Assembly (NCBI GenBank): GCA_013824115.1
Contig: PNNG01000019.1
Coordinates: forward strand, 1 to 64,000
DNA length: 64,000 bases
Origin: Sphingobacteriaceae bacterium
GTDB taxonomy: Bacteria; Bacteroidota; Bacteroidia; UBA7662
Direction of reading: 5' to 3'
A program made the position numbers and the translations under genes. Position 1 is the first letter of the stretch, and the number at the start of each line of letters is the position of its first letter. The notes under the pieces are model-generated. The model had not been told where the DNA came from, made no database searches, and saw only the letters and a list, made by a program, of their open reading frames with translations. Shown here one piece after another: positions 1-64,000 of this stretch.

Positions 1-155
1 ACTTACTACTCAAATGTAAATATTCATTGAGCCAATTAAGTGATTTAAATGAGGGCTCAAGAAATTATTAAAATTTTCAAAAGGTAGAATCCAACTAAGT
101 CTAAATGGCAAAAAAGTTATTCTGGATTTTTTAGGGTTACTGTACGCACCAATTT

Positions 156-449
156 ATGATAAAGGAAGAATTATTAGGTGCAGTTGAATCATATTGCTAA
201 ATTCCCACAGGAAATCCCAAAGCAACGTTAGGGCAAGCTCTAAAACAGATTGAAAAAGATAATAGCATTCACCCTGCCTTAAAAATTTCCTTCAGTAGTT
301 AGTGTGGTTATTCAAGTGAAGCAAACGGTATCAGACACGGTATTTTGGATGAGGATATCCTAGTTCAAGAGAATGCTAAGTCTATGCTAGTAGCCTGTAG
401 TGCCTTTATAAATTACCTCAGGCAAAAGGAATCCAAAACAATAGAATGA
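156..449 (+). pseudogene. Abi_C-like (abortive infection C-terminal domain) gene remnant with two in-frame stops
   Basis: One frame reads MIKEELLGAVESYC*IPTGNPKATLGQALKQIEKDNSIHPALKISFSS*CGYSSEANGIRHGILDEDILVQENAKSMLVACSAFINYLRQKESKTIE*. The GIRHG...DE...AK.MLV.CSAFINYL pattern resembles Abi C-terminal domains. Stops are TAA 198-200 and TAG 300-302. Confidence 0.65.
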
Positions 450-513
450 TGTGGAAACCTTTTATATTTCACAGAAATAAATAGTCCCTACACTTCTTGA
501 TTGGATGGAATAA

Positions 514-1086
514 TCATCTTGTTCGAATGTAGTCTTCTGCCTTCGAATAAACAGCAAACGACCCCAAGTCTCTGCTCGACTTGACAAACTTTTCAATCTC
601 ATGGAGACTCTTGAAGTCATGGTACAACTGAGCTTGAATCCTGTTTCGTATAGCCCTGATTCTTTCAAGATGCAAGATTCCTAATTGGATTAATTCCTCA
701 TCCGGATTTCGGTTTTGATCAATTTTATTATCAATCTCATTTATTAGGAATACATTCAATTCCGTTAAAAGACTAGCCATTTCGGCACTAAGCCAAAAGC
801 CCTTTTGAACTGGAATCATTATAGAAATTAGGTATCGGGAAAAATGGTCATATCCCAAATGAAAAACCAGATTACACATTTTCCCATTACCTACATTTAC
901 TATGGAAGTCAAGCCCGCAACCATAGTCTCCACCTCCTCATAAGCATTGATTCGCTTATCAAGGAGCTTTTTATAGTATTCATTGCGGTAATTGCGTTTT
1001 TGAAGGAGCCAATTCACAAAAGAGGTTAGTACAGCTGAAAGCACGGAACTTGTTAGTACTATTGAAATTATTTCGATGTTTTTCAT
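514..1086 (-). CDS. Hypothetical protein with N-terminal transmembrane segment
   Basis: 190-aa ORF; hydrophobic N-terminus IEIISIVLTSSVLSAVLTSFVNWLL followed by a helical, charged region. Confidence 0.6.
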   Translation of the reverse strand: MKNIEIISIVLTSSVLSAVLTSFVNWLLQKRNYRNEYYKKLLDKRINAYEEVETMVAGLTSIVNVGNGKMCNLVFHLGYDHFSRYLISIMIPVQKGFWLSAEMASLLTELNVFLINEIDNKIDQNRNPDEELIQLGILHLERIRAIRNRIQAQLYHDFKSLHEIEKFVKSSRDLGSFAVYSKAEDYIRTR

Positions 1087-1154
1087 CTAGTTTGTTAACT
1101 GGTTAATGACCCATTAGCAGATAGAAACACTCTTTCAAATACTCTATTATAAAC

Positions 1155-1300
1155 TCACCCCCCAAACGCCTCCTTCAACAAGGACTTAACCCATTGGTCG
1201 GTGGCTTGTTGGTTGGCCAGCACCTAGGCTTTGAGCTGTTGGGTGTGGTCCAGCTGCTTTTCTACTTCGGCTACAATGCGCTTTGGCCTTGTTCAACAAA
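1155..1300 (-). pseudogene. Remnant of an hsdS C-terminal coding region
   Basis: Reverse strand reads RIVAEVEKQLDHTQQLKA*VLANQQATDQWVKSLLKEAFGG*, typical of HsdS C-terminal coiled-coil tails, with an internal TAG (complement of 1224-1226) and no upstream TRD. Confidence 0.6.
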
Positions 1301-1419
1301 GGTAAGCTTGCATCATCAATTGAGCATAACTCCTTTCAAAACAATTTGAATTTGGGTATTTTGCAGCACCAAAGCCAAACCCCCTACCCTAACTTTACAC
1401 CCCTGCAAACCACCCCCCC

Positions 1420-2925
1420 ATGTTCGAACAAACCTTCAAAAACATAGACGACATATTGCACAAAGACGCAGGTTGCGGCAGTGAATTGGATTATGTGGAG
1501 CAAACCTCTTGGATTTTGTTTCTGAAGTATTTAGACGACCTGGAGCGCGACCGGGCCACGGCCGCCGAACTCACCGGCAAAACCTACACCCCCATCATTG
1601 ATGCAAACTACCGCTGGGGGGTGTGGGCCATGCCTAAAAAAAGGAAGGCAGGTGGTTCGATGGGTGCGGCGAGTGAGCCTGTCGAACTCGTCGAACCCGG
1701 AGAACTGGATCATCAAAATGCCCTCACCGGCGACGACCTCACCGATTTTGTAAACAACCAGCTGTTCCCCTACCTCAAACGCTTCAAACAAAGCGCCGCC
1801 AGCGCCGATACCATTGAATACAAGATTGGCGAAATATTCAGCGAGCTGAAGAACCGCATCCAAAGTGGCTACAATTTGCGCGAGGTGATTAACCGCATCG
1901 ACGAATTGCGCTTCCGCACCCATGCCGAAAAGCACGAAATGAGCCATTTGTATGAAGACAAAATCAAAAACATGGGCAATGCCGGGCGCAACGGTGGCGA
2001 ATACTACACCCCCCGCCCGCTCATTACCACCATTGTAAAGGTGGTGAACCCCAAAATAGGCGATAAAATTTACGACGGGGCCGTGGGCTCAGCTGGCTTT
2101 TTGTGCGAGGCCTTCAATTATTTGAAGTCGGGCAAGGAACTGAGCACCAGCGAATGGGAAATACTGCAAAAGCGCACCTTTTACGGCAAGGAGAAAAAAT
2201 CGCTCGCCTACATTTTGGGCGTCATGAATTTGATTTTCCACGGCATTGAGGCACCCAACATCATCCACACCAATACCCTGGCCGAAAACCTGGCCGACAT
2301 ACAGGAAAAAGACCGCTACGAGGTGGTACTGGCCAATCCGCCCTTCGGTGGAAAAGAAAGGGCCGAGGTGCAGCAGAACTTCCCCATCAAAACAGGCGAA
2401 ACCGCCTCGCTTTTTTTACAGCACTTCATCAAAATTCTCAAAGCCGGTGGCAAGGCAGGCGTGGTAATCAAAAACACCTTTTTAAGCAATACCGACAATG
2501 CCAGCATTGCCCTCCGCAAAAGCCTGCTCGAGAGCTGCAACCTGCACACCGTTTTGGATTTGCCTGGCGGCACCTTTACCGGGGCCGGGGTAAAAACTGT
2601 GGTGCTGTTTTTCGAAAAAGGCCGTCCCACCCAAAAGATTTGGTACTACCAGCTCAACCTCAACCGCAATTTGGGCAAAACCAATCCCCTCAACGAAAAC
2701 GACCTGGCCGAATTTGTAGCGTTGCAAAAAAGCTTTGCCGACAGTCCCAATTCATGGAGCATCGATGTACGGTCACTCACCGGCCCCGAACTCGACCTGA
2801 GCGTGAAAAACCCCAACAAAAAAGAAGTGGCGCAACTCCGTTCGCCCGGCGATATTTTGGCAGAAATGAAGGCGCTGGATGAGGAGAGTGCGGAGATATT
2901 GGCATCCATTCAAGATTTGATTTAA
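1420..2925 (+). CDS. hsdM: Type I restriction-modification system DNA methyltransferase subunit HsdM
   Basis: 501 aa; HsdM N-terminal region; GGEYYTPRPL, DGAVGSAGFLCEA (SAM motif) and VLANPPFGG (NPPF catalytic motif). Confidence 0.95.
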   Translation: MFEQTFKNIDDILHKDAGCGSELDYVEQTSWILFLKYLDDLERDRATAAELTGKTYTPIIDANYRWGVWAMPKKRKAGGSMGAASEPVELVEPGELDHQNALTGDDLTDFVNNQLFPYLKRFKQSAASADTIEYKIGEIFSELKNRIQSGYNLREVINRIDELRFRTHAEKHEMSHLYEDKIKNMGNAGRNGGEYYTPRPLITTIVKVVNPKIGDKIYDGAVGSAGFLCEAFNYLKSGKELSTSEWEILQKRTFYGKEKKSLAYILGVMNLIFHGIEAPNIIHTNTLAENLADIQEKDRYEVVLANPPFGGKERAEVQQNFPIKTGETASLFLQHFIKILKAGGKAGVVIKNTFLSNTDNASIALRKSLLESCNLHTVLDLPGGTFTGAGVKTVVLFFEKGRPTQKIWYYQLNLNRNLGKTNPLNENDLAEFVALQKSFADSPNSWSIDVRSLTGPELDLSVKNPNKKEVAQLRSPGDILAEMKALDEESAEILASIQDLI

Positions 2926-2927
2926 GG

Positions 2928-3365
2928 ATGAAAGACGAAATCATCTTCTATCGACCAAATGAATTGGCCGAACACATTGAAGTGAGGCTAGAAGATGACA
3001 CTGTGTGGTTATCTCAACAGCAACTGGCTACCTTATTCAATCAAAGCAAGCAAAACATCAGCTTACACATCAATAACTGCTTCAAAGAAGGTGAATTAGA
3101 AAGGGAATCAACTGTCAAGGAATCCTTGACGGTTCAAAAAGAGGGGAACAGAACGGTTAAACGAAAAATCGAATTTTATAACCACGATGTAATCATCTCT
3201 GTTGGCTATCGGGTAAAATCGAAACAAGGCACGCAGTTTCGTATATGGGCATCGCGCATACTCAAAGACTATTTGCTGAAAGGCTACACCATCAACAACC
3301 GCATGAACCTCTTTCAAACCAAAACAGTAGCAGGCATTTTTAATCAAGTAAAGGAGTTGGTATGA
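2928..3365 (+). CDS. RhuM family protein, short/possibly C-terminally truncated
   Basis: 145 aa; IEVRLEDDTVWLSQQQLATLFNQSKQNISLHINN...NHDVIISVGYRVKSKQGTQFRIWASRILKDYLLKGYTIN is characteristic of RhuM N-terminal regions. Starts 2 bp after hsdM; stop overlaps the hsdS start (ATGA). Confidence 0.8.
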   Translation: MKDEIIFYRPNELAEHIEVRLEDDTVWLSQQQLATLFNQSKQNISLHINNCFKEGELERESTVKESLTVQKEGNRTVKRKIEFYNHDVIISVGYRVKSKQGTQFRIWASRILKDYLLKGYTINNRMNLFQTKTVAGIFNQVKELV

Positions 3366-4585
3366 GCACAGAAGCTAGCGTTTTGCCCGAGGGCTGGGAA
3401 ATGAAGAGGTTGGGGGAGGTTTGTGATTTTCAAGGTGGATCGCAACCACCAAAGAATCAGTTTATTTTTGAACCCAAAGATGGCTACGTAAGATTTTTAC
3501 AGATTAGAGATTTTTCTAGTGACAATCATGTCACTTACATTCCTGAATCAAAAAAAAACAGATACTGCCGTGAAGATGACATCTTACTTGGCAGATATGG
3601 TGCATCTGTAGGTAAGGTGTTAATCAACAAGGCCGGCGCCTACAATGTTGCTGTAATGAAAACAATACCGATGGAAGGTATTTTACATAAACGGTATTTG
3701 TACTTTTATTTGAATTCAGATGATTTCCAAAGAAGGTTATTAAACACGGCTTCCAGATCTGCACAAGATGGATTTAGTAAAGATGACATTTTTGATTTTC
3801 CGATTTTAATCCCCCCCCTCCCCGAACAACAACGCCTGGTGGCGCTTTTAGACCGTTGTTTTGCCGCCATCGACCGGGCCAAAGTCCTTGCCGAGCAAAA
3901 CCTCCAAAACGCCCGGGCGCTGTTTGAAAGTTATTTGCAAGGGGTTTTTGCTTCGACAGGCTCAGCAACCGGAGGTGATGATTGGGAAGAAAATCTACTA
4001 GAAGAATTAGTTGATGAAAGTTGCACGCTCTCCTATGGTATAGTTCAGCCAGGTGATGAATTTAAAAATGGGCTACCTGTTATTAGACCAACCGATTTAA
4101 GCAGCAAATTCATTAGAGTAAATGGTTTAAAAAAAATAGACCCGGCATTGGCAGAAGGCTATAAGAGAACTAAATTAATTGGCGATGAGCTATTGTTGTG
4201 TGTTCGAGGGTCAACAGGCGTTGTTTCGATTGCTACACCGGAATTAAAAGATGCCAATGTTACACGAGGCATTGTTCCCATTCGTTTCAATGCACAATTA
4301 ATCAATCAGGAATTTGGCTACTATCTACTTATTTCAAATTATGTTCAAAGTCAAATAAAAGCCAAAACGTATGGGGCTGCTTTGATGCAAATTAATATTG
4401 GTGATTTAAGAAAGCTCCTCATTCCTTATCCCTCGCTCCAAGAACAACAAACCATCGTCCGCCAATTAGATGCCCTGCGTGCCGAAACGCAAAAGCTGGA
4501 GGCGGTGTACCAAAAGAAAATAGCCGATTTGGAAGAGTTGAAAAAGAGTGTGTTGGAGAAGGCGTTTAGGGGGGAGTTGGTGTAA
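3362..4585 (+). CDS. hsdS: Type I restriction-modification specificity subunit HsdS
   Basis: 407 aa; two TRD halves each followed by an LPPLPEQQRLV / PSLQEQQTIV conserved region; ends LKKSVLEKAFRGELV. Confidence 0.93.
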   Translation: MSTEASVLPEGWEMKRLGEVCDFQGGSQPPKNQFIFEPKDGYVRFLQIRDFSSDNHVTYIPESKKNRYCREDDILLGRYGASVGKVLINKAGAYNVAVMKTIPMEGILHKRYLYFYLNSDDFQRRLLNTASRSAQDGFSKDDIFDFPILIPPLPEQQRLVALLDRCFAAIDRAKVLAEQNLQNARALFESYLQGVFASTGSATGGDDWEENLLEELVDESCTLSYGIVQPGDEFKNGLPVIRPTDLSSKFIRVNGLKKIDPALAEGYKRTKLIGDELLLCVRGSTGVVSIATPELKDANVTRGIVPIRFNAQLINQEFGYYLLISNYVQSQIKAKTYGAALMQINIGDLRKLLIPYPSLQEQQTIVRQLDALRAETQKLEAVYQKKIADLEELKKSVLEKAFRGELV

Positions 4586-4690
4586 TCGTTTGAGCGATAT
4601 CCGAAAAAAGGTATATTAGCAATGTTATTCACGATAAGCTTAGCGCTGAAGCCTTGTTAAGCTGAAATCCGAAAATCTCAGCATTTAGCC

Positions 4691-5230
4691 ATGGCAAAGA
4701 AGCGTAAACTCAAAATAATGGTATCATCAACGGTATATGGAAGTCAAGATATACTCGATCAAATTGCTGCGGTTTTACGTCAGCAATTTGGCTATGATGT
4801 CATTATGTCAAAAGAAGGAAGTGTTTATGTGCCCGTTGCGTTTACTAGCAATCCAGAAGGAGCTTGTTTGCAAGCCGTAAACGATTGTGATTTATTTTTT
4901 GGAATTATCTTTCCTCGCTATGGATCAGGCATTACGCACAAAGAGTTTAAAGAAGCCGTAAAAATTGATAAGCCCAGATGGTTCGTAGCGCATGAAAAAA
5001 TCGAATACCTAAGAAAGTTGTTTGAGCCATATTTACTCAATGAAGAAAAAGCTAGGACTGATTTCGAAATCAAGAAGAACTCAGTTTTAGACAGTATCAA
5101 GGTGGTTGATATGTACAATGACGTTCGACATAATTGGGTGCAATCATTTACAAATCCAGGCGAATTATTGTTTTTCATTGAACAGCAGTTCAAAGACCAC
5201 GAAAGACGATTAAATGAATTAGAGCCATGA
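4691..5230 (+). CDS. DUF4062 domain-containing protein (stand-alone)
   Basis: 179 aa; KIMVSSTVYG...VNDCDLFFGIIFPRYGSGITHKEFKEAVKIDKPRWFVAH matches the DUF4062 pattern; stop overlaps the next gene's start by 4 bp. Confidence 0.75.
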   Translation: MAKKRKLKIMVSSTVYGSQDILDQIAAVLRQQFGYDVIMSKEGSVYVPVAFTSNPEGACLQAVNDCDLFFGIIFPRYGSGITHKEFKEAVKIDKPRWFVAHEKIEYLRKLFEPYLLNEEKARTDFEIKKNSVLDSIKVVDMYNDVRHNWVQSFTNPGELLFFIEQQFKDHERRLNELEP

Positions 5231-6717
5231 CTAACGAACAACTCATAAAGGACCTGATAAAACAGGGAGAAAGCGGTCAGCTTGAATTTAAAGAAGTGGT
5301 TCGAAAGGAAGACATTGCAAAAACCTTATGTGCTTTTTTAAATGCTGAAGGTGGTACGGTTTTAATTGGCGTTAATGACGATGGTGAGATCCTTGGTGTT
5401 GACCAAGCTGAACAATACGAATCGGCCTTAAAGCAATATCTTTTTCAATCTATAATTCCTGAAGCGCCTATAGCCGTTTCTACTGAACAAATAGGAATGA
5501 AGAAGCTATTGTCTGTAAAGGTGTGGAGCGGCTCGAAGCCACCTTACTTACTTAAGGACGGTAAGATTTTTTACAGACGTGGTAGTCGAACAGTAGCGGC
5601 ATCACCCGATGAAATTTCAAAACTCATAGTTGAACGGCAAAAAACAGAATTGCATTGGGAACGCCAACCTGCTTTGGGTGTTGATCTGGATGATTTAGAT
5701 GAACTGGAAATACGAAAGACCATTCAAGACCTGATCAAATTTGGGCGGGGGAAGCTATTTGATGAAAAGGATATAGAAGCGTTTCTTACCTACTACAGCC
5801 TCTACCGAGATGGGCATTTAACTAATGCTGCAGTTATTCTGTTTGCCAAAGAGCCTTCGAGATACTTACCCCAAAGCAGGGTTCGCTTGACGGTTTTTAA
5901 TGCTAACAAAACAGCTAACAGCTACGGCTATGATAAAGTATTTGAAGGGAATTTATTTAGGAATATCGAAGCTATACTCCAATTTTTTGAAGTCAATATT
6001 GCCACCAAAAGCCAGTTCAGCGAGAAAAAGTGGTTGCGCGATGACATTGCTTATCCAAAACTCGCCTTACGCGAAGGGCTTATGAATGCTCTGATTCATA
6101 GAGATTTTTCAAGCGTTTCAGGGACTGTTCATGTGGCATTTTATCCCACTCATTTAGAAATCATTAATTCAGGGGCTTTGTACGGGGGGTATTCGCCCGG
6201 TGATTTGTCCAAAAGCCACTTATCCGTGCCTCGAAATCCTGATATTGCACATATCTGCTTCTTGCGTCAAATGATTGAGAAGATTGGCAGAGGAACGGTA
6301 CTGATGATAGAAGATTGCAAAAGCAAAGGCTATGCAAGCCCTAAATGGGATACAAATGCTGGTTCCACCACGGTTACGTTTCGTGGCGTTACGGTGACAG
6401 CGAAGCATGATGCTGTAAATGATGCTGTAAATGATGCCGTAAATGATGCTGTAAATGATGCTGTAAAACAGGGCCTCATTGATGCTGTAGGTGATGCTGT
6501 AAATGATGCTCTAATTGATGCTGTAAATGCAATAGTAAAGCTTAATGATGGTGCATCCATAAAAGACATCATGGCTGCAACAGGAAAATCAAATGCAACT
6601 GTAAAAAGGTATCTGCAAATTCTCAGAGAAATAGAATTGATTGAGTTTAAAGGTGCAGCAAAAACAGGCAAATATCAGCTCACATCAAAGGCTGAAAAGA
6701 AAATTAAGCGTAGATGA
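5227..6717 (+). CDS. AlbA_2/Schlafen-type DNA-binding, ATP-binding (HATPase_c_4-like) protein with C-terminal winged helix
   Basis: 496 aa; ESGQLEFKEVVRKEDIAKTLCAFLNAEGGTVLIGVNDDGEILGV (AlbA_2), REGLMNALIHRDFS...IGRGT (HATPase_c_4-like), C-terminal SIKDIMAATGKSNATVKRYLQIL (HTH). Confidence 0.85.
   Translation: MTNEQLIKDLIKQGESGQLEFKEVVRKEDIAKTLCAFLNAEGGTVLIGVNDDGEILGVDQAEQYESALKQYLFQSIIPEAPIAVSTEQIGMKKLLSVKVWSGSKPPYLLKDGKIFYRRGSRTVAASPDEISKLIVERQKTELHWERQPALGVDLDDLDELEIRKTIQDLIKFGRGKLFDEKDIEAFLTYYSLYRDGHLTNAAVILFAKEPSRYLPQSRVRLTVFNANKTANSYGYDKVFEGNLFRNIEAILQFFEVNIATKSQFSEKKWLRDDIAYPKLALREGLMNALIHRDFSSVSGTVHVAFYPTHLEIINSGALYGGYSPGDLSKSHLSVPRNPDIAHICFLRQMIEKIGRGTVLMIEDCKSKGYASPKWDTNAGSTTVTFRGVTVTAKHDAVNDAVNDAVNDAVNDAVKQGLIDAVGDAVNDALIDAVNAIVKLNDGASIKDIMAATGKSNATVKRYLQILREIELIEFKGAAKTGKYQLTSKAEKKIKRR
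6409..6528 (+). repeat. 12-bp in-frame tandem repeat (GATGCTGTAAAT) encoding (NDAV)n
   Basis: Ten consecutive 12-bp slots, nine clearly related: GATGCTGTAAAT, GATGCTGTAAAT, GATGCCGTAAAT, GATGCTGTAAAT, GATGCTGTAAAA, (CAGGGCCTCATT), GATGCTGTAGGT, GATGCTGTAAAT, GATGCTCTAATT, GATGCTGTAAAT. Confidence 0.95.
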
Positions 6718-6773
6718 AGCAATAAACTAACCAAAGTTACATAAAGGAGTTTACCATTTTTGGCCATGCAATC

Positions 6774-6795
6774 TTATTTGATGGTTATTTGACAC
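6774..6795 (+). repeat. Composite direct repeat copy 1, TTATTTGATGGTTATTTGACAC
   Basis: Two TTATTTGA half-sites 11 bp apart. Confidence 0.85.
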
Positions 6796-6837
6796 ACAGC
6801 CCCGAAATGTGCATAATCAGCTGACAATCAACGTTTT

Positions 6838-6859
6838 TTATTTGATGGTTATTTGATAA
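6838..6859 (+). repeat. Composite direct repeat copy 2, TTATTTGATGGTTATTTGATAA
   Basis: Near-identical to copies at 6774, 8065 and 8131; begins 64 bp after copy 1. Confidence 0.9.
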
Positions 6860-7075
6860 TCAACAAAATGTATTTTGGCTAAAGGGTTCTTTAAGAGGAA
6901 AACTTGAAAGCTCGGTTTGATTCGAACGGCATGGTCTCTTTACCCACAGCATCAATACTTTCTATTGTTTTTAATTATATTTGTTATCTATCGCGGTAAA
7001 ATCCCCCAGCTTACAATATCTACAACAAACACCCTACGGCAACAAATCCGAATATATCCAAAATAAACCTGCAGG

Positions 7076-7104
7076 TTGATTTCTTGTAATAGTCAGTATC
7101 TTTG
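7076..7104 (+). promoter_or_regulatory. Putative Bacteroidota-type promoter for the toxin/XRE pair
   Basis: TTG (7076-7078), 18-bp gap, TATCTTTG (7097-7104), matching TTG-N~19-TAnnTTTG; ends 17 bp before the ORF start at 7122. Confidence 0.5.
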
Positions 7105-7121
7105 CAATTGTAAGTGAATGT

Positions 7122-7667
7122 TTGTATTCCGTTTTGTTTGAATCGGCAGATCAAAGAGAAAGCGGTTTAGGACAAACAACGCGTACGCATGAGTTTGATC
7201 GGCTTTTTGAATTTTGGACAGACCCTGTAAGACTAAGAGCATTTTTTGAAACACATGAAGCAGATTTGAATGAACCTTTTTGGGAAGGCATGACCATAGA
7301 AAAGGCCATTTTCAAAACCAGAGACGAGGCCAAAGTACTAAAGCAAAAACTGTTAGCCTTTGCCGAAGCCGATGCGCAAGGAACTAGCATGAACCTAACA
7401 CATTTGTTTTCGCCCTTGAGTGAAGGCAGGTTTGATAAAATACCAGCGAGAGAAAAAGCTAAAATCAAAGGCCATAAGACTTGGCTAAGGATGTATGCGA
7501 TAAGAATTGATAAAAATGTATTTGTGATTTGCGGAGGAGCCATCAAATTGCGGGCAACCATCAACGACAGGGCTTATTTGCAGGTGGAGCTTGACAAAAT
7601 GAACTGCACCAAAGACTATCTCCGCGAAACAGACAGTGATTTATTTGAATTGTACGAATTGAAATAG
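7122..7667 (+). CDS. Hypothetical protein, putative toxin partner of the downstream XRE protein
   Basis: 181 aa, starts with TTG; ends 7 bp before an XRE gene. Toxin call is by gene order only. Confidence 0.5.
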   Translation: MYSVLFESADQRESGLGQTTRTHEFDRLFEFWTDPVRLRAFFETHEADLNEPFWEGMTIEKAIFKTRDEAKVLKQKLLAFAEADAQGTSMNLTHLFSPLSEGRFDKIPAREKAKIKGHKTWLRMYAIRIDKNVFVICGGAIKLRATINDRAYLQVELDKMNCTKDYLRETDSDLFELYELK

Positions 7668-7674
7668 TTGCACC

Positions 7675-8043
7675 ATGAACAAGGAAGCAATCAAAAACAA
7701 ACTGGCTCGTGAAGCCATTAAGGATACCTCTTGGATTGAAAAGGCGAAATGGGAGCGTGACAATGAAGATTGGCTAGACCTATCTTTCAAAATTGCTGTG
7801 CGCATAGGTTCTGTGTTGAGCAGCAACAAAAAAGAACAGCGTTATCCCAAAAATCAGGTTGAATTGGCCGAAGCCCTGGGCTGCTCTGCTCAGTACGTAA
7901 ATAAACTGCTGAAAGGTCAGGAGAATTTGCAAATCGAAACCATTTGCAAAATTGCCAGCATACTACATGTGCGTTTGATTGAGGTACCGCCATTTGAATT
8001 GGAGCAAAACCTACAAAATAAACAGTCCTCCGTTCTTATGTGA
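7675..8043 (+). CDS. XRE-family helix-turn-helix protein, putative antitoxin
   Basis: 122 aa; NQVELAEALGCSAQYVNKLLKGQENLQIETICKIASIL is a canonical XRE HTH. Confidence 0.8.
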   Translation: MNKEAIKNKLAREAIKDTSWIEKAKWERDNEDWLDLSFKIAVRIGSVLSSNKKEQRYPKNQVELAEALGCSAQYVNKLLKGQENLQIETICKIASILHVRLIEVPPFELEQNLQNKQSSVLM

Positions 8044-8056
8044 TGGTCATGTGATT
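8036..8056 (+). repeat. Degenerate composite repeat, TTATGTGATGGTCATGTGATT
   Basis: Same two-half-site layout (TTATgTGAT-GG-TcATgTGAT) overlapping the XRE stop codon. Confidence 0.6.
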
Positions 8057-8064
8057 GGGTAGTC

Positions 8065-8086
8065 TTATTTGATGGCTATTTGATAG
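8065..8086 (+). repeat. Composite direct repeat copy 3, TTATTTGATGGCTATTTGATAG
   Basis: Near-identical to copies 1, 2 and 4. Confidence 0.9.
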
Positions 8087-8130
8087 GAGCTAATGAAAAC
8101 GCCTTCAACACATTGATTACCAAAGAATTC

Positions 8131-8152
8131 TTATTTGACGGTTATTTGATAA
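8131..8152 (+). repeat. Composite direct repeat copy 4, TTATTTGACGGTTATTTGATAA
   Basis: Begins 66 bp after copy 3 and ends 10 bp before the hsdR-like ATG at 8163. Confidence 0.9.
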
Positions 8153-8162
8153 ACGAGAAAGG

Positions 8163-8255
8163 ATGAACGAAGCAGCAACCCGCGCCGAACTGATCGACCC
8201 CAAGCTCAAAGTTTGCGATTGGGCCGGCAGCAAAGGCTTCGATCTCAAGGGTTAA
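8163..8255 (+). pseudogene. Truncated duplicate of the hsdR 5' end
   Basis: MNEAATRAELIDPKLKVCDWAGSKGFDLKG* versus true HsdR start MNEAETRAELIDPKLKACGWGVVEGSK at 9892; ~60 bp aligned with a few mismatches. Confidence 0.9.
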
Positions 8256-8270
8256 AAAGACATAGATTTG

Positions 8271-8306
8271 GTTGACATTTTAATCATTTTCATTAATTTT
8301 GTCAAC
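8271..8306 (+). promoter_or_regulatory. Putative promoter with overlapping inverted-repeat operator upstream of XRE-ImmA
   Basis: TTG (8272-8274), 19-bp gap, TAATTTTG (8294-8301). Inverted repeat GTTGACA (8271-8277) / TGTCAAC (8300-8306) overlaps both elements; ends 11 bp before the ATG at 8318. Confidence 0.6.
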
Positions 8307-8317
8307 AACCTTTTACC

Positions 8318-9385
8318 ATGAGCACTCCCCTACGCATCGGAAACCGCCTGCAAATGGCCCGCAAAATGAAGGCCCTGAGTCTTCAACAGTTGGCCCAGGA
8401 GGTAGGCATAAGCAAACAAATGCTGAGCAAGTACGAGCAAGGTTTGCAATTGCCGGGCACTGCGCGTTTGTTGCAGTTGAGCAAACTGCTCGGTCAACCC
8501 ATCGATTTTTTTACCAGTCAGGCCGAGCAATCGGTACCTGCTTTCAGTTTTCGCAAGCGCAGCAAGCTCAAAGGAAAGGCCTTGGCAGCCTTGGAATTGC
8601 AGGTACGCCTGCGCATGGCCGATTACCTTTTTGTGGAAGACGTTTGTGCAGCAGTTATTCCCTTCGAAAATCCACTAAGCGAATTAGTCCTAACCCAGGT
8701 AGATGACGTGTATGCCGCTGCCTTGACCTTGCGCGAGCGCTGGCAAATAGGCTACGATGCCTTGGCTTCGGTGGTGAATTTGTTGGAAGACAAAGGCATC
8801 AAGATCATCGAAGTGAGCGACCCAAGCGGCTTGTTTGATGGCCTGGCTTGCTGGATAGATGGCAAACATCCTATGTTGGTGATTGCACGCGAAATGCCCG
8901 TAGAGCGCAAACGTTTCACTTTGGTGCATGAGTTGGGTCATTTGCTCTTGAACTTGAGTGCATTTGACGAAAAAAACCAAGAAGCATGGTGCAATGCCTT
9001 TGCCAGCGAGTTTTTAGTGCCCTCCGAGGTATTGCAACGAGAGGTAGGCGGTAAGCGTGAGCACATCAGCTCCGAAGAGCTCATGCAATTGCAAGAAAAG
9101 TACGGCATGAGTCCCAAAGCCTTGCTTTACAAATTGGGTGATTTGGGATTGCTGGCGGCATACAAAGTCAGAGACTTTTACATTCGTTTAAACCAGAACC
9201 AGCCACTCAAACAAATGCTCGAAGCCGAGCGGTTTGCAGGAACCGAAAGGCCCATGCGTTTTGAACAATTGGTTTACCGGGCCTTGGTATTGGAAGAAGG
9301 CGGCATTTCGATGAGTAAAGGAGCCTATTTATTGGGCAAAAAGCTCGAAGAAGTACGCGAAACCATGACTTTACACCTCATATGA
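8318..9385 (+). CDS. XRE-family regulator fused to ImmA/IrrE-type metallopeptidase domain
   Basis: 355 aa; N-terminal HTH LSLQQLAQEVGISKQMLSKYEQG; FTLVHELGHLLL (HExxH) and NAFASEFLVP. Confidence 0.92.
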   Translation: MSTPLRIGNRLQMARKMKALSLQQLAQEVGISKQMLSKYEQGLQLPGTARLLQLSKLLGQPIDFFTSQAEQSVPAFSFRKRSKLKGKALAALELQVRLRMADYLFVEDVCAAVIPFENPLSELVLTQVDDVYAAALTLRERWQIGYDALASVVNLLEDKGIKIIEVSDPSGLFDGLACWIDGKHPMLVIAREMPVERKRFTLVHELGHLLLNLSAFDEKNQEAWCNAFASEFLVPSEVLQREVGGKREHISSEELMQLQEKYGMSPKALLYKLGDLGLLAAYKVRDFYIRLNQNQPLKQMLEAERFAGTERPMRFEQLVYRALVLEEGGISMSKGAYLLGKKLEEVRETMTLHLI

Positions 9386-9876
9386 TGCGGCTCCTGGTTA
9401 CCGATGCCAATATTTTTATAGACTTGGTACACCTGGGCGTGATCGAGGCCTTTTTCCGTTTGCCCTTTGAAATCCATACCAGCGATATTGTTTGGGATGA
9501 AATAAGCGCCCATCATCCGGCATTCGAGGGCATGTCGGTGCATGTGCATTCGGTAGAACCGGATGAAATGAAGACATTTTTGCGCTTAAACGAGCACTAT
9601 CCCGGATTAGGTATGGCCGATTGTTCGGTGATATATTTCTCCGAGCTACTCCAGGGCATCTGTTTAACGGGCGACGGCACTTTGCGCAAAATCGTTCAGA
9701 CCCGCGGCCAAGAAGTACACGGCATTTTATTCGTGGTTAAACAATTTGCCGAATGCCGCATATACACTTTCACCGAATGTGGTGATATATTGCAACAGTT
9801 AAAGCGAATCAACCCACGCTTGCCCAAAACAGAAATCGACAAACTGCTGGCTTCCCTGGAGGCTGGAGGGTTTTAG
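9382..9876 (+). CDS. PIN-like domain protein, putative toxin
   Basis: 164 aa; LLVTDANIFIDL, GMADCSVIYFS and LTGDGTLRK give PIN-like acidic residues; ATGA overlap with the ImmA gene. Confidence 0.75.
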   Translation: MMRLLVTDANIFIDLVHLGVIEAFFRLPFEIHTSDIVWDEISAHHPAFEGMSVHVHSVEPDEMKTFLRLNEHYPGLGMADCSVIYFSELLQGICLTGDGTLRKIVQTRGQEVHGILFVVKQFAECRIYTFTECGDILQQLKRINPRLPKTEIDKLLASLEAGGF

Positions 9877-9891
9877 CCCAACGAATACAAA

Positions 9892-12255
9892 ATGAACGAA
9901 GCAGAAACCCGCGCCGAACTGATCGACCCCAAGCTCAAAGCTTGCGGCTGGGGCGTTGTGGAAGGCTCTAAAGTGTTGCGTGAATACCACATTACCCAAG
10001 GAAAAATCCAAACCGGCGGTGGTCGTGGCAAAAAAGAGATTGCCGACTATGTACTGGTGTACAAAGGCATCAAATTGGCCGTTGTAGAGGCCAAAAGCGC
10101 CGATCAGGAAGTGGGCGAAGGCGTGATGCAAGCCAAAAAATACGCCCAAAAGCTGCAATTAGACACCACTTACAGCACCAACGGCAAGGCCATTTACCAA
10201 ATCTGCATGCAGTCGGGCCAAGAAGGTGAGGTAAGCGATTTTCTGAGTCCCGATGCCCTTTGGGCCAAAACCTTTCCTGCCACTGGAATGGAGCAGCGCA
10301 TCGAAACGTGGCGCGAACAATTTGCGCAAGTGCCCTTTGAAGACAAAAGCGGCAGTTGGCAGTTGCGCTATTACCAGGAAATTGCCGTTCAACGCACCGT
10401 GGAAGCCATCGCCCAGGGCAAAGACCGCATTTTACTCACCCTGGCCACCGGAACGGGCAAAACAGCCATTGCCTTTCAAATTGCGTGGAAGTTGTTTCAA
10501 ACCCGTTGGAATTCATCGGCACGCGCGCAAAGCGCAACCCCAGTAAGCCGCCGACCCCGCATTTTATTCTTAGCCGACAGGAACATTTTGGCCAACCAGG
10601 CTTTCAACTCCTTTTCGGCCTTTCCCGACGATGCTTTGGTGCGCATCAAACCCGGCGACATCAAAAAAAATGGCCGCGTGCCCACCAACGGCAGCATTTT
10701 CTTCACCATTTTCCAAACCTTCATGAGCGGCACCGATGCCGAGGGCAAGCCTGCCCCCTACTTTGGTGAATACCCCAAAGACTATTTCGATTTCATCGTC
10801 ATTGACGAATGTCACAGGGGTGGCGCCAACGACGAAGGCAATTGGCGGGGCATATTGGAATATTTCAGTGAAGCCGTTCAACTGGGCCTAACCGCCACAC
10901 CCAAGCGCAAAGACAACGTAGATACCTACCGCTATTTTGGCGAACCGGTTTTCATTTATTCGCTCAAAGAAGGCATCAACGATGGTTTTTTAACACCCTT
11001 CAAAGTAAAGCGCATCAAAACCACTTTGGATGATTACCGCTACACTTCCGATGATACCATTGTGGAAGGCGAAATTGAAGAAGGCAAGCTCTACGAAGAA
11101 AAAGACTTCAACCGCACCATCGAAATTGTAGAACGCGAGGCCAAGCGGGTGAACGTGTTTTTAGCGGAAGCCAACCAAAACGAAAAGGCCATTATTTTCT
11201 GCGCCAACCAAGCGCATGCTGCCTTGATACGTGATTTGGCAAACCAAAACGCCAAAGCCAAAGACCCCTTTTATTGTGTGCGGGTAACTGCCAACGATGG
11301 CGAAGAAGGCGAAAGGTTGTTGCGCGAATTTCAAGACAACGAGAAATCCATTCCCACCATCCTCACCACTTCGCAGAAACTCTCCACGGGCGTAGATGCG
11401 CGGAACATACGGAACATTGTATTGCTACGGCCGGTCAATTCGATGATTGAATTCAAGCAAATTGTGGGTCGGGGCACCCGCCTTTTTGATGGCAAGGAGT
11501 TTTTCACCATTTACGACTTTGTTGACGCTTACAAACATTTTAGCGATCCGGAGTGGGATGGAGAACCCTTGGGAGAAGAACCGAAAGAACCGAAACCCTA
11601 TCCGGATCCTGAGCCAACCGAGCCATCGGTGGTTGCAGAGTCGGATGAGGTCGGTCCCAAAAAGCAAAAGGTAAAAATCAAGTTGCGCAACGGCAAAGAG
11701 CGCGAAATTCAGCACATGGTTTCCACTTCGTTTTGGAGTGCCGATGGCAAACCCATTTCTTCGGAGGAATTTTTAAGCAATCTGTTTGGCGAATTGCCCA
11801 AGCTTTTCAAAGACGAAGAAGAATTGAGGCAATTGTGGGGCAATCCACTCACGCGCAAAACCTTGCTCGAAAATTTGGATGCCGCCGGTTTCCCCAAAGG
11901 CGATTTGTTGACCTTGCAGCAGTTGGTCGACATGGAAAAAAGCGACCTCTACGACGTATTGGAATACGTTTTCAACGGCGACTACATTGCCATGACCCGC
12001 GAAGCCCGGGCGAAGGCGGCAGAAGCTACCATTTTCGCCCTCCTCAACGACAAGCAAAAAGAGTTCATCACTTTCGTATTGAGCAAATATATTGAAACGG
12101 GCGTCGACGAACTCGACCAGGAGAAGCTGCCCATACTGCTCACCAACAAATACCACTCACTCGAAGACGCCAAAGAAATTTTGGGCGACGTGGGCAACAT
12201 CAGCAGGTTATTTATAGAGTTTCAGGCGCATTTGTACAAAGAGCGGGTGGCGTGA
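9892..12255 (+). CDS. hsdR: Type I restriction endonuclease subunit HsdR
   Basis: 787 aa; VVEAKSA nuclease-like region, LTLATGTGKTAIAFQ (Walker A), FIVIDECHRG (DECH), QIVGRGTRLF (motif VI). Confidence 0.95.
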   Translation: MNEAETRAELIDPKLKACGWGVVEGSKVLREYHITQGKIQTGGGRGKKEIADYVLVYKGIKLAVVEAKSADQEVGEGVMQAKKYAQKLQLDTTYSTNGKAIYQICMQSGQEGEVSDFLSPDALWAKTFPATGMEQRIETWREQFAQVPFEDKSGSWQLRYYQEIAVQRTVEAIAQGKDRILLTLATGTGKTAIAFQIAWKLFQTRWNSSARAQSATPVSRRPRILFLADRNILANQAFNSFSAFPDDALVRIKPGDIKKNGRVPTNGSIFFTIFQTFMSGTDAEGKPAPYFGEYPKDYFDFIVIDECHRGGANDEGNWRGILEYFSEAVQLGLTATPKRKDNVDTYRYFGEPVFIYSLKEGINDGFLTPFKVKRIKTTLDDYRYTSDDTIVEGEIEEGKLYEEKDFNRTIEIVEREAKRVNVFLAEANQNEKAIIFCANQAHAALIRDLANQNAKAKDPFYCVRVTANDGEEGERLLREFQDNEKSIPTILTTSQKLSTGVDARNIRNIVLLRPVNSMIEFKQIVGRGTRLFDGKEFFTIYDFVDAYKHFSDPEWDGEPLGEEPKEPKPYPDPEPTEPSVVAESDEVGPKKQKVKIKLRNGKEREIQHMVSTSFWSADGKPISSEEFLSNLFGELPKLFKDEEELRQLWGNPLTRKTLLENLDAAGFPKGDLLTLQQLVDMEKSDLYDVLEYVFNGDYIAMTREARAKAAEATIFALLNDKQKEFITFVLSKYIETGVDELDQEKLPILLTNKYHSLEDAKEILGDVGNISRLFIEFQAHLYKERVA

Positions 12256-12750
12256 GAACGAGGCTGCGAGCATAGCCTTTTGAAGCTTTCTCGAGACGCA
12301 GCATCCAACAAGGAAGGGCACTTTGTAGATTGCTTGCAGGTTGGCCAGCAATCTTTCCACCTATTTGGTTGACACCAAACAACCCAACAATCAATTCCCA
12401 ACCCTCATCCAAAAAAAATGCCCACCCTAAGCGCGCTGTTCCATGGGAAGCGGGGTGGACGTATCACTTGCAAAAATAGCTTATTCTTTCAAGGCTGGCA
12501 AAACAACCTTGTTTAAGCCGCAATCAGCTTGCCCCTGTTCTCGGGGCTGTGTCTTTGGCTTTACAAAATATGCTGGGCCATGCTGCAAGCATGCCGCCTA
12601 CATATAAAGCGTAGCCGTGCCTGCGGGACGGTGGGGATGCCCGCCATCCACTTCCTGCCGATGCAGGTCTCCAGCGAAACAATCACCGCATCGCTTTTGC
12701 AATTACGGTAAACGTTGTTAGTTTTACACGACAATTTATCAATGTTGTAG

Positions 12751-14058
12751 ATGAAACTTGAAAAGCCGCCCCGGTTCCAGCTGCAGGTTGACTTGCTTCA
12801 GCGCTTGTGGGCGGGTGAATTCAACGAGGCCATATTCCAAAGCGACGAGCGCTACGATTACTGGGACGAGCTCAAATACAGAAAGGATTTGCCTTTCGAA
12901 AATCCGGTCGACAACTGGGCCATGATCAAATCTTACAGAACCTCGAAATATGAATCGTTGCTTTTTGGCACATACAAATTCAACTATTTCATATCGCCAC
13001 ATGTCTCCAAAAACCTGCACGAATTTGATTTGAAGTTGATGGGTGGGCTGCAGCAGCGGACCTTGTTACCAACGGAGCAACAGGCTTATTTCAGGAGTTC
13101 GTTGCTCGAAGAAGCCGTGGCCTCGTCGCAGGTAGAAGGGGCAGCCACCACCACTGCAGTGGCCAAAGAGATGCTCGAATCGGGCCGGAAACCCCGAAAC
13201 GAATCGGAACAAATGATATTCAATAACCTGCGGGCCATTGAGTTTATCGGCGAAATCAGCGAGCTGGATTTAGATTTTCAACACATCATAGAGCTGCACC
13301 GCATTATGACGGCCAACACGGCAGCCGAAAAGTATGCCGGTGATTTCCGCAAAGGGGAGGTATTTGTAACCGACCATGTAACTGGCGAGATAGCCCACAT
13401 TCCCCCACCCTGGCAAGAGGTGACCGGCCTGATGGAAGATCTCTGTGCCTTTGCTAACGACGATGCCCGCTTTATACATCCCATCATTAAGGCTTCGATC
13501 ATGCATTTCCTCATCGGCTTCATCCATCCCTTTAAAGACGGAAATGGCCGAACGGCGCGGGCCCTTTTCTACTGGTATTTGTTGAAAAAGGGATATACCC
13601 AAATCACTCAAATTTCCATCTCCAAGGTCATTCTAGAGTCGCGCACCCAATATGACAAGGCTTTTCTGAAAACCGAATGCGATGACCATGATTTGAATTA
13701 CTTCATTGCTTACTCGATTAAAAACATCAGGCTGGCCTTCGAAAAGTTAAAAGCCTACAGCGACCAAAAACTGGAAGAAAGAAAAAAGGCCAGCTTCATC
13801 TCCTATCAATTGCTGGAAATAGGTTTGAACAAAAGGCAGGCTGACTTATTGGGCCATTTATACCTGCAAGCCACCCACTACATTACTTTGAAGACCTTTG
13901 CCGAAAAACACCAGATTGTACGGCAAACGGCCAGCAAAGATTTGCAGGAATTAATCAAATTCGGCCTGCTGCAAGAAGACAGAAGCACCAAACCCTACCA
14001 ATACAAAGTCGAAAACCCGGCGGTCATTGACCAATTCATCCGCAGCAAAAGCGAATGA
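12751..14058 (+). CDS. Fic family protein (predicted AMP transferase)
   Basis: 435 aa; Fic motif HPFKDGNGRTAR; upstream SSQVEG fits the (S/T)xxxE(G/N) inhibitory motif. Confidence 0.92.
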   Translation: MKLEKPPRFQLQVDLLQRLWAGEFNEAIFQSDERYDYWDELKYRKDLPFENPVDNWAMIKSYRTSKYESLLFGTYKFNYFISPHVSKNLHEFDLKLMGGLQQRTLLPTEQQAYFRSSLLEEAVASSQVEGAATTTAVAKEMLESGRKPRNESEQMIFNNLRAIEFIGEISELDLDFQHIIELHRIMTANTAAEKYAGDFRKGEVFVTDHVTGEIAHIPPPWQEVTGLMEDLCAFANDDARFIHPIIKASIMHFLIGFIHPFKDGNGRTARALFYWYLLKKGYTQITQISISKVILESRTQYDKAFLKTECDDHDLNYFIAYSIKNIRLAFEKLKAYSDQKLEERKKASFISYQLLEIGLNKRQADLLGHLYLQATHYITLKTFAEKHQIVRQTASKDLQELIKFGLLQEDRSTKPYQYKVENPAVIDQFIRSKSE

Positions 14059-14249
14059 TGTGTGGAGCGCCAACACATAGCATGTGGCTTTGCCCTCAGG
14101 GATTTAAGGATATGATTCCCAGCGGTTTTCCCACGAATGGTGCGGTTGCTTTAAACATGCCGCTGGCCGACTTTACCCTCCCCAAAAAAAAACACCACCC
14201 ACAGCAACAAATTCCCATCCGCTGCGTATTTTAGCTTAAATTACTGCTT

Positions 14250-14972
14250 ATGAAAAAACTGCTTTTGCTTTTGGGGGTGGCTTTGCCGGGTATGGCTTTG
14301 GCGCAAACGGCTAAGTCGGCCGAAGAGCTGTTGTTCGAAATGGGCCATCATGCCGGCCGCTTGCAGCAAAACGAGGTGGCCAAAATACTCGGACCGGCCC
14401 AACACGAAAGCCTGCATGCCGAAAAACGCGTTTGGCAGTACCGAAACGACAGCCTGTCGTGGCAGTTTTTGTTTAATAGCGAACAGCAGTTAGAGGCCTT
14501 TACGGGTGAGCTGCAGCGTACGTCTAACCAGTGGTTGCCTTTGGAGAAAGTGCGTGCGGCGCAAAAGCTGAATACCACCACCGAAATGGCTGCTATGCTG
14601 GGCAAACCGCAGCAAATCCAGTATAAAAAAGGCGAAAGCGTTTGGCAATATCTCATCCAAGGGAACAAGCAGGGCGACATGATGCGCATTTGGTTGCGTT
14701 TTAACGCGGCCGGACAGCTGCAGCCCAATGGATTTGCCTTTGAAATGCGTCAAGCAGCCGGTGGCGACAAATTATCGGAACGCAAGCTGCGTCGCATCGA
14801 AAAGGGCAGCAGTGTGGCCGAGGTGCAACGTACCTTGGGCATGCCGCTGAGCCTATCCATCAACGGGAAGCAAGAAAAATGGGATTATTGGGCTTCGAAT
14901 GTGCGCTTACAGCTGCAATTTGACGAGAGCGGCACGGTAAGCCAGTATTTTTTGCAAAGCACCGGGCGATAA
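14250..14972 (+). CDS. Exported hypothetical protein with three BamE/SmpA-like repeats
   Basis: 240 aa; signal peptide MKKLLLLLGVALPGMALAQ; internal repeats around VAKILGPAQ..VWQYR, MAAMLGKPQ..VWQYL, VQRTLGMPL..KWDYW. Confidence 0.6.
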   Translation: MKKLLLLLGVALPGMALAQTAKSAEELLFEMGHHAGRLQQNEVAKILGPAQHESLHAEKRVWQYRNDSLSWQFLFNSEQQLEAFTGELQRTSNQWLPLEKVRAAQKLNTTTEMAAMLGKPQQIQYKKGESVWQYLIQGNKQGDMMRIWLRFNAAGQLQPNGFAFEMRQAAGGDKLSERKLRRIEKGSSVAEVQRTLGMPLSLSINGKQEKWDYWASNVRLQLQFDESGTVSQYFLQSTGR

Positions 14973-14991
14973 AAGCCAGACGTATTCGTAC

Positions 14992-15432
14992 CATCAGCGG
15001 TCCAGCATGGAACGCTGAACACGCTGATTGAGCGGATGAGCACGGATTTCATAACCGTCCAGCCCCACTAAGGGCGGCATGTGCGTAGCAAAAAAAATCC
15101 GCCCCATCCGCGTCATCAGCGGTCTATCACGGAACGCGGAGCACGCGGATTAAACGGATGATCACGGATTTAATACCCATCCAGCCCTGCTAGGGGCGGC
15201 ATGTGCGTAACCGCAAAAATCCGCCCCATCCGCGTCATCAGCGGTCCATCACGGAGCACGGAGCACGCGGATTAAACGGATAATCACAGATTTCATAACC
15301 ATCCAGCCCTGCTAGGGGCGGCATGTGCGTAACCGCAAAAATCCGCCCCATCCGCGTCATCAGCGGTCCATTACGGAACGCGGAGCAGGCCGATTGAACG
15401 GATAATCACGGATAAAGCACCACCCAGCCCCG
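14992..15432 (+). repeat. 122-bp tandem repeat, ~3.6 copies
   Basis: CATCAGCGGTC starts at 14992, 15114, 15236 and 15358 (exact 122-bp period). Confidence 0.95.
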
Positions 15433-15603
15433 GTGGTGATATCTCCTTGTCATAGCATCTGCTTACAGCCAAATTCGGCCTAACTGCTTACGCATCGTTT
15501 TGCTTGAGATGCTGGCCCATGGCATTCGGGAGCTAATTAATTTAGTGTAAAACTGCAGTTTTGGCGCAGACCTCAAAACCCGAAGACGAAGCTCGGCTCT
15601 CGC

Positions 15604-16704
15604 CTACCGGCGCCCGCTCGGCTTGCGCCCGCCACCGCCACCCGACTTGCTCTTGGCACCACGGTTGCCTTCGCTTGAACGGCTGGGCTTGCCGCTGCTG
15701 TATTTGCTGCCGGCCGAAGCACCCGGACGACTCGGTCGGCCACCGGCTTTGCGCGGCCCTCCGCTCGATGGCCCGCCTGCTCTGGGACCAGTGGCTTTCG
15801 GTCCAGCCCCTCCCGCTGCACCAGCGCCAGCACCCGCCGACTTCGGCCCACCCGACTTCCCGGCCCTGGCACTGGCGGTAGCCGTGCGGGGATCTTGCCG
15901 CGCACTGCCCGACTTTTCGTTTAGGGGCCGCAAGCTGCCCTTCTTTACGCTGCTCGATTTAGACTTCGGCTTCGGCTGTGCTTCGGCCTTCGAATCCTCC
16001 ACCATGCTGTAAATTTCTTCCATTTCTTGGTCGGTGAGCTGCCGCCAATCGCCTACCGGCAGGCCTTTGAGGGTAATGTTCATGATCCGCACCCGCTCGA
16101 GCTTATTAACCTCGTAGCCAAAATATTCGCACATGCGGCGAATTTGGCGGTTGAGTCCTTGCACCAGCACAATCCGGAAGCTGTTCACCCCTTCTTGCAC
16201 AATCTTACATTTTTTGGTCACCACCCCCAGCATGGGCACGCCTTTGGCCATGCCGCTGATTACCTCGGGCGTGAGGGGCTTGTTTACGGTTACCACATAT
16301 TCCTTTTCATGCTTGTTGCCCGCCCGCAGAATTTTGTTCACCATTTCGCCGTCGTTGGTCAAAAAAATGAGGCCCTGCGAGTCTTTGTCGAGCCGCCCAA
16401 TCGGAAAAATGCGGCTCACATGGTTCACAAACTGCACAATGTTGTCGCGCACATCCTCCTCTGTGGTAGACGTTACCCCCACCGGCTTGTTGAGCGCTAT
16501 AAAAATCACATTTTCGGCTTGGCGCGGTTCGAGCTCGCTGCCATTTACCCGCACGCGGTCGCCCACCCGCACCTGGTCGCCCACCACCGCCTTGCGCCCG
16601 TTAATTAACACCACCCCACTTTCAATGTAGCGGTCGGCCTCGCGGCGCGAGCAAAGGCCGCTTTCGCTGATAAACTTATTGAGACGCACGCTGCTAGGTT
16701 CCAT
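15604..16704 (-). CDS. rluF: RluF/RluB-family rRNA pseudouridine synthase with long G/S/R/K/P-rich tail
   Basis: S4 domain [43 protein letters not shown] catalytic region; low-complexity C-terminus. Confidence 0.85.
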
Positions 16705-16835
16705 GGGGTGTATTTAGGAGAAGGGGACGGGTTCACAGGCGGCCGCTGTGGTGACCGCCCCTGCTGTTGCACAAAGAAATGGAGTTCCTAATAAATACCG
16801 GACAAAAAGTCAATTGGCATTTTGGTTTACGATAG

Positions 16836-18386
16836 TCACTCAACAATAAATTTTGATACGGTTGCAAATTGTCGCCCTTTAACATGGAGCAAGTACATAC
16901 CGCTGTTCAACCCATTCGTAACCACAAGTTCGGTCTGATTTCCTTCTTGTAATCGCCAGTGTCCCTGTGTCCGTCCTTGCAGATCAACCAACTCAACATA
17001 CATCCCATCTGTCATTCCGGTATGGAAACGAATATGAATTGGCATGCCCTGCTTTGTTGGATTAGGGTATATGTGAGGCTTCACCTCATGCCCCAAGTGC
17101 TCATTTACACCTACGGCCGTCATACAAGCAGGTAAATGACAACCAGCTCGATTTGTTTGAACCACATATACGCAACCATCGCAGGGCTGTGAACTGATTC
17201 CTGCGAGCAACAAATTATTGGTTTGCGATTGGGCAATTGTGTATGCCAGCTCATTATTCATGTCGCCAAAAGTGGTATAGGTTTTAGGCTGGCCCATGGT
17301 ATCGGCCTTCACGAGCAAAGCATTGGTAGATGACTGCCCTTCCTGTTGCCAAATACCAGCTAGCCAAAGCGCATTATCGTGCCGTACCGAGCTATAAAAA
17401 ATGCCTTCACCAGGCATATTCGCCACCCAATGCGTGAGGGAATCGCCCGTGGCATTTACAGTAAGCCAAAAGGGCTTGTTCAGTTCTACGCCAGTGATGG
17501 GATGCAACTCACGGGTCGATCCGCTCAAGAGCAACCTGCCCGAACCTGCCACCATCAAGCTATTCACAGACGCCCTGAAGCGTTGGTGGCCGTAATAACG
17601 GATCCATTCTGTTTGTCCGGTTGCGCTCAGCTTCCACAAAAAACCCAGACCCCCAAAACCGGGAAGACCTAAACGACGTGCCTCACTGGCAGAAGTTCCT
17701 GCTGCGAGTACCCCGCCATCAGTTGTTGGAAGCACTGCATAACAAGCATCTGCCTCTACCCCTCCCAAATGCCCTTTCCACATGACCTGGCCCATGCTGT
17801 CAGTGCGCCAAACGGTAGCAGCCCACCAAGTCATTGAACTGTCTTGTGAAACACCTGCCAGCGCCATTCCTCCTGCAGGCATAGTACACAGTGCAAATGC
17901 ACCATCGATGCCTGAGGATCCATAAAAATTCTGCTGCAAAACATCCCCATTGCTATTCAATTTCCACAATGCAGCTTGTTCATTTCCTTGAAACTCCTCG
18001 GTGCCTGCCAGCCACAATTCATTGCCATGAGCAACACCCGCATGAAAATACTGTCGTTTGTTCAAAGCGCCATAAAACCGTTGTGAAACCAATTGACCCA
18101 AAGTATCCATCTTCAACAAAAAACCACGTTGGTAATCGCCTCGAATGACTTGGGTGCCCCCAACATAAAAACTGCCTGCTTCTAACTGTAAGAGCAACCT
18201 GCCTTCGGCTGCAAAATTCAAATCTAGCCGCCGCTCAAAGGAAGTTGGCTGGGCAGAAAGCCCAACCACCAGCAACATGAAAAACAAAACAAACCCATGT
18301 TTTAAACTTATTCTATGCAGTATCGAATTGATTGTTCCCAACAGCACAAGGCAGTTCAAACCGGTATATTTCGTGTCCGTATTCAT
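16836..18386 (-). CDS. T9SS type A sorting domain-containing protein
   Basis: 516 aa; C-terminus IYPNPTKQGMPIHI...GMYLLHVKGRQFATVSKFIVE; probable signal peptide. Confidence 0.8.
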   Translation of the reverse strand: MNTDTKYTGLNCLVLLGTINSILHRISLKHGFVLFFMLLVVGLSAQPTSFERRLDLNFAAEGRLLLQLEAGSFYVGGTQVIRGDYQRGFLLKMDTLGQLVSQRFYGALNKRQYFHAGVAHGNELWLAGTEEFQGNEQAALWKLNSNGDVLQQNFYGSSGIDGAFALCTMPAGGMALAGVSQDSSMTWWAATVWRTDSMGQVMWKGHLGGVEADACYAVLPTTDGGVLAAGTSASEARRLGLPGFGGLGFLWKLSATGQTEWIRYYGHQRFRASVNSLMVAGSGRLLLSGSTRELHPITGVELNKPFWLTVNATGDSLTHWVANMPGEGIFYSSVRHDNALWLAGIWQQEGQSSTNALLVKADTMGQPKTYTTFGDMNNELAYTIAQSQTNNLLLAGISSQPCDGCVYVVQTNRAGCHLPACMTAVGVNEHLGHEVKPHIYPNPTKQGMPIHIRFHTGMTDGMYVELVDLQGRTQGHWRLQEGNQTELVVTNGLNSGMYLLHVKGRQFATVSKFIVE

Positions 18387-18395
18387 GTTTAAGAA

Positions 18396-19061
18396 TTACA
18401 TTTTAACGTTGTATCCTACATTGAAATAAAAGGGCAAAAATGGCTTCACATTGAAATCAGCACCAATTAACTGGCCCAAACTCAAATTCACATCACCTTT
18501 GGTAAATGACCAACCTGCACTTATACCATAATGCAGCAGTGAGCTGGTAAATGGTCCATACCATCCATCATTAACATGCATAAAAACCTCGCGACGGTAA
18601 ATGTCTGAATGGGCCAAATGGGTGAACCAGGCATTATCAATCCCCATATTTGCTAATAAAAACCAGTTTGACTTTGCTATTCCGCTGCTCAAGTTAAGCT
18701 CAGTCCCCACATTTTGAATGGCAACCCTGCTGTTTTCCATTCTTCGGTAAATAGCTTGCGCTGAAACGCTCGTTTGAAAGTTCTCTGACCTATAAACACA
18801 GTATTCTGCACCTATTTTCACCTTCACATCGTCAAATATGCTTTGACCCATAGGCAAAGAAATGCCTGCGCGCAAAGCCACAGGACGCTTTGAAGGCAGT
18901 AAGTAGCTATACCCTATGCCATAAACAAATCCCTGATTGAGCCCGAATTGGGTGTGCACCACGTGTTGATTGTTCAGGCTGTTAAAATTAAGCACCTGTG
19001 CCTGAGCACGTTCAGCCGATAGCGCGAAAACGAACAAAATAATTGTCTTAAGGTATTTCAT
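18396..19061 (-). CDS. Hypothetical outer-membrane-type protein
   Basis: Start placed at MKYLKTIILFVFALSAERAQAQ (signal peptide); beta-rich with aromatic C-terminal strands. Confidence 0.55.
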   Translation of the reverse strand: MKYLKTIILFVFALSAERAQAQVLNFNSLNNQHVVHTQFGLNQGFVYGIGYSYLLPSKRPVALRAGISLPMGQSIFDDVKVKIGAEYCVYRSENFQTSVSAQAIYRRMENSRVAIQNVGTELNLSSGIAKSNWFLLANMGIDNAWFTHLAHSDIYRREVFMHVNDGWYGPFTSSLLHYGISAGWSFTKGDVNLSLGQLIGADFNVKPFLPFYFNVGYNVKM

Positions 19062-19065
19062 GCCC

Positions 19066-20172
19066 TTAGCGCATTGATTGTAGATATGCCAGAATACGTG
19101 GTTCAGTGAAGTCTTTCCAGGCGGATATTTGATCGAACATACCTGAATGACCAACCCCTGGAACTTGAATCAACTCTTTGCTCTTATATGCCGATGCAAT
19201 GCGTATAGCCCATGAATCGGGATAAGCTTGGTTATTACTGCTGTAAAAAAAGAGTACTTTGGGATTATATTGGTCCAAACCAGCACCCAAATCGGGTTTA
19301 TGCTTCTCGCCATAGGCAAACATGGCTGTGGCAATTACCGCACCATCGCGCGGAAACGGATAGGTTGCAGCATTTTCTCCTAAAGAAGAGGCAACATCAC
19401 CCACCAATACATTGCCCGACGATTGGAGAGCGACTTTATAATCAAGCAACTCATGGTCGTTCGAACGACCCATCAAAAATTGATCGAGGTAAGTCACGTC
19501 ATTCAACGCTTCCGACCAAGGACCAAAAGATCTTGAGCTGGAAATATACGTATCGATGTCTTCCCATTTAAGCCCCCCGGGCTCTGCTAAAATTAACCCG
19601 GCTATTTCTTGCGGATATTTACCTGCATAGGCCGATGCCAACATGGCTCCCCAAGAGTGTCCTAATAAAACAACCTTTTGGACTGGCGATCTTCTCTGAG
19701 CTGCAATAATAGCCCTTAAATCATCATAATAAGCACGTTCTAAAGCCTTTACATCCGAAATGGTGTACTCAGCCATTGAAAACCGCTGCGACAATCCAGA
19801 CCCCCTTTGGTCATAAAAAACAACACGGTATCCTTTATCAGCGAGGGTCTTGCAGTTCATCAAATACCTAAAGCAATTTCCTGGGCCACCATGCAAACAA
19901 ATGATTAAAGTGCTGTCTGGTGGACCAAAGGCTTGCAAATGCAAACGAGCTCCATTCACTTCAAAAGCAGGCAATGCTGAGTCATCCATGACGGTTCGAG
20001 GCAGCAGGTTTCCTGGCTTATTCAGCCGGTCGTCTGGACTACAAGAGAGCAAAATGCCACTTTGCATTGCAATCAATAGGTGGGTTAATGCCCTATTGTG
20101 GCGCGGTTCGATGATATTCGAGAAAGCAAACAACAGTTTTAACATCATTCTTTGGGCTAATATTCCGTTCAT
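19066..20172 (-). CDS. Alpha/beta hydrolase, proline-iminopeptidase-like lipoprotein
   Basis: LHGGPGNCFRYL, FYDQRGSGLSQR, LLGHSWGAMLASAYA, GVGHSGMF; possible lipobox GILLSC. Confidence 0.85.
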   Translation of the reverse strand: MNGILAQRMMLKLLFAFSNIIEPRHNRALTHLLIAMQSGILLSCSPDDRLNKPGNLLPRTVMDDSALPAFEVNGARLHLQAFGPPDSTLIICLHGGPGNCFRYLMNCKTLADKGYRVVFYDQRGSGLSQRFSMAEYTISDVKALERAYYDDLRAIIAAQRRSPVQKVVLLGHSWGAMLASAYAGKYPQEIAGLILAEPGGLKWEDIDTYISSSRSFGPWSEALNDVTYLDQFLMGRSNDHELLDYKVALQSSGNVLVGDVASSLGENAATYPFPRDGAVIATAMFAYGEKHKPDLGAGLDQYNPKVLFFYSSNNQAYPDSWAIRIASAYKSKELIQVPGVGHSGMFDQISAWKDFTEPRILAYLQSMR

Positions 20173-20406
20173 TTTACGCTATGCTACAGCCAGAAAAAAG
20201 TACTGCTTAAGGATTTGGGTTAAAAATCAATCCATGAAACAAATCTACCAGCTAGCAATGGAGCTATTCATTAACCAAAGTTAATTTCATCTATGCTATT
20301 GTTCTAAACCCTAGGCGACACACATTACCAATTTGCGACAGAACTTCCTCTTGCATACGCCTTCCCAGCCATCAAGTTCCATGGCCCATAAATAAAACAC
20401 CACTCA

Positions 20407-20696
20407 TGGCTTCAAATGAGCGGGCGCAATTGCCATTTGACGAAAGCGGCTTGGTGAGCCAGTATTTTTTGCAAAGCAGCGGGCGATAAAAGCCTGACGT
20501 ATTCGTACCATCAGCGGTCCAGCATGGAACGCTGAACACGCTGATTGAGCGGATGAGCACGGATTTCATAACCGTCCAGCCCCACTAGGGGCGGCATGTG
20601 CGTAACCGCAAAAATCCGCCCCATCCGCGTCATCAGCGGTCCATCACGGAACGCGGAGCACGCGGATTAAACGGATAATCACAGATTTTATAACCC
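20407..20696 (+). repeat. Duplicate of the 14250-14972 gene 3' end plus ~1.5 units of the 122-bp repeat
   Basis: CAATTTGACGA(G/A)AGCGGC...AGCCAGTATTTTTTGCAAAGCA(C/G)CGGGCGATAAAAGCC(A/T)GACGTATTCGTACCATCAGCGGTCCAGCATGGAACGCTGAACACGCTG occurs at both loci (with small differences); repeat units start at 20509 and 20631. Confidence 0.93.
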
Positions 20697-20699
20697 CCC

Positions 20700-20729
20700 G
20701 GCTCTCGGGATTTCGCTTCGCTTAACCTT
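20700..20729 (+). repeat. 30-bp dispersed repeat copy A
   Basis: GGCTCTCGGGATTTCGCTTCGCTTAACCTT; one mismatch to 27355-27384. Confidence 0.9.
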
Positions 20730-20734
20730 GAACC

Positions 20735-22279
20735 TCAAACCGCCCTTACGAGGTACAACTTCTCCTTCGCCCGCGTCATGGCCGTGTACAACCAACGGAG
20801 GTGCTGCTCGTCGGTGCCGTAGGGCCGCTCCATCAGCACAAAAACATGCGGCCACTCGCCGCCCTGCGCTTTGTGGCCCGTAATGGCGTAGCTGTACTTT
20901 ACTTGCAAAGCATTGAGATAAGGGTCATACGGACCAAAAGTTTCGGCATGTCGCCTGGCCCGCCACAACAATTGCCATTGGGCCGCATTCAAACCCGCAT
21001 CCTTGCTGTTCAACAAATCGAACAACAACCGGCCCTGCTGGTACTGCCGGTGGCCTTTTAAATCGGTAAATGCCATTTCGGCCGCCAACCACTGCAAGCC
21101 CGCATAGTCTTCCAGCTCGTTGGCATGACTCACTACCTCCACCGTTTCGCCATTGGCAATAAAATCGCGGTTTTTGAGGAAGTGATTACGCACCACCAAC
21201 AGTTGCTCGCCTGGCATGGGCAGTCGATCGGCCCCGGGCTGCAACAAGCGCCGCAAACGCACATTGAGTTTGTGCGCCCAAAAATTGCTGTAGGTTACAA
21301 AAACCACCGAATCGGGATCGCGGCGGTACAAGTCGGCATAGAGCTCTAGCGCCGCATCGGTAGAGGCAATTTCGAGGATGTCGTCGGCCGGGAAATCGAC
21401 ATCAAAATATGCATTATCGGCCATTTCGGCTCCGCTCAATGACCCTAACTGACGTGCGTTCATCATGCTTTGGGCACGCGATTTCAATTGATCGCGTACT
21501 TGCGTGGCCAGCTGCAAAATGCCCGAATGTCCGCCCTGGCGTTTCACCTGGTATAAATCTACCTCCGCCACCCCCATGCCCAGGCCACGGAGGCGTTCGC
21601 CGTGCAACGCTGCCGACTGATTTTCGTGCACCGGCGGCAATTGAAACGGATCGCCCACCAGCACCAGCCGGTTCCAGCCACTGCTGCCAAAAACGTGCTG
21701 CAGCAAATCGGGCAACAGTCCATTCATTTGGTACTGACCTTCGTTCACGGGCAAACTGCTAATCATGGAGGCCTCATCGGCTACAAAAACCACGGGTTCT
21801 TCGCTTTCGAAATGTTTGAGCAAAAAAGCAAAGCCGCTGATGTGGCCGCCTTTGTCGTAACGCTCTTCGAGGGCATATATCTGCCGGTGAATGGTATAAG
21901 CCGCTATGCCTGTGCGCTGCGCCAGCACCTTGGCTGCCCTGCCCGTTGGGGCCAGCAGCACTACCGGACGATGCAGGCTTTGCAAATAGGCCGCCACCCC
22001 ACGCATCAAACTGGTTTTTCCGGTTCCTGCCGAGCCCCGCAGCACCAGCACTTCATTGGGCGCATCGCTATGCAGGTAATCGGCCAATTGGCGAAGGGCG
22101 TGTTGCTGTTCCTCGTCGGGAGCCACGGCCAACAACGCCAGCATGGCTTGGTAAGCATCATCGGCACCTTCTCCCTCGGGCTCTACGCCAAAATAGCTGG
22201 CAGTAAAGTAGCGCAAGTGGGCAGCAACCGCTGCTTGCACCGCCGCCTCATCGCCCGCCGCGAAAGAAAACACGTCCAT
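20735..22279 (-). CDS. RecD-like ATP-dependent DNA helicase
   Basis: 514 aa; VLRGSAGTGKTSLM (Walker A), VFVADEASMI, LVGDPFQLPPV, YAITGHKAQGGEW, LYTAMTRAKEKLYLV. Confidence 0.88.
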   Translation of the reverse strand: MDVFSFAAGDEAAVQAAVAAHLRYFTASYFGVEPEGEGADDAYQAMLALLAVAPDEEQQHALRQLADYLHSDAPNEVLVLRGSAGTGKTSLMRGVAAYLQSLHRPVVLLAPTGRAAKVLAQRTGIAAYTIHRQIYALEERYDKGGHISGFAFLLKHFESEEPVVFVADEASMISSLPVNEGQYQMNGLLPDLLQHVFGSSGWNRLVLVGDPFQLPPVHENQSAALHGERLRGLGMGVAEVDLYQVKRQGGHSGILQLATQVRDQLKSRAQSMMNARQLGSLSGAEMADNAYFDVDFPADDILEIASTDAALELYADLYRRDPDSVVFVTYSNFWAHKLNVRLRRLLQPGADRLPMPGEQLLVVRNHFLKNRDFIANGETVEVVSHANELEDYAGLQWLAAEMAFTDLKGHRQYQQGRLLFDLLNSKDAGLNAAQWQLLWRARRHAETFGPYDPYLNALQVKYSYAITGHKAQGGEWPHVFVLMERPYGTDEQHLRWLYTAMTRAKEKLYLVRAV

Positions 22280-22328
22280 GCCCGCAAAATAGCGATTTTT
22301 GATGGGCGGGCGTCAGGAAATGGGTGAG

Positions 22329-22800
22329 AGAGAACGGACGACGGGTAGATTTGCGATTCGGATTTGCGATTTGCGATTGCTGCCTTCGACAGGGTTGAAC
22401 CGCGACGACGCGACGAAGGGCGCAACGAACGCAACGACCAGCCGGAAGTTTAACCACGCTGAAAGTCCCGCCGAATGCAATAAAGTGACAACCTATTTCA
22501 GGCACAGACACAAAAAACCAATTGAACTTTGAACCTTGAACACGGCCAGGCAACAGTTTAACCACCAAGAGCACGAAGACAGGGCACAAAACACACGGTG
22601 GAAGATTTGGGGAGACGAGATTGCCGTAATTCCAACAATACCGAATTTTGAATTCCGAAGATTCTGCGAAAGTCTGCGAAGTCTGCGGGAACACGGATGA
22701 CAGTGAATGGGTGACAGGCAACAGGTAACCGATGACCTCATCCCCCGCCGCAACGCGGCACCAGTTCTTTACCCCAGCCGCAGGCATTCCCAGCCCAACC
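22329..22800 (+). repeat. Mosaic intergenic repeat tract, left copy
   Basis: Ordered words shared with 25357-25660: GATTCGGATTTGCGATTTGC, CGACAGG(G/A)TTGAACCGCG, TCTGCGAAGTCTGCGGGAA, GGGTGACAGG, CCGCCGCAACGCGGCA, CAGCCGCAGGCAT. Confidence 0.8.
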
Positions 22801-22839
22801 AATTCATCTATCCCTTAATTTGCACCTCAAACCCCACCC

Positions 22840-25332
22840 ATGCGCACCCTCCTCACCCTCCTGCTGCTCTGCGCCAGCCTCCCTCCCGCTTTGGCCCAAT
22901 ACCTCCTCGAAGGCAAAGTGCTCGACGCCACCACCAACCAGCCCCTGCCCTTCGTCAATATCCTCATCAACAACCAAAAAAGCGGCGCCATTACCGATAT
23001 CGACGGCCGCTTCCGCATTTCACAAGCCGAACCCATCGGCCAGCTGCGTTTGAGTTATGTGGGTTACGAAAATCGCACCCAAACCATCGCCGCTGGAGTA
23101 ACCAAAATCAACATCCAAATGCAGCCTAAAACGGCTGTATTGCAGGAAATTGCGGTGGTAGCGGGTGAAAATCCGGCCCACCGCATTGTGCGCGAAGCTG
23201 TGCGTAGGCGCGATGAAAACAATCCTGAAAAACTATCCAACTTCAGGTACAAGTCCTACAACCGCTTTGTGGTAACCCTCGATTCGGCCGACCAGCCCTT
23301 GAACGACTCCATCCGCCTGGTGCAGCTCAAAGATGCTGTGCGCTATGATTCTAGCAACTACCAAGTGGCTAATTTCTTTCGCAAGCGCGATTTGTTCCTC
23401 ACCGAATCGCTGAGTGAGCGCGACTTTGTGGCCCCCGACCTCAGCCATGAAAAAGTAATAGCCACGCGTACGTCGGGCATCAAAAACCCCATGTTTGTGA
23501 TGCTCAGCAGCCAGTTGCAGAGCTTTTCATTCTACCCCGATTACATCAGCATCCTCGATGTGCGCTACCTCAATCCCATTTCGCCAGGCAGCACCTCGCG
23601 CTACTTTTTCCACCTGGAAGACACGCTGTATGATGATCGCGATAGCATTTATGTGATTTCTTTCAAACCCATGAAGGGCAGCAACATCCAGGGCATGAAG
23701 GGACTGTTGTACATCCATACAGCAGGTTATGCCATACAAAACGTTCTGGCCGAGCCCGCTGATTCGGTAGCGGGACTCAATATCAGAATTAGGCAGCAGT
23801 ACAAACGGGTAGAAGGCAGTAAGTGGTTTCCTGCCCAGCTGAATACCGACATCTATTTTGCCAATTTGAATTTAGGTGGTAATGGCCGCCCTGTGGCCAT
23901 AGCGCGTTCATACCTCAGCGACATTCAGTTAAATCCAGGATTACGCAAGCGCGATGTGGCACTGAATGGTACCGAAGTCCTTCGCGACGCTACCAACAAA
24001 CCCATTGGCTTTTGGGAACCCTACCGGCCCGATTCGCTGAGCGAGCGCGACCTCGAAACCTACCGCTTCATCGATTCGATCAGTGCCCAAAACAAACTCG
24101 AACAACGTTTGCGCTGGGCATTGGCGCTCAGTACCGGGCGCTTTCCGGTAGGTCCCATCGACATCCGCCTGCGCGATGTTTTTGGGGGAAGCCGCTACGA
24201 GGGCCTCCGCCTGGGCATGGGCTTGGCTACCAACGACAAAGTGAGCCCCTGGTTTTCGGTGGGCGGCTATGCGGCCTGGGGCTTCCACGACAAGCAGGGC
24301 AAATACGGACTCAATACCGATTTTTATTTCGACCGCCGCAAGCGCACCAGCCTCAGCCTCTATGGCCACAACGACCTCATTGTGAATGGCGGCTACCAGC
24401 TGTTCAACAACGAAACGGCGCTCATCAACACCCACCCCGACCGCCTGGTGTACTTCTTCAACCAGTTTTTCGACCGCGAGAAGGCCTTGGGAGCCAAGTT
24501 CCGCTTCCTCAATTGGCGTTACCTGAGTGGGGAAGTGGGCTTTAAGGGCAGTTATCGCGAGCAAACACCGTGGTTCCGTTACCGCTATGTGCCCCTTGCC
24601 CCCGGTTACGCCTGGGGCGAGCCTTTGCCCGAAGCCGTGGGTGCACCTGCCTTCAACTACCGCGAATGGGGTGTGCAATTGCGCTATGCCTTTCGTGAAA
24701 AAACCCTGCGCCTGCTCGACCGTGAGTACACCATCGAAAACCGCTATCCCATTGTTTATGCCTCCTACCAACGGGGCTTCAAACTTTGGGGCGGTGATTG
24801 GGATTACCACCGCTTGGTGGGTCGCATCGAAAAGAATTTTGTGATCCGCAATGCAGGCGTTTTGAGTGCTGTAGTGAGTGCAGGTGCTGCTTGGGGTCCC
24901 GAAAGCCTGCCCATTCAGCAGCTTTTCTTCATGCGCGGCATTGGTCGCACCAACGGCATTTTTGTGCCCTTTGCCTTCCAAACCATCGATATGCACGAAT
25001 ATGTGGGCAACCAGTTTGCCGAAGTGCACCTGCGCCACAATTTCGAATCATTGTTGTTCCGCACCGAAAAGCAGCAGCCCATTTTCGCCATCCACCACAA
25101 CAGCGGCTGGAGCCGACTCAGCTCCCCCGGCGACCATTATTTCACCGAGCCTGCCACCTTCCCCGCCCGCGCCGTCGACATGCGATTGGGCTACCACGAA
25201 AGCGGCTTTTCCATTTCCAACATCCAATTGCTCGACAACCGCTGGGGACTGGGCGTATTTTACCGCTATGGCGCCTACCAATCGCCTACTCTCAGAGAAA
25301 ATTTTGCAATCAAATTGGTGCTCACACCGTAG
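22840..25332 (+). CDS. DUF5686 / carboxypeptidase-regulatory-like domain outer membrane protein
   Basis: 830 aa; signal peptide; EGKVLDATTNQPLPFVNILINNQKSGAITDIDGRF (CarboxypepD_reg-like), then long beta-barrel-like region. Confidence 0.85.
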   Translation: MRTLLTLLLLCASLPPALAQYLLEGKVLDATTNQPLPFVNILINNQKSGAITDIDGRFRISQAEPIGQLRLSYVGYENRTQTIAAGVTKINIQMQPKTAVLQEIAVVAGENPAHRIVREAVRRRDENNPEKLSNFRYKSYNRFVVTLDSADQPLNDSIRLVQLKDAVRYDSSNYQVANFFRKRDLFLTESLSERDFVAPDLSHEKVIATRTSGIKNPMFVMLSSQLQSFSFYPDYISILDVRYLNPISPGSTSRYFFHLEDTLYDDRDSIYVISFKPMKGSNIQGMKGLLYIHTAGYAIQNVLAEPADSVAGLNIRIRQQYKRVEGSKWFPAQLNTDIYFANLNLGGNGRPVAIARSYLSDIQLNPGLRKRDVALNGTEVLRDATNKPIGFWEPYRPDSLSERDLETYRFIDSISAQNKLEQRLRWALALSTGRFPVGPIDIRLRDVFGGSRYEGLRLGMGLATNDKVSPWFSVGGYAAWGFHDKQGKYGLNTDFYFDRRKRTSLSLYGHNDLIVNGGYQLFNNETALINTHPDRLVYFFNQFFDREKALGAKFRFLNWRYLSGEVGFKGSYREQTPWFRYRYVPLAPGYAWGEPLPEAVGAPAFNYREWGVQLRYAFREKTLRLLDREYTIENRYPIVYASYQRGFKLWGGDWDYHRLVGRIEKNFVIRNAGVLSAVVSAGAAWGPESLPIQQLFFMRGIGRTNGIFVPFAFQTIDMHEYVGNQFAEVHLRHNFESLLFRTEKQQPIFAIHHNSGWSRLSSPGDHYFTEPATFPARAVDMRLGYHESGFSISNIQLLDNRWGLGVFYRYGAYQSPTLRENFAIKLVLTP

Positions 25333-25356
25333 AAAGTCGGCTGCTGGACGACGGCT

Positions 25357-25660
25357 GACGGACGACAGTTAGATTAGCGATTCGGATTTGCGATTTGCTA
25401 TTGCTGCCTGCGACAGGATTGAACCGCGCTGACGCTACGTTAAGCGCGACGGACGCGAAGAAAATGCTGCGAAATTCTGCGAAGTCTGCGGGAAAACAGA
25501 CGACGGGCGACGGGTGACAGGGAATAGGCTACAGAAGGCCTCCTGCCCGCCGCAACGCGGCATCAGTCATTACCCCCAGCCGAAGGCATCCCCAGTCCCG
25601 AAACTTCGGGACATCACCAGCCGCAGGCATCCCCAGTCCCGAAACTTCGGGACGTTAACC
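25357..25660 (+). repeat. Mosaic intergenic repeat tract, right copy, with two tandem hairpins
   Basis: Same word order and orientation as 22329-22800; palindrome GTCCCGAAACTTCGGGAC at 25595-25612 and 25636-25653. Confidence 0.8.
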
Positions 25661-25671
25661 GCGCGAAGCGC

Positions 25672-27075
25672 CTACATATGTATCGCCCTATTCCCCGTCG
25701 CCGCCAAACACGCCTCCCTAAACACCTCGGTATAGGTAGGATGCGCATGGCTCATGCGGGCAATGTCTTCGGCACTGGCACGGAACTCCATGGCCACCAC
25801 CGCTTCGGCAATCATATCGGCTACGCGTGGACCAATCATATGCACGCCCAAAATTTCGTCGGTTTGCTGGTGGGCATACACCTTCACCAGTCCGTCGGTA
25901 TCCATAGAAGCCCGGGCGCGACCGCTGGCTTTGAACGGGAAAGAGCCCGCTTTAAACGGAATACCCTGGGCTTTTAGCTCGGCTTCGGTATGGCCTACAC
26001 TGGCCACCTCGGGCCAGGTGTACACCACATTGGGAATGAGCAGGTAGTTGATGTGCGGCTTTTGACCAGCAATGTATTCTGCTACAAAAACGCCTTCTTC
26101 TTCGGCTTTGTGGGCCAACATAGCGCCTTTCACCACGTCGCCAATAGCAAAAATGTGGGGCTGGGCCGTTTGCAGGTGCTCGTTTACGGGAATGCGGCCG
26201 CGCTCGTCGGTAGCCAAGCCGGCTTTGTCGAGCCCCAAATGGTCGGTATACGGACGGCGACCCACCGAAACCAAGGTATAATCAGCCTTGATTTCTTTTA
26301 CTTCGCCGCTTTTCAAATCTTCGAAGGTCACCACGGTTTGTTTGCCCTTGCTCGCCACGCCGGTTACTTTATGTCCGAAATGAAAATCGAAGCCCAACTT
26401 GGCCAGTACTTTTTGTAGTTCTTTGCCCATGGCTGCGTCCATGGTAGGAATGAGGCTATCGGTAAATTCAATCACGGTGATTTTGGTACCCAGTCGGGCG
26501 TACACCGAGCCCATTTCCATGCCGATAACGCCGCCACCAATCACCACCATGTGCTTGGGCACTTCGGGCAAGTTGAGGGCTTCGGTAGAAGTAATGATGC
26601 GTTGTTTGTCGATATTCACGCCGGGCACACTTGCAGGCTTGCTGCCCGTTGCCACGATGAAATATTTGGCGGTGATGCTTTCGCTGCTGCCATCGGCTTT
26701 GGCGATGCTGAGGGTGTGGGCATCGGCAAAGCTGCCATGGCCATGGTGAACGGCGATTTTGTTCTTTTTCATGAGGAAGGCAATGCCGTCGACATTCTGT
26801 TTCACCACATCGTTCTTGCGGGCCACCATTTGCGGCAGGTTTACTTTGAGATTGCTCAGCTCAATGCCGTGGGTATTGAAGGTATGGGCTGCGTTGTGGT
26901 AGTGCTCCGACGAATCGAGCATGGCTTTTGAGGGAATACATCCTACATTGAGGCAAGTACCACCGAGGGTGTTGTAACGTTCAACAATGGCCGTTTTTAA
27001 GCCCAATTGCGCAGCGCGTATGGCTGCTACATAACCGCCCGGACCAGCACCAATCACTACCACATCGTATTCCAT
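25672..27075 (-). CDS. lpdA: Dihydrolipoyl dehydrogenase
   Basis: VVVIGAGPGGYVAAIRAAQLG, GGTCLNVGCIPSKA redox disulfide, C-terminal HAHPTYTE; start at MEYDVVVIG. Confidence 0.95.
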   Translation of the reverse strand: MEYDVVVIGAGPGGYVAAIRAAQLGLKTAIVERYNTLGGTCLNVGCIPSKAMLDSSEHYHNAAHTFNTHGIELSNLKVNLPQMVARKNDVVKQNVDGIAFLMKKNKIAVHHGHGSFADAHTLSIAKADGSSESITAKYFIVATGSKPASVPGVNIDKQRIITSTEALNLPEVPKHMVVIGGGVIGMEMGSVYARLGTKITVIEFTDSLIPTMDAAMGKELQKVLAKLGFDFHFGHKVTGVASKGKQTVVTFEDLKSGEVKEIKADYTLVSVGRRPYTDHLGLDKAGLATDERGRIPVNEHLQTAQPHIFAIGDVVKGAMLAHKAEEEGVFVAEYIAGQKPHINYLLIPNVVYTWPEVASVGHTEAELKAQGIPFKAGSFPFKASGRARASMDTDGLVKVYAHQQTDEILGVHMIGPRVADMIAEAVVAMEFRASAEDIARMSHAHPTYTEVFREACLAATGNRAIHM

Positions 27076-27354
27076 ATTCTTAGATTTTAGGCAAAAATAA
27101 GCATTCCTAACCAATGTGCTTTGAAATGCTCCATCATACTGCCCTGGCTAGCTTCGTTTTTGTTGCATATACAACATAATGAGGCAATGAAATAGCAACA
27201 GGCCACCTGCTCCTCGCTTAAGCAACAGAAACCCTTTGAAATTTAACCCCCCGCTTCGCAGGGCTACCCGGATACGGCCTCGCTGGGCCGCTTTTGCATT
27301 CTCCTGCAATTGTGCAGCTGTGCTGCCAACTTTTTGAATCCTCGAATCGCCCTT

Positions 27355-27384
27355 GGCTCTCGGGATTTCGCTTCGCTCAACCTT
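27355..27384 (+). repeat. 30-bp dispersed repeat copy B
   Basis: GGCTCTCGGGATTTCGCTTCGCTCAACCTT; one mismatch to 20700-20729. Confidence 0.9.
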
Positions 27385-27449
27385 ACAGCCAATCACGCAA
27401 CATTGTTGCGGACTGCATGGTGCTTGCTTCTTTTTTATAAATTGCCTCC

Positions 27450-29858
27450 ATGGAAACGCTCACTGCCAACGGTAGTTTCGAAAAAATCATGGCCGGCGTA
27501 GCCGAAGCATCGGTATTGCTTGTAAAAAACTTGCCCTTCGAAGAAACCCTCGCCGCGGTGGTTCGCATCATGGGCAGCTCGGCACAAGCCGACCGTTGCT
27601 ACATTTTCCAAAACTCACAGATAAACAATGCGCTGTATATGAACCAGTTGGCCGAATGGACCGCCGCTGGCATCAGCATTCAGCTACACAATCCCGGTTT
27701 GCAAGAAGTGCCCTACAGCATCCATCCCTTCTTGCAAAGCGTACTCGAAGACGGCATGCCCTTTACAGCACAGGTGGCCCAAATGCCCGAGCCTTTTCAA
27801 AGCCTCATGGCGCAACAAGACATTCAGAGTTTTCTGTTTTTGCCCATCCGGGTGAAAAATGCTTTTTGGGGATATATTGGTTATGATGCGTGTAATTATC
27901 CACGCATCTGGCAAGATTTCGAAAGCGATGCCTTGCAAACCCTGGCCAATGCCTTTGGCTTCTACATCGAAAATCAGGAACTGCGAAACGCCCTCCAAAA
28001 CTCCAACCGCCGCTTTAACCTGGCCATCTCGGGCTCCAAAGACGGCATTTGGGAACTCGACCTCACCACCGGCAAATCGTTCCTGAGCGATTTGTGGCTC
28101 GAAATTTTTGGATATCAAGACGATCCGGGACCTTGGACGTATGCGCATTGGCTGTCGAAATTGCATCCACACGACCTCGACAGGGTAGACAAAGAGTATA
28201 CAGCCTACCTAGAAGGCGGGCATGGCACCATCGACCTCAACTACCGATACCAACACGGTCAAGGACATTATGTGTGGGTACACAGCCGAGCCGCAGCCGA
28301 ATGGGACGAATTGGGCCGCCCCGTTCGCATGGCGGGCAGCGATGCCGATATTACCGAAGGCAAATTGCAAGCTGAAGTATTGGCCGAAAACGAGCGACAG
28401 TACCGCAACTTGGTAAACAACCTGCAAGAAGTGGTTTTTGAGTCAGATGCCGACGGAAACTTTGTATTCTTGAATAAATCGTGGGAAACCCTTACGGGCT
28501 ACAGCCTCGAAGAAACCATAGGAAGGCCTGGCACCGAATTCGTCCACCCCAGCGAAACCCCCAAAATACCCGCATGGCGCGAAGCCATTGATTCACATCC
28601 TAGCAAATACATCCATTTAGAGGTACAGTACAAACACAAAAAAGGCCATGCCATTTGGGCCGAAGTCACTGCCAAACGCGTTTTCGATCAAGACGGCAAA
28701 ATGATAGGCACCACTGGCACGCTCATCGACCTCACGCCACGCCGACAAGCAGAGAGGATGCTGCAAATCAGCGAAGCCAAATACCGCTTAATCAGCGAAA
28801 ACATTACCGACGTAGTAACCCAACACGACGAACAAGGCCGCCTTACTTTTGCCTCGCCGTCGTTGCTCGAAATTTTGGGTCACGACCCACAGGAAGTACT
28901 GGGATTGAGTCCGATTGGCTACATCCACCCCCACGACCAAGAAACCCTTATTCAGCAAGGCTTTAAAAAGCTCATGGAGGGCAAAAAGCGGGTAAGCATA
29001 TCCTATCGCGTTCGACACAAAAGCGGCCGATATATCTGGATGGAATCAATCACCCGCATTTTGCGCGGGTCAAAGGGCGAGTTTATAGCCATACAAGCCT
29101 CCAGTCGCGATATTTCCTCTCGTAAAAAAGCCGAACAAGAGGTAGCTCGCGCTTTAGAAAAGGAAAAAGAGCTCATGGAACTGCGCTCACGCTTTATCAT
29201 GATGGCTTCTCACGAGTTTCGAACGCCACTGGCCACCATACGTTCGAGCCTCGATCTGATGCGGATGTACATAGACGCCGCCGAGCCCAACATCAAAGCC
29301 AAAACGCACAAACATTTCGACAAAATCCAGCTTGAAATTGAACGGGTAGGCGACTTGATGAACGACATCTTATTGCTGGGCAAACTCGAAGCCGGAAAAA
29401 CCAGTCTGAACTTGCAAGCCTGTTACCTACATACCTTGGTAGAGAATGTGATTGACCACCATTTTTCGAGTTCACAAAGCGAGCGGGTGCCCGAACTACA
29501 CACCGAAGGAACGCCTGTTTCGCTGCCAGTAGATGAACAGCTCCTGGGACATTGCCTCATCAACCTCATTGGCAATGCACTTAAATTTTCACCTGGACAA
29601 GGAGCACCCATCATACATGTGCAATATGGCCGACACAAAGCGGTGGTTCAAGTCACCGATTTTGGCATCGGCATCCCTTTGAAAGACAAAAAACGCATAT
29701 TTGAGCCCTTCTACCGGGCTTCTAATACCGATAAAATACCCGGTTCGGGACTCGGACTGGTGGTAGTAAAAGAATTTGTGCACCGCCACGGAGGCGTGGT
29801 GTACTGCAAGAGCAAGCCCTCCAAAGGAACCACCTTTACCATTGAACTCAAATCATGA
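27450..29858 (+). CDS. GAF/multi-PAS sensor histidine kinase
   Basis: 802 aa; PAS/PAC segments; MMASHEFRTPLATIRSS (H-box), NLIGNALKFSPG (N-box), DFGIGIP, GSGLGLVVV. Confidence 0.93.
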   Translation: METLTANGSFEKIMAGVAEASVLLVKNLPFEETLAAVVRIMGSSAQADRCYIFQNSQINNALYMNQLAEWTAAGISIQLHNPGLQEVPYSIHPFLQSVLEDGMPFTAQVAQMPEPFQSLMAQQDIQSFLFLPIRVKNAFWGYIGYDACNYPRIWQDFESDALQTLANAFGFYIENQELRNALQNSNRRFNLAISGSKDGIWELDLTTGKSFLSDLWLEIFGYQDDPGPWTYAHWLSKLHPHDLDRVDKEYTAYLEGGHGTIDLNYRYQHGQGHYVWVHSRAAAEWDELGRPVRMAGSDADITEGKLQAEVLAENERQYRNLVNNLQEVVFESDADGNFVFLNKSWETLTGYSLEETIGRPGTEFVHPSETPKIPAWREAIDSHPSKYIHLEVQYKHKKGHAIWAEVTAKRVFDQDGKMIGTTGTLIDLTPRRQAERMLQISEAKYRLISENITDVVTQHDEQGRLTFASPSLLEILGHDPQEVLGLSPIGYIHPHDQETLIQQGFKKLMEGKKRVSISYRVRHKSGRYIWMESITRILRGSKGEFIAIQASSRDISSRKKAEQEVARALEKEKELMELRSRFIMMASHEFRTPLATIRSSLDLMRMYIDAAEPNIKAKTHKHFDKIQLEIERVGDLMNDILLLGKLEAGKTSLNLQACYLHTLVENVIDHHFSSSQSERVPELHTEGTPVSLPVDEQLLGHCLINLIGNALKFSPGQGAPIIHVQYGRHKAVVQVTDFGIGIPLKDKKRIFEPFYRASNTDKIPGSGLGLVVVKEFVHRHGGVVYCKSKPSKGTTFTIELKS

Positions 29859-30592
29859 AGAAAGTACTCATTGTAGAAGACGAATTGCAATTACGCGAAA
29901 ATATTGTAGAGCTTTTTCAAGCCAGCGATTACGAAGTAATGGCTGCCGAAAACGGCTCCGAAGGCTACCTATTGGCTCAAAAACACCTGCCCGACCTGAT
30001 TGTGTCGGATGTGATCATGCCAGTAGAAGACGGTTTTTCGATGCTCAGCCGCATTCGGAGCAATCCGGCAACCGAGCTTACCCCTGTGGTATTTCTCACC
30101 GCCAAAAACATGGTTGAAGCCAAAGTGGAAGGTTTGGAGCTGGGTGCCGATGACTATGTTGTAAAGCCTTTCGCCGCCGCCGAGCTTTTGGCACGCGCGG
30201 CCAATCTCGTCCAAAAGCACGAAAAACTCCTCAAAAAATCGCTGTTAACCGTTAAAACCGAGGACATTCAACCCAAGCCAGAACTTTTGGTGAAAGAAAT
30301 CATCGATTTTATTGAAGAAAACCTCGGCAATTTCAACCTATCGGTAGATATGGTGGCCAAACACCTCCAAATCAGCAAATCAACCGTACAGCGCAAGCTC
30401 AAAGCCGCGGTCGACAAAAACCTCAATCAGCTCATCCGCGAGTATCGCTTGGAGAAGGCGCGTAAGATGATTGAACGTCAAGCAGGAAGTTTATCCGAAA
30501 TAGCCATCGCCACCGGCTTTAACAGCCTCAGCTATTTTAGCTACTCTTACAAAAAGTACTATGGCACAGCGCCTTCACAGCTGAAACGATAA
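29855..30592 (+). CDS. Response regulator with C-terminal AraC-type HTH
   Basis: KVLIVEDELQLREN...LIVSDVIMPVEDG receiver; KARKMIERQAGSLSEIAIATGFNSLSYFSYSYKKYYGTAPSQ; ATGA overlap with the kinase gene. Confidence 0.93.
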   Translation: MKKVLIVEDELQLRENIVELFQASDYEVMAAENGSEGYLLAQKHLPDLIVSDVIMPVEDGFSMLSRIRSNPATELTPVVFLTAKNMVEAKVEGLELGADDYVVKPFAAAELLARAANLVQKHEKLLKKSLLTVKTEDIQPKPELLVKEIIDFIEENLGNFNLSVDMVAKHLQISKSTVQRKLKAAVDKNLNQLIREYRLEKARKMIERQAGSLSEIAIATGFNSLSYFSYSYKKYYGTAPSQLKR

Positions 30593-30593
30593 A

Positions 30594-30851
30594 CTACTTC
30601 TCGGGAAGGGTATCTAACAGTTTCATGGTAAGCACAATGCCGCCGGCAATAAGCCCCAAAAGAAACAAAAAAGTAAAATAAAAACCTGGTCTCGACTGTT
30701 TTTTGATAGGCCGGAACATCAGTCCCTGCCAATGGCAGCTTTGGCAACGGTAAGAGCGGAATAAGGGATTGGGGGCCGTTTTGCTCACGGGGAGCAAACG
30801 GCCTGCTTTGTTGCAAGCAGGACAGACGCGAGGGCCTCTTGTATTCATCAT
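30594..30851 (-). CDS. Small zinc-ribbon membrane protein
   Basis: 85 aa; CPAC...CQSC plus one hydrophobic segment. Confidence 0.5.
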   Translation of the reverse strand: MMNTRGPRVCPACNKAGRLLPVSKTAPNPLFRSYRCQSCHWQGLMFRPIKKQSRPGFYFTFLFLLGLIAGGIVLTMKLLDTLPEK

Positions 30852-31004
30852 AGGTTGATAGCGAAATTAGGCCAGCCAGGGTGAACCACCAAAGAAAATA
30901 CATGAAAGGTGCATATTTTATTGTAAACCATCTACTTTATAAACTAAAACAACAATCGAGCAGCGGCTTTGCAAGCGATTGCCCGCTTTTACGTAGCTTT
31001 GAAC

Positions 31005-31511
31005 ATGAAAAAAGCCTTGTTAAGCGGACTTCTTGCCCTATTTATTGTACAGCATGCGATGGGCCAAATGAGTCAACTTTCGGTTTACAAGGCCAATGGT
31101 CAACTGGCCATGCGCATTTATCCAGGAGAAACGCTTCATTTGCGTACCCCAGCCGGCTGGCAGTCGGATGAGCTCGTGATGCTCTTAACCGACTCTATCG
31201 TGGTTGGAGACAAAAAATGGGCTTTGACCGACATTCAAAAAGTGCGAACTATCCGCAACGGTATGGCTGCATCGGGCGCCAATTTATTGGTTGCCGGCGT
31301 CATTTGGCCGGGCATTGTAGCCATCAATGGGCTCAGTGCTAATATTCGACCTTTGGTAACCAACCGTTCCCTCATCAGCAGTGCTTTTATGCTGGGCGGA
31401 GGGAGCCTGCTAACTGCCCTATCGCGCCGCAGCTACCGTACCACCGAACCCGGGCGCTTGCGGATTGTGCATTTTAACTTTGAAAAAACCACCCCCATTG
31501 CCATACCATGA
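31005..31511 (+). CDS. Exported hypothetical protein
   Basis: Signal peptide MKKALLSGLLALFIVQHAMGQ; start moved to 31005. Confidence 0.55.
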   Translation: MKKALLSGLLALFIVQHAMGQMSQLSVYKANGQLAMRIYPGETLHLRTPAGWQSDELVMLLTDSIVVGDKKWALTDIQKVRTIRNGMAASGANLLVAGVIWPGIVAINGLSANIRPLVTNRSLISSAFMLGGGSLLTALSRRSYRTTEPGRLRIVHFNFEKTTPIAIP

Positions 31512-31939
31512 GCCAAACCAACGAGCTGCTTCACGAAGCCTATGACGAATCGGGACATCTTATCAGTCCCCAACTACCCAAAGAAGTCCGCAATTTTTTA
31601 ATCGACATCGACGGCACCGTTACCGAGGATGTACCCAATGAAGAACCCGAGCGCATGAAAACTTGTGCCCCATTCCCCGATGCGTTGGAAATGGTAAACA
31701 AGTGGTACGACGAAGGACATATCATCACTTTTTTCACCTCTCGCACCGAAGATTTGCGTGAAATCACCGAAGTTTGGTTACAGGAACATGGCTTCAAATA
31801 CCATGGCCTGCTCATGAACAAACCCAGGGGTGGAAATTATCATTGGATTGACAATCACATTGTACGCGCCACCCGTTATGAAGGCAAGTTTACCGATTTG
31901 GTTCGCATGACCAAAACCATAGAAGTTTTCAAAGATTAA
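31508..31939 (+). CDS. HAD-like phosphatase family protein
   Basis: NFLIDIDGTVTED (DxDGT), ITFFTSRTEDLREIT; ATGA overlap with the previous gene. Confidence 0.7.
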   Translation: MSQTNELLHEAYDESGHLISPQLPKEVRNFLIDIDGTVTEDVPNEEPERMKTCAPFPDALEMVNKWYDEGHIITFFTSRTEDLREITEVWLQEHGFKYHGLLMNKPRGGNYHWIDNHIVRATRYEGKFTDLVRMTKTIEVFKD

Positions 31940-31990
31940 CTTTCGAAAACCACCTAAATACTATTTTTTTGCATCACAAATCGTAGGAGA

Positions 31991-32344
31991 ATGAACAAAA
32001 TCACTGCTGGTTACAAAATGTTGATGGTATTGGCCAACGCCGATGGCACACACCTCGAAGAAGAACACGCGCTGATTGTTAATTACCTGGGCGAATCTTA
32101 CGATCCACGTACCATTGGATTGGCCATGGAAAGCGAACGTATCCGGTTACAAGCCATGCCCACCGATGCCCTCATGCTCGAGTTCAGGGAAGCCATGAAT
32201 GCCTACTTCAGCCAAAGTTCCATTACCGAAAGGTCGTCTTTCCTCCAGCTGGCCATGGACCTCATTAAGTCTGACAACCACATCAGCAAAGAAGAAAACA
32301 GCTTCATCAACAAGCTTTTCGACGCCTGGGGCGAAACCGAATAA
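31991..32344 (+). CDS. TerB-like/hypothetical small helical protein
   Basis: 117 aa; YKMLMVLANADGTHLEEEHALIVNYL...MDLIKSDNHISKEENSFINKLFDAWG. Confidence 0.5.
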   Translation: MNKITAGYKMLMVLANADGTHLEEEHALIVNYLGESYDPRTIGLAMESERIRLQAMPTDALMLEFREAMNAYFSQSSITERSSFLQLAMDLIKSDNHISKEENSFINKLFDAWGETE

Positions 32345-34020
32345 TGAAACTTCCGCTGGTGCCCTCCCATTGGGCCGAAAAGTGGGCATGGATACTCCTG
32401 TTTGCCTTGGCTTGGGTGGCCGGATTGGGACTCAGCCTCTGGGACCAGGATGAGGCCGCATATGCTGGCTTTGCTTGGAATATGCAGCACACTGGGAACT
32501 GGCTCATTCCCGAATTCCTGTGGAGTGAAATCCACCGCAAGCCTCCTTTTCTTTTTTGGAGCATTGCGGTAGCTTACGATTTTTTTGGGGTTCACGAATG
32601 GGTCATCCGTTTGCCCTCCTTGCTGGCCTTGTTTGGTACCGTATTGTTGGTGCGTTACCAGGCAGCCATTTCTTTTGGCACTCAAGTAGCACGCATAGCC
32701 GCCTGGCTGTTGGCAGCCAACATATTCCTTCCGCATTTGGCCAAACTGGGCGTTACCGATGCCCTTTTGCTGTTTTTCGAAACCTTGGCGGCACTATCAC
32801 TCATCAATTTCTTTCACCTGCCCAAATTGAGGCACCAATTGCTTTTTGTGCTTGGCACAGCCGGCGCCCTATTGGTCAAGGGTCCTCCTGTTTTGATTCT
32901 CACCTTTGGCATATTGGGACTCATTTTGGTTTTTTCAGCCGAGCGCAAAACCATCCTCCGATTTCACCCCTGGTTCTTGTTTCCGCTAGCAGCCATCCCA
33001 CTCTTTTTGTGGGGTCGCATGGCTTGGCTCAACGATGGAGGCGTGCTCATCAGCTGGATGATTGATTGGTATACCCTCCGGCGCGTGGGAAGCGATGTGT
33101 TGGGACAAACGGGCCCTCCCGGGTATCATTTTTTGGTCATGGCCATCGGCTTTTTGCCCGTTTTGGCATTTTTACCCGGCGCCTTCGGCTTGCACTTCAA
33201 ACAAGCCATTCGAAAAAATGGCTCTTTCAAATCGTTTGTGCTGGTAGCTTGGGCCATTGCTGGCTGGGTGATTTATGAAATCATGAAATCCAAGCTGCCT
33301 ACCTATGCCATAGGCGCCTATCCGGCCATTGCCCTCATGCTGGCCTCTTACCTGGGTGAGCTTCCAACGAATGCAGTTATCAAACAACGTCGGTTGATTT
33401 GGGGCACTGTATTTTATTTGCTGATGAGCGTATTACTGGCCGTTGCCATTCCGACTTTGGTGAAGGCACCGGTAGGGGGGCAAATGCTCTTCCCGACCGA
33501 AGCGCTGCCCACTGCCTATTTGATGGCCTTTTGTTTGGTGGTACCTGCGCTGCTGGCCGCCTGGCTTTTGTATAAATCGCAATACGCCTGGGCCTTGCGA
33601 AGCATGTTTTTGCAATCGATCTTGTTTTTAATACTCGCCTGGCAGGCCCTGGTGCCCTCCATAGAGCCTCAACGATCGGCAGGCAAACAAGCCGCCGAGT
33701 ATGCCGCGCTCAACAGCTTTGGCCTGCCTGTGATTCTTACCAGCAATTTTGAATTGCCCAGCATTCCCTTCTACTTGGTGGCCCATCGCTGCCGTTTTAT
33801 AGAATCACCCGAACTCACCGCTTGGCTGCCCGCACTCGAAAATCGCAAACAGCTCCTCATATTCAATAGCAGCAATATCGATCAACTGAAAATCATTGCC
33901 ACCGAAGCCGGATTGGGTTACCGCATCGAAAAAGAAATTCCAGGCTTCATCAGCGACCGGGGGAAATTCACCACCTGGTACATTGTACGCGGACAAAGGG
34001 CCTTTCAGGCCGAGGAATAG
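32344..34020 (+). CDS. ArnT-like glycosyltransferase (GT39/PMT-like membrane protein)
   Basis: 558 aa; WDQDEAAYAGFAWNM, multiple TM segments, KSKLPTYAIGAYPAIALM. Confidence 0.82.
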   Translation: MKLPLVPSHWAEKWAWILLFALAWVAGLGLSLWDQDEAAYAGFAWNMQHTGNWLIPEFLWSEIHRKPPFLFWSIAVAYDFFGVHEWVIRLPSLLALFGTVLLVRYQAAISFGTQVARIAAWLLAANIFLPHLAKLGVTDALLLFFETLAALSLINFFHLPKLRHQLLFVLGTAGALLVKGPPVLILTFGILGLILVFSAERKTILRFHPWFLFPLAAIPLFLWGRMAWLNDGGVLISWMIDWYTLRRVGSDVLGQTGPPGYHFLVMAIGFLPVLAFLPGAFGLHFKQAIRKNGSFKSFVLVAWAIAGWVIYEIMKSKLPTYAIGAYPAIALMLASYLGELPTNAVIKQRRLIWGTVFYLLMSVLLAVAIPTLVKAPVGGQMLFPTEALPTAYLMAFCLVVPALLAAWLLYKSQYAWALRSMFLQSILFLILAWQALVPSIEPQRSAGKQAAEYAALNSFGLPVILTSNFELPSIPFYLVAHRCRFIESPELTAWLPALENRKQLLIFNSSNIDQLKIIATEAGLGYRIEKEIPGFISDRGKFTTWYIVRGQRAFQAEE

Positions 34021-34068
34021 ACAAACAAGCTGCATTAAAGTGGCCTTGAAACTGGCGCGATGGCCTCT

Positions 34069-34674
34069 TCAATAGCCAAAAGGAATCCGCTGTTGGATAG
34101 ATCGGCCAAGGGTGATTTCATCGGCATACTCCAACTCGCCTCCAATGGCAATGCCCCGTGCAATGGTGCTCATTTTTATGCCCGAATCCTTGAGTTTGCG
34201 GGCAATGTAAAATGCCGTGGTATCGCCCTCTTGCGTGGCAGAAAAGGCCAACACCATTTCTCTGATTGCCCCCGATTGCACCCGCTCTTCGAGCGAGGCC
34301 ATTTTCAGTTGGTCAGGGCCAATACCGTCCATCGGCATGATCAATCCGCCCAAAACGTGGTAAACCCCATGGAACTGCCCTGTGTTTTCGATGGCAATTA
34401 CATCGCGCATATCGGCCACCACGCATACCAGTCCGGCATCGCGCTGTTTATTGGCGCAAATCTGGCATAAATCGGCATCGCTGATGTTGTGGCATTGTTG
34501 GCAGTACCGAATGTCGCTGGCCAATTTCCGCAGCGCCTCCGACAACTGCAATGCCTCCGCCGGATCCTGTCGCAATACATGTAAAGTCAACCGCAAAGCA
34601 GTCTTTTTACCAATGCCCGGAAAACGCGAAAAAGCCATAACTGCTTCTTCAATGAGGCGCGAAGGAAAATTCAT
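34069..34674 (-). CDS. recR: Recombination mediator RecR
   Basis: [33 protein letters not shown] zinc motif, Toprim [12 protein letters not shown]; start at [10 protein letters not shown]. Confidence 0.95.
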
Positions 34675-34722
34675 AGGCTCAAAAATACTACCTTCGCTCG
34701 TAGTTCTGCTGAAAATTCCTGC

Positions 34723-36174
34723 ATGCAACCCACCTTCATTTTGGGCCTCATTGGCACCTACTTCCTTTTCCTCATCCTCATTGCCCGCATTACGGGCCGC
34801 AAAGCTGATAATACCTCGTTTTTCCTAGCCGGAAAATCATCGCCTTGGTATTTGGTAGCCTTTGGCATGATTGGCTCTAGCCTATCGGGGGTTACCTTTA
34901 TCAGCATTCCAGGAACGGTCAACACCCAGTATTTCAGCTATATGCAGCTGGTATTGGGCTATTTTTTGGGCTATCTGGTGATTATCAAAGTGCTGCTACC
35001 GCTCTATTACCGCATGCAGCTCACCAGCATTTATGCCTATCTCAACACCCGTTTCGGCACTTACAGCCATAAAACCGGCGCCTCTTTTTTTCTGCTCTCC
35101 CGCTCTATCGGATCGTCATTTAGGTTGTATTTGGTGGCCATGGTGCTCGATAGCTTTGTGCTGGGGCCCATGGGCATTCCATTTGGCGCAACAGTGGCAG
35201 GTACCATCTTGCTCATTTGGCTATATACTTACCGCAGTGGCATCAAAACCATTATTTGGACCGATACCCTCCAAACCGCTTTCATGTTGCTGGCCGTTTT
35301 GGTATCTATAGGCATTATTGGTAATGGTTTGCAAACCGAATGGACAGATTTAGGGCAGCTGGTAGCACAAAGTAAGTATAGCCAGGTGTTTTTCTGGGAA
35401 TGGGACGATCCGCGTAACTTCTTCAAAATGTTCTTTTCGGGCGCTTTTATTACCATTGTAATGACCGGCCTCGACCAAGACATGATGCAGAAAAACCTGA
35501 GTTGCCGCAGCTTGGAAGATGCACAAAAAAATATGCTCAGCTTCAGCCTGGTACTTATTGGCGTAAACGCCTTGTTTTTGAGTCTAGGTGCGCTTTTGTA
35601 TCTCTATGTTGAAAGTCACGGATTGAGCCTGCCTGCCAAAGCCGACCAGTTGTTTCCCATGTTGGCCCTCGAGCATTTTGGCACTTTGGCGGGAGTAACC
35701 TTTGTCATTGGCCTCATTGCCGCCGCATATTCGAGTGCCGATTCGGCATTAACCGCCATGACCACCTCTTTTTGTGTCGATTTTTTAGGCTTTACGCCCG
35801 AAAAAGGCAGTATAAAAACCCGCATGGGAGTACACATAGGCATATCGGTTTTCATTGGGTTGCAAATTTGGTTGTTCAAATCGCTGCATAACGACTCGCT
35901 CATCACCCAATTATTCACCGTAGCGGGCTATACTTATGGACCTTTGCTCGGTCTGTATGCATTTGGGTTATTTACGCCTTGGCAGGTGCGCGACAAATGG
36001 GTACCCGTGTTGGCAATAATTGCCCCAATTCTTTGTTTCTTCCTCAGCCAAAATTCCGAAAAGTGGCTGAATGGTTATAAATTTGGCTTTGAACTATTAA
36101 TGGTAAACGGCCTCCTCACATTTGCCGGATTATGGCTTATTCGCCGCAAAGGAGGCACAAAACAAACAGCATGA
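34723..36174 (+). CDS. Sodium:solute symporter family protein
   Basis: 483 aa, polytopic; [41 protein letters not shown]. Confidence 0.88.
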
Positions 36175-36884
36175 GTAACGACAAAGAAGAGTTGATCCGC
36201 GGGGCTTTTGAACAGAAAAGCTGGACAGAAATCAAAGCTGCCTCCTCTTGGCAGATTTTTAAAATAATCGCCGAATTTGTAGAAGGCTTCGAAAAGCTTT
36301 CGCGCATTGGGCCATGTGTATCCATTTTCGGATCGGCACGTACCAAACCCGACAATAAATACTACATCCTGGCCGAAGAAATTGGCCGTAAACTCACTGA
36401 AAAAGGCTACGGAGTCATCACCGGTGGCGGACCGGGCATCATGGAAGCCGGTAACAAAGGCGCTAAACTGGCCGGTGGCAAATCGGTGGGTTTAAATATC
36501 GACCTCCCCTTTGAGCAGTTCAGCAACCCCTACATCGATGGCGACAAACTCATCAATTTCGACTACTTCTTTGTTCGCAAATTGATGTTTATCAAATATG
36601 CCCAGGGTTTCATTGTGCTTCCCGGTGGTTTTGGCACCATGGACGAATTGTTTGAGGCCCTTACCCTCATTCAAACCCGCAAAATTGGCAAGTTTCCTAT
36701 TGTATTGGTGGGCAGTAGTTACTGGCAGGGCCTTATTGATTGGCTGAAAGACACCATGCACGAAGTGGAACACAACATCAATATCAGCGACCTTGATTTG
36801 ATGAAAATTGTTGATAACGCCGACGATGCTGTAGAACATATTGAAGACTTCTATAGCAAATACGTCTTGAGTCCAAACTTCTAA
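36171..36884 (+). CDS. LOG family (TIGR00730) protein
   Basis: VITGGGPGIMEAGNKGA and VLPGGFGTMDELFEALTLIQT. Confidence 0.92.
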   Translation: MSNDKEELIRGAFEQKSWTEIKAASSWQIFKIIAEFVEGFEKLSRIGPCVSIFGSARTKPDNKYYILAEEIGRKLTEKGYGVITGGGPGIMEAGNKGAKLAGGKSVGLNIDLPFEQFSNPYIDGDKLINFDYFFVRKLMFIKYAQGFIVLPGGFGTMDELFEALTLIQTRKIGKFPIVLVGSSYWQGLIDWLKDTMHEVEHNINISDLDLMKIVDNADDAVEHIEDFYSKYVLSPNF

Positions 36885-36885
36885 A

Positions 36886-38619
36886 ATGCGTTTTACCCAT
36901 ATTCTTGCCCGATGTTTCACCATCGGGCTTTGTGGCATACAGCTCTCGGCACATGCGCAAAACTACCCAGCCAACTACTTCCGTTCGCCGCTCGACATTC
37001 CACTGAAGCTTTCGGGTACTTTTGGAGAGCTGCGTACCAACCATTTTCACAGTGGCTTAGACATTCGTACCAATTCCGTGGAGGGCTTGCCTGTTTTTGC
37101 AGCTGCCGAAGGGCATGTGAGTCGCATTAAAATATCGGCTTACGGCTACGGAAATGCCATTTACATCGACCATCCCAATGGCTATACCACGCTCTATGCG
37201 CATTTACGCGATTTCGACGAGCCTATTGCATCGTGGATCGAACAAAAGCATTACGAAAAGAAGTCGTTTGAACTCGATATAGCGCTTTTTCCCAACGAGT
37301 TGCCTGTAACCAAAGGCCAGCGCATTGCTTTCAGCGGAAATACGGGAGGCAGTGGCGGTCCCCACCTGCATTTTGAAGTGCGCGACACCAAAACCGAAGC
37401 CGTCATCAATCCGCGTCATTTCGGCTTTCGGGTGGCCGATGAAGTAGCGCCTGTGATCGACTTCCTGGAGCTGGTTCCTTATGGCCCCAGTGCACAAATT
37501 GGCGGGAGTAAATTGCCGCGGAAAATCGCATTGCAGCGCACCAGCGGCAACATTTACAGCACCCAAGCCGTACCCGAAATTTTAGGTCCGGTTTATTTGC
37601 AAGTAAAAACCTGGGACAAACATACGGGCAATGAATTTCGAAATGGCGTTTACCAAATCGTATTGCGTCATGGCAACGATACACTCTATCATTTCAAAGC
37701 CGATCGTTTTGAGTTTAATGAAACCCGCTATGCCAATGCCGTAATGGATTATGAGGCGCGTATGCTTAACAAAGTGCAGATCTACCGTTGTTTCAAATCG
37801 GCAGGTAATTTACTAAGCATGCTTCCCCGCCATGCCCCTACAGGACTCATCCAATTGTCGCCGGGCGAAACCAGGGTTTTCGACCTCTTGGTTACCGACT
37901 TCGACGGCAATGCATCGCAAACCAAACTGCAAATGAGAGGTGCCGAGCAAGCGCAGGCCAATTTGCAGGAAAGCAATTTCACGAGCATCACCGAACGTGT
38001 ATTGCCTAACCAGCCCTGGTTATGGCAAAACGACGAAGTGCAGCTACAAATGCCTGCCAACAACCTATACGACACCTTGCATTTCGTTTACAAGCGCAGT
38101 GTAAAGCCTTATGCCATGTTCAGCTCGGTACACAGCATCCATCATGCATCTGTGCCTGTGCATGCCTTCTATGAGCTCGCCATCAGGCAAACGGGCTTGG
38201 TAGATAGCCTGCGAAACAAGACCGTTATGGTGAACATCAATATCAGCAAAGGCAGAACTGCTGTTACCGGCAAATGGGATGGCCCCTGGTTTCGCGCCAA
38301 AGTACGGGGTTTAGGCGATTATTACCTGGCGCTCGATACCATTCCGCCGAGCATCAAGAACATCAATGCTCGCCTGGAAGGCAGTTACAGCAGGGGACAG
38401 CAAATTCGCTTTACCCTGGCCGACAACCTGGCAGGACTGCAGTCGTATGAATTGTACTTGGGCGAAACCTGGCAAAAAGCCATTTTCGACGGGAAAACCG
38501 CCACCCTGAGCTATACTTTTTCACAAAACAGTCCGAAAGGAAATCTTCCGCTCCGTTTGGTTGTTAAAGATGCTGTTGGAAATGTTTCCACTTTTCAAAC
38601 CCAAATAAACAGTTTATGA
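36886..38619 (+). CDS. M23 family metallopeptidase
   Basis: GELRTNHFHSGLDIRT...GYTTLYAHL...GNTGGSGGPHLHFEVRD. Confidence 0.92.
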   Translation: MRFTHILARCFTIGLCGIQLSAHAQNYPANYFRSPLDIPLKLSGTFGELRTNHFHSGLDIRTNSVEGLPVFAAAEGHVSRIKISAYGYGNAIYIDHPNGYTTLYAHLRDFDEPIASWIEQKHYEKKSFELDIALFPNELPVTKGQRIAFSGNTGGSGGPHLHFEVRDTKTEAVINPRHFGFRVADEVAPVIDFLELVPYGPSAQIGGSKLPRKIALQRTSGNIYSTQAVPEILGPVYLQVKTWDKHTGNEFRNGVYQIVLRHGNDTLYHFKADRFEFNETRYANAVMDYEARMLNKVQIYRCFKSAGNLLSMLPRHAPTGLIQLSPGETRVFDLLVTDFDGNASQTKLQMRGAEQAQANLQESNFTSITERVLPNQPWLWQNDEVQLQMPANNLYDTLHFVYKRSVKPYAMFSSVHSIHHASVPVHAFYELAIRQTGLVDSLRNKTVMVNINISKGRTAVTGKWDGPWFRAKVRGLGDYYLALDTIPPSIKNINARLEGSYSRGQQIRFTLADNLAGLQSYELYLGETWQKAIFDGKTATLSYTFSQNSPKGNLPLRLVVKDAVGNVSTFQTQINSL

Positions 38620-39065
38620 GCAAACCACAAGTGGGCGAAAAGGCCCCCAACTTCAGCGGACTCAACCAAAAAGGCGAAACCATCAGCCTCGATCAATTCA
38701 AAGGCAAAAAAGTAGCGCTGTACTTCTACCCCAAAGACGACACCCCCGGCTGCACGGCCGAAGCTTGCAACCTGCGCGACAACCACAGCGCGCTTCAAGC
38801 CGCAGGGTACGTGGTCATTGGTGTGAGCTCCGACAGTGTAAAATCGCACGACAAATTTGCTAACAAATACAGCTTGCCTTTCGACCTATTGGCCGATGAA
38901 GACAAAAGCACCCACGAGGCTTATGGCACTTGGATTGAAAAAAGCATGTATGGCCGCAAGTACATGGGTACCGACCGGGTCACATTCATCATCGATGACG
39001 AAGGCGTTATCGAAAAAGTGATTGAAAAGGTAAACACCAAGGACCATACGGCGCAGATTCTTTGA
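38616..39065 (+). CDS. bcp: Thioredoxin-dependent thiol peroxidase (Bcp)
   Basis: VALYFYPKDDTPGCTAEACNLRD. Confidence 0.95.
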   Translation: MSKPQVGEKAPNFSGLNQKGETISLDQFKGKKVALYFYPKDDTPGCTAEACNLRDNHSALQAAGYVVIGVSSDSVKSHDKFANKYSLPFDLLADEDKSTHEAYGTWIEKSMYGRKYMGTDRVTFIIDDEGVIEKVIEKVNTKDHTAQIL

Positions 39066-39070
39066 AAAAC

Positions 39071-39110
39071 AATCGGTCAATAAGTGGCGTATATGACTTA
39101 TTGACCGATT
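39071..39110. terminator. Bidirectional intrinsic terminator between convergent genes
   Basis: Perfect 15-bp stem AATCGGTCAATAAGT / ACTTATTGACCGATT, 10-nt loop, followed by T-tract. Confidence 0.85.
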
Positions 39111-39159
39111 TTTCGCTGTGCCAAAGACAACTGGCTTTTGCTTATCGTAAATGCAACAT

Positions 39160-41358
39160 TCAGCGCAACAATACCACTTTCTTTACAAGGTGTTGCCCAT
39201 TTTCTAAGCGCACATGCAGGGTGAATATCCCTTTTTGCTCACAGAAAAAGGTGTAGCCAGTAGCTGATTGGTCGAGGATTTCCAACTTCACTTGCTTTCC
39301 TTGCACATCCGTGAGGGCAAATGAACGCACTTTCAAATCAACATGAGCCGAATACGCCACCTGAAACTGTCCAGAAGTAGATGGATTGGGAAAAACGGTT
39401 ATGCTCTCTTCGAGATACAACGGATGTGCTACCGACGAAAATTGGGATGTATTTCGGAAGGCCAAAACGCCACCACGTTCCGTGCCTATGAGCAAATGAG
39501 GCCCTGTTCCACCAGATGCGGCTGCGATGCAAGGACTGGCATTGAATGTAAATCGAGCCTGATTATAGACACCGGTGAGTGGAAAAAAGAAAGCGTTGCT
39601 GCTTTCAGTGAAGGTGCCACTCAAGCTTACCTCAAAATCAGGATAAAAATGGAGCTTCCCTTCATAGCCCCCCACCACCAAATCGTATTGGCCATTGCCG
39701 TTAAAATCGGTTACACGTGGACGTGCCCAACCCGGATCGCTTTGCGCTAGGTTTATATTTCCAAAAGCGCTGTTTGAAAGCTGAAAATGAGGGCTGGTTG
39801 TACTTCCTTGATTTAGAAACAGCATGATTTTGCCTCTAAAAGTCCCAACCACTAAGTCAAGCTTCCCATCTCTGTTGATATCAACCAATTCGGGGGCTAC
39901 TGCCGTATCTACATCCAGCAACAACGGTTGTGGAGCCGCAAAAGAATATCCGGCTCCTGTCGACAATTTCTGAAAGAACCTGATGGATCCATCCAAACTA
40001 CCAACCACCAAATCTAGACGTCCATCGCCATTTAGGTCGCCTGCTGTAATTTGTGGATATTGGATAGCATATTGACCTAGGTTCAAAAAATTGGTATCCA
40101 CCAAAACCAAACGGTATTGCCCCCCTGCTTGCATGGTTCTCAGATAAAGCCGGGCCTTCACTGTGCCCTCATTGCTATGATGTGTCAAAAGGAGGTCTTC
40201 TTGCCCATCATCGTTCACATCAACCAGAAAGGGTGCTGTCCGTACGTGATTTTGCCATCCCTTATCAATTAAAAACCGCTTCGTCTGCAGTCGAAATGTA
40301 TCCTGTAAGGTTGAACTTACATTCTCATAATGCCATACAAACTCAGTCGATGCCCTTCCAAAATAAAAACTGGGCGAAACCAGCATATCATTTTTACCGT
40401 CGTGATTCATATCTACAAAATAGGCCGACGGATAGCCATCAATGAACGCGCTGGTATCGTAATTGGGAAAGCCGGGTTGTATGGTTCGAATAAGCGCCGA
40501 ATCAGTGCGGCCCGTATTGGTTAAGTATCTTAAGTGGGGACTGGCAATATCGCCCATCACCAAATCAACCAAACCATCTTTATTGGCGTCAATAGCACTG
40601 ATGTTAAATTGAACATGCTCTGGTTGGTTTCTATTATTTGCCACAATGATGTTGCACGAATCATTCATTAAAATAACCGAATCACTTTCAGACCAAAAAC
40701 GACCCCAACAATCGTCAACAGCATTAAATATCAAGGAATCCCTGTGGCCAAAGCGCTCCATGGAGGTATTCTTAAAAAGCTGAATTTGTCCGGCCCTGCC
40801 CAACATATACACGAGTACATCTATATCGCCGTCACCATCTATATCCGCCACTACGGGCTTATCGGCAGCACTTGCATACATGGGTATGCTGGTACTGAAG
40901 AAGGGATAGAACACAGGAATCCAGGGACCGGTTGATTGAAAACTTGGAGTACCAGGTACCCCAACGTTTTTATAGGCCACTACTACGCCCCCCGCATATG
41001 TAAACAAATCTTTTTTACCGTCTCCGTTGTAATCTATCAACTCCAAAAAGCCCGAAAGTGGTGGAAAAACAGCTGCATAATCAACCCTAAAAACATAGCC
41101 AGGTGGGCTTTGATTGGGGTCAAAAATATAGGTCAGCACCGCATTGTCTAACCTATCAAAAACTACCAAATCCTCGAAGCCGTCGGCATTCAAATCAATT
41201 TGCTGAAATGCAGGCAATGTCAAACCTCCTGTATACGGCTTGTCATACACCTGCGTATGCTCTTGTATACTCAAAAAATCGAATGGTCGAAATTGGAATG
41301 TCTGTCCACCAACTTCCCAACTAACCAATAACAAGACGCACAAGCTCATCCATCTCAT
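39160..41358 (-). CDS. FG-GAP/VCBS-repeat T9SS-sorted protein
   Basis: 732 aa; repeated DxNxDGxxDL motifs (DLNADGFEDLVVF, DLNGDGRLDLVVG, DINRDGKLDLVVG); C-terminal VFPNPSTSGQFQV. Confidence 0.9.
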   Translation of the reverse strand: MRWMSLCVLLLVSWEVGGQTFQFRPFDFLSIQEHTQVYDKPYTGGLTLPAFQQIDLNADGFEDLVVFDRLDNAVLTYIFDPNQSPPGYVFRVDYAAVFPPLSGFLELIDYNGDGKKDLFTYAGGVVVAYKNVGVPGTPSFQSTGPWIPVFYPFFSTSIPMYASAADKPVVADIDGDGDIDVLVYMLGRAGQIQLFKNTSMERFGHRDSLIFNAVDDCWGRFWSESDSVILMNDSCNIIVANNRNQPEHVQFNISAIDANKDGLVDLVMGDIASPHLRYLTNTGRTDSALIRTIQPGFPNYDTSAFIDGYPSAYFVDMNHDGKNDMLVSPSFYFGRASTEFVWHYENVSSTLQDTFRLQTKRFLIDKGWQNHVRTAPFLVDVNDDGQEDLLLTHHSNEGTVKARLYLRTMQAGGQYRLVLVDTNFLNLGQYAIQYPQITAGDLNGDGRLDLVVGSLDGSIRFFQKLSTGAGYSFAAPQPLLLDVDTAVAPELVDINRDGKLDLVVGTFRGKIMLFLNQGSTTSPHFQLSNSAFGNINLAQSDPGWARPRVTDFNGNGQYDLVVGGYEGKLHFYPDFEVSLSGTFTESSNAFFFPLTGVYNQARFTFNASPCIAAASGGTGPHLLIGTERGGVLAFRNTSQFSSVAHPLYLEESITVFPNPSTSGQFQVAYSAHVDLKVRSFALTDVQGKQVKLEILDQSATGYTFFCEQKGIFTLHVRLENGQHLVKKVVLLR

Positions 41359-41500
41359 AGGCGTTAAGTTAGTAACACTTAAAGAATCAACAAAGCCTGG
41401 TCCAAGAACTTAATACGCTTTTAATGTCAATTGAGCCCAAGCTGAAAGACTCTAGCGAAAGGCAAATTCCGTAAATCGTTGAATGACCGAAGCAAACAAA

Positions 41501-41530
41501 AAAAATCCCCCACCTCTTGCGAGATGGGGG
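41501..41530 (-). terminator. Intrinsic terminator for the giant T9SS gene
   Basis: Minus strand TCCCCCATCTCGCAAGAGGTGGGGGATTTTTTT: near-perfect stem plus T-tract 24 bp past the stop. Confidence 0.88.
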
Positions 41531-41553
41531 ACAGAAAATCTAATCAGCTAAAC

Positions 41554-44500
41554 TTAGCGCTGAATCATCAAACGCTTGATGGCCAAGTTGCTTCCGTCGC
41601 TGATGCGTACGAAATACAAACCTTCATTCAAGTTAGCGAGGTCAATTTCAATGTCGCTACGAACACCGCTGTTCACAGTGAACTTCTGCATTTCTTGACC
41701 AACGGCATTCACGACAGTAATCATCAGATCCTTATCGGTACCACGCACTTGCAATTTAGCAGTGTAAGCAGCGGGGTTAGGATACAGCATGATCGACTTG
41801 CTGAATTCAGTTTCTTCGATAGACGACATTACACCACGGTTCAAGGTGAGGTTGAAAGGCAATACCGCCAAACGGCTCAAAGTATCGCTTACAGCACGTA
41901 CTATCCAACGACCAACGAAGCTTTGTCCTACTTGAATACCCCTTGCAGCAAGTGTATCAACAATCTGACCATAGGTAAGGGTCAACGAGGTGTCGGTTCC
42001 GGTATTCACCGTAACCACAGGGTTGGTGAAAGTGGTGCCAGGCACATCGAGCAACCAGCGATAGGTAACAGGAGTAGTTCCCACTGAACGTACCGAGCGG
42101 TTCCAACGAATGTTCACGGTTTGAGTAGGGTCACCTTCAAGGTTCACTACCGTGTTGTTAGAAGGTGCTCTGAGCACGAAGAACGACAAGCTGTCAACAG
42201 GAATTACTGGAGCACCTAGGTGCGCTTCAATCATTAGACGGAAGCCAGCTACCTGACCTAAACCAGTGCCATTCAATGCAGCTGTAAAGTAAGCGTTCGC
42301 ACGGGTTGGATTTTCTGCTTGGAATGCCATAGGGAAATATCCCGTAGTTGCATTTGCAGGTTGAGCCATACCGATCAAGAAGTTACCATTGTTCACATTC
42401 ACTGGGTTTGCGAAGCTAAACACTACCCACTGATTGGTGTCGGCTGCCGTAATCACACGTGGAGCCGATTGAGCCAAAATTACACCCGAATCATTCAGAA
42501 CCACGGCATACAAACCATTACCGATGATAGCAGCCGTGTTCGAAATGCGCATGCGTGCAGCACGAATCGAACGATGACCTGTTACTGAATAGCGAGTGAG
42601 AAGCAAACCTGAACCAGTATTGTATCCAACGCCACCCAAACCCGTAGTTACGGTGTCATTGTAGCTGATGATACTGTCAGTTTGTTGCTGCACCCAACTT
42701 CTGCTGTTGTTAGAAGGCACATCATCGGCAGGAATAGAAACACTCATGTTGTTGAAACCAAGATTGGTTCCTGTGAAATTGGCAAAGTTCACAGTTCTCA
42801 CAGAATCAATACCCAACGTGGCAATGGTTTGCGTGTTGGTGAATGTATTGGCACCTGCCACATTTAGCGTTACCGTTTGGTTATTGCGAACCTGAAAACC
42901 ATTGTTTCTTAGCAAAACCTGAATCACCTCAGGAGAACCCCACTGACGTGGATTTCTGCCTTTCGCAAAAAGACCAAGTACTTCTACCTCATTGGCCCTG
43001 CGGTCGTCAACACCCCAAATAAATTCAGGACGGAAGGCGGTGGCGCCCAAAGTAGCTGGAGCAGCTGTGGCATTGTTTGCAGATACCAAACTTGCAGCAA
43101 TGGCCGTATTGGCAGCGTACACTGCACCAGTTGTGGCAAATGGCGCAGAACCACCCCACTCGTAGGCCAATTCAATAGATCCACCTGTATAGATAAATGG
43201 CTGTGCAAATTGAACAGTCATCGTTCCCACACCGGCTGGAATAGACACAGAGTCATCGAAATGCGTGTTCAAACCAGTGATCACCGCAGGCCAGCCTGTT
43301 CCACGCGTATAGGTCACATTCTGACCATTCGACAAGAACAAAGTGAATTTACCACGGGCAGCAGAACTTGCGCCAGCGGTGGTGCGAATAGCAAAACTTC
43401 TGATGGTTTCACCGCTATCAATGCCAGCAGCCGCCAATTCACTGGCAGGTACGAAAGATGCAGCACGGAAGAAAGCATGAGCTGAAGTTCCGTTAGGTGC
43501 ACGCAAACCTGTAGTGCCACCATTGGCAACAGGAGCTGCAGTCAAACGCAATGGCGCAATGCCACCACGGAACATACGCACCCTCCAAGTCTGGGTAGCC
43601 AAACGGTTAAAGCTTCCCGAAGTAGCACGCACAGTCCAATCGAGAATTACAGAATCACCTACGTTAAAGCCCAAGCTAGCTAACAAAGCATCGATTTGAC
43701 TGAAGGTAAGGGTCAAGCTCGTATCAGCACCACTATTTCCCGAAGGAAGAGCTACTGTAGGTGTGTTGAAATTGCCACCAGGCGCTATAGCCAACCACTG
43801 ATAAGTTACAGGGAGGTTATTGCCTTCAACAGAACGGCTCCAACGAATGGTAGTTCTGGATGAACCAGGACCAGCAATCGGCAGGATGGTGTTGTTAGCA
43901 GGTGCCAACAAGTTAAAGGCCGCAAGCGCATCGGTTACAGTACCGCGACGAATGTCAATATTCCAGGTTTGGAAAGAGAACACCGTATCAGTACCTGCAA
44001 TAGCCCGCACACGCCAGATGCCACGCACAGTGTCACCTACGTTAACGTTCAAACCAGCCAAGGCTGCATCCAACTGTTGGAAGTTCAAAGTCAATGCGGT
44101 ATCGGCACCACTGTTGCCAGAAGCCAATGTCAATAAAGGTGCATTGAAATTGCCTGCAGTACGGCTGGCCAACTGCCATACGTAACGCACAGCCGATTGT
44201 TGGGTACCGTTGAAAGGCATCGACCGTCTCCAATTGATGGTTGCCACCGAAGAGGCAGGGCCATTCACATTCAAAAATGCATTATTGGCAGGACCAACCA
44301 AGAAAGGTTCAGTTGCCGTAGTAGGATTGATAAGACGGATGTTGTAGTCTTCGGTTTCACCATAAGAATAAGTTCCGCAACCTTGCACATCAGCAAAGGT
44401 GGTGGCACCCTCACGGTAAACAATACGCATACGAGTTACGCCCGTATCTGCAGTGCCTGGTACAAAAATTTGGAAATTAAACCATTCGCGCGCAGCAGCA

Positions 44501-47500
44501 GCACCAATATTGGTCAATGGACCAAAATCAGCAGCTACTTCAGAAGCTTCGAAAATGCCATTTTTGTTGGCATCAACAAACACACGTCCACGAGCAGCAT
44601 ACGAATCGGTACCGCAGTAACCGCTACGAACTGACATGGCAAAACCACGACCTTTGGTAATTGTAGCAGCTACACCCAACGATGTTTGATCTGTGTATGT
44701 TTCACATGCGTTGCTTGCAGAGCCTGTTATTGTGTTACCAATAATCACGCTGTCGATCTTGGTGTCAGCAGTAAGTGTTGCGTTTGATGCACAATAAGCC
44801 AAAGCCACAGAAATGGCATTGGTTCTGGTCAACGAGTCGGCACCTGCTGGGTTAGAAACAACCAATTTTGCACTATAAGTACCTACAGCAGTAAACTGAA
44901 CCTGAGGAGCAACACTGCTGTCATTGGTGTTGTTCACATAAGTGAAGGTATTAGGCGTGATGGTCCAACGACGCTGGAAGGGAATGTTCAACGAAGTATC
45001 GGTTAGCGTTACCGTTGAAACGATACCACCCGTAGTTGGTGTTGTATTGCTGATTGTAAAACCTGCAACCGGCGTAACAGGCTGTACCACCTGAAGGTTG
45101 GCTGCTGCTGTGCGTACACAAGCATTGGCTCCTGTAATGGTTGCCGTGTAGGTTTCTATGCCTGCAGTATTTCTAACTCCGGTAGGCGCTGATAAGGTCG
45201 TTGCCGTAAATCCAGCAGGACCAGTCCAAGCAACAGTTCTTTGCGCCAGTGTAATGTTAGGATTGAATGCCCCTAAGTTCGTAAACAAAGTTGCAGTGCT
45301 GATAACCCAGTTCGAAGCGTTATTGTTATCGAAATTCACCAACATCATGCCAGCAGAAGAGGTGGTAGAGCTGCTTCCGGTCCAATCTGCGGCAGTAACA
45401 CCTGCAGCTGCCGGGAAAGTAAATCCACGGAATGCAACGGCATCTACTAAAGCCGCTCCGTTACGAATGGTAACACCCCAAGTTGAAGTCGCAAAAATAG
45501 CATCTACCGCACCACCTGTATTGTAATACCTGTTAGCAGGATTGTCGGTTCCAGGGCCGATATGCAATAACAACACAGAACCTGCAGGTATGGTTGTATT
45601 TGCAGGGAAAGAATACGTACGAGCTCCAGTACCGAAAATTTCCAGATTCCAGCCACTGATATTGGCAAGCGTATCTCCAAAATTGGTGATTTCCAAGAAA
45701 TCCTGCGCTTCGAAAGGAATATAAGATGGGTAAACAGGTTGAGCACCCACACCGGTCCGGAAACTCACCATCTCCGAAATGCGTACAATCGACTGGTTTC
45801 GAGCAACAGTACCCGCAGTAGCTGCAGGAACGCCGTTTCTCAACAATTCCACCGTAGACGACTGCGTCACAATGATTTGCGATGGAACCGCTCTGGCAGT
45901 CCAAGCATCACTACGCACCGTACGAACCAATGTGTCATTGGTTCTCACAGAAGCAGTAAGTGAGTCAACAAAAATGCGGAACACATAATTGCCTGTATCT
46001 ACCAAGTTCAAGGCATTTGTAAATGTGATGGTGTCGGTTGTACCAGAGGTGAAAGTGCCTGTGTTACGCACCACGTCAGTCAAATTGATAACAGTGCCAG
46101 AAGGGGTAGTAACTGTACCTTTGTAAGTCAATGGCAAGGCTGTACGATCAATACTTGGTCCCTCATTCCGTGCTACAAAAACTGCACTTTCTGACTGACC
46201 GAAACATTGGCCATTGGTAGGGCGTACCAGATGGGTCAAAGCAACGTCATTTGCGCCTACAGTACCCCAGGCAAAAAACTCACCATTGGCCAAATCAATG
46301 GCAGTGGAAGTACGAACACCTGTACCTGTTAAGCTTCCATCTCCGAGCGTAGCACTACGTGAAGTCCAAGGACCCGTTAAAGACGAAGCCTGAGCCACAC
46401 GGATGTTTGCTAAAGTACCTCCAAAAAGCACGGCATCATTCAAGCTCCAGTTCAAGGCAACTGTAGCTGTGGTACCTATAGAACCTGTAGAAGCCACTCG
46501 AAACGCACGTGGACCCATTGGTGAAGTCAAAGGAGCAACACCACTGCCACTAGGTGCACCAACTACAGAAACAGTAATGTTTTGAGCCGTACCGCCTGTG
46601 ATGATATTGGCAAGAGTTACCAATGACCTCGAAGGCATGCCGTTTACAATAGATCCCACAGGGAAGTTGCGCGAAGCAGCAGCCGTACTATTTACTATAA
46701 CTTCAATGTCTCCAAGTACAAATGAGGTAATTGAACCTCCCGGAGGAGCGAATGCTGGATTCGTACAAGTGATTTTACCACCTGGAGGCAAGTGGATTAT
46801 ACCGTTGGTCAAAGTCAACGCTCCTGAAGCACCAGTAACCGTTAGGTTGCCTGTCAAATTCAGACCAGCGATATTGCTCAGGGTTAAACCGTTGATGGTG
46901 CGCGATGCTGGCATCTCACTGCCTTCAGTGACACGTGTTGGAGCCTGACCTGTGAAAAATACATATTGAAGGTTGTAAACTGTTGAAGTAATGGTAGGCG
47001 TACCATTCAAACTTCCTAATGGAGATCTGCGTACTTGAGAAGAAGTAGCAGCAGCAGCAGCCATATCGAAGGTCAGGTTAGAGCCGACGTTGAATGTACC
47101 AGCAATCAAGCCCAAATCAAAACCAATCGACAATGGGTTAGCTAAGGTTACACCTGCTGGGTTATTCACCTGAATTTGACCCACTACGTTGTTGGCCAAT
47201 GTACCCGTTTGGTTAATGGTTTGTGCTGTGGTACCGTTAAACTGCCATACTGCATTGGCGTTCGCAAAGTTGGAGTTACCGGCATGAGTAAGGTTTCCAC
47301 GCATGTCAAGCACACGAAGTGCAGTACCTGTGGTTGGAACCCCAAAATTGATTCTGCCCGATGCTGCAATATTCGTGGCACCAATCACTGTCAGCACCCT
47401 TTGTGCAGCAGCATTCACGGCAAGAATACCGTTCACAGTTAATGAGGCTACACTACCTGTGGCATCAACTACCACAGAGTCACTAGCAGAAATAGTTACT

Positions 47501-48693
47501 TCCGAAGAAATACCAGGTACAGCTCCACTTGACCAAATGGCTGGATTGCTCCACAAACCACTTGCGATGGAGCTCACAGGACCACCAGTTGCGATTCTTT
47601 GCGTTGTCCATGAAGAAAAACCATTACCACAATTGGTACGTACGTGCACAAAATAGGTTGTTGTTGGTAGTAAAGACCCAACAGTTGCAAAAGTATCTGT
47701 TGTGGCTGTTCCAGAAGCAGGCGGAGTACTTGATGTTGTAGCCGCAAACTGATAGCCGCTAACAGCAACATTATTCTGGCGACTCCATCTAAAACTCAAA
47801 CTGTTATTGGTTACAGCAGTGGAGGTAATTGCTTGAGGTGAAAAACAAGCGTTATTCTCGAATACAAAAGTCAATCCATTGGGAATGATGGCAGCAGGTC
47901 CGATAGCAGTCGTAGCTGTGTTAATGGTTCCACGTAAACTAGAAGTCCAATCCGACGCGATAGCGCGGTTATTAAAATCGGTGTTTGCTGTTCCGCCCAA
48001 GCCCAATTCCACTGTATTAGCAGCGGTCACGAGCACACGGCCATAAACAAAATGGATGGCATTGCTGCCTTCGTGTAAACGAATTTGAAAATTGATGGTG
48101 TCACCTGTTGGTGGAGAAAAAGTATAACGCGAATAATTAGTCCACTGTACCACCAAAATCCTGTTGGGCGCCGAGCCCAAGGTTTCATACCTGATTTCGG
48201 CAGTGGCTTGAGCCTGTAAATCGCGCGCAAAGGGCGCAATACGGTTTCTCAAAATTGCCGGAGTTGTGGTGGTAGTTACACTTAGAGGAAAATAACTATT
48301 CGCACCATTGGCAACCGAAGGCGTGAGCGCCGATTGTCCCAAGAAAATCCAACCGTTTGCATTGATACCAAACCTGTCGAAGGTGGTGCCATTGTAAACA
48401 AAATTGAACCCAATGGGTAAACCCGGACCCGTAACCGCCAATGTAGCACCTGCTGGTACAGCAGGGTCTACAAACGACTCATCGTCCGTTGTTGTTGTGC
48501 CGACCGTGGAACCACCTGTTATGGGCGTATAAGTGCCAAAACCCGAACTGAAGTTCATGTTGGCTACTTGGGCAGAAAGACTGCCTACACCTAAAAACAG
48601 CATGAAAACCAATGTCGACAACACCAGCCTCAAGGCTGAATTCGTGGGCCACAGCACAGTGCGCCTCACGAAGGAAGTAGACTTTAAATTCAT
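41554..48693 (-). CDS. Giant (2379 aa) multidomain T9SS-sorted surface/secreted protein
   Basis: Signal peptide; fibronectin-III-like segment; lamin-tail-like ISEMVSF...DFLEITNFGD; GEVED-like RVFVDANKNGIFEASE...GETEDYNI; three SusE-like repeats; C-terminal MLYPNPAAYTAKLQV sorting domain. Confidence 0.9.
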   Translation of the reverse strand: MNLKSTSFVRRTVLWPTNSALRLVLSTLVFMLFLGVGSLSAQVANMNFSSGFGTYTPITGGSTVGTTTTDDESFVDPAVPAGATLAVTGPGLPIGFNFVYNGTTFDRFGINANGWIFLGQSALTPSVANGANSYFPLSVTTTTTPAILRNRIAPFARDLQAQATAEIRYETLGSAPNRILVVQWTNYSRYTFSPPTGDTINFQIRLHEGSNAIHFVYGRVLVTAANTVELGLGGTANTDFNNRAIASDWTSSLRGTINTATTAIGPAAIIPNGLTFVFENNACFSPQAITSTAVTNNSLSFRWSRQNNVAVSGYQFAATTSSTPPASGTATTDTFATVGSLLPTTTYFVHVRTNCGNGFSSWTTQRIATGGPVSSIASGLWSNPAIWSSGAVPGISSEVTISASDSVVVDATGSVASLTVNGILAVNAAAQRVLTVIGATNIAASGRINFGVPTTGTALRVLDMRGNLTHAGNSNFANANAVWQFNGTTAQTINQTGTLANNVVGQIQVNNPAGVTLANPLSIGFDLGLIAGTFNVGSNLTFDMAAAAATSSQVRRSPLGSLNGTPTITSTVYNLQYVFFTGQAPTRVTEGSEMPASRTINGLTLSNIAGLNLTGNLTVTGASGALTLTNGIIHLPPGGKITCTNPAFAPPGGSITSFVLGDIEVIVNSTAAASRNFPVGSIVNGMPSRSLVTLANIITGGTAQNITVSVVGAPSGSGVAPLTSPMGPRAFRVASTGSIGTTATVALNWSLNDAVLFGGTLANIRVAQASSLTGPWTSRSATLGDGSLTGTGVRTSTAIDLANGEFFAWGTVGANDVALTHLVRPTNGQCFGQSESAVFVARNEGPSIDRTALPLTYKGTVTTPSGTVINLTDVVRNTGTFTSGTTDTITFTNALNLVDTGNYVFRIFVDSLTASVRTNDTLVRTVRSDAWTARAVPSQIIVTQSSTVELLRNGVPAATAGTVARNQSIVRISEMVSFRTGVGAQPVYPSYIPFEAQDFLEITNFGDTLANISGWNLEIFGTGARTYSFPANTTIPAGSVLLLHIGPGTDNPANRYYNTGGAVDAIFATSTWGVTIRNGAALVDAVAFRGFTFPAAAGVTAADWTGSSSTTSSAGMMLVNFDNNNASNWVISTATLFTNLGAFNPNITLAQRTVAWTGPAGFTATTLSAPTGVRNTAGIETYTATITGANACVRTAAANLQVVQPVTPVAGFTISNTTPTTGGIVSTVTLTDTSLNIPFQRRWTITPNTFTYVNNTNDSSVAPQVQFTAVGTYSAKLVVSNPAGADSLTRTNAISVALAYCASNATLTADTKIDSVIIGNTITGSASNACETYTDQTSLGVAATITKGRGFAMSVRSGYCGTDSYAARGRVFVDANKNGIFEASEVAADFGPLTNIGAAAAREWFNFQIFVPGTADTGVTRMRIVYREGATTFADVQGCGTYSYGETEDYNIRLINPTTATEPFLVGPANNAFLNVNGPASSVATINWRRSMPFNGTQQSAVRYVWQLASRTAGNFNAPLLTLASGNSGADTALTLNFQQLDAALAGLNVNVGDTVRGIWRVRAIAGTDTVFSFQTWNIDIRRGTVTDALAAFNLLAPANNTILPIAGPGSSRTTIRWSRSVEGNNLPVTYQWLAIAPGGNFNTPTVALPSGNSGADTSLTLTFSQIDALLASLGFNVGDSVILDWTVRATSGSFNRLATQTWRVRMFRGGIAPLRLTAAPVANGGTTGLRAPNGTSAHAFFRAASFVPASELAAAGIDSGETIRSFAIRTTAGASSAARGKFTLFLSNGQNVTYTRGTGWPAVITGLNTHFDDSVSIPAGVGTMTVQFAQPFIYTGGSIELAYEWGGSAPFATTGAVYAANTAIAASLVSANNATAAPATLGATAFRPEFIWGVDDRRANEVEVLGLFAKGRNPRQWGSPEVIQVLLRNNGFQVRNNQTVTLNVAGANTFTNTQTIATLGIDSVRTVNFANFTGTNLGFNNMSVSIPADDVPSNNSRSWVQQQTDSIISYNDTVTTGLGGVGYNTGSGLLLTRYSVTGHRSIRAARMRISNTAAIIGNGLYAVVLNDSGVILAQSAPRVITAADTNQWVVFSFANPVNVNNGNFLIGMAQPANATTGYFPMAFQAENPTRANAYFTAALNGTGLGQVAGFRLMIEAHLGAPVIPVDSLSFFVLRAPSNNTVVNLEGDPTQTVNIRWNRSVRSVGTTPVTYRWLLDVPGTTFTNPVVTVNTGTDTSLTLTYGQIVDTLAARGIQVGQSFVGRWIVRAVSDTLSRLAVLPFNLTLNRGVMSSIEETEFSKSIMLYPNPAAYTAKLQVRGTDKDLMITVVNAVGQEMQKFTVNSGVRSDIEIDLANLNEGLYFVRISDGSNLAIKRLMIQR

Positions 48694-48796
48694 ACAATAG
48701 ATTTTAGATAAATTATCAAGTATCGAAACTAGACTATTCTAGGAACAAACGCAACCGAATGTGAAAAAAAAATCAGCGCTCCATGCCACTCGTAGC

Positions 48797-51619
48797 TCAA
48801 ATAAATTGAGCCGTAATGCTCTCAGCTTGCATACGCATGGCCTCTAAGTCTCCCGAATAAACCACCTGCCCCCCATATCTGCCCCCATCCGGTCCTATAT
48901 CTACAATGTAATCAGCCGTTCGAATAACATCCAAATTATGCTCTATCACCAAAACCGTATTACCCCGGTCTACCAATTTGTGTAAAACCTCCAAAAGCAC
49001 CCGCACGTCCTCAAAATGCAATCCCGTAGTAGGCTCATCCAAAATATAAAAGGTACTGCCGGTATCCTTCTTCGATAACTCTGAAGCAAGCTTTACACGC
49101 TGTGCTTCGCCACCTGAAAGTGTGGTAGACGGTTGCCCCAAAGTGAGATATCCCAATCCTACATCCTGCAAGGTTTTGATTTTTCGTAAGATATTGGGCA
49201 TATTCTCAAAAAACACTACTGCCTCGTCAATACTCATATCGAGCACATCGCTGATTGATTTGCCGCGGTAACGCACTTCCAGGGTCTCTCGGTTGTAACG
49301 GCGGCCCTGACAGCTTTCGCAATGCACTTGCACATCGGGCAAGAAATTCATTTCGATTAAGCGCACGCCAGCGCCTCCACACTCTTCGCACCGTCCACCT
49401 TTTACATTGAAAGAAAAACGCCCCGGCTTGTACCCCCGTATTTTGGCCTCGGGCAATTCGGCGAATAGCGTTCTAATGTCGCTAAATACCGTAGTATAAG
49501 TGCTCGGATTCGACCGCGGTGTGCGACCAATGGGCGTTTGATCAATTTCAATCACCTTATCAATGTGTTCGAGGCCTTCTACACGGGTATAGGGTAACGG
49601 TTTCTTTCGGCTGCCGTACAAATGCTGGCTGAGTATGGGGTACAAGGTCTCATTAATAAGCGTCGATTTACCCGAACCCGAAACCCCCGTTACGCAAATG
49701 AACTGCCCCAAGGGAATACTCACGTCTACCTTTTTGAGGTTGTTGCCAGAAGCCCCAAACAAACGTAAAAACTGCTTGGCTTTGGCTGTGCGGCTGATTT
49801 TCGGCATGCCCTTCTCCCCACGCAAATACTGAGCAGTTAAGGTATCGAGCTTCAAAAAATCGGCGGGTTTACCAGCACCAACCACTTGGCCACCGTGTCG
49901 GCCGGCACCCGGACCAATATCCAATACATAATCGCTCTCGCGGATCATGTCTTCATCGTGCTCCACTACCAAAACGGTATTGCCTGCATCGCGCAAGCGC
50001 TTCAGCGAGCCAATCAAACGCTGGTTGTCGCGCTGGTGTAACCCAATGCTCGGCTCATCGAGAATGTACAATACGCCTACCAACTGAGAGCCAATTTGGG
50101 TGGCCAGCCTGATGCGCTGCGACTCACCCCCGCTGAGGGTGTTAGCACCCCGGTGCAGCGAAAGGTACGACAATCCGATATCGTTCAAAAAACCCAAACG
50201 CACCCGAATTTCTTTCAAAATCTCATGGGCAATCAAGGCGTCCTGTCCGGTGAAATAATCGTCAATACCCTCAAACCAAGCCGTGAGCTCATTTATTTCC
50301 ATGGCGCTCAATTCGGCGATGTTCTTGCCCTTGATGCGGTAGTGCAGGGCTTCTTGCTTCAAACGTCCGCCCTTGCAAGTGGGACAAGTAGCATGCGAAA
50401 CATATTCCTCGGCCCAGCTTTGCATACTTATTGAACTGGCGTCGTCTTGCTGTTTCTTCAGCAAGTTCACCAGTCCTTCGAACCTGATTTGGTGTCCGTA
50501 ACTATCATCGTATCGCCCCGGCACTTCCAAGGCCTCTTCGCTTCCAAAAAGCAGAATCTGGCGGGCCTCGTTGCTCAGCTGGCCTACAGGGGTGGTGAGA
50601 CTGAACTTAAACTTTTTAGAAGCCGCCGAAATCAGGCGAAATGCCCATATATCGCGGTACTCGCCCAAGGGCGCCAAGCCACCCGCAGTGATGCTCAGTG
50701 CCGGGTCGGGCATAATGAGCGCTGGATCAATTTCAGCTACGGTTCCCAGCCCATCGCAAGTTTCGCAGGCACCATAAGGTGAATTGAAGCTAAAACTATT
50801 GGGTTGCGGTTCGTCGTAGGCAATGCCGCTTTCAGGGTCCATCAAAAACCTGCTGAAATAGGATATTTCGTTGGCATCATAATCGAGCACCAGCATGGTC
50901 CCCTTGCCTATGCGCAGCGATTGTTGAATCGACTGCTTGAGTCGCTTTTGTTCTTCTTCGGTAGGAATAAGGCGATCGATCACCAGTTCAATGTCGTGCA
51001 CCTTGTATCGGTCGACCTGCATTTTGGGTTGCAAATCGAGCACTTCGCCATCAACCCTGATTTTAAGGTAGCCTTGCTTGCGCATTTGCTCGAAGAGCTC
51101 GCGATAATGTCCTTTGCGGGCACGCACCAGCGGAGCCAATAAGGCTATTTTTTTGCCTGCAAAACGCTCGGCAATGCCTCCCTCAATTTGCTGCTCGGTA
51201 AACCTTTGCATGCGTTTGCCATTCACGTATGAATAAGCTTCGCCTACCCTGGCATAAAGCAAACGCATAAAATCATACACTTCGGTAATGGTGCCCACTG
51301 TGGAGCGCGGATTGCGGCCCGTTGTTTTTTGTTCAATGGAAATAACCGGACTCAGGCCCTCAATCTTATCTACATCAGGGCGTTCCATATCGCCAATAAA
51401 CTGGCGTGCATAGGCCGAAAAGCTCTCCATGTACCTGCGCTGTCCTTCGGCATAAATGGTTTCAAATGCCAACGAAGATTTGCCACTACCACTTAAACCA
51501 GTGATTACCACCAATTGATTGCGGGGAATGCTTACATCAATGTTTTTGAGGTTGTGCTCCCTGGCACCGTATACTTCAATGTGGGTTTCGGGGCTGGTAA
51601 AGGGCTCTTGGTTTTCCAT
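48797..51619 (-). CDS. uvrA: Excinuclease ABC subunit UvrA
   Basis: 940 aa; two ABC halves: ITGLSGSGKSSLAF, VTGVSGSGKSTLIN, NTLSGGESQRIRLA, TTLSGGEAQRVKLA; CxxC zinc fingers. Confidence 0.97.
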   Translation of the reverse strand: MENQEPFTSPETHIEVYGAREHNLKNIDVSIPRNQLVVITGLSGSGKSSLAFETIYAEGQRRYMESFSAYARQFIGDMERPDVDKIEGLSPVISIEQKTTGRNPRSTVGTITEVYDFMRLLYARVGEAYSYVNGKRMQRFTEQQIEGGIAERFAGKKIALLAPLVRARKGHYRELFEQMRKQGYLKIRVDGEVLDLQPKMQVDRYKVHDIELVIDRLIPTEEEQKRLKQSIQQSLRIGKGTMLVLDYDANEISYFSRFLMDPESGIAYDEPQPNSFSFNSPYGACETCDGLGTVAEIDPALIMPDPALSITAGGLAPLGEYRDIWAFRLISAASKKFKFSLTTPVGQLSNEARQILLFGSEEALEVPGRYDDSYGHQIRFEGLVNLLKKQQDDASSISMQSWAEEYVSHATCPTCKGGRLKQEALHYRIKGKNIAELSAMEINELTAWFEGIDDYFTGQDALIAHEILKEIRVRLGFLNDIGLSYLSLHRGANTLSGGESQRIRLATQIGSQLVGVLYILDEPSIGLHQRDNQRLIGSLKRLRDAGNTVLVVEHDEDMIRESDYVLDIGPGAGRHGGQVVGAGKPADFLKLDTLTAQYLRGEKGMPKISRTAKAKQFLRLFGASGNNLKKVDVSIPLGQFICVTGVSGSGKSTLINETLYPILSQHLYGSRKKPLPYTRVEGLEHIDKVIEIDQTPIGRTPRSNPSTYTTVFSDIRTLFAELPEAKIRGYKPGRFSFNVKGGRCEECGGAGVRLIEMNFLPDVQVHCESCQGRRYNRETLEVRYRGKSISDVLDMSIDEAVVFFENMPNILRKIKTLQDVGLGYLTLGQPSTTLSGGEAQRVKLASELSKKDTGSTFYILDEPTTGLHFEDVRVLLEVLHKLVDRGNTVLVIEHNLDVIRTADYIVDIGPDGGRYGGQVVYSGDLEAMRMQAESITAQFI

Positions 51620-51642
51620 GCAGACTGCGAAAGTACGAATTG

Positions 51643-52848
51643 CTATTCACTCTGAACAGCCGTACCCGCCTTCGGTTTTTTCACATGGATCTTCAATTCC
51701 TGACCCTTCACCAAATCGGTTGTTTCCAATTCATTCCAAATCACCAAATCTACCACACGCACCTCAAATAGTTTGGCTACATCGCGTAAGGTTTGCCCCT
51801 TTTCAACGCTGTGTTTCACTTCAATAAAATCAGGCTGCGTTGCTTTCAATTCAATTTGTTCTACCTCGGGCTGCACCACTTTGTACTCGGGCTTCAGCCC
51901 CAGGTTCTCATCAAAAACCGATTTGTCGGGTATGTCAATGAGGTGCTTTTTTCCTGCCGCAGGGGCTGGCAAATAGGTCTTGCGAATCCACGGATTAAAT
52001 ACTTTGAGGTGCTTGTATGAAATGCCTTGCTCTTTGGCAAACACAGCCAAATCGGCAACTTCTTTGTCTACCTCCACCTGGTTGGTTTTGAGAGGTTTGT
52101 AGAGATGTCTTGCTTTAAAGTGGTATCCAAACTGCTTTGGATTTTCCATGATCTGCTTCACCGCCAACAAACGGGGTACATAGCGCGAGGTTTCGGTATT
52201 CAAAAACAAGGCGTGGTAGTCGGCCTGTCCCTGTTGGTTGGCCTGCCGCTTCAGTCCACCCATGCCCATATTGTACGATGCTGCCACCATGGTCCAACTG
52301 CCAAACTCCTTGTACGCTTTTTTGAAATACCGACAAGCTGCGTGGGTTGATTTGATGGGGTCGTAACGTTCGTCAATTTCTTCATCTACCTGCAAGCCCA
52401 ATTCGGTGCCGGTATTTTTCATGATTTGCCAAAATCCCACAGCACCAGCCGGACTCACCACATTGCTCAATCCGCTTTCAATTACGGCTATGTACTTAAA
52501 ATCATCGGGTACGCCATGTTCCTTCAGAATTTTTTCGATGGCAGGAAACCACCTGGCTGCTTTTTTAAAATGAAGGATGGATGCGCTCTGGAAATAGGTA
52601 TTCACCAACATTTCACGATCAACCCGCTCGCGCACTTCAAAATCGTGCATGGGCACTTTTTCGCCTGCGAAGTACAAATCATCGGGGAATGGAATGGCGT
52701 ATACCTGATAATTTTTCCAAAACTGCTCGAGGTATTCGCTGTCTTCACTGTATTTGCTGGCGGTAGTTATTTTAAACACAATGCCCGCAACCATGGCCAA
52801 TAAAAGGCTGTGCAGGAACTTGTTCTTTCGCAATTGATTCCAATTCAT
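51643..52848 (-). CDS. Lytic transglycosylase with LysM domain
   Basis: IAVIESGLSNVVSPAGAVGFWQIMKNTG SLT motif; C-terminal VEKGQTLRDVAKLFEVRVVDLVIWNEL LysM; start at MNWNQLRKNK. Confidence 0.9.
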   Translation of the reverse strand: MNWNQLRKNKFLHSLLLAMVAGIVFKITTASKYSEDSEYLEQFWKNYQVYAIPFPDDLYFAGEKVPMHDFEVRERVDREMLVNTYFQSASILHFKKAARWFPAIEKILKEHGVPDDFKYIAVIESGLSNVVSPAGAVGFWQIMKNTGTELGLQVDEEIDERYDPIKSTHAACRYFKKAYKEFGSWTMVAASYNMGMGGLKRQANQQGQADYHALFLNTETSRYVPRLLAVKQIMENPKQFGYHFKARHLYKPLKTNQVEVDKEVADLAVFAKEQGISYKHLKVFNPWIRKTYLPAPAAGKKHLIDIPDKSVFDENLGLKPEYKVVQPEVEQIELKATQPDFIEVKHSVEKGQTLRDVAKLFEVRVVDLVIWNELETTDLVKGQELKIHVKKPKAGTAVQSE

Positions 52849-52849
52849 C

Positions 52850-53353
52850 TTATTTCTTTTTAAACACCGGCACGGTGGAGCATGGCTCGCCATACATGAG
52901 GCTTTTCACAACAGGAAGCAGCCGCAAACTCATGCGGGTATACATGGCGTCGCTCAAACTATGATCTCCACAACCTTTTAAGATTACTTTGGCGTCCTGT
53001 AATGACTCCAGCGGATGGGCATTGATGGCTTCTAGGGCAAGCTGTTCGCGGTATGCCTGGGGCTGCGCAGCGGCAATGCCCAAAGCATGCGGTTGTAAGT
53101 AAGTGGCAATCAACATAAAGGCCCAACGCGGCACAATGGCATCGGTACTGCAATGCACGGCAACAAACCTGCCAGAATACGACTGCCAGTCAACCCCGCG
53201 CAACTGCTCTCTGAATTCTTTCTCACGCAATACCATGCCGTGAAACAAAAAATCTTTGATATCTAAGCCTATCACGGCTTCTTTGGGAAGAAACTCGGCC
53301 AAATCGATTACAATCAATCCGCTATCGGCCACTTTGTTTTGAATTAACTCCAT
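52850..53353 (-). CDS. DUF2480 family protein
   Basis: 167 aa; VIGLDIKDFLFHGMVLREKEFRE...KVILKGCGDHSL pattern. Confidence 0.75.
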   Translation of the reverse strand: MELIQNKVADSGLIVIDLAEFLPKEAVIGLDIKDFLFHGMVLREKEFREQLRGVDWQSYSGRFVAVHCSTDAIVPRWAFMLIATYLQPHALGIAAAQPQAYREQLALEAINAHPLESLQDAKVILKGCGDHSLSDAMYTRMSLRLLPVVKSLMYGEPCSTVPVFKKK

Positions 53354-53378
53354 ACGTTGTATCTCCCATAAACAGGAA

Positions 53379-53403
53379 AACCTTTCCGCAAAACGGAAAG
53401 GTT
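53379..53403. terminator. Hairpin between PPIase and DUF2480 genes
   Basis: Perfect 10-bp stem AACCTTTCCG / CGGAAAGGTT, 5-nt loop; weak T-tract on the minus strand. Confidence 0.6.
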
Positions 53404-53425
53404 CTCCAAAAAGTTTAATGGCCGA

Positions 53426-55531
53426 TTAATAGAACAGGTGACGCTTGTCTTCAATGTCAATCATTTCTTTCTTGGCATTGAAGGCTTCGTTGGTTCCGCG
53501 GGCTGCCAATTGATTGGCCACTGCTTGTTTGCTTGGCGTTAAGTCGGCCTCTTTTGGAGCAGGTGTCAACCCATCAACCACCACTACATACACACCACGC
53601 TCGCCCTTCAATGGCTTGCTCAACTTGCCCTGTCCTAGCACGAATAGCGTTCCGTTGATTACCGGCTCGCGACCAATACCGGTCAAGAAGTTCGATTGGA
53701 AGGTGGCCCCTCCAAACTCCTGCACCATGCCTTCGGCCTTTTGAGCAACGATGTCTAAGTTGCCTTTGGCTGCACCCAAAGCTTTGTCGGCTTTGGCAAT
53801 GAGCATTTCAGCTTTTTTATCGCGCTTCACCATGGCTTCCACTTCCGTCTTCACTTCTTCAAAGGGCTTGATTCCCTTTTCGGTGATTTTTACAACGGTG
53901 GCAACAATGTAACGGTCTTCTACCTCGAATACCGGACTTACTGCACCGGTTTCGCTCTTATATGCCCAACGTACAATTTCGCGTGAATTGGGCAGTCCTT
54001 GCAAGGTGCGATCACCCACCCGGATGAACTCCGCCGAACGCTTCACCAAGCCCATTTCTTCCACATTTTTCTCAAAACTGCTACCGTCCGGGGTTTGACT
54101 GGCAAATTTGCCTGCCTGTGCATAGATATCGCGGTAGGTTTCGGTAGTAGCTTCTACCCGATTGGCTATAGTGGCAAATTTGGCAACCAAGCGGCTTCCT
54201 TTAATATCGGTTACATGGATGATGTGCCAACCAAAATCGGTTTTCACCAAAACCATATCGCCTTTTTTGCCACCAAAACAAGCATCGTTAAATGGCTTCA
54301 CCATCATGCCCTCAGCAAAGAAACCCAAATCACCGCCTTTCTCGGCCGAACCTGGATCTTCGCTATTGGCTTTCGCCAAAGAAGCAAAATCACCCGATTT
54401 GGCCAAGGCAAACAAACTATCGGCACGTTGCTTCACGCTTTCAGCACTTTCGCCCTCTTTCTGGCGAAGGAGGATGTGACGGGCTTTTACCGAATCGGGA
54501 CGGCTGCTGCGCGCAACCATTTTGGTCATTTTGTAATAATCGCCATCGCGATACACATCACTTACCACACCTTGGGTATTGGTGGCAAAAAACTGCTTTT
54601 GGATGTCGCTCACCAGTGCCGATTCAGCCACAAAATTGTCGTCGTAAGGCAAATCCGAATTCAAATTCACAAAAAGCGAATCGTTATCTGTGGCCATAAA
54701 TTGCTCACGCAACTCGGTTACACTGCGCAAAGCGCGCGCATCGTCGTCTTCGCTGGCACGTACGTCGTACTGAACATAATCAACCGACCGCATTTCTTCT
54801 TTGCTCTCAAAATTCTTCTTGTTCTCGTTGTAATAGGCCTTGAGCTCCTTTTCGGTAACTTCTACCGTTGAATCGGCAATCACCGCATAATCGAGCAACA
54901 CAAAGCGGCCATTGGCCAAGGTATTGGTGTGTTCGTAATAACGCTCAGCAAAAAATTTGGGAACGTACAGGCCCTTGTTCACCAAGGCAGCGTACTTCTG
55001 TCCTTCGCGCTCCGAAACCAAGAACTTTTCGAAATTCAACCAGCGAAGCTGCATGTCTTCGGGCTGCTGATCGAGGTTGCGTATGAATTGAACCACCTGC
55101 GCACGGTCGAACTCTCCTGTTTGTGGATTTGTGAAGGCCTGGCGTACCGACGGATTGATGTTGGTGCCCTGCACCATGTCGAACAATTCGTCTTCGCTCA
55201 CTGCCAATCCGAGCGACTTGTAAGCTTTGGTCATGATTTTTTCGCGCACCAGTTCGTTCCAAACCTGATCGCGCAACATACCCAAGGTATTTTCATCTAC
55301 CTTCTCTTGGTTTGTATTGGCTTTGTAATTCTGTACGGCTTCTTCAACGCGCTGCTCAAAAAATTGAAGGCTCACTTCGTCGCCGTCAATGCTGCCTGCA
55401 TTGTTGCTGTTATCGCCTGCGAATATTCCGTTACCACTAAAAACATCCATTAACAAAAACGACACAATGGCCAATCCAATGATGGCCACCATCAATCCCG
55501 CTCTGTTTCTAATCTTGGTAATGACTGACAT
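53426..55531 (-). CDS. SurA/PpiD-type peptidylprolyl isomerase
   Basis: 701 aa; N-terminal TM; rotamase KARHILLRQKEGESAESVKQRADSLFALAKSGDFASLAKANSEDPGSAEKGGDLGFFAEGMMVKPF. Confidence 0.92.
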   Translation of the reverse strand: MSVITKIRNRAGLMVAIIGLAIVSFLLMDVFSGNGIFAGDNSNNAGSIDGDEVSLQFFEQRVEEAVQNYKANTNQEKVDENTLGMLRDQVWNELVREKIMTKAYKSLGLAVSEDELFDMVQGTNINPSVRQAFTNPQTGEFDRAQVVQFIRNLDQQPEDMQLRWLNFEKFLVSEREGQKYAALVNKGLYVPKFFAERYYEHTNTLANGRFVLLDYAVIADSTVEVTEKELKAYYNENKKNFESKEEMRSVDYVQYDVRASEDDDARALRSVTELREQFMATDNDSLFVNLNSDLPYDDNFVAESALVSDIQKQFFATNTQGVVSDVYRDGDYYKMTKMVARSSRPDSVKARHILLRQKEGESAESVKQRADSLFALAKSGDFASLAKANSEDPGSAEKGGDLGFFAEGMMVKPFNDACFGGKKGDMVLVKTDFGWHIIHVTDIKGSRLVAKFATIANRVEATTETYRDIYAQAGKFASQTPDGSSFEKNVEEMGLVKRSAEFIRVGDRTLQGLPNSREIVRWAYKSETGAVSPVFEVEDRYIVATVVKITEKGIKPFEEVKTEVEAMVKRDKKAEMLIAKADKALGAAKGNLDIVAQKAEGMVQEFGGATFQSNFLTGIGREPVINGTLFVLGQGKLSKPLKGERGVYVVVVDGLTPAPKEADLTPSKQAVANQLAARGTNEAFNAKKEMIDIEDKRHLFY

Positions 55532-55610
55532 GTATAAAGTCTGGTTTTAAGTTATCGCGCAAAAATAAAGTTTCAAAAGAGATTTTCAACCCAAAGTGCA
55601 AGGAAAGCAC

Positions 55611-56879
55611 CTAATCCTCTGTGGATTGTTTCAGCAAACGTACGGTTTCTATGCGTGTATCGCTCACAGAGAGGATAAAAATGTGAAAACCGGGCAGCTC
55701 AATAAATTGATTTGCATCAGGAATAGAGGCATGGTGCTCAAAAATAAGCCCACCCAAGGTCTCATAATCACCCTCCGGCAGGTCGAGTTTGTACTTGTCG
55801 TTCAAGTAATCTATTTCATGACGTGCCGAAAAAACAAACTCCGAATCGGTGATTTGCTTTTCTACCAAATCATCCACATCGTGCTCGTCCTCAATTTCAC
55901 CAAAGATCTCTTCCATGAGGTCTTCCACCGTTACAATGCCACTGGTACCGCCCAGTTCATCTACCACCAAGGCAATGCTCTTGCGATCGGCATTGAATTG
56001 CTTGAGTAGCTGCATGGCCGACATGGTTTCGGGCACAATCATAATGGGCAGGGTAATATCGGCAATGCTCGAAGGCTTGCTGAACATGGCCTGATAATGC
56101 ACATACCCTACAATATTGTCGATGCTTTCTTCAAACACGAGCACTTTGGAGTGTTCCGACTCCACAAAGAGGGCCCTGAGTTCTTCAATGTCTTCGGTTT
56201 TATCGATAGCAACCACCTCCATGCGGTGCACCATGCATTCGCGCACTTTTACTTCATTGAAGTACAAAGCATTTTGAAAATAGCTCAAATCTACCTGCGG
56301 GGTACCGTCCGACTGTTCTTGGGAATTTTCCTGTACCAAATAGTCGAGGTCGTTTTTACCAAAAACAGGGGCTTGCTCCTCCATTTTCACCCCAAAAAAC
56401 AGCCGCAAAAAGCCCTTGGCTACCAAAACAATGAGCCGTACGATTGGATAAAAAAGCACATAAAACACCTGCATGGGCAAGGCAAACAGGAAAATAAGCC
56501 GGTCGGCCGATAGCCGGAAAATAGACTTGGGCAAAAATTCACCGAATAAAAGCACCACCACGGTCGACAACAGGGTTTGCGCGCTCAACATGACCAATTC
56601 GTTTTCGGCTGCCAATAACCACCTGTTGGCAATAAGCGGCTCAAGCAAACGCGCCATGGTAGAACCATAAAGTACCAGGGCAATGTTGTTACCCACGAGT
56701 ATGGTTCCTATGAAATCGGAAGGCTTCTTTAGAAAGCCCGCAATGAGTTTGGCTGCCAATTCGCCTTGCTTGTTGCGCAACTCAATGCGAAAGCGATTAG
56801 CTGAAAAAAAAGCAATCTCCATCCCCGAAAAAAAGGCGGAGGCAACCAGGCTGCCAATAATGATGAGGAGAAGATCCAT
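55611..56879 (-). CDS. Hemolysin/CNNM-CorC family transporter
   Basis: DUF21-like N-terminus, CBS region, VDELGGTSGIVTVEDLMEEIFGEIEDEHD, CorC_HlyC C-terminus. Confidence 0.92.
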   Translation of the reverse strand: MDLLLIIIGSLVASAFFSGMEIAFFSANRFRIELRNKQGELAAKLIAGFLKKPSDFIGTILVGNNIALVLYGSTMARLLEPLIANRWLLAAENELVMLSAQTLLSTVVVLLFGEFLPKSIFRLSADRLIFLFALPMQVFYVLFYPIVRLIVLVAKGFLRLFFGVKMEEQAPVFGKNDLDYLVQENSQEQSDGTPQVDLSYFQNALYFNEVKVRECMVHRMEVVAIDKTEDIEELRALFVESEHSKVLVFEESIDNIVGYVHYQAMFSKPSSIADITLPIMIVPETMSAMQLLKQFNADRKSIALVVDELGGTSGIVTVEDLMEEIFGEIEDEHDVDDLVEKQITDSEFVFSARHEIDYLNDKYKLDLPEGDYETLGGLIFEHHASIPDANQFIELPGFHIFILSVSDTRIETVRLLKQSTED

Positions 56880-56901
56880 GATGCAAATATACGAGCGCGA
56901 C

Positions 56902-57438
56902 TTACTCTACCCCTTCGTTGAGGGCGATGGTGCCTTTGATATTCAATATTTTGTACTTGGTGAATTGTTGATTCGATTCAAGGCCGTCGCCAAAAATAAT
57001 TTCACCGGGTCGAACAATGCGCACATAAGTATCGGTATAAATGCGGTCTTCCTTTTCCACCCAAATGAGTTTCTCGGTGTACAAAGTATCGCCCAATTCA
57101 TTCACAACTACTACATTTCCATGGGTTTCGGTGATGCCTTCGCTGGGAAATTGAATGGCCCTATTGGCTGTAAGCCAACTGTTGGCTTGCCCGGCACTGT
57201 TGTAAAACGATGCCCTAATGCCTTCGGGCATTTCGGTTTTGGGCTTTTCGCCCGTATAACGCAAAAGCACGGGTGCTTCCACCCGTGCTGTTATAATTGC
57301 TGAATCAGAATAAACCAATGTTACATCGCGACCCCGTTCCGCTGCTGCTTCCGAAGGCTGGGCGAACTTTTGCAGTTTCTCTTCCGAGTTACCACAGGCC
57401 GCCAAGCACAATAGCGAACAGATGAATGGAATCCGCAT
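56902..57438 (-). CDS. lptC: LPS export ABC transporter periplasmic protein LptC-like
   Basis: 178 aa; lipobox SLLCLAAC; GIRASFYNSAGQANSWLTANRAIQFPSEGITETHGNVVVVNELGDTLYTEKL. Confidence 0.75.
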   Translation of the reverse strand: MRIPFICSLLCLAACGNSEEKLQKFAQPSEAAAERGRDVTLVYSDSAIITARVEAPVLLRYTGEKPKTEMPEGIRASFYNSAGQANSWLTANRAIQFPSEGITETHGNVVVVNELGDTLYTEKLIWVEKEDRIYTDTYVRIVRPGEIIFGDGLESNQQFTKYKILNIKGTIALNEGVE

Positions 57439-57441
57439 TTT

Positions 57442-58773
57442 TTAGTCGGAACTACGCACGGTAGTGGTCTCACCTATCCAACAGCCAACACTGTAGCTAC
57501 TTCCTTTGGAAATGTTGTTGAAGAACAAAGTCTCGGTCTTAGGGAAATAGGCCGAATATTTGGCAATTTTCTGGTTGGCCTCTTCTGCCACCGAAGCGTC
57601 GATGTTCCTGGCGCGCTGATACTTATCTACGGCTGCCCAATAAACGCTCTGCGCTTCAATGCCACTGCCACACTGGTTGTAGCTGGCCGCATACAAGTCG
57701 CCAATGAAGATGATGGGCTTGCCCCAGTTGGGTTGCAATTTTGCCGCTTCTTGGGCCATTTGACGTGCCCGGGCGAATTGCTTGCTAGAGCTGTACAAGC
57801 TGGCAAAGTCGTAATAGTAGGCAGCTTTTAAAGAATCGTTCTCGGCATCATTGACGGCCTTCTGATAGTACTCGGCTGCTTTGGTGATGTTGTCGTTTTG
57901 CTGAAAACGGCGCGCTAAAATTTGCGCTAAACGAGCCGAAGGAGCATCGTTGTACTTTGATACCGCCACTTCCAAAAATAACTCGCGGTCGGTACAGCCT
58001 TTGCTCAACAGTAAGCTGTAGAGTAAATCGCGCAGGTCTTTGTTTTCGGGATTTGCCTTATAACGTGCTGCAAAAAGAGCAGTGATTTCGTTACAGTCTT
58101 TGATGATATTGCCTGCCAAATCGGCATCGAGCGACTGCTTGCTTTCGGCATATTTATCGGCGGCAGTACCGCCTTGGTTGGCTTCCGCAATTTTCGATAG
58201 CTGCTCATACACCTCCAATACTTGCTCCTTGGTCATGGCACCTGCCGCAAATTCCTTCAATACCGCCTTAAAATAGTAGGGTAAAATGAAATGCTCGGTT
58301 CCGTTGCCAGCCAACTGTACCGATTTGCGGAAAGTGGCTACCACCTCTTTGTTGGGGTCGGGACGAAAGTTCAACATATCTACGCCCTTTCTGCCCAAGG
58401 CATTGCCTGCACTTTCGGTAAAGCTGGTAGCACGTACATCATAAATCAAAAACAAAGTATCGATGAGGCTCTTACGACGCGCGGCATCCTTGGTGTTTTT
58501 GATAAAGTCTTTGTACATGGCTACCCCATCTACGTGCGTTTGTTCGCGAGCACAAGGGGCATTGGCAAAAACATAACTCCACGACTCCATGGCCGCAGCG
58601 AAGTTCTTTTGCTTAAAAAACTCGCGGTACACCGAAATGTTCTGAATGGTTTTAACGCTGTCAACGCCCCATTTTTTCTCACAAGTGGTAGGCGCCTGGG
58701 CCGCTGCAGGCTGGGCCCACATGAGTACTGCGAAGGTGCTTGCTGCCAAAAACAGCGTAACTAACTTTTTCAT
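57442..58773 (-). CDS. Tetratricopeptide-repeat exported protein
   Basis: 443 aa; signal peptide; TPR-like AAEYYQKAVNDAENDSLKAAYYYDFASLY. Confidence 0.7.
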   Translation of the reverse strand: MKKLVTLFLAASTFAVLMWAQPAAAQAPTTCEKKWGVDSVKTIQNISVYREFFKQKNFAAAMESWSYVFANAPCAREQTHVDGVAMYKDFIKNTKDAARRKSLIDTLFLIYDVRATSFTESAGNALGRKGVDMLNFRPDPNKEVVATFRKSVQLAGNGTEHFILPYYFKAVLKEFAAGAMTKEQVLEVYEQLSKIAEANQGGTAADKYAESKQSLDADLAGNIIKDCNEITALFAARYKANPENKDLRDLLYSLLLSKGCTDRELFLEVAVSKYNDAPSARLAQILARRFQQNDNITKAAEYYQKAVNDAENDSLKAAYYYDFASLYSSSKQFARARQMAQEAAKLQPNWGKPIIFIGDLYAASYNQCGSGIEAQSVYWAAVDKYQRARNIDASVAEEANQKIAKYSAYFPKTETLFFNNISKGSSYSVGCWIGETTTVRSSD

Positions 58774-58784
58774 GACTTCAAATT

Positions 58785-60089
58785 TTAATCATACTTACGT
58801 TTAACAAACCAGCGGTCGTTTAGCGTGAGACCCAGTACCACCCGCGTATAGCGTTCGCGTACCAAGCCGTTGTTTAAACTCCCTCTCTGCCCCAACTCAA
58901 CCCCCAGGTTGACAAAAGGCATAGAGAATTGCCGCTTTACAGGAATACCTAGGCCAAAGGTCATGCCTGTTTCAGCAATAGCAGTGCCTTTTAGACTGAG
59001 GTTGCCAGAATGGTGCCTGAACCCGATTCTATAGCGCATGGTCTTGTACCAGGCGCCATCGCCCATGGCGTTGTATTTTGGAATAAACTGGAATCCACCA
59101 GCCAGTTGTAGACTATTGAGGAGCGAGTCGGGGCGGTCGAACATCGAAAACTGACTCCAGTTCGCATAGCGGGCTTCGAAGTTGGCCAGGAAGAAATTGT
59201 CGAGACTGTACTGCGCCCCAAACGACACTGCCAAGGGCATTTTAATTTGACCTGCATTGCCCGCCAAATTTTGAACCGTGTCGGAAATAACAAGTCTACT
59301 TCCTACTTGTGTATAGCGCTCGGCCACAAAATCGTTGGTAGCCCGCAAATCGGTTGGAATGTCGGCAGTGAGTCCGAATACCAGCGTTTGTCTGTATTTT
59401 CCTGCAATACGTTTAGGCAAAAGCGTACGGTATTGCAAGCCCAGGCTGAGTTGCGCATCGGCTACCCGAACGCGTTCGGTGGTTCGCAAATTGAGGAAGA
59501 ACAGGGAGTCGGGGCGCGGATAAACGAAACGACGCTCCTGGAGCACTTCGCCAAACAAAATGTTCAAGTTCACCCCAGCCGAGAAGCCCTTGCCCAAATC
59601 GAAACCATTCGACCAGGTCAATTGATTGATGCCACCCTTGCCTTGGTACTCTTCGCGCCAGGAGGCAAAGGAGGAGTCGACCTGGCTAACGATGTTGTAG
59701 TTGGTAAATGCGAAAGGTTGAAAGCCTACGGCCGTGCCCCAGCGCTTGTTCACCGGAAAGCCCATCATGAGGTAACCGAAATTGAGGTGCGAACGGTACT
59801 GCGAGGCGGCATTGGTTTGCAAGCGCGACACATTTCCGAATGCGCCAAATTCAATAGACGTAAGACGTAAAGCCGATAAAGACGCCGGATTGGCCAAATT
59901 CAGCGAAACGCTGTCGTACCAGGCAGTAGTAACCCCGCCCATGGCTCTTTGGGTACCTAACGAAAAAGGCTGTTGCTCGCCCAAGGCGAAACGCGAGTAG
60001 GGCGAACCGAAATTCGACGCCTGGGCAAAAAGTGTGGTGGGTGCAGCGCACCAAAAAATCCACCAAAGAAGCTGTTTATAAAAGGGCAT
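58785..60089 (-). CDS. Outer membrane beta-barrel-type hypothetical protein
   Basis: Start at MPFYKQLLWWIFWCAAPTTLFAQ; SPYSRFALGEQQPFSLGTQRAMGGV and VNLGVELGQRG are typical of Bacteroidota OMPs. Confidence 0.7.
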   Translation of the reverse strand: MPFYKQLLWWIFWCAAPTTLFAQASNFGSPYSRFALGEQQPFSLGTQRAMGGVTTAWYDSVSLNLANPASLSALRLTSIEFGAFGNVSRLQTNAASQYRSHLNFGYLMMGFPVNKRWGTAVGFQPFAFTNYNIVSQVDSSFASWREEYQGKGGINQLTWSNGFDLGKGFSAGVNLNILFGEVLQERRFVYPRPDSLFFLNLRTTERVRVADAQLSLGLQYRTLLPKRIAGKYRQTLVFGLTADIPTDLRATNDFVAERYTQVGSRLVISDTVQNLAGNAGQIKMPLAVSFGAQYSLDNFFLANFEARYANWSQFSMFDRPDSLLNSLQLAGGFQFIPKYNAMGDGAWYKTMRYRIGFRHHSGNLSLKGTAIAETGMTFGLGIPVKRQFSMPFVNLGVELGQRGSLNNGLVRERYTRVVLGLTLNDRWFVKRKYD

Positions 60090-60792
60090 GCAGGCCGTAT
60101 AACGCCAAATTAGGCTCGGCAAATATGCGGCTATCGAACCGCTTTTCAAAAAATTGAGCATCTCCCCCACTTAAAATTATCGTTAAATCACTTAAAATCA
60201 GTTCCAGCTGCCGTTTCCTGCCCTCTATTTCTGCCACTATGCCTTGTAACACGCCCGATTGCAGGGCCGATAAAGTATCGTTCCCCAACAGCGGCCAATG
60301 ATCAGGCAATGAAGCCAAAGGCAGGCGGGCGGTGAATTGATGCATGGCCTGCCAGCGCATGTGCATGCCCGGACTTATATCGCCTCCCCTGTGGTGGCCA
60401 GCAGCATCAATCAGGTCGTAGGTGATACAAGTACCCAAGCCCACCACCAAACGATGGATACCTGGATATAGCCGGTTGGCTCCCATCACCAACATTTTGC
60501 GGTCGCTGCCCATGGTTTGTGCAGTCAGATAATCGGAACCAAACGGCAAAGGATCGTTGGCGTGCCATACCCTCACTTCGGGAATGCCCAAGGCAAGCAG
60601 GCGACTTTGCAAAACGGTTTCGGGCACACTTACCGAGGCCAGCAGTGCCCTTTGGGCCGGGTATTTCGGCGCATATGTTGCCCAAGCTTCGTGAACGATG
60701 CTTTCCGTTTCATGCAGCTGCTGGCCTTTGAACCAGCCGATTTTGATGCGACTGTTGCCAGCATCTACCACGCAATCCCATTCAGACCTCAT
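60076..60792 (-). CDS. coaX: Type III pantothenate kinase
   Basis: VVDAGNSRIKIGWF, GTCITYDLID, GGDISPGMHMR, ILSGGDAQFFEK. Confidence 0.93.
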   Translation of the reverse strand: MRSEWDCVVDAGNSRIKIGWFKGQQLHETESIVHEAWATYAPKYPAQRALLASVSVPETVLQSRLLALGIPEVRVWHANDPLPFGSDYLTAQTMGSDRKMLVMGANRLYPGIHRLVVGLGTCITYDLIDAAGHHRGGDISPGMHMRWQAMHQFTARLPLASLPDHWPLLGNDTLSALQSGVLQGIVAEIEGRKRQLELILSDLTIILSGGDAQFFEKRFDSRIFAEPNLALYGLHALL

Positions 60793-61549
60793 CGAAGCGG
60801 AATTTAATTTCTTTGTTGTTCATCACCAGTCGGCCCAACGTACTATCGAGAATCAAATGACCTTCTGGGTCTACATCAATGATGGTGGCTTTGATCAATT
60901 GATTTTGATATTCAAAGCTACGCAATTCGCCCAGGCCCAGGAGACGGCCCAGGTAATCGGCCCGCTGCTCTACCCACTGCCCTTCCTGCAATTGGGTGAT
61001 ACGCAGCTGCAAACAAGCAAGCAATTGGTCTAATAAATCGCGGAGGGTATAGTACCTGCCCGTGATACGGGTGAAGGAGGTTGCTCTAAAATTACCCAAA
61101 AAATGGGCTTGGTTGATATTGATGCCAATGCCAATGACCGAATCGGCCAAAAAACTGCCTTGAATGGTATTTTCTATGAGAATGCCGCCCAATTTGCGGT
61201 CTTTGTAAAATAAATCGTTGGGCCATTTTAGAAAAGTACCCGGACCCAAATACATCCTGGCAAAATCGTACACGGCCAGGGCTACTGCAATGTTGAGGCG
61301 ATATTGTTGGGCAGCGGGCAGCCAATGTGTTCGCAAATACAGGCTCAGCAACAAATTGGCATGGGTTTCACTTTCCCAGGCTGCCTCGGCTTGTCCCTTG
61401 CCCTGCTGCTGGTAATCGGCAAACAGTACGGTGCCATCGGTTAACCCTTGCGACAATAATTCCCACAAGCGCTTGTTTGTGCTGTCTACTTCTTCCTCCT
61501 GCAAGAGGGGCTGGCCAATGCGTAAAGGGGGGATGCTGCCGTGGTGCAA
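60782..61549 (-). CDS. birA: Biotin--[acetyl-CoA-carboxylase] ligase
   Basis: EEVDSTNKRLWE, QQQGKGQAEAAWES, LKWPNDLFYKDRKLGGILIE, GIGININQ; TTG start. Confidence 0.92.
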   Translation of the reverse strand: MHHGSIPPLRIGQPLLQEEEVDSTNKRLWELLSQGLTDGTVLFADYQQQGKGQAEAAWESETHANLLLSLYLRTHWLPAAQQYRLNIAVALAVYDFARMYLGPGTFLKWPNDLFYKDRKLGGILIENTIQGSFLADSVIGIGININQAHFLGNFRATSFTRITGRYYTLRDLLDQLLACLQLRITQLQEGQWVEQRADYLGRLLGLGELRSFEYQNQLIKATIIDVDPEGHLILDSTLGRLVMNNKEIKFRFDEV

Positions 61550-61559
61550 AAGAATTCGC

Positions 61560-61577
61560 TACTTTTGCACAAAAGTA
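61560..61577. promoter_or_regulatory. Palindrome TACTTTTGCACAAAAGTA with a -7 box on each strand between divergent birA and rsfS
   Basis: Perfect 8-bp arms TACTTTTG / CAAAAGTA; each arm fits TAnnTTTG on its own strand. Confidence 0.6.
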
Positions 61578-61587
61578 AACAAAACGC

Positions 61588-61950
61588 ATGGCGAAAGTAA
61601 CACCGGAAATTCCGGCCCTGCAGGAGCTCATCATTCATGGCATCCAGGAAAAAAAAGGCAAGGAAATTACCTTGCTCGACCTTACAGGCATCCGCGATCG
61701 GGTGGCCGATTATTTTGTGATTTGCCAGGCTGAATCGAGCACCCAGGTAAAAGCCATCGCCGATTCCATTGAGGAAGAAGTCAAACAAGGCTTGCAAGAG
61801 CGGCCATTCAGCGTTGAAGGACGGGAGAATGCCAGCTGGGTATTGCTCGACTACGGATACGTGGTAGCACACATTTTTCAGCCACAAGCCCGCGAGTTTT
61901 ACGCACTCGAAGACCTGTGGAACGACGCCAAACGCGAAGACATCGCTTGA
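61588..61950 (+). CDS. rsfS: Ribosome silencing factor RsfS
   Basis: ITLLDLTGIRDRVADYFVICQAESSTQVKAIADSIEEEVKQ...GRENASWVLLDYGYVVAHIFQPQAREFYALEDLWNDA. Confidence 0.95.
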   Translation: MAKVTPEIPALQELIIHGIQEKKGKEITLLDLTGIRDRVADYFVICQAESSTQVKAIADSIEEEVKQGLQERPFSVEGRENASWVLLDYGYVVAHIFQPQAREFYALEDLWNDAKREDIA

Positions 61951-62018
61951 GTTGCCAATCGGTGAGAAACTAAACTTTTTCTCCGGCTGTCACGTTTACA
62001 CCACACTATACACAGAAC

Positions 62019-64000
62019 ATGGCCAAGCAAAACAAAAAACAGCAAGAGCTGAAACCCGATAACAAGCCCAAATTCAATTTTTACTGGATTTACATCATCA
62101 TAGCCGTGCTTTTTATTGGTATCAATTTCGCCAATACGGGCACTTCTACCAAAAAAATAGGCTGGCAAGAGTTCAAAGCGACAATTCTCACCTCAGGTGA
62201 CGTAGAAAAGCTGGTGGGCTTCAAACAAGACGATATTTACGTCATTGAGGTACACATCAAAAAGGATAAACTGCGCACCGAAAAGTACAAGGAGTTTCAG
62301 GAACGCAGCTTTGGAAGCAATGGCGCACAGTACTTTTTTACGGAGAGTTCACCCGAAGTTTTAGAGAGCAAACTCAATGAGGCTCAGGCAGAAACAGGTG
62401 GCGAAAAGCTTTTTGTGCAGTGGGAAAGTCGCCGCTCATGGTTTGGCGATATCCTCAGCTTTTTATTACCCATGCTTTTGCTGTTGGGTTTGTGGTTGCT
62501 GCTCATGCGCCGTTTTGCAGGAGGTGCTGGTGGCGGAGGTGGACAAATTTTCAACATCGGCAAATCGAAGGCTACTTTGTTCGATAAAAACACCCGTGAA
62601 AACATCACCTTTAATGATGTGGCTGGCCTCGAAGAAGCCAAAGTAGAGGTGATGGAGGTCGTAGATTTCTTAAAAAATCCCAAAAAATACACGGCCTTGG
62701 GGGGTAAAATTCCCAAAGGCGTGCTGTTGGTGGGACCTCCTGGCACTGGTAAAACCTTGCTCGCCAAAGCCGTTGCCGGTGAAGCACAAGTGCCCTTCTT
62801 TACGCTCAGCGGCTCCGATTTTGTGGAGATGTTTGTAGGCGTGGGTGCCAGTAGGGTGCGTGACCTGTTCAAACAAGCCCGTGAAAAGGCTCCTTGTATC
62901 ATCTTCATCGATGAAATTGATGCCGTAGGCCGCTCACGTGGCAAAAACCAAATCATGGGTGGCAACGACGAGCGCGAAAGCACCCTCAACCAGCTGCTGG
63001 TAGAGATGGATGGCTTTTCTTCAGAAATTGGCATCATCATGATGGCGGCTACCAACCGTCCCGACGTACTGGATCCGGCCTTGCTGCGCCCGGGCCGTTT
63101 CGACCGACAAATTACCGTTGACCGGCCGGATATTATCGGCAGAGAACAAATTTTCAACGTCCATCTCAAACCCATCAAAACGGGAAAAGATGTGAATGCG
63201 CTTAAGTTGGCCGAACAAACGCCCGGTTTTGCGGGTGCCGAAATTGCCAACGTTTGTAACGAAGCCGCCCTCATAGCCGCCCGAAAGGCCAAAAAAGAGG
63301 TGGAAATGGAAGACTTCAATGCGGCCATCGACCGGGTGATTGGCGGCTTGGAGAAAAGAAACAAGATTATCTCGCCCGAAGAGAAAAAGATTGTGGCTTA
63401 CCATGAAGCTGGTCACGCCATTGTGGGTTGGTTCCTCGACAGCACCGATCCGCTTGTTAAAGTTTCGATTGTACCGCGTGGAGTAGCCGCTTTGGGTTAT
63501 GCCCAGTATTTACCCAAAGAGCAGTATTTGTACACCACTGAGCAATTGCTCGATACCATGTGCATGACCTTGGGCGGTCGCGCTGCCGAAGAAGTGTTTT
63601 TTGGCCGCATCAGCACGGGTGCTCAAAACGACTTGGAGCGCATCACCCGCGTAGCCTATGGCATGGTGACTTTGTACGGCATGAATCCAAAGGTAGGGCC
63701 TGTGAGTTTCAACGACCCGCAAGGCGAGTACCAGTTCCGCAAGCCTTATTCGGAAGACATGGCCAAGCTCATTGACGATGAGGCACGCAAACTCATTGAA
63801 AATGCGTACGAAAAAACCAAGGAGCTTATTCGCGAAAAGCGCCACGAATTGGAGTTGGTTGCGCAAGAGTTATTGGCCAAAGAAGTGATTTACCAAGCCG
63901 ATTTGGTGCGACTTATTGGCCCACGCCCCAACAGCATGACCCATTTTAGCGAAGAAATTCCACAAGTGGTAAGCAGCGAGCCCGTGCCCGAACTAACCGA
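62019..64000 (+). CDS. ftsH: ATP-dependent zinc metalloprotease FtsH (truncated by window end)
   Basis: [40 protein letters not shown] region, HEAGHAI; open to position 64000. Confidence 0.97.

What the first reader, a model, noticed from the sequence alone, without database searches (positions are those of the whole stretch)
4691..6717. Candidate uncharacterised two-gene system: stand-alone DUF4062 coupled to AlbA_2/HATPase-like protein
A 179-aa protein that is only a DUF4062 domain overlaps by 4 bp a Schlafen-AlbA_2 protein with ATP-binding and winged-helix regions. DUF4062 is usually seen as an N-terminal domain of larger proteins. Coupling and location suggest a sensor/effector pair. Defense function is inference from context only.
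Basis: partly seen in the sequence, partly recalled or inferred. Interest (0 to 1): 0.6.

Follow-up and report, generated by a model that had tools for sequence, protein, structure and literature searches.

The report
Two-gene TIR-like NADase defence module
Two overlapping genes inside a bacterial DNA-restriction operon form a conserved pair, a lone enzyme of a newly recognised NAD-destroying family plus an ATP-binding Schlafen-type partner, that most likely works as a built-in suicide switch against phages.

Summary
4691-5230 is a stand-alone DUF4062 protein. It overlaps by 4 bp a protein with SLFN_AlbA_2, a GHKL-type ATPase (HATPase_c_4) and a winged helix (5227-6717), inside a type I restriction-modification operon. 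The pairing is conserved. All 13 DUF4062 relatives found in genome contigs (41-89% identity) are followed directly by the partner. So are all testable close partner homologues in 396 Bacteroidota genomes, two of them only as remnants. Pairs also sit on Hymenobacter and Acinetobacter plasmids. Many single-gene fusions place DUF4062 directly on the same ATPase-winged-helix chassis, replacing AlbA_2. DUF4062 was reported in May 2026 as a TIR-like NADase ('Swarozyc', PMC13174449). Its catalytic Glu (KpSwz E97) corresponds to E85 here, invariant in 28/28 pairs. GHKL motifs are also invariant, whereas the Schlafen RNase carboxylates are not. Two pairs carry a NACHT sensor on the partner. Best reading: DUF4062 is the NADase effector and the partner its sensor/regulator, giving abortive infection, often embedded in type I RM like PrrC. 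NADase activity, trigger and defence are untested here. I judge it a new, split variant of a known kind.

The parts
4691..5230 (+). Stand-alone DUF4062 (TIR/NDT-like) protein, predicted NADase effector; catalytic Glu E85 in the motif G-S-G-I-T82-H-K-E85-F
   Evidence: Pfam DUF4062 4e-12. AF2 model pLDDT 84; Foldseek best PDB matches are NDT, TIR and DNPH1. E85 invariant in 28/28 pairs and aligned to KpSwz E97 via L016.
5227..6717 (+). Partner: SLFN_AlbA_2 (res. 15-125), middle domain (about 150-280), GHKL-type HATPase_c_4 (about 280-385), repeat helix, C-terminal winged helix; predicted sensor/regulator
   Evidence: Pfam. Foldseek 3lmm E 3e-19, then histidine kinases and MarR-type wHTH. GHKL residues E283, N287, N314, G316, G354, G356 invariant in 28/28.
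5227..5230 (+). ATGA stop/start overlap coupling the two genes
   Evidence: Sequence; -4 overlap in 21 of 28 pairs.
6407..6529 (+). 12-bp tandem repeat coding (N-D-A-V)n, predicted helical linker between the ATPase and the winged helix; variable in relatives
   Evidence: TRF; alignments.
1420..2925 (+). hsdM, type I methyltransferase (host operon)
   Evidence: PADLOC MTase_I 4e-155, Pfam N6_Mtase/HsdM_N.
3362..4585 (+). hsdS, type I specificity subunit (host operon)
   Evidence: Pfam Methylase_S 2e-33.
9892..12255 (+). hsdR, type I restriction subunit (host operon)
   Evidence: PADLOC REase_I 5e-129; 77% identical to hsdR of L002.

Best explanation
The two genes are one conserved module: a split, two-component relative of the Swarozyc NADase defence. 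DUF4062 is the effector, a TIR-like NADase (E85 catalytic) that is held inactive in uninfected cells. The AlbA_2-GHKL ATPase-winged-helix protein is its dedicated sensor/regulator. It binds the effector and ATP, detects an infection cue through AlbA_2 and/or the C-terminal domain, and clusters or releases DUF4062. NAD+ is then depleted and the infected cell stops or dies before phage are made. In this genome and a little under half of the relatives it is carried inside a type I restriction operon, where it would act as a second layer. SHOWN here by sequence: conserved coupling, fusion to the same chassis, fold and catalytic residue, invariant ATPase motifs, swapped sensor ends. KNOWN for relatives: NADase activity and abortive infection of DUF4062 in KpSwz. 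INFERRED: that this pair binds, is ATP-gated, senses phage and depletes NAD+.
For: (1) Adjacency in 13/13 relatives. Of 24 full-length partner homologues above about 264 bits in 396 Bacteroidota genomes, 20 had a Pfam-detected DUF4062 directly upstream and the other 4 were a contig-cut gene, two C-terminal remnants and one untestable contig edge. No full-length homologue just below that score was adjacent. (2) At least 25 single ORFs are DUF4062 fused to the partner's residues 150-490 without AlbA_2; hhalign probability 99.9%, E 1e-36. (3) TIR/NDT fold. E85 equals KpSwz E97: L016 matches KpSwz 10wc at 6e-49, with the E97A substitution at that position; T82 and E85 are invariant in A3 and align in A1 vs A4. 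PMC13174449 reports that DUF4062 hydrolyses NAD+ and needs E97 for defence. (4) GHKL residues invariant 28/28, whereas Schlafen E15 or E20 is lost in 10/28 pairs and the third acid is usually absent. (5) Partner variants end in NACHT (L114 also FGE-sulfatase), a STAND sensor type. (6) 12 of about 28 pairs lie within type I RM. (7) Distance matrices of the two proteins correlate, Mantel r 0.81, 0/5000.
Against: No activity, binding or phage data exist for this pair. The window lacks KpSwz's portal-sensing AUX domain, and AUX shows no detectable similarity to the partner, so the trigger must differ. The partner model is mediocre (pLDDT 68) and the complex was not modelled. E15 and E20 are present in the window's own protein, so some RNase activity of the partner is not excluded. 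Mantel correlation is also expected under simple joint inheritance.
Confidence: 0.6

Rival explanations
1. RM-embedded guard (PrrC-like): the pair specifically watches the type I RM complex and fires the NADase when a phage anti-restriction protein disables Hsd.
For: In 12 of about 28 pairs the module is contiguous with hsdS/hsdM, often overlapping hsdS. In L101 it sits beside an AAA_13 (PrrC/RloC-like) gene in an hsd locus. PrrC, linked to a type Ic RM enzyme, is silenced by it and switched on by T4 Stp (PMC2610378).
Against: More than half of the pairs lie outside RM operons (L005, L006, L012, L013, L096, L102-L108, L111, L113, L117), so Hsd cannot be the only trigger unless it acts in trans.
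Confidence: 0.25
2. Thoeris-like signalling: DUF4062 makes an ADP-ribose-type messenger and the Schlafen AlbA_2 protein is the messenger-activated RNase effector.
For: Two genes, a TIR-like enzyme plus a possible effector. Schlafen-kinase-wHTH proteins are proposed backup suicidal RNases in BREX loci (PMC12839542). The window's protein keeps E15 and E20.
Against: Fusions drop AlbA_2 altogether but keep DUF4062 plus the ATPase-wHTH chassis. RNase carboxylates are not maintained: E15 or E20 lost in 10/28, third acid mostly N/S/T. Reported DUF4062 products are plain ADP-ribose and nicotinamide (PMC13174449). The partner has no SLOG, Macro or SIR2 domain.
Confidence: 0.15
3. Toxin-antitoxin style addiction unit: DUF4062 toxin neutralised by the partner, serving to stabilise the RM island or plasmid rather than to sense phage.
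For: Overlapping toxin-like and partner genes, some on plasmids. Orphan partners with DUF4062 remnants exist (L120, L121), while no orphan DUF4062 of this subfamily was seen.
Against: The partner is large, with invariant ATP-site residues and interchangeable sensor-type ends including NACHT, more than an antitoxin needs.
Confidence: 0.2
4. The partner is a transcriptional regulator (as the old COG2865 label suggests) of the RM operon and DUF4062 is an accessory nucleotide-metabolising enzyme.
For: C-terminal winged helix; AlbA_2 is annotated as nucleic-acid binding (PMC6299218).
Against: The module is conserved outside RM operons with different neighbours, and the fusion with DUF4062 and the NACHT variants do not look like simple regulators.
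Confidence: 0.1

Closest known systems
Swarozyc (KpSwz, DUF4062 TIR-like NADase; PMC13174449, PDB 10wc/11cq/11cv)
   Same: DUF4062 domain with the same T-x-x-E catalytic position; located in defence islands
   Different: Here DUF4062 is a separate 179-aa protein without the stalk and AUX portal-sensing domain; the sensor role falls to a second gene unrelated to AUX
Bacterial Schlafen RNase - minimal histidine kinase - wHTH proteins (BREX backup effectors, PMC12839542; bacterial Schlafens, doi 10.1101/2025.07.24.666596 cited there, not read)
   Same: Same domain order AlbA_2 - GHKL ATPase - wHTH as the partner; associated with defence loci
   Different: Coupled to a DUF4062 NADase; RNase carboxylates not maintained across the subfamily
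Single-gene DUF4062-HATPase_c_4-wHTH proteins in Bacteroidota (e.g. L025, L035, L044)
   Same: Same effector domain and same chassis, E 1e-36
   Different: Fused in one polypeptide and lacking AlbA_2; no experimental description found
PrrC/RloC with type I RM
   Same: Suicide-type gene carried inside hsd operons
   Different: Effector and ATPase are unrelated (anticodon nuclease with ABC ATPase); the pair also occurs without RM
SAMD9 (AlbA_2 - Sir2-like - STAND; PMC5445408) and SIR2-Schlafen-APAZ proteins of short pAgo operons (PMC6299218)
   Same: AlbA_2 combined with an NADase-type fold and, as in L114/L115, a STAND NTPase
   Different: Different NADase fold (Sir2), different chassis, one polypeptide

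Membership tests
Swarozyc | DUF4062 (TIR-like) domain | tested here: met
   Pfam 4e-12; TIR/NDT fold; A1 vs Swz-like A4 E 7e-6
Swarozyc | Catalytic Glu (E97 of KpSwz) | tested here: met
   E85, invariant 28/28; aligned via L016 to the E97A position of 10wc
Swarozyc | C-terminal stalk and AUX (HTH/winged) portal-recognition domain in the same protein | tested here: not met
   Protein ends at 179 aa; no AUX similarity in the partner (hhalign probability 0.3%)
Swarozyc | NADase activity and portal-triggered abortive infection | not testable with these tools
   Needs biochemistry and phage assays
Schlafen (AlbA_2) - histidine-kinase-like - wHTH proteins | AlbA_2 + GHKL ATPase + wHTH domain order | tested here: met
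   GHKL motifs invariant
Schlafen (AlbA_2) - histidine-kinase-like - wHTH proteins | Three-carboxylate RNase triad (SLFN13 E205/E210/D248, PMC5862951) | tested here: not met
   E15 and E20 present in the window but the third position is N50 (neighbouring D51 acidic); across 28 pairs E15 or E20 is lost in 10
Thoeris | TIR gene plus ThsA-type effector (SIR2-SLOG or TM-Macro) | tested here: not met
   Partner has none of these domains
PrrC-type RM-embedded suicide system | Gene located inside a type I hsd operon | tested here: met
   Window and 11 other pairs
PrrC-type RM-embedded suicide system | Silenced by Hsd, activated by an anti-restriction factor | not testable with these tools
   Needs genetics; many pairs lack neighbouring RM
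PrrC-type RM-embedded suicide system | ABC-ATPase anticodon nuclease | tested here: not met
   No AAA_13/PrrC domain in either protein

The most novel reading that the evidence does not exclude
A modular defence chassis (middle domain, GHKL ATP-clamp, exchangeable wHTH or NACHT sensor) carries alternative effector heads: DUF4062 NADase fused directly, or AlbA_2 with DUF4062 supplied in trans. When embedded in type I RM it acts as an NAD-depleting guard that fires when phage disable restriction.
Probability: 0.25. Interest if true: 0.8.

Novelty: new variant of a known kind. Interest (0 to 1): 0.6.

Why it matters
DUF4062 has just been shown to be an NADase family reaching from phage defence to the human vault. 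This work points to a large two-gene branch in Bacteroidota, also found on an Acinetobacter plasmid, in which the NADase is separate from its sensor. It also identifies fused homologues that should reveal how the two contact each other. It gives a testable link between ATP-gated GHKL proteins, Schlafen domains and NAD depletion. It would help explain why such genes sit inside type I restriction operons.

Tried and rejected
Portal-sensor equivalence: KpSwz-like AUX versus the partner's wHTH gave no profile similarity, so a portal trigger is not claimed. Active Schlafen RNase as the obligatory effector: rejected as the main reading because the carboxylates are not maintained. A contrast with DUF4062-less relatives was only modest: most with the region keep E15/E20, but most also lack the third acid. 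Phage origin: no match in 50,697 phage records for DUF4062 and none for either protein in viral contigs. Direct sequence match of the window DUF4062 to solved structures: none by phmmer and only weak TEP1 alignment by profile, so the link was made through L016. Promoter and terminator scans were at background level. Other effector heads on the chassis: the homologues checked carried AlbA_2-type or DUF4062 heads only (from profile coverage).

Full report
OBSERVATION. The first is a bare DUF4062 domain with a C-terminal extension (Pfam 4e-12). The second has SLFN_AlbA_2 (5e-22), HATPase_c_4 (2e-13) and a weak winged helix. They lie in a type I RM operon: hsdM 1420-2925, a RhuM fragment 2928-3365, hsdS 3362-4585, the pair, then a HigBA-like gene pair, an XRE/ImmA gene and a 164-aa ORF downstream, and hsdR 9892-12255. 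The nearest relative, L002 (a Cytophagaceae MAG), has hsdM-hsdS-DUF4062-AlbA2-hsdR without the inserted genes.

CONSERVATION OF THE PAIR. A scan of 84,980 species genomes for close relatives of the DUF4062 protein gave 13 loci with 41-89% identity. In every one the next gene is the AlbA_2 partner. In 396 Bacteroidota genomes I searched DUF4062 and the partner separately and intersected the coordinates. Of 24 full-length partner homologues scoring above about 264 bits, 20 have a Pfam-detected DUF4062 directly upstream. One more is cut by the contig end and shows the DUF4062 C-terminus (L069). Two retain only its last 17-32 residues (L120, L121). One starts at a contig edge. Full-length homologues just below that score have none. 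In 28 aligned pairs the overlap is exactly 4 bp in 21, and the two proteins' distance matrices correlate at r=0.81 (0/5000 permutations). Pairs also occur on a Hymenobacter plasmid and, with a second DUF4062-like gene, on Acinetobacter baumannii plasmid pC9_4. No phage or viral-contig match was found.

FUSIONS. At least 25 DUF4062 hits are single ORFs of roughly 490-730 aa, mostly 500-560, in which DUF4062 is followed directly by the partner's residues from about 150 onward, i.e. the middle domain, GHKL ATPase and winged helix, with AlbA_2 absent. The profile comparison aligns 165-503 with 148-504 at 99.9%, E 1e-36. Pfam labels one of them DUF4062 + HATPase_c_4 + Fic-like_C. This is Rosetta-stone evidence that the DUF4062 domain works with that chassis.

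WHAT THE PARTS ARE. The DUF4062 model (pLDDT 84) resembles nucleoside deoxyribosyltransferases, TIR domains and DNPH1. The May 2026 preprint PMC13174449 shows that DUF4062 is a TIR-like NADase family, that K. pneumoniae Swarozyc (KpSwz) depletes NAD+ on infection, and that E97 is needed. A Bacteroidota DUF4062 protein, L016, matches KpSwz entry 10wc at 6e-49; the solved chain carries Ala where L016 has the Glu of T-Q-L-E, as expected for the published E97A construct. That Glu aligns with E85 of the window protein, which is invariant in 28/28 pairs. The partner's best structural match is 3lmm (E 3e-19), followed by histidine kinases and MarR-type winged helices. GHKL residues E283, N287, N314, G316, G354 and G356 are invariant in 28/28. 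The Schlafen RNase carboxylates are less respected: E15 or E20 is lost in 10/28 and the third position is mostly N/S/T. So the constant chemistry of the module is the DUF4062 Glu and the ATP site, not Schlafen RNase catalysis.

SENSOR VARIATION. Most partners end in divergent winged helices, some preceded by tetrapeptide-repeat helices. In L114 the partner continues into NACHT and FGE-sulfatase domains, and in L115 into NACHT. That pattern, constant core with changing C-terminus, fits a sensor. The AUX domain of Swarozyc-like proteins is not detectably related to the partner, so the trigger is probably different.

CONTEXT. Twelve of about 28 pairs are contiguous with hsdM/hsdS genes (window, L002, L003, L004, L007, L008, L011, L097, L100, L101, L110, L112). 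L101 also holds an AAA_13 gene of the PrrC/RloC kind in the same operon. L014 is beside a type II-like methylase and L108 beside a TOTE primase-helicase. The rest lie elsewhere. The module is therefore portable but favours RM operons.

MECHANISM. Most likely DUF4062 is an NADase executioner controlled by the ATP-binding partner, producing abortive infection (0.6). A PrrC-like guard role for Hsd is a plausible special case of this (0.25, overlapping with the best explanation). A Thoeris-like messenger route, a plain addiction unit and a regulator role are less likely.

NOVELTY. Each component kind is already described: DUF4062 NADase in PMC13174449, and Schlafen-kinase-wHTH backup effectors in PMC12839542. 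The words Schlafen, AlbA and restriction do not occur in the main text of the DUF4062 preprint; its supplementary operon figure could not be read. I found no paper describing this pair. I therefore file it as a new variant of a known kind, not as a member of Swarozyc, because the same-chain AUX feature was tested and not met.

Noticed in passing
window 2928-3365: RhuM-type gene is a short fragment (145 aa, matching only the first 65 of 252 Pfam positions) between hsdM and hsdS; absent from the otherwise matching operon of L002. RhuM-like genes also lie near the pair in L106 and L107.
   Followed up: partly
window 6718-9891: About 3 kb insertion between the pair and hsdR relative to L002: a HigBA-like pair (7122-8043), an XRE-ImmA/IrrE gene (8318-9385) and a 164-aa ORF without Pfam match (9382-9876).
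   Followed up: partly
window 6407-6529: 12-bp tandem repeat encoding (NDAV)n in the partner's linker; relatives have NDGV, IDRA, IEGA or SEVT repeats of differing number, suggesting a fast-changing helical linker.
   Followed up: partly
window 14992-15413: 122-bp tandem repeat, 3.5 copies, 89% matches, downstream of the island.
   Followed up: no
L114:1325-5050, L115:1-2795: Partner proteins continuing into NACHT (L114 also FGE-sulfatase): AlbA_2-GHKL-STAND proteins next to DUF4062; L115's DUF4062 gene encodes two fused DUF4062 domains.
   Followed up: partly
L119:1984-4351: Acinetobacter baumannii plasmid pC9_4 carries a three-gene version (two DUF4062-like genes plus AlbA_2-GHKL protein, annotated 'Fic family').
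   Followed up: partly
L116:2992-4335: A 447-aa DUF4062 protein sits between virion-morphogenesis and baseplate genes of a P2-like prophage on a Salmonella plasmid, a plausible cargo-gene spot.
   Followed up: no
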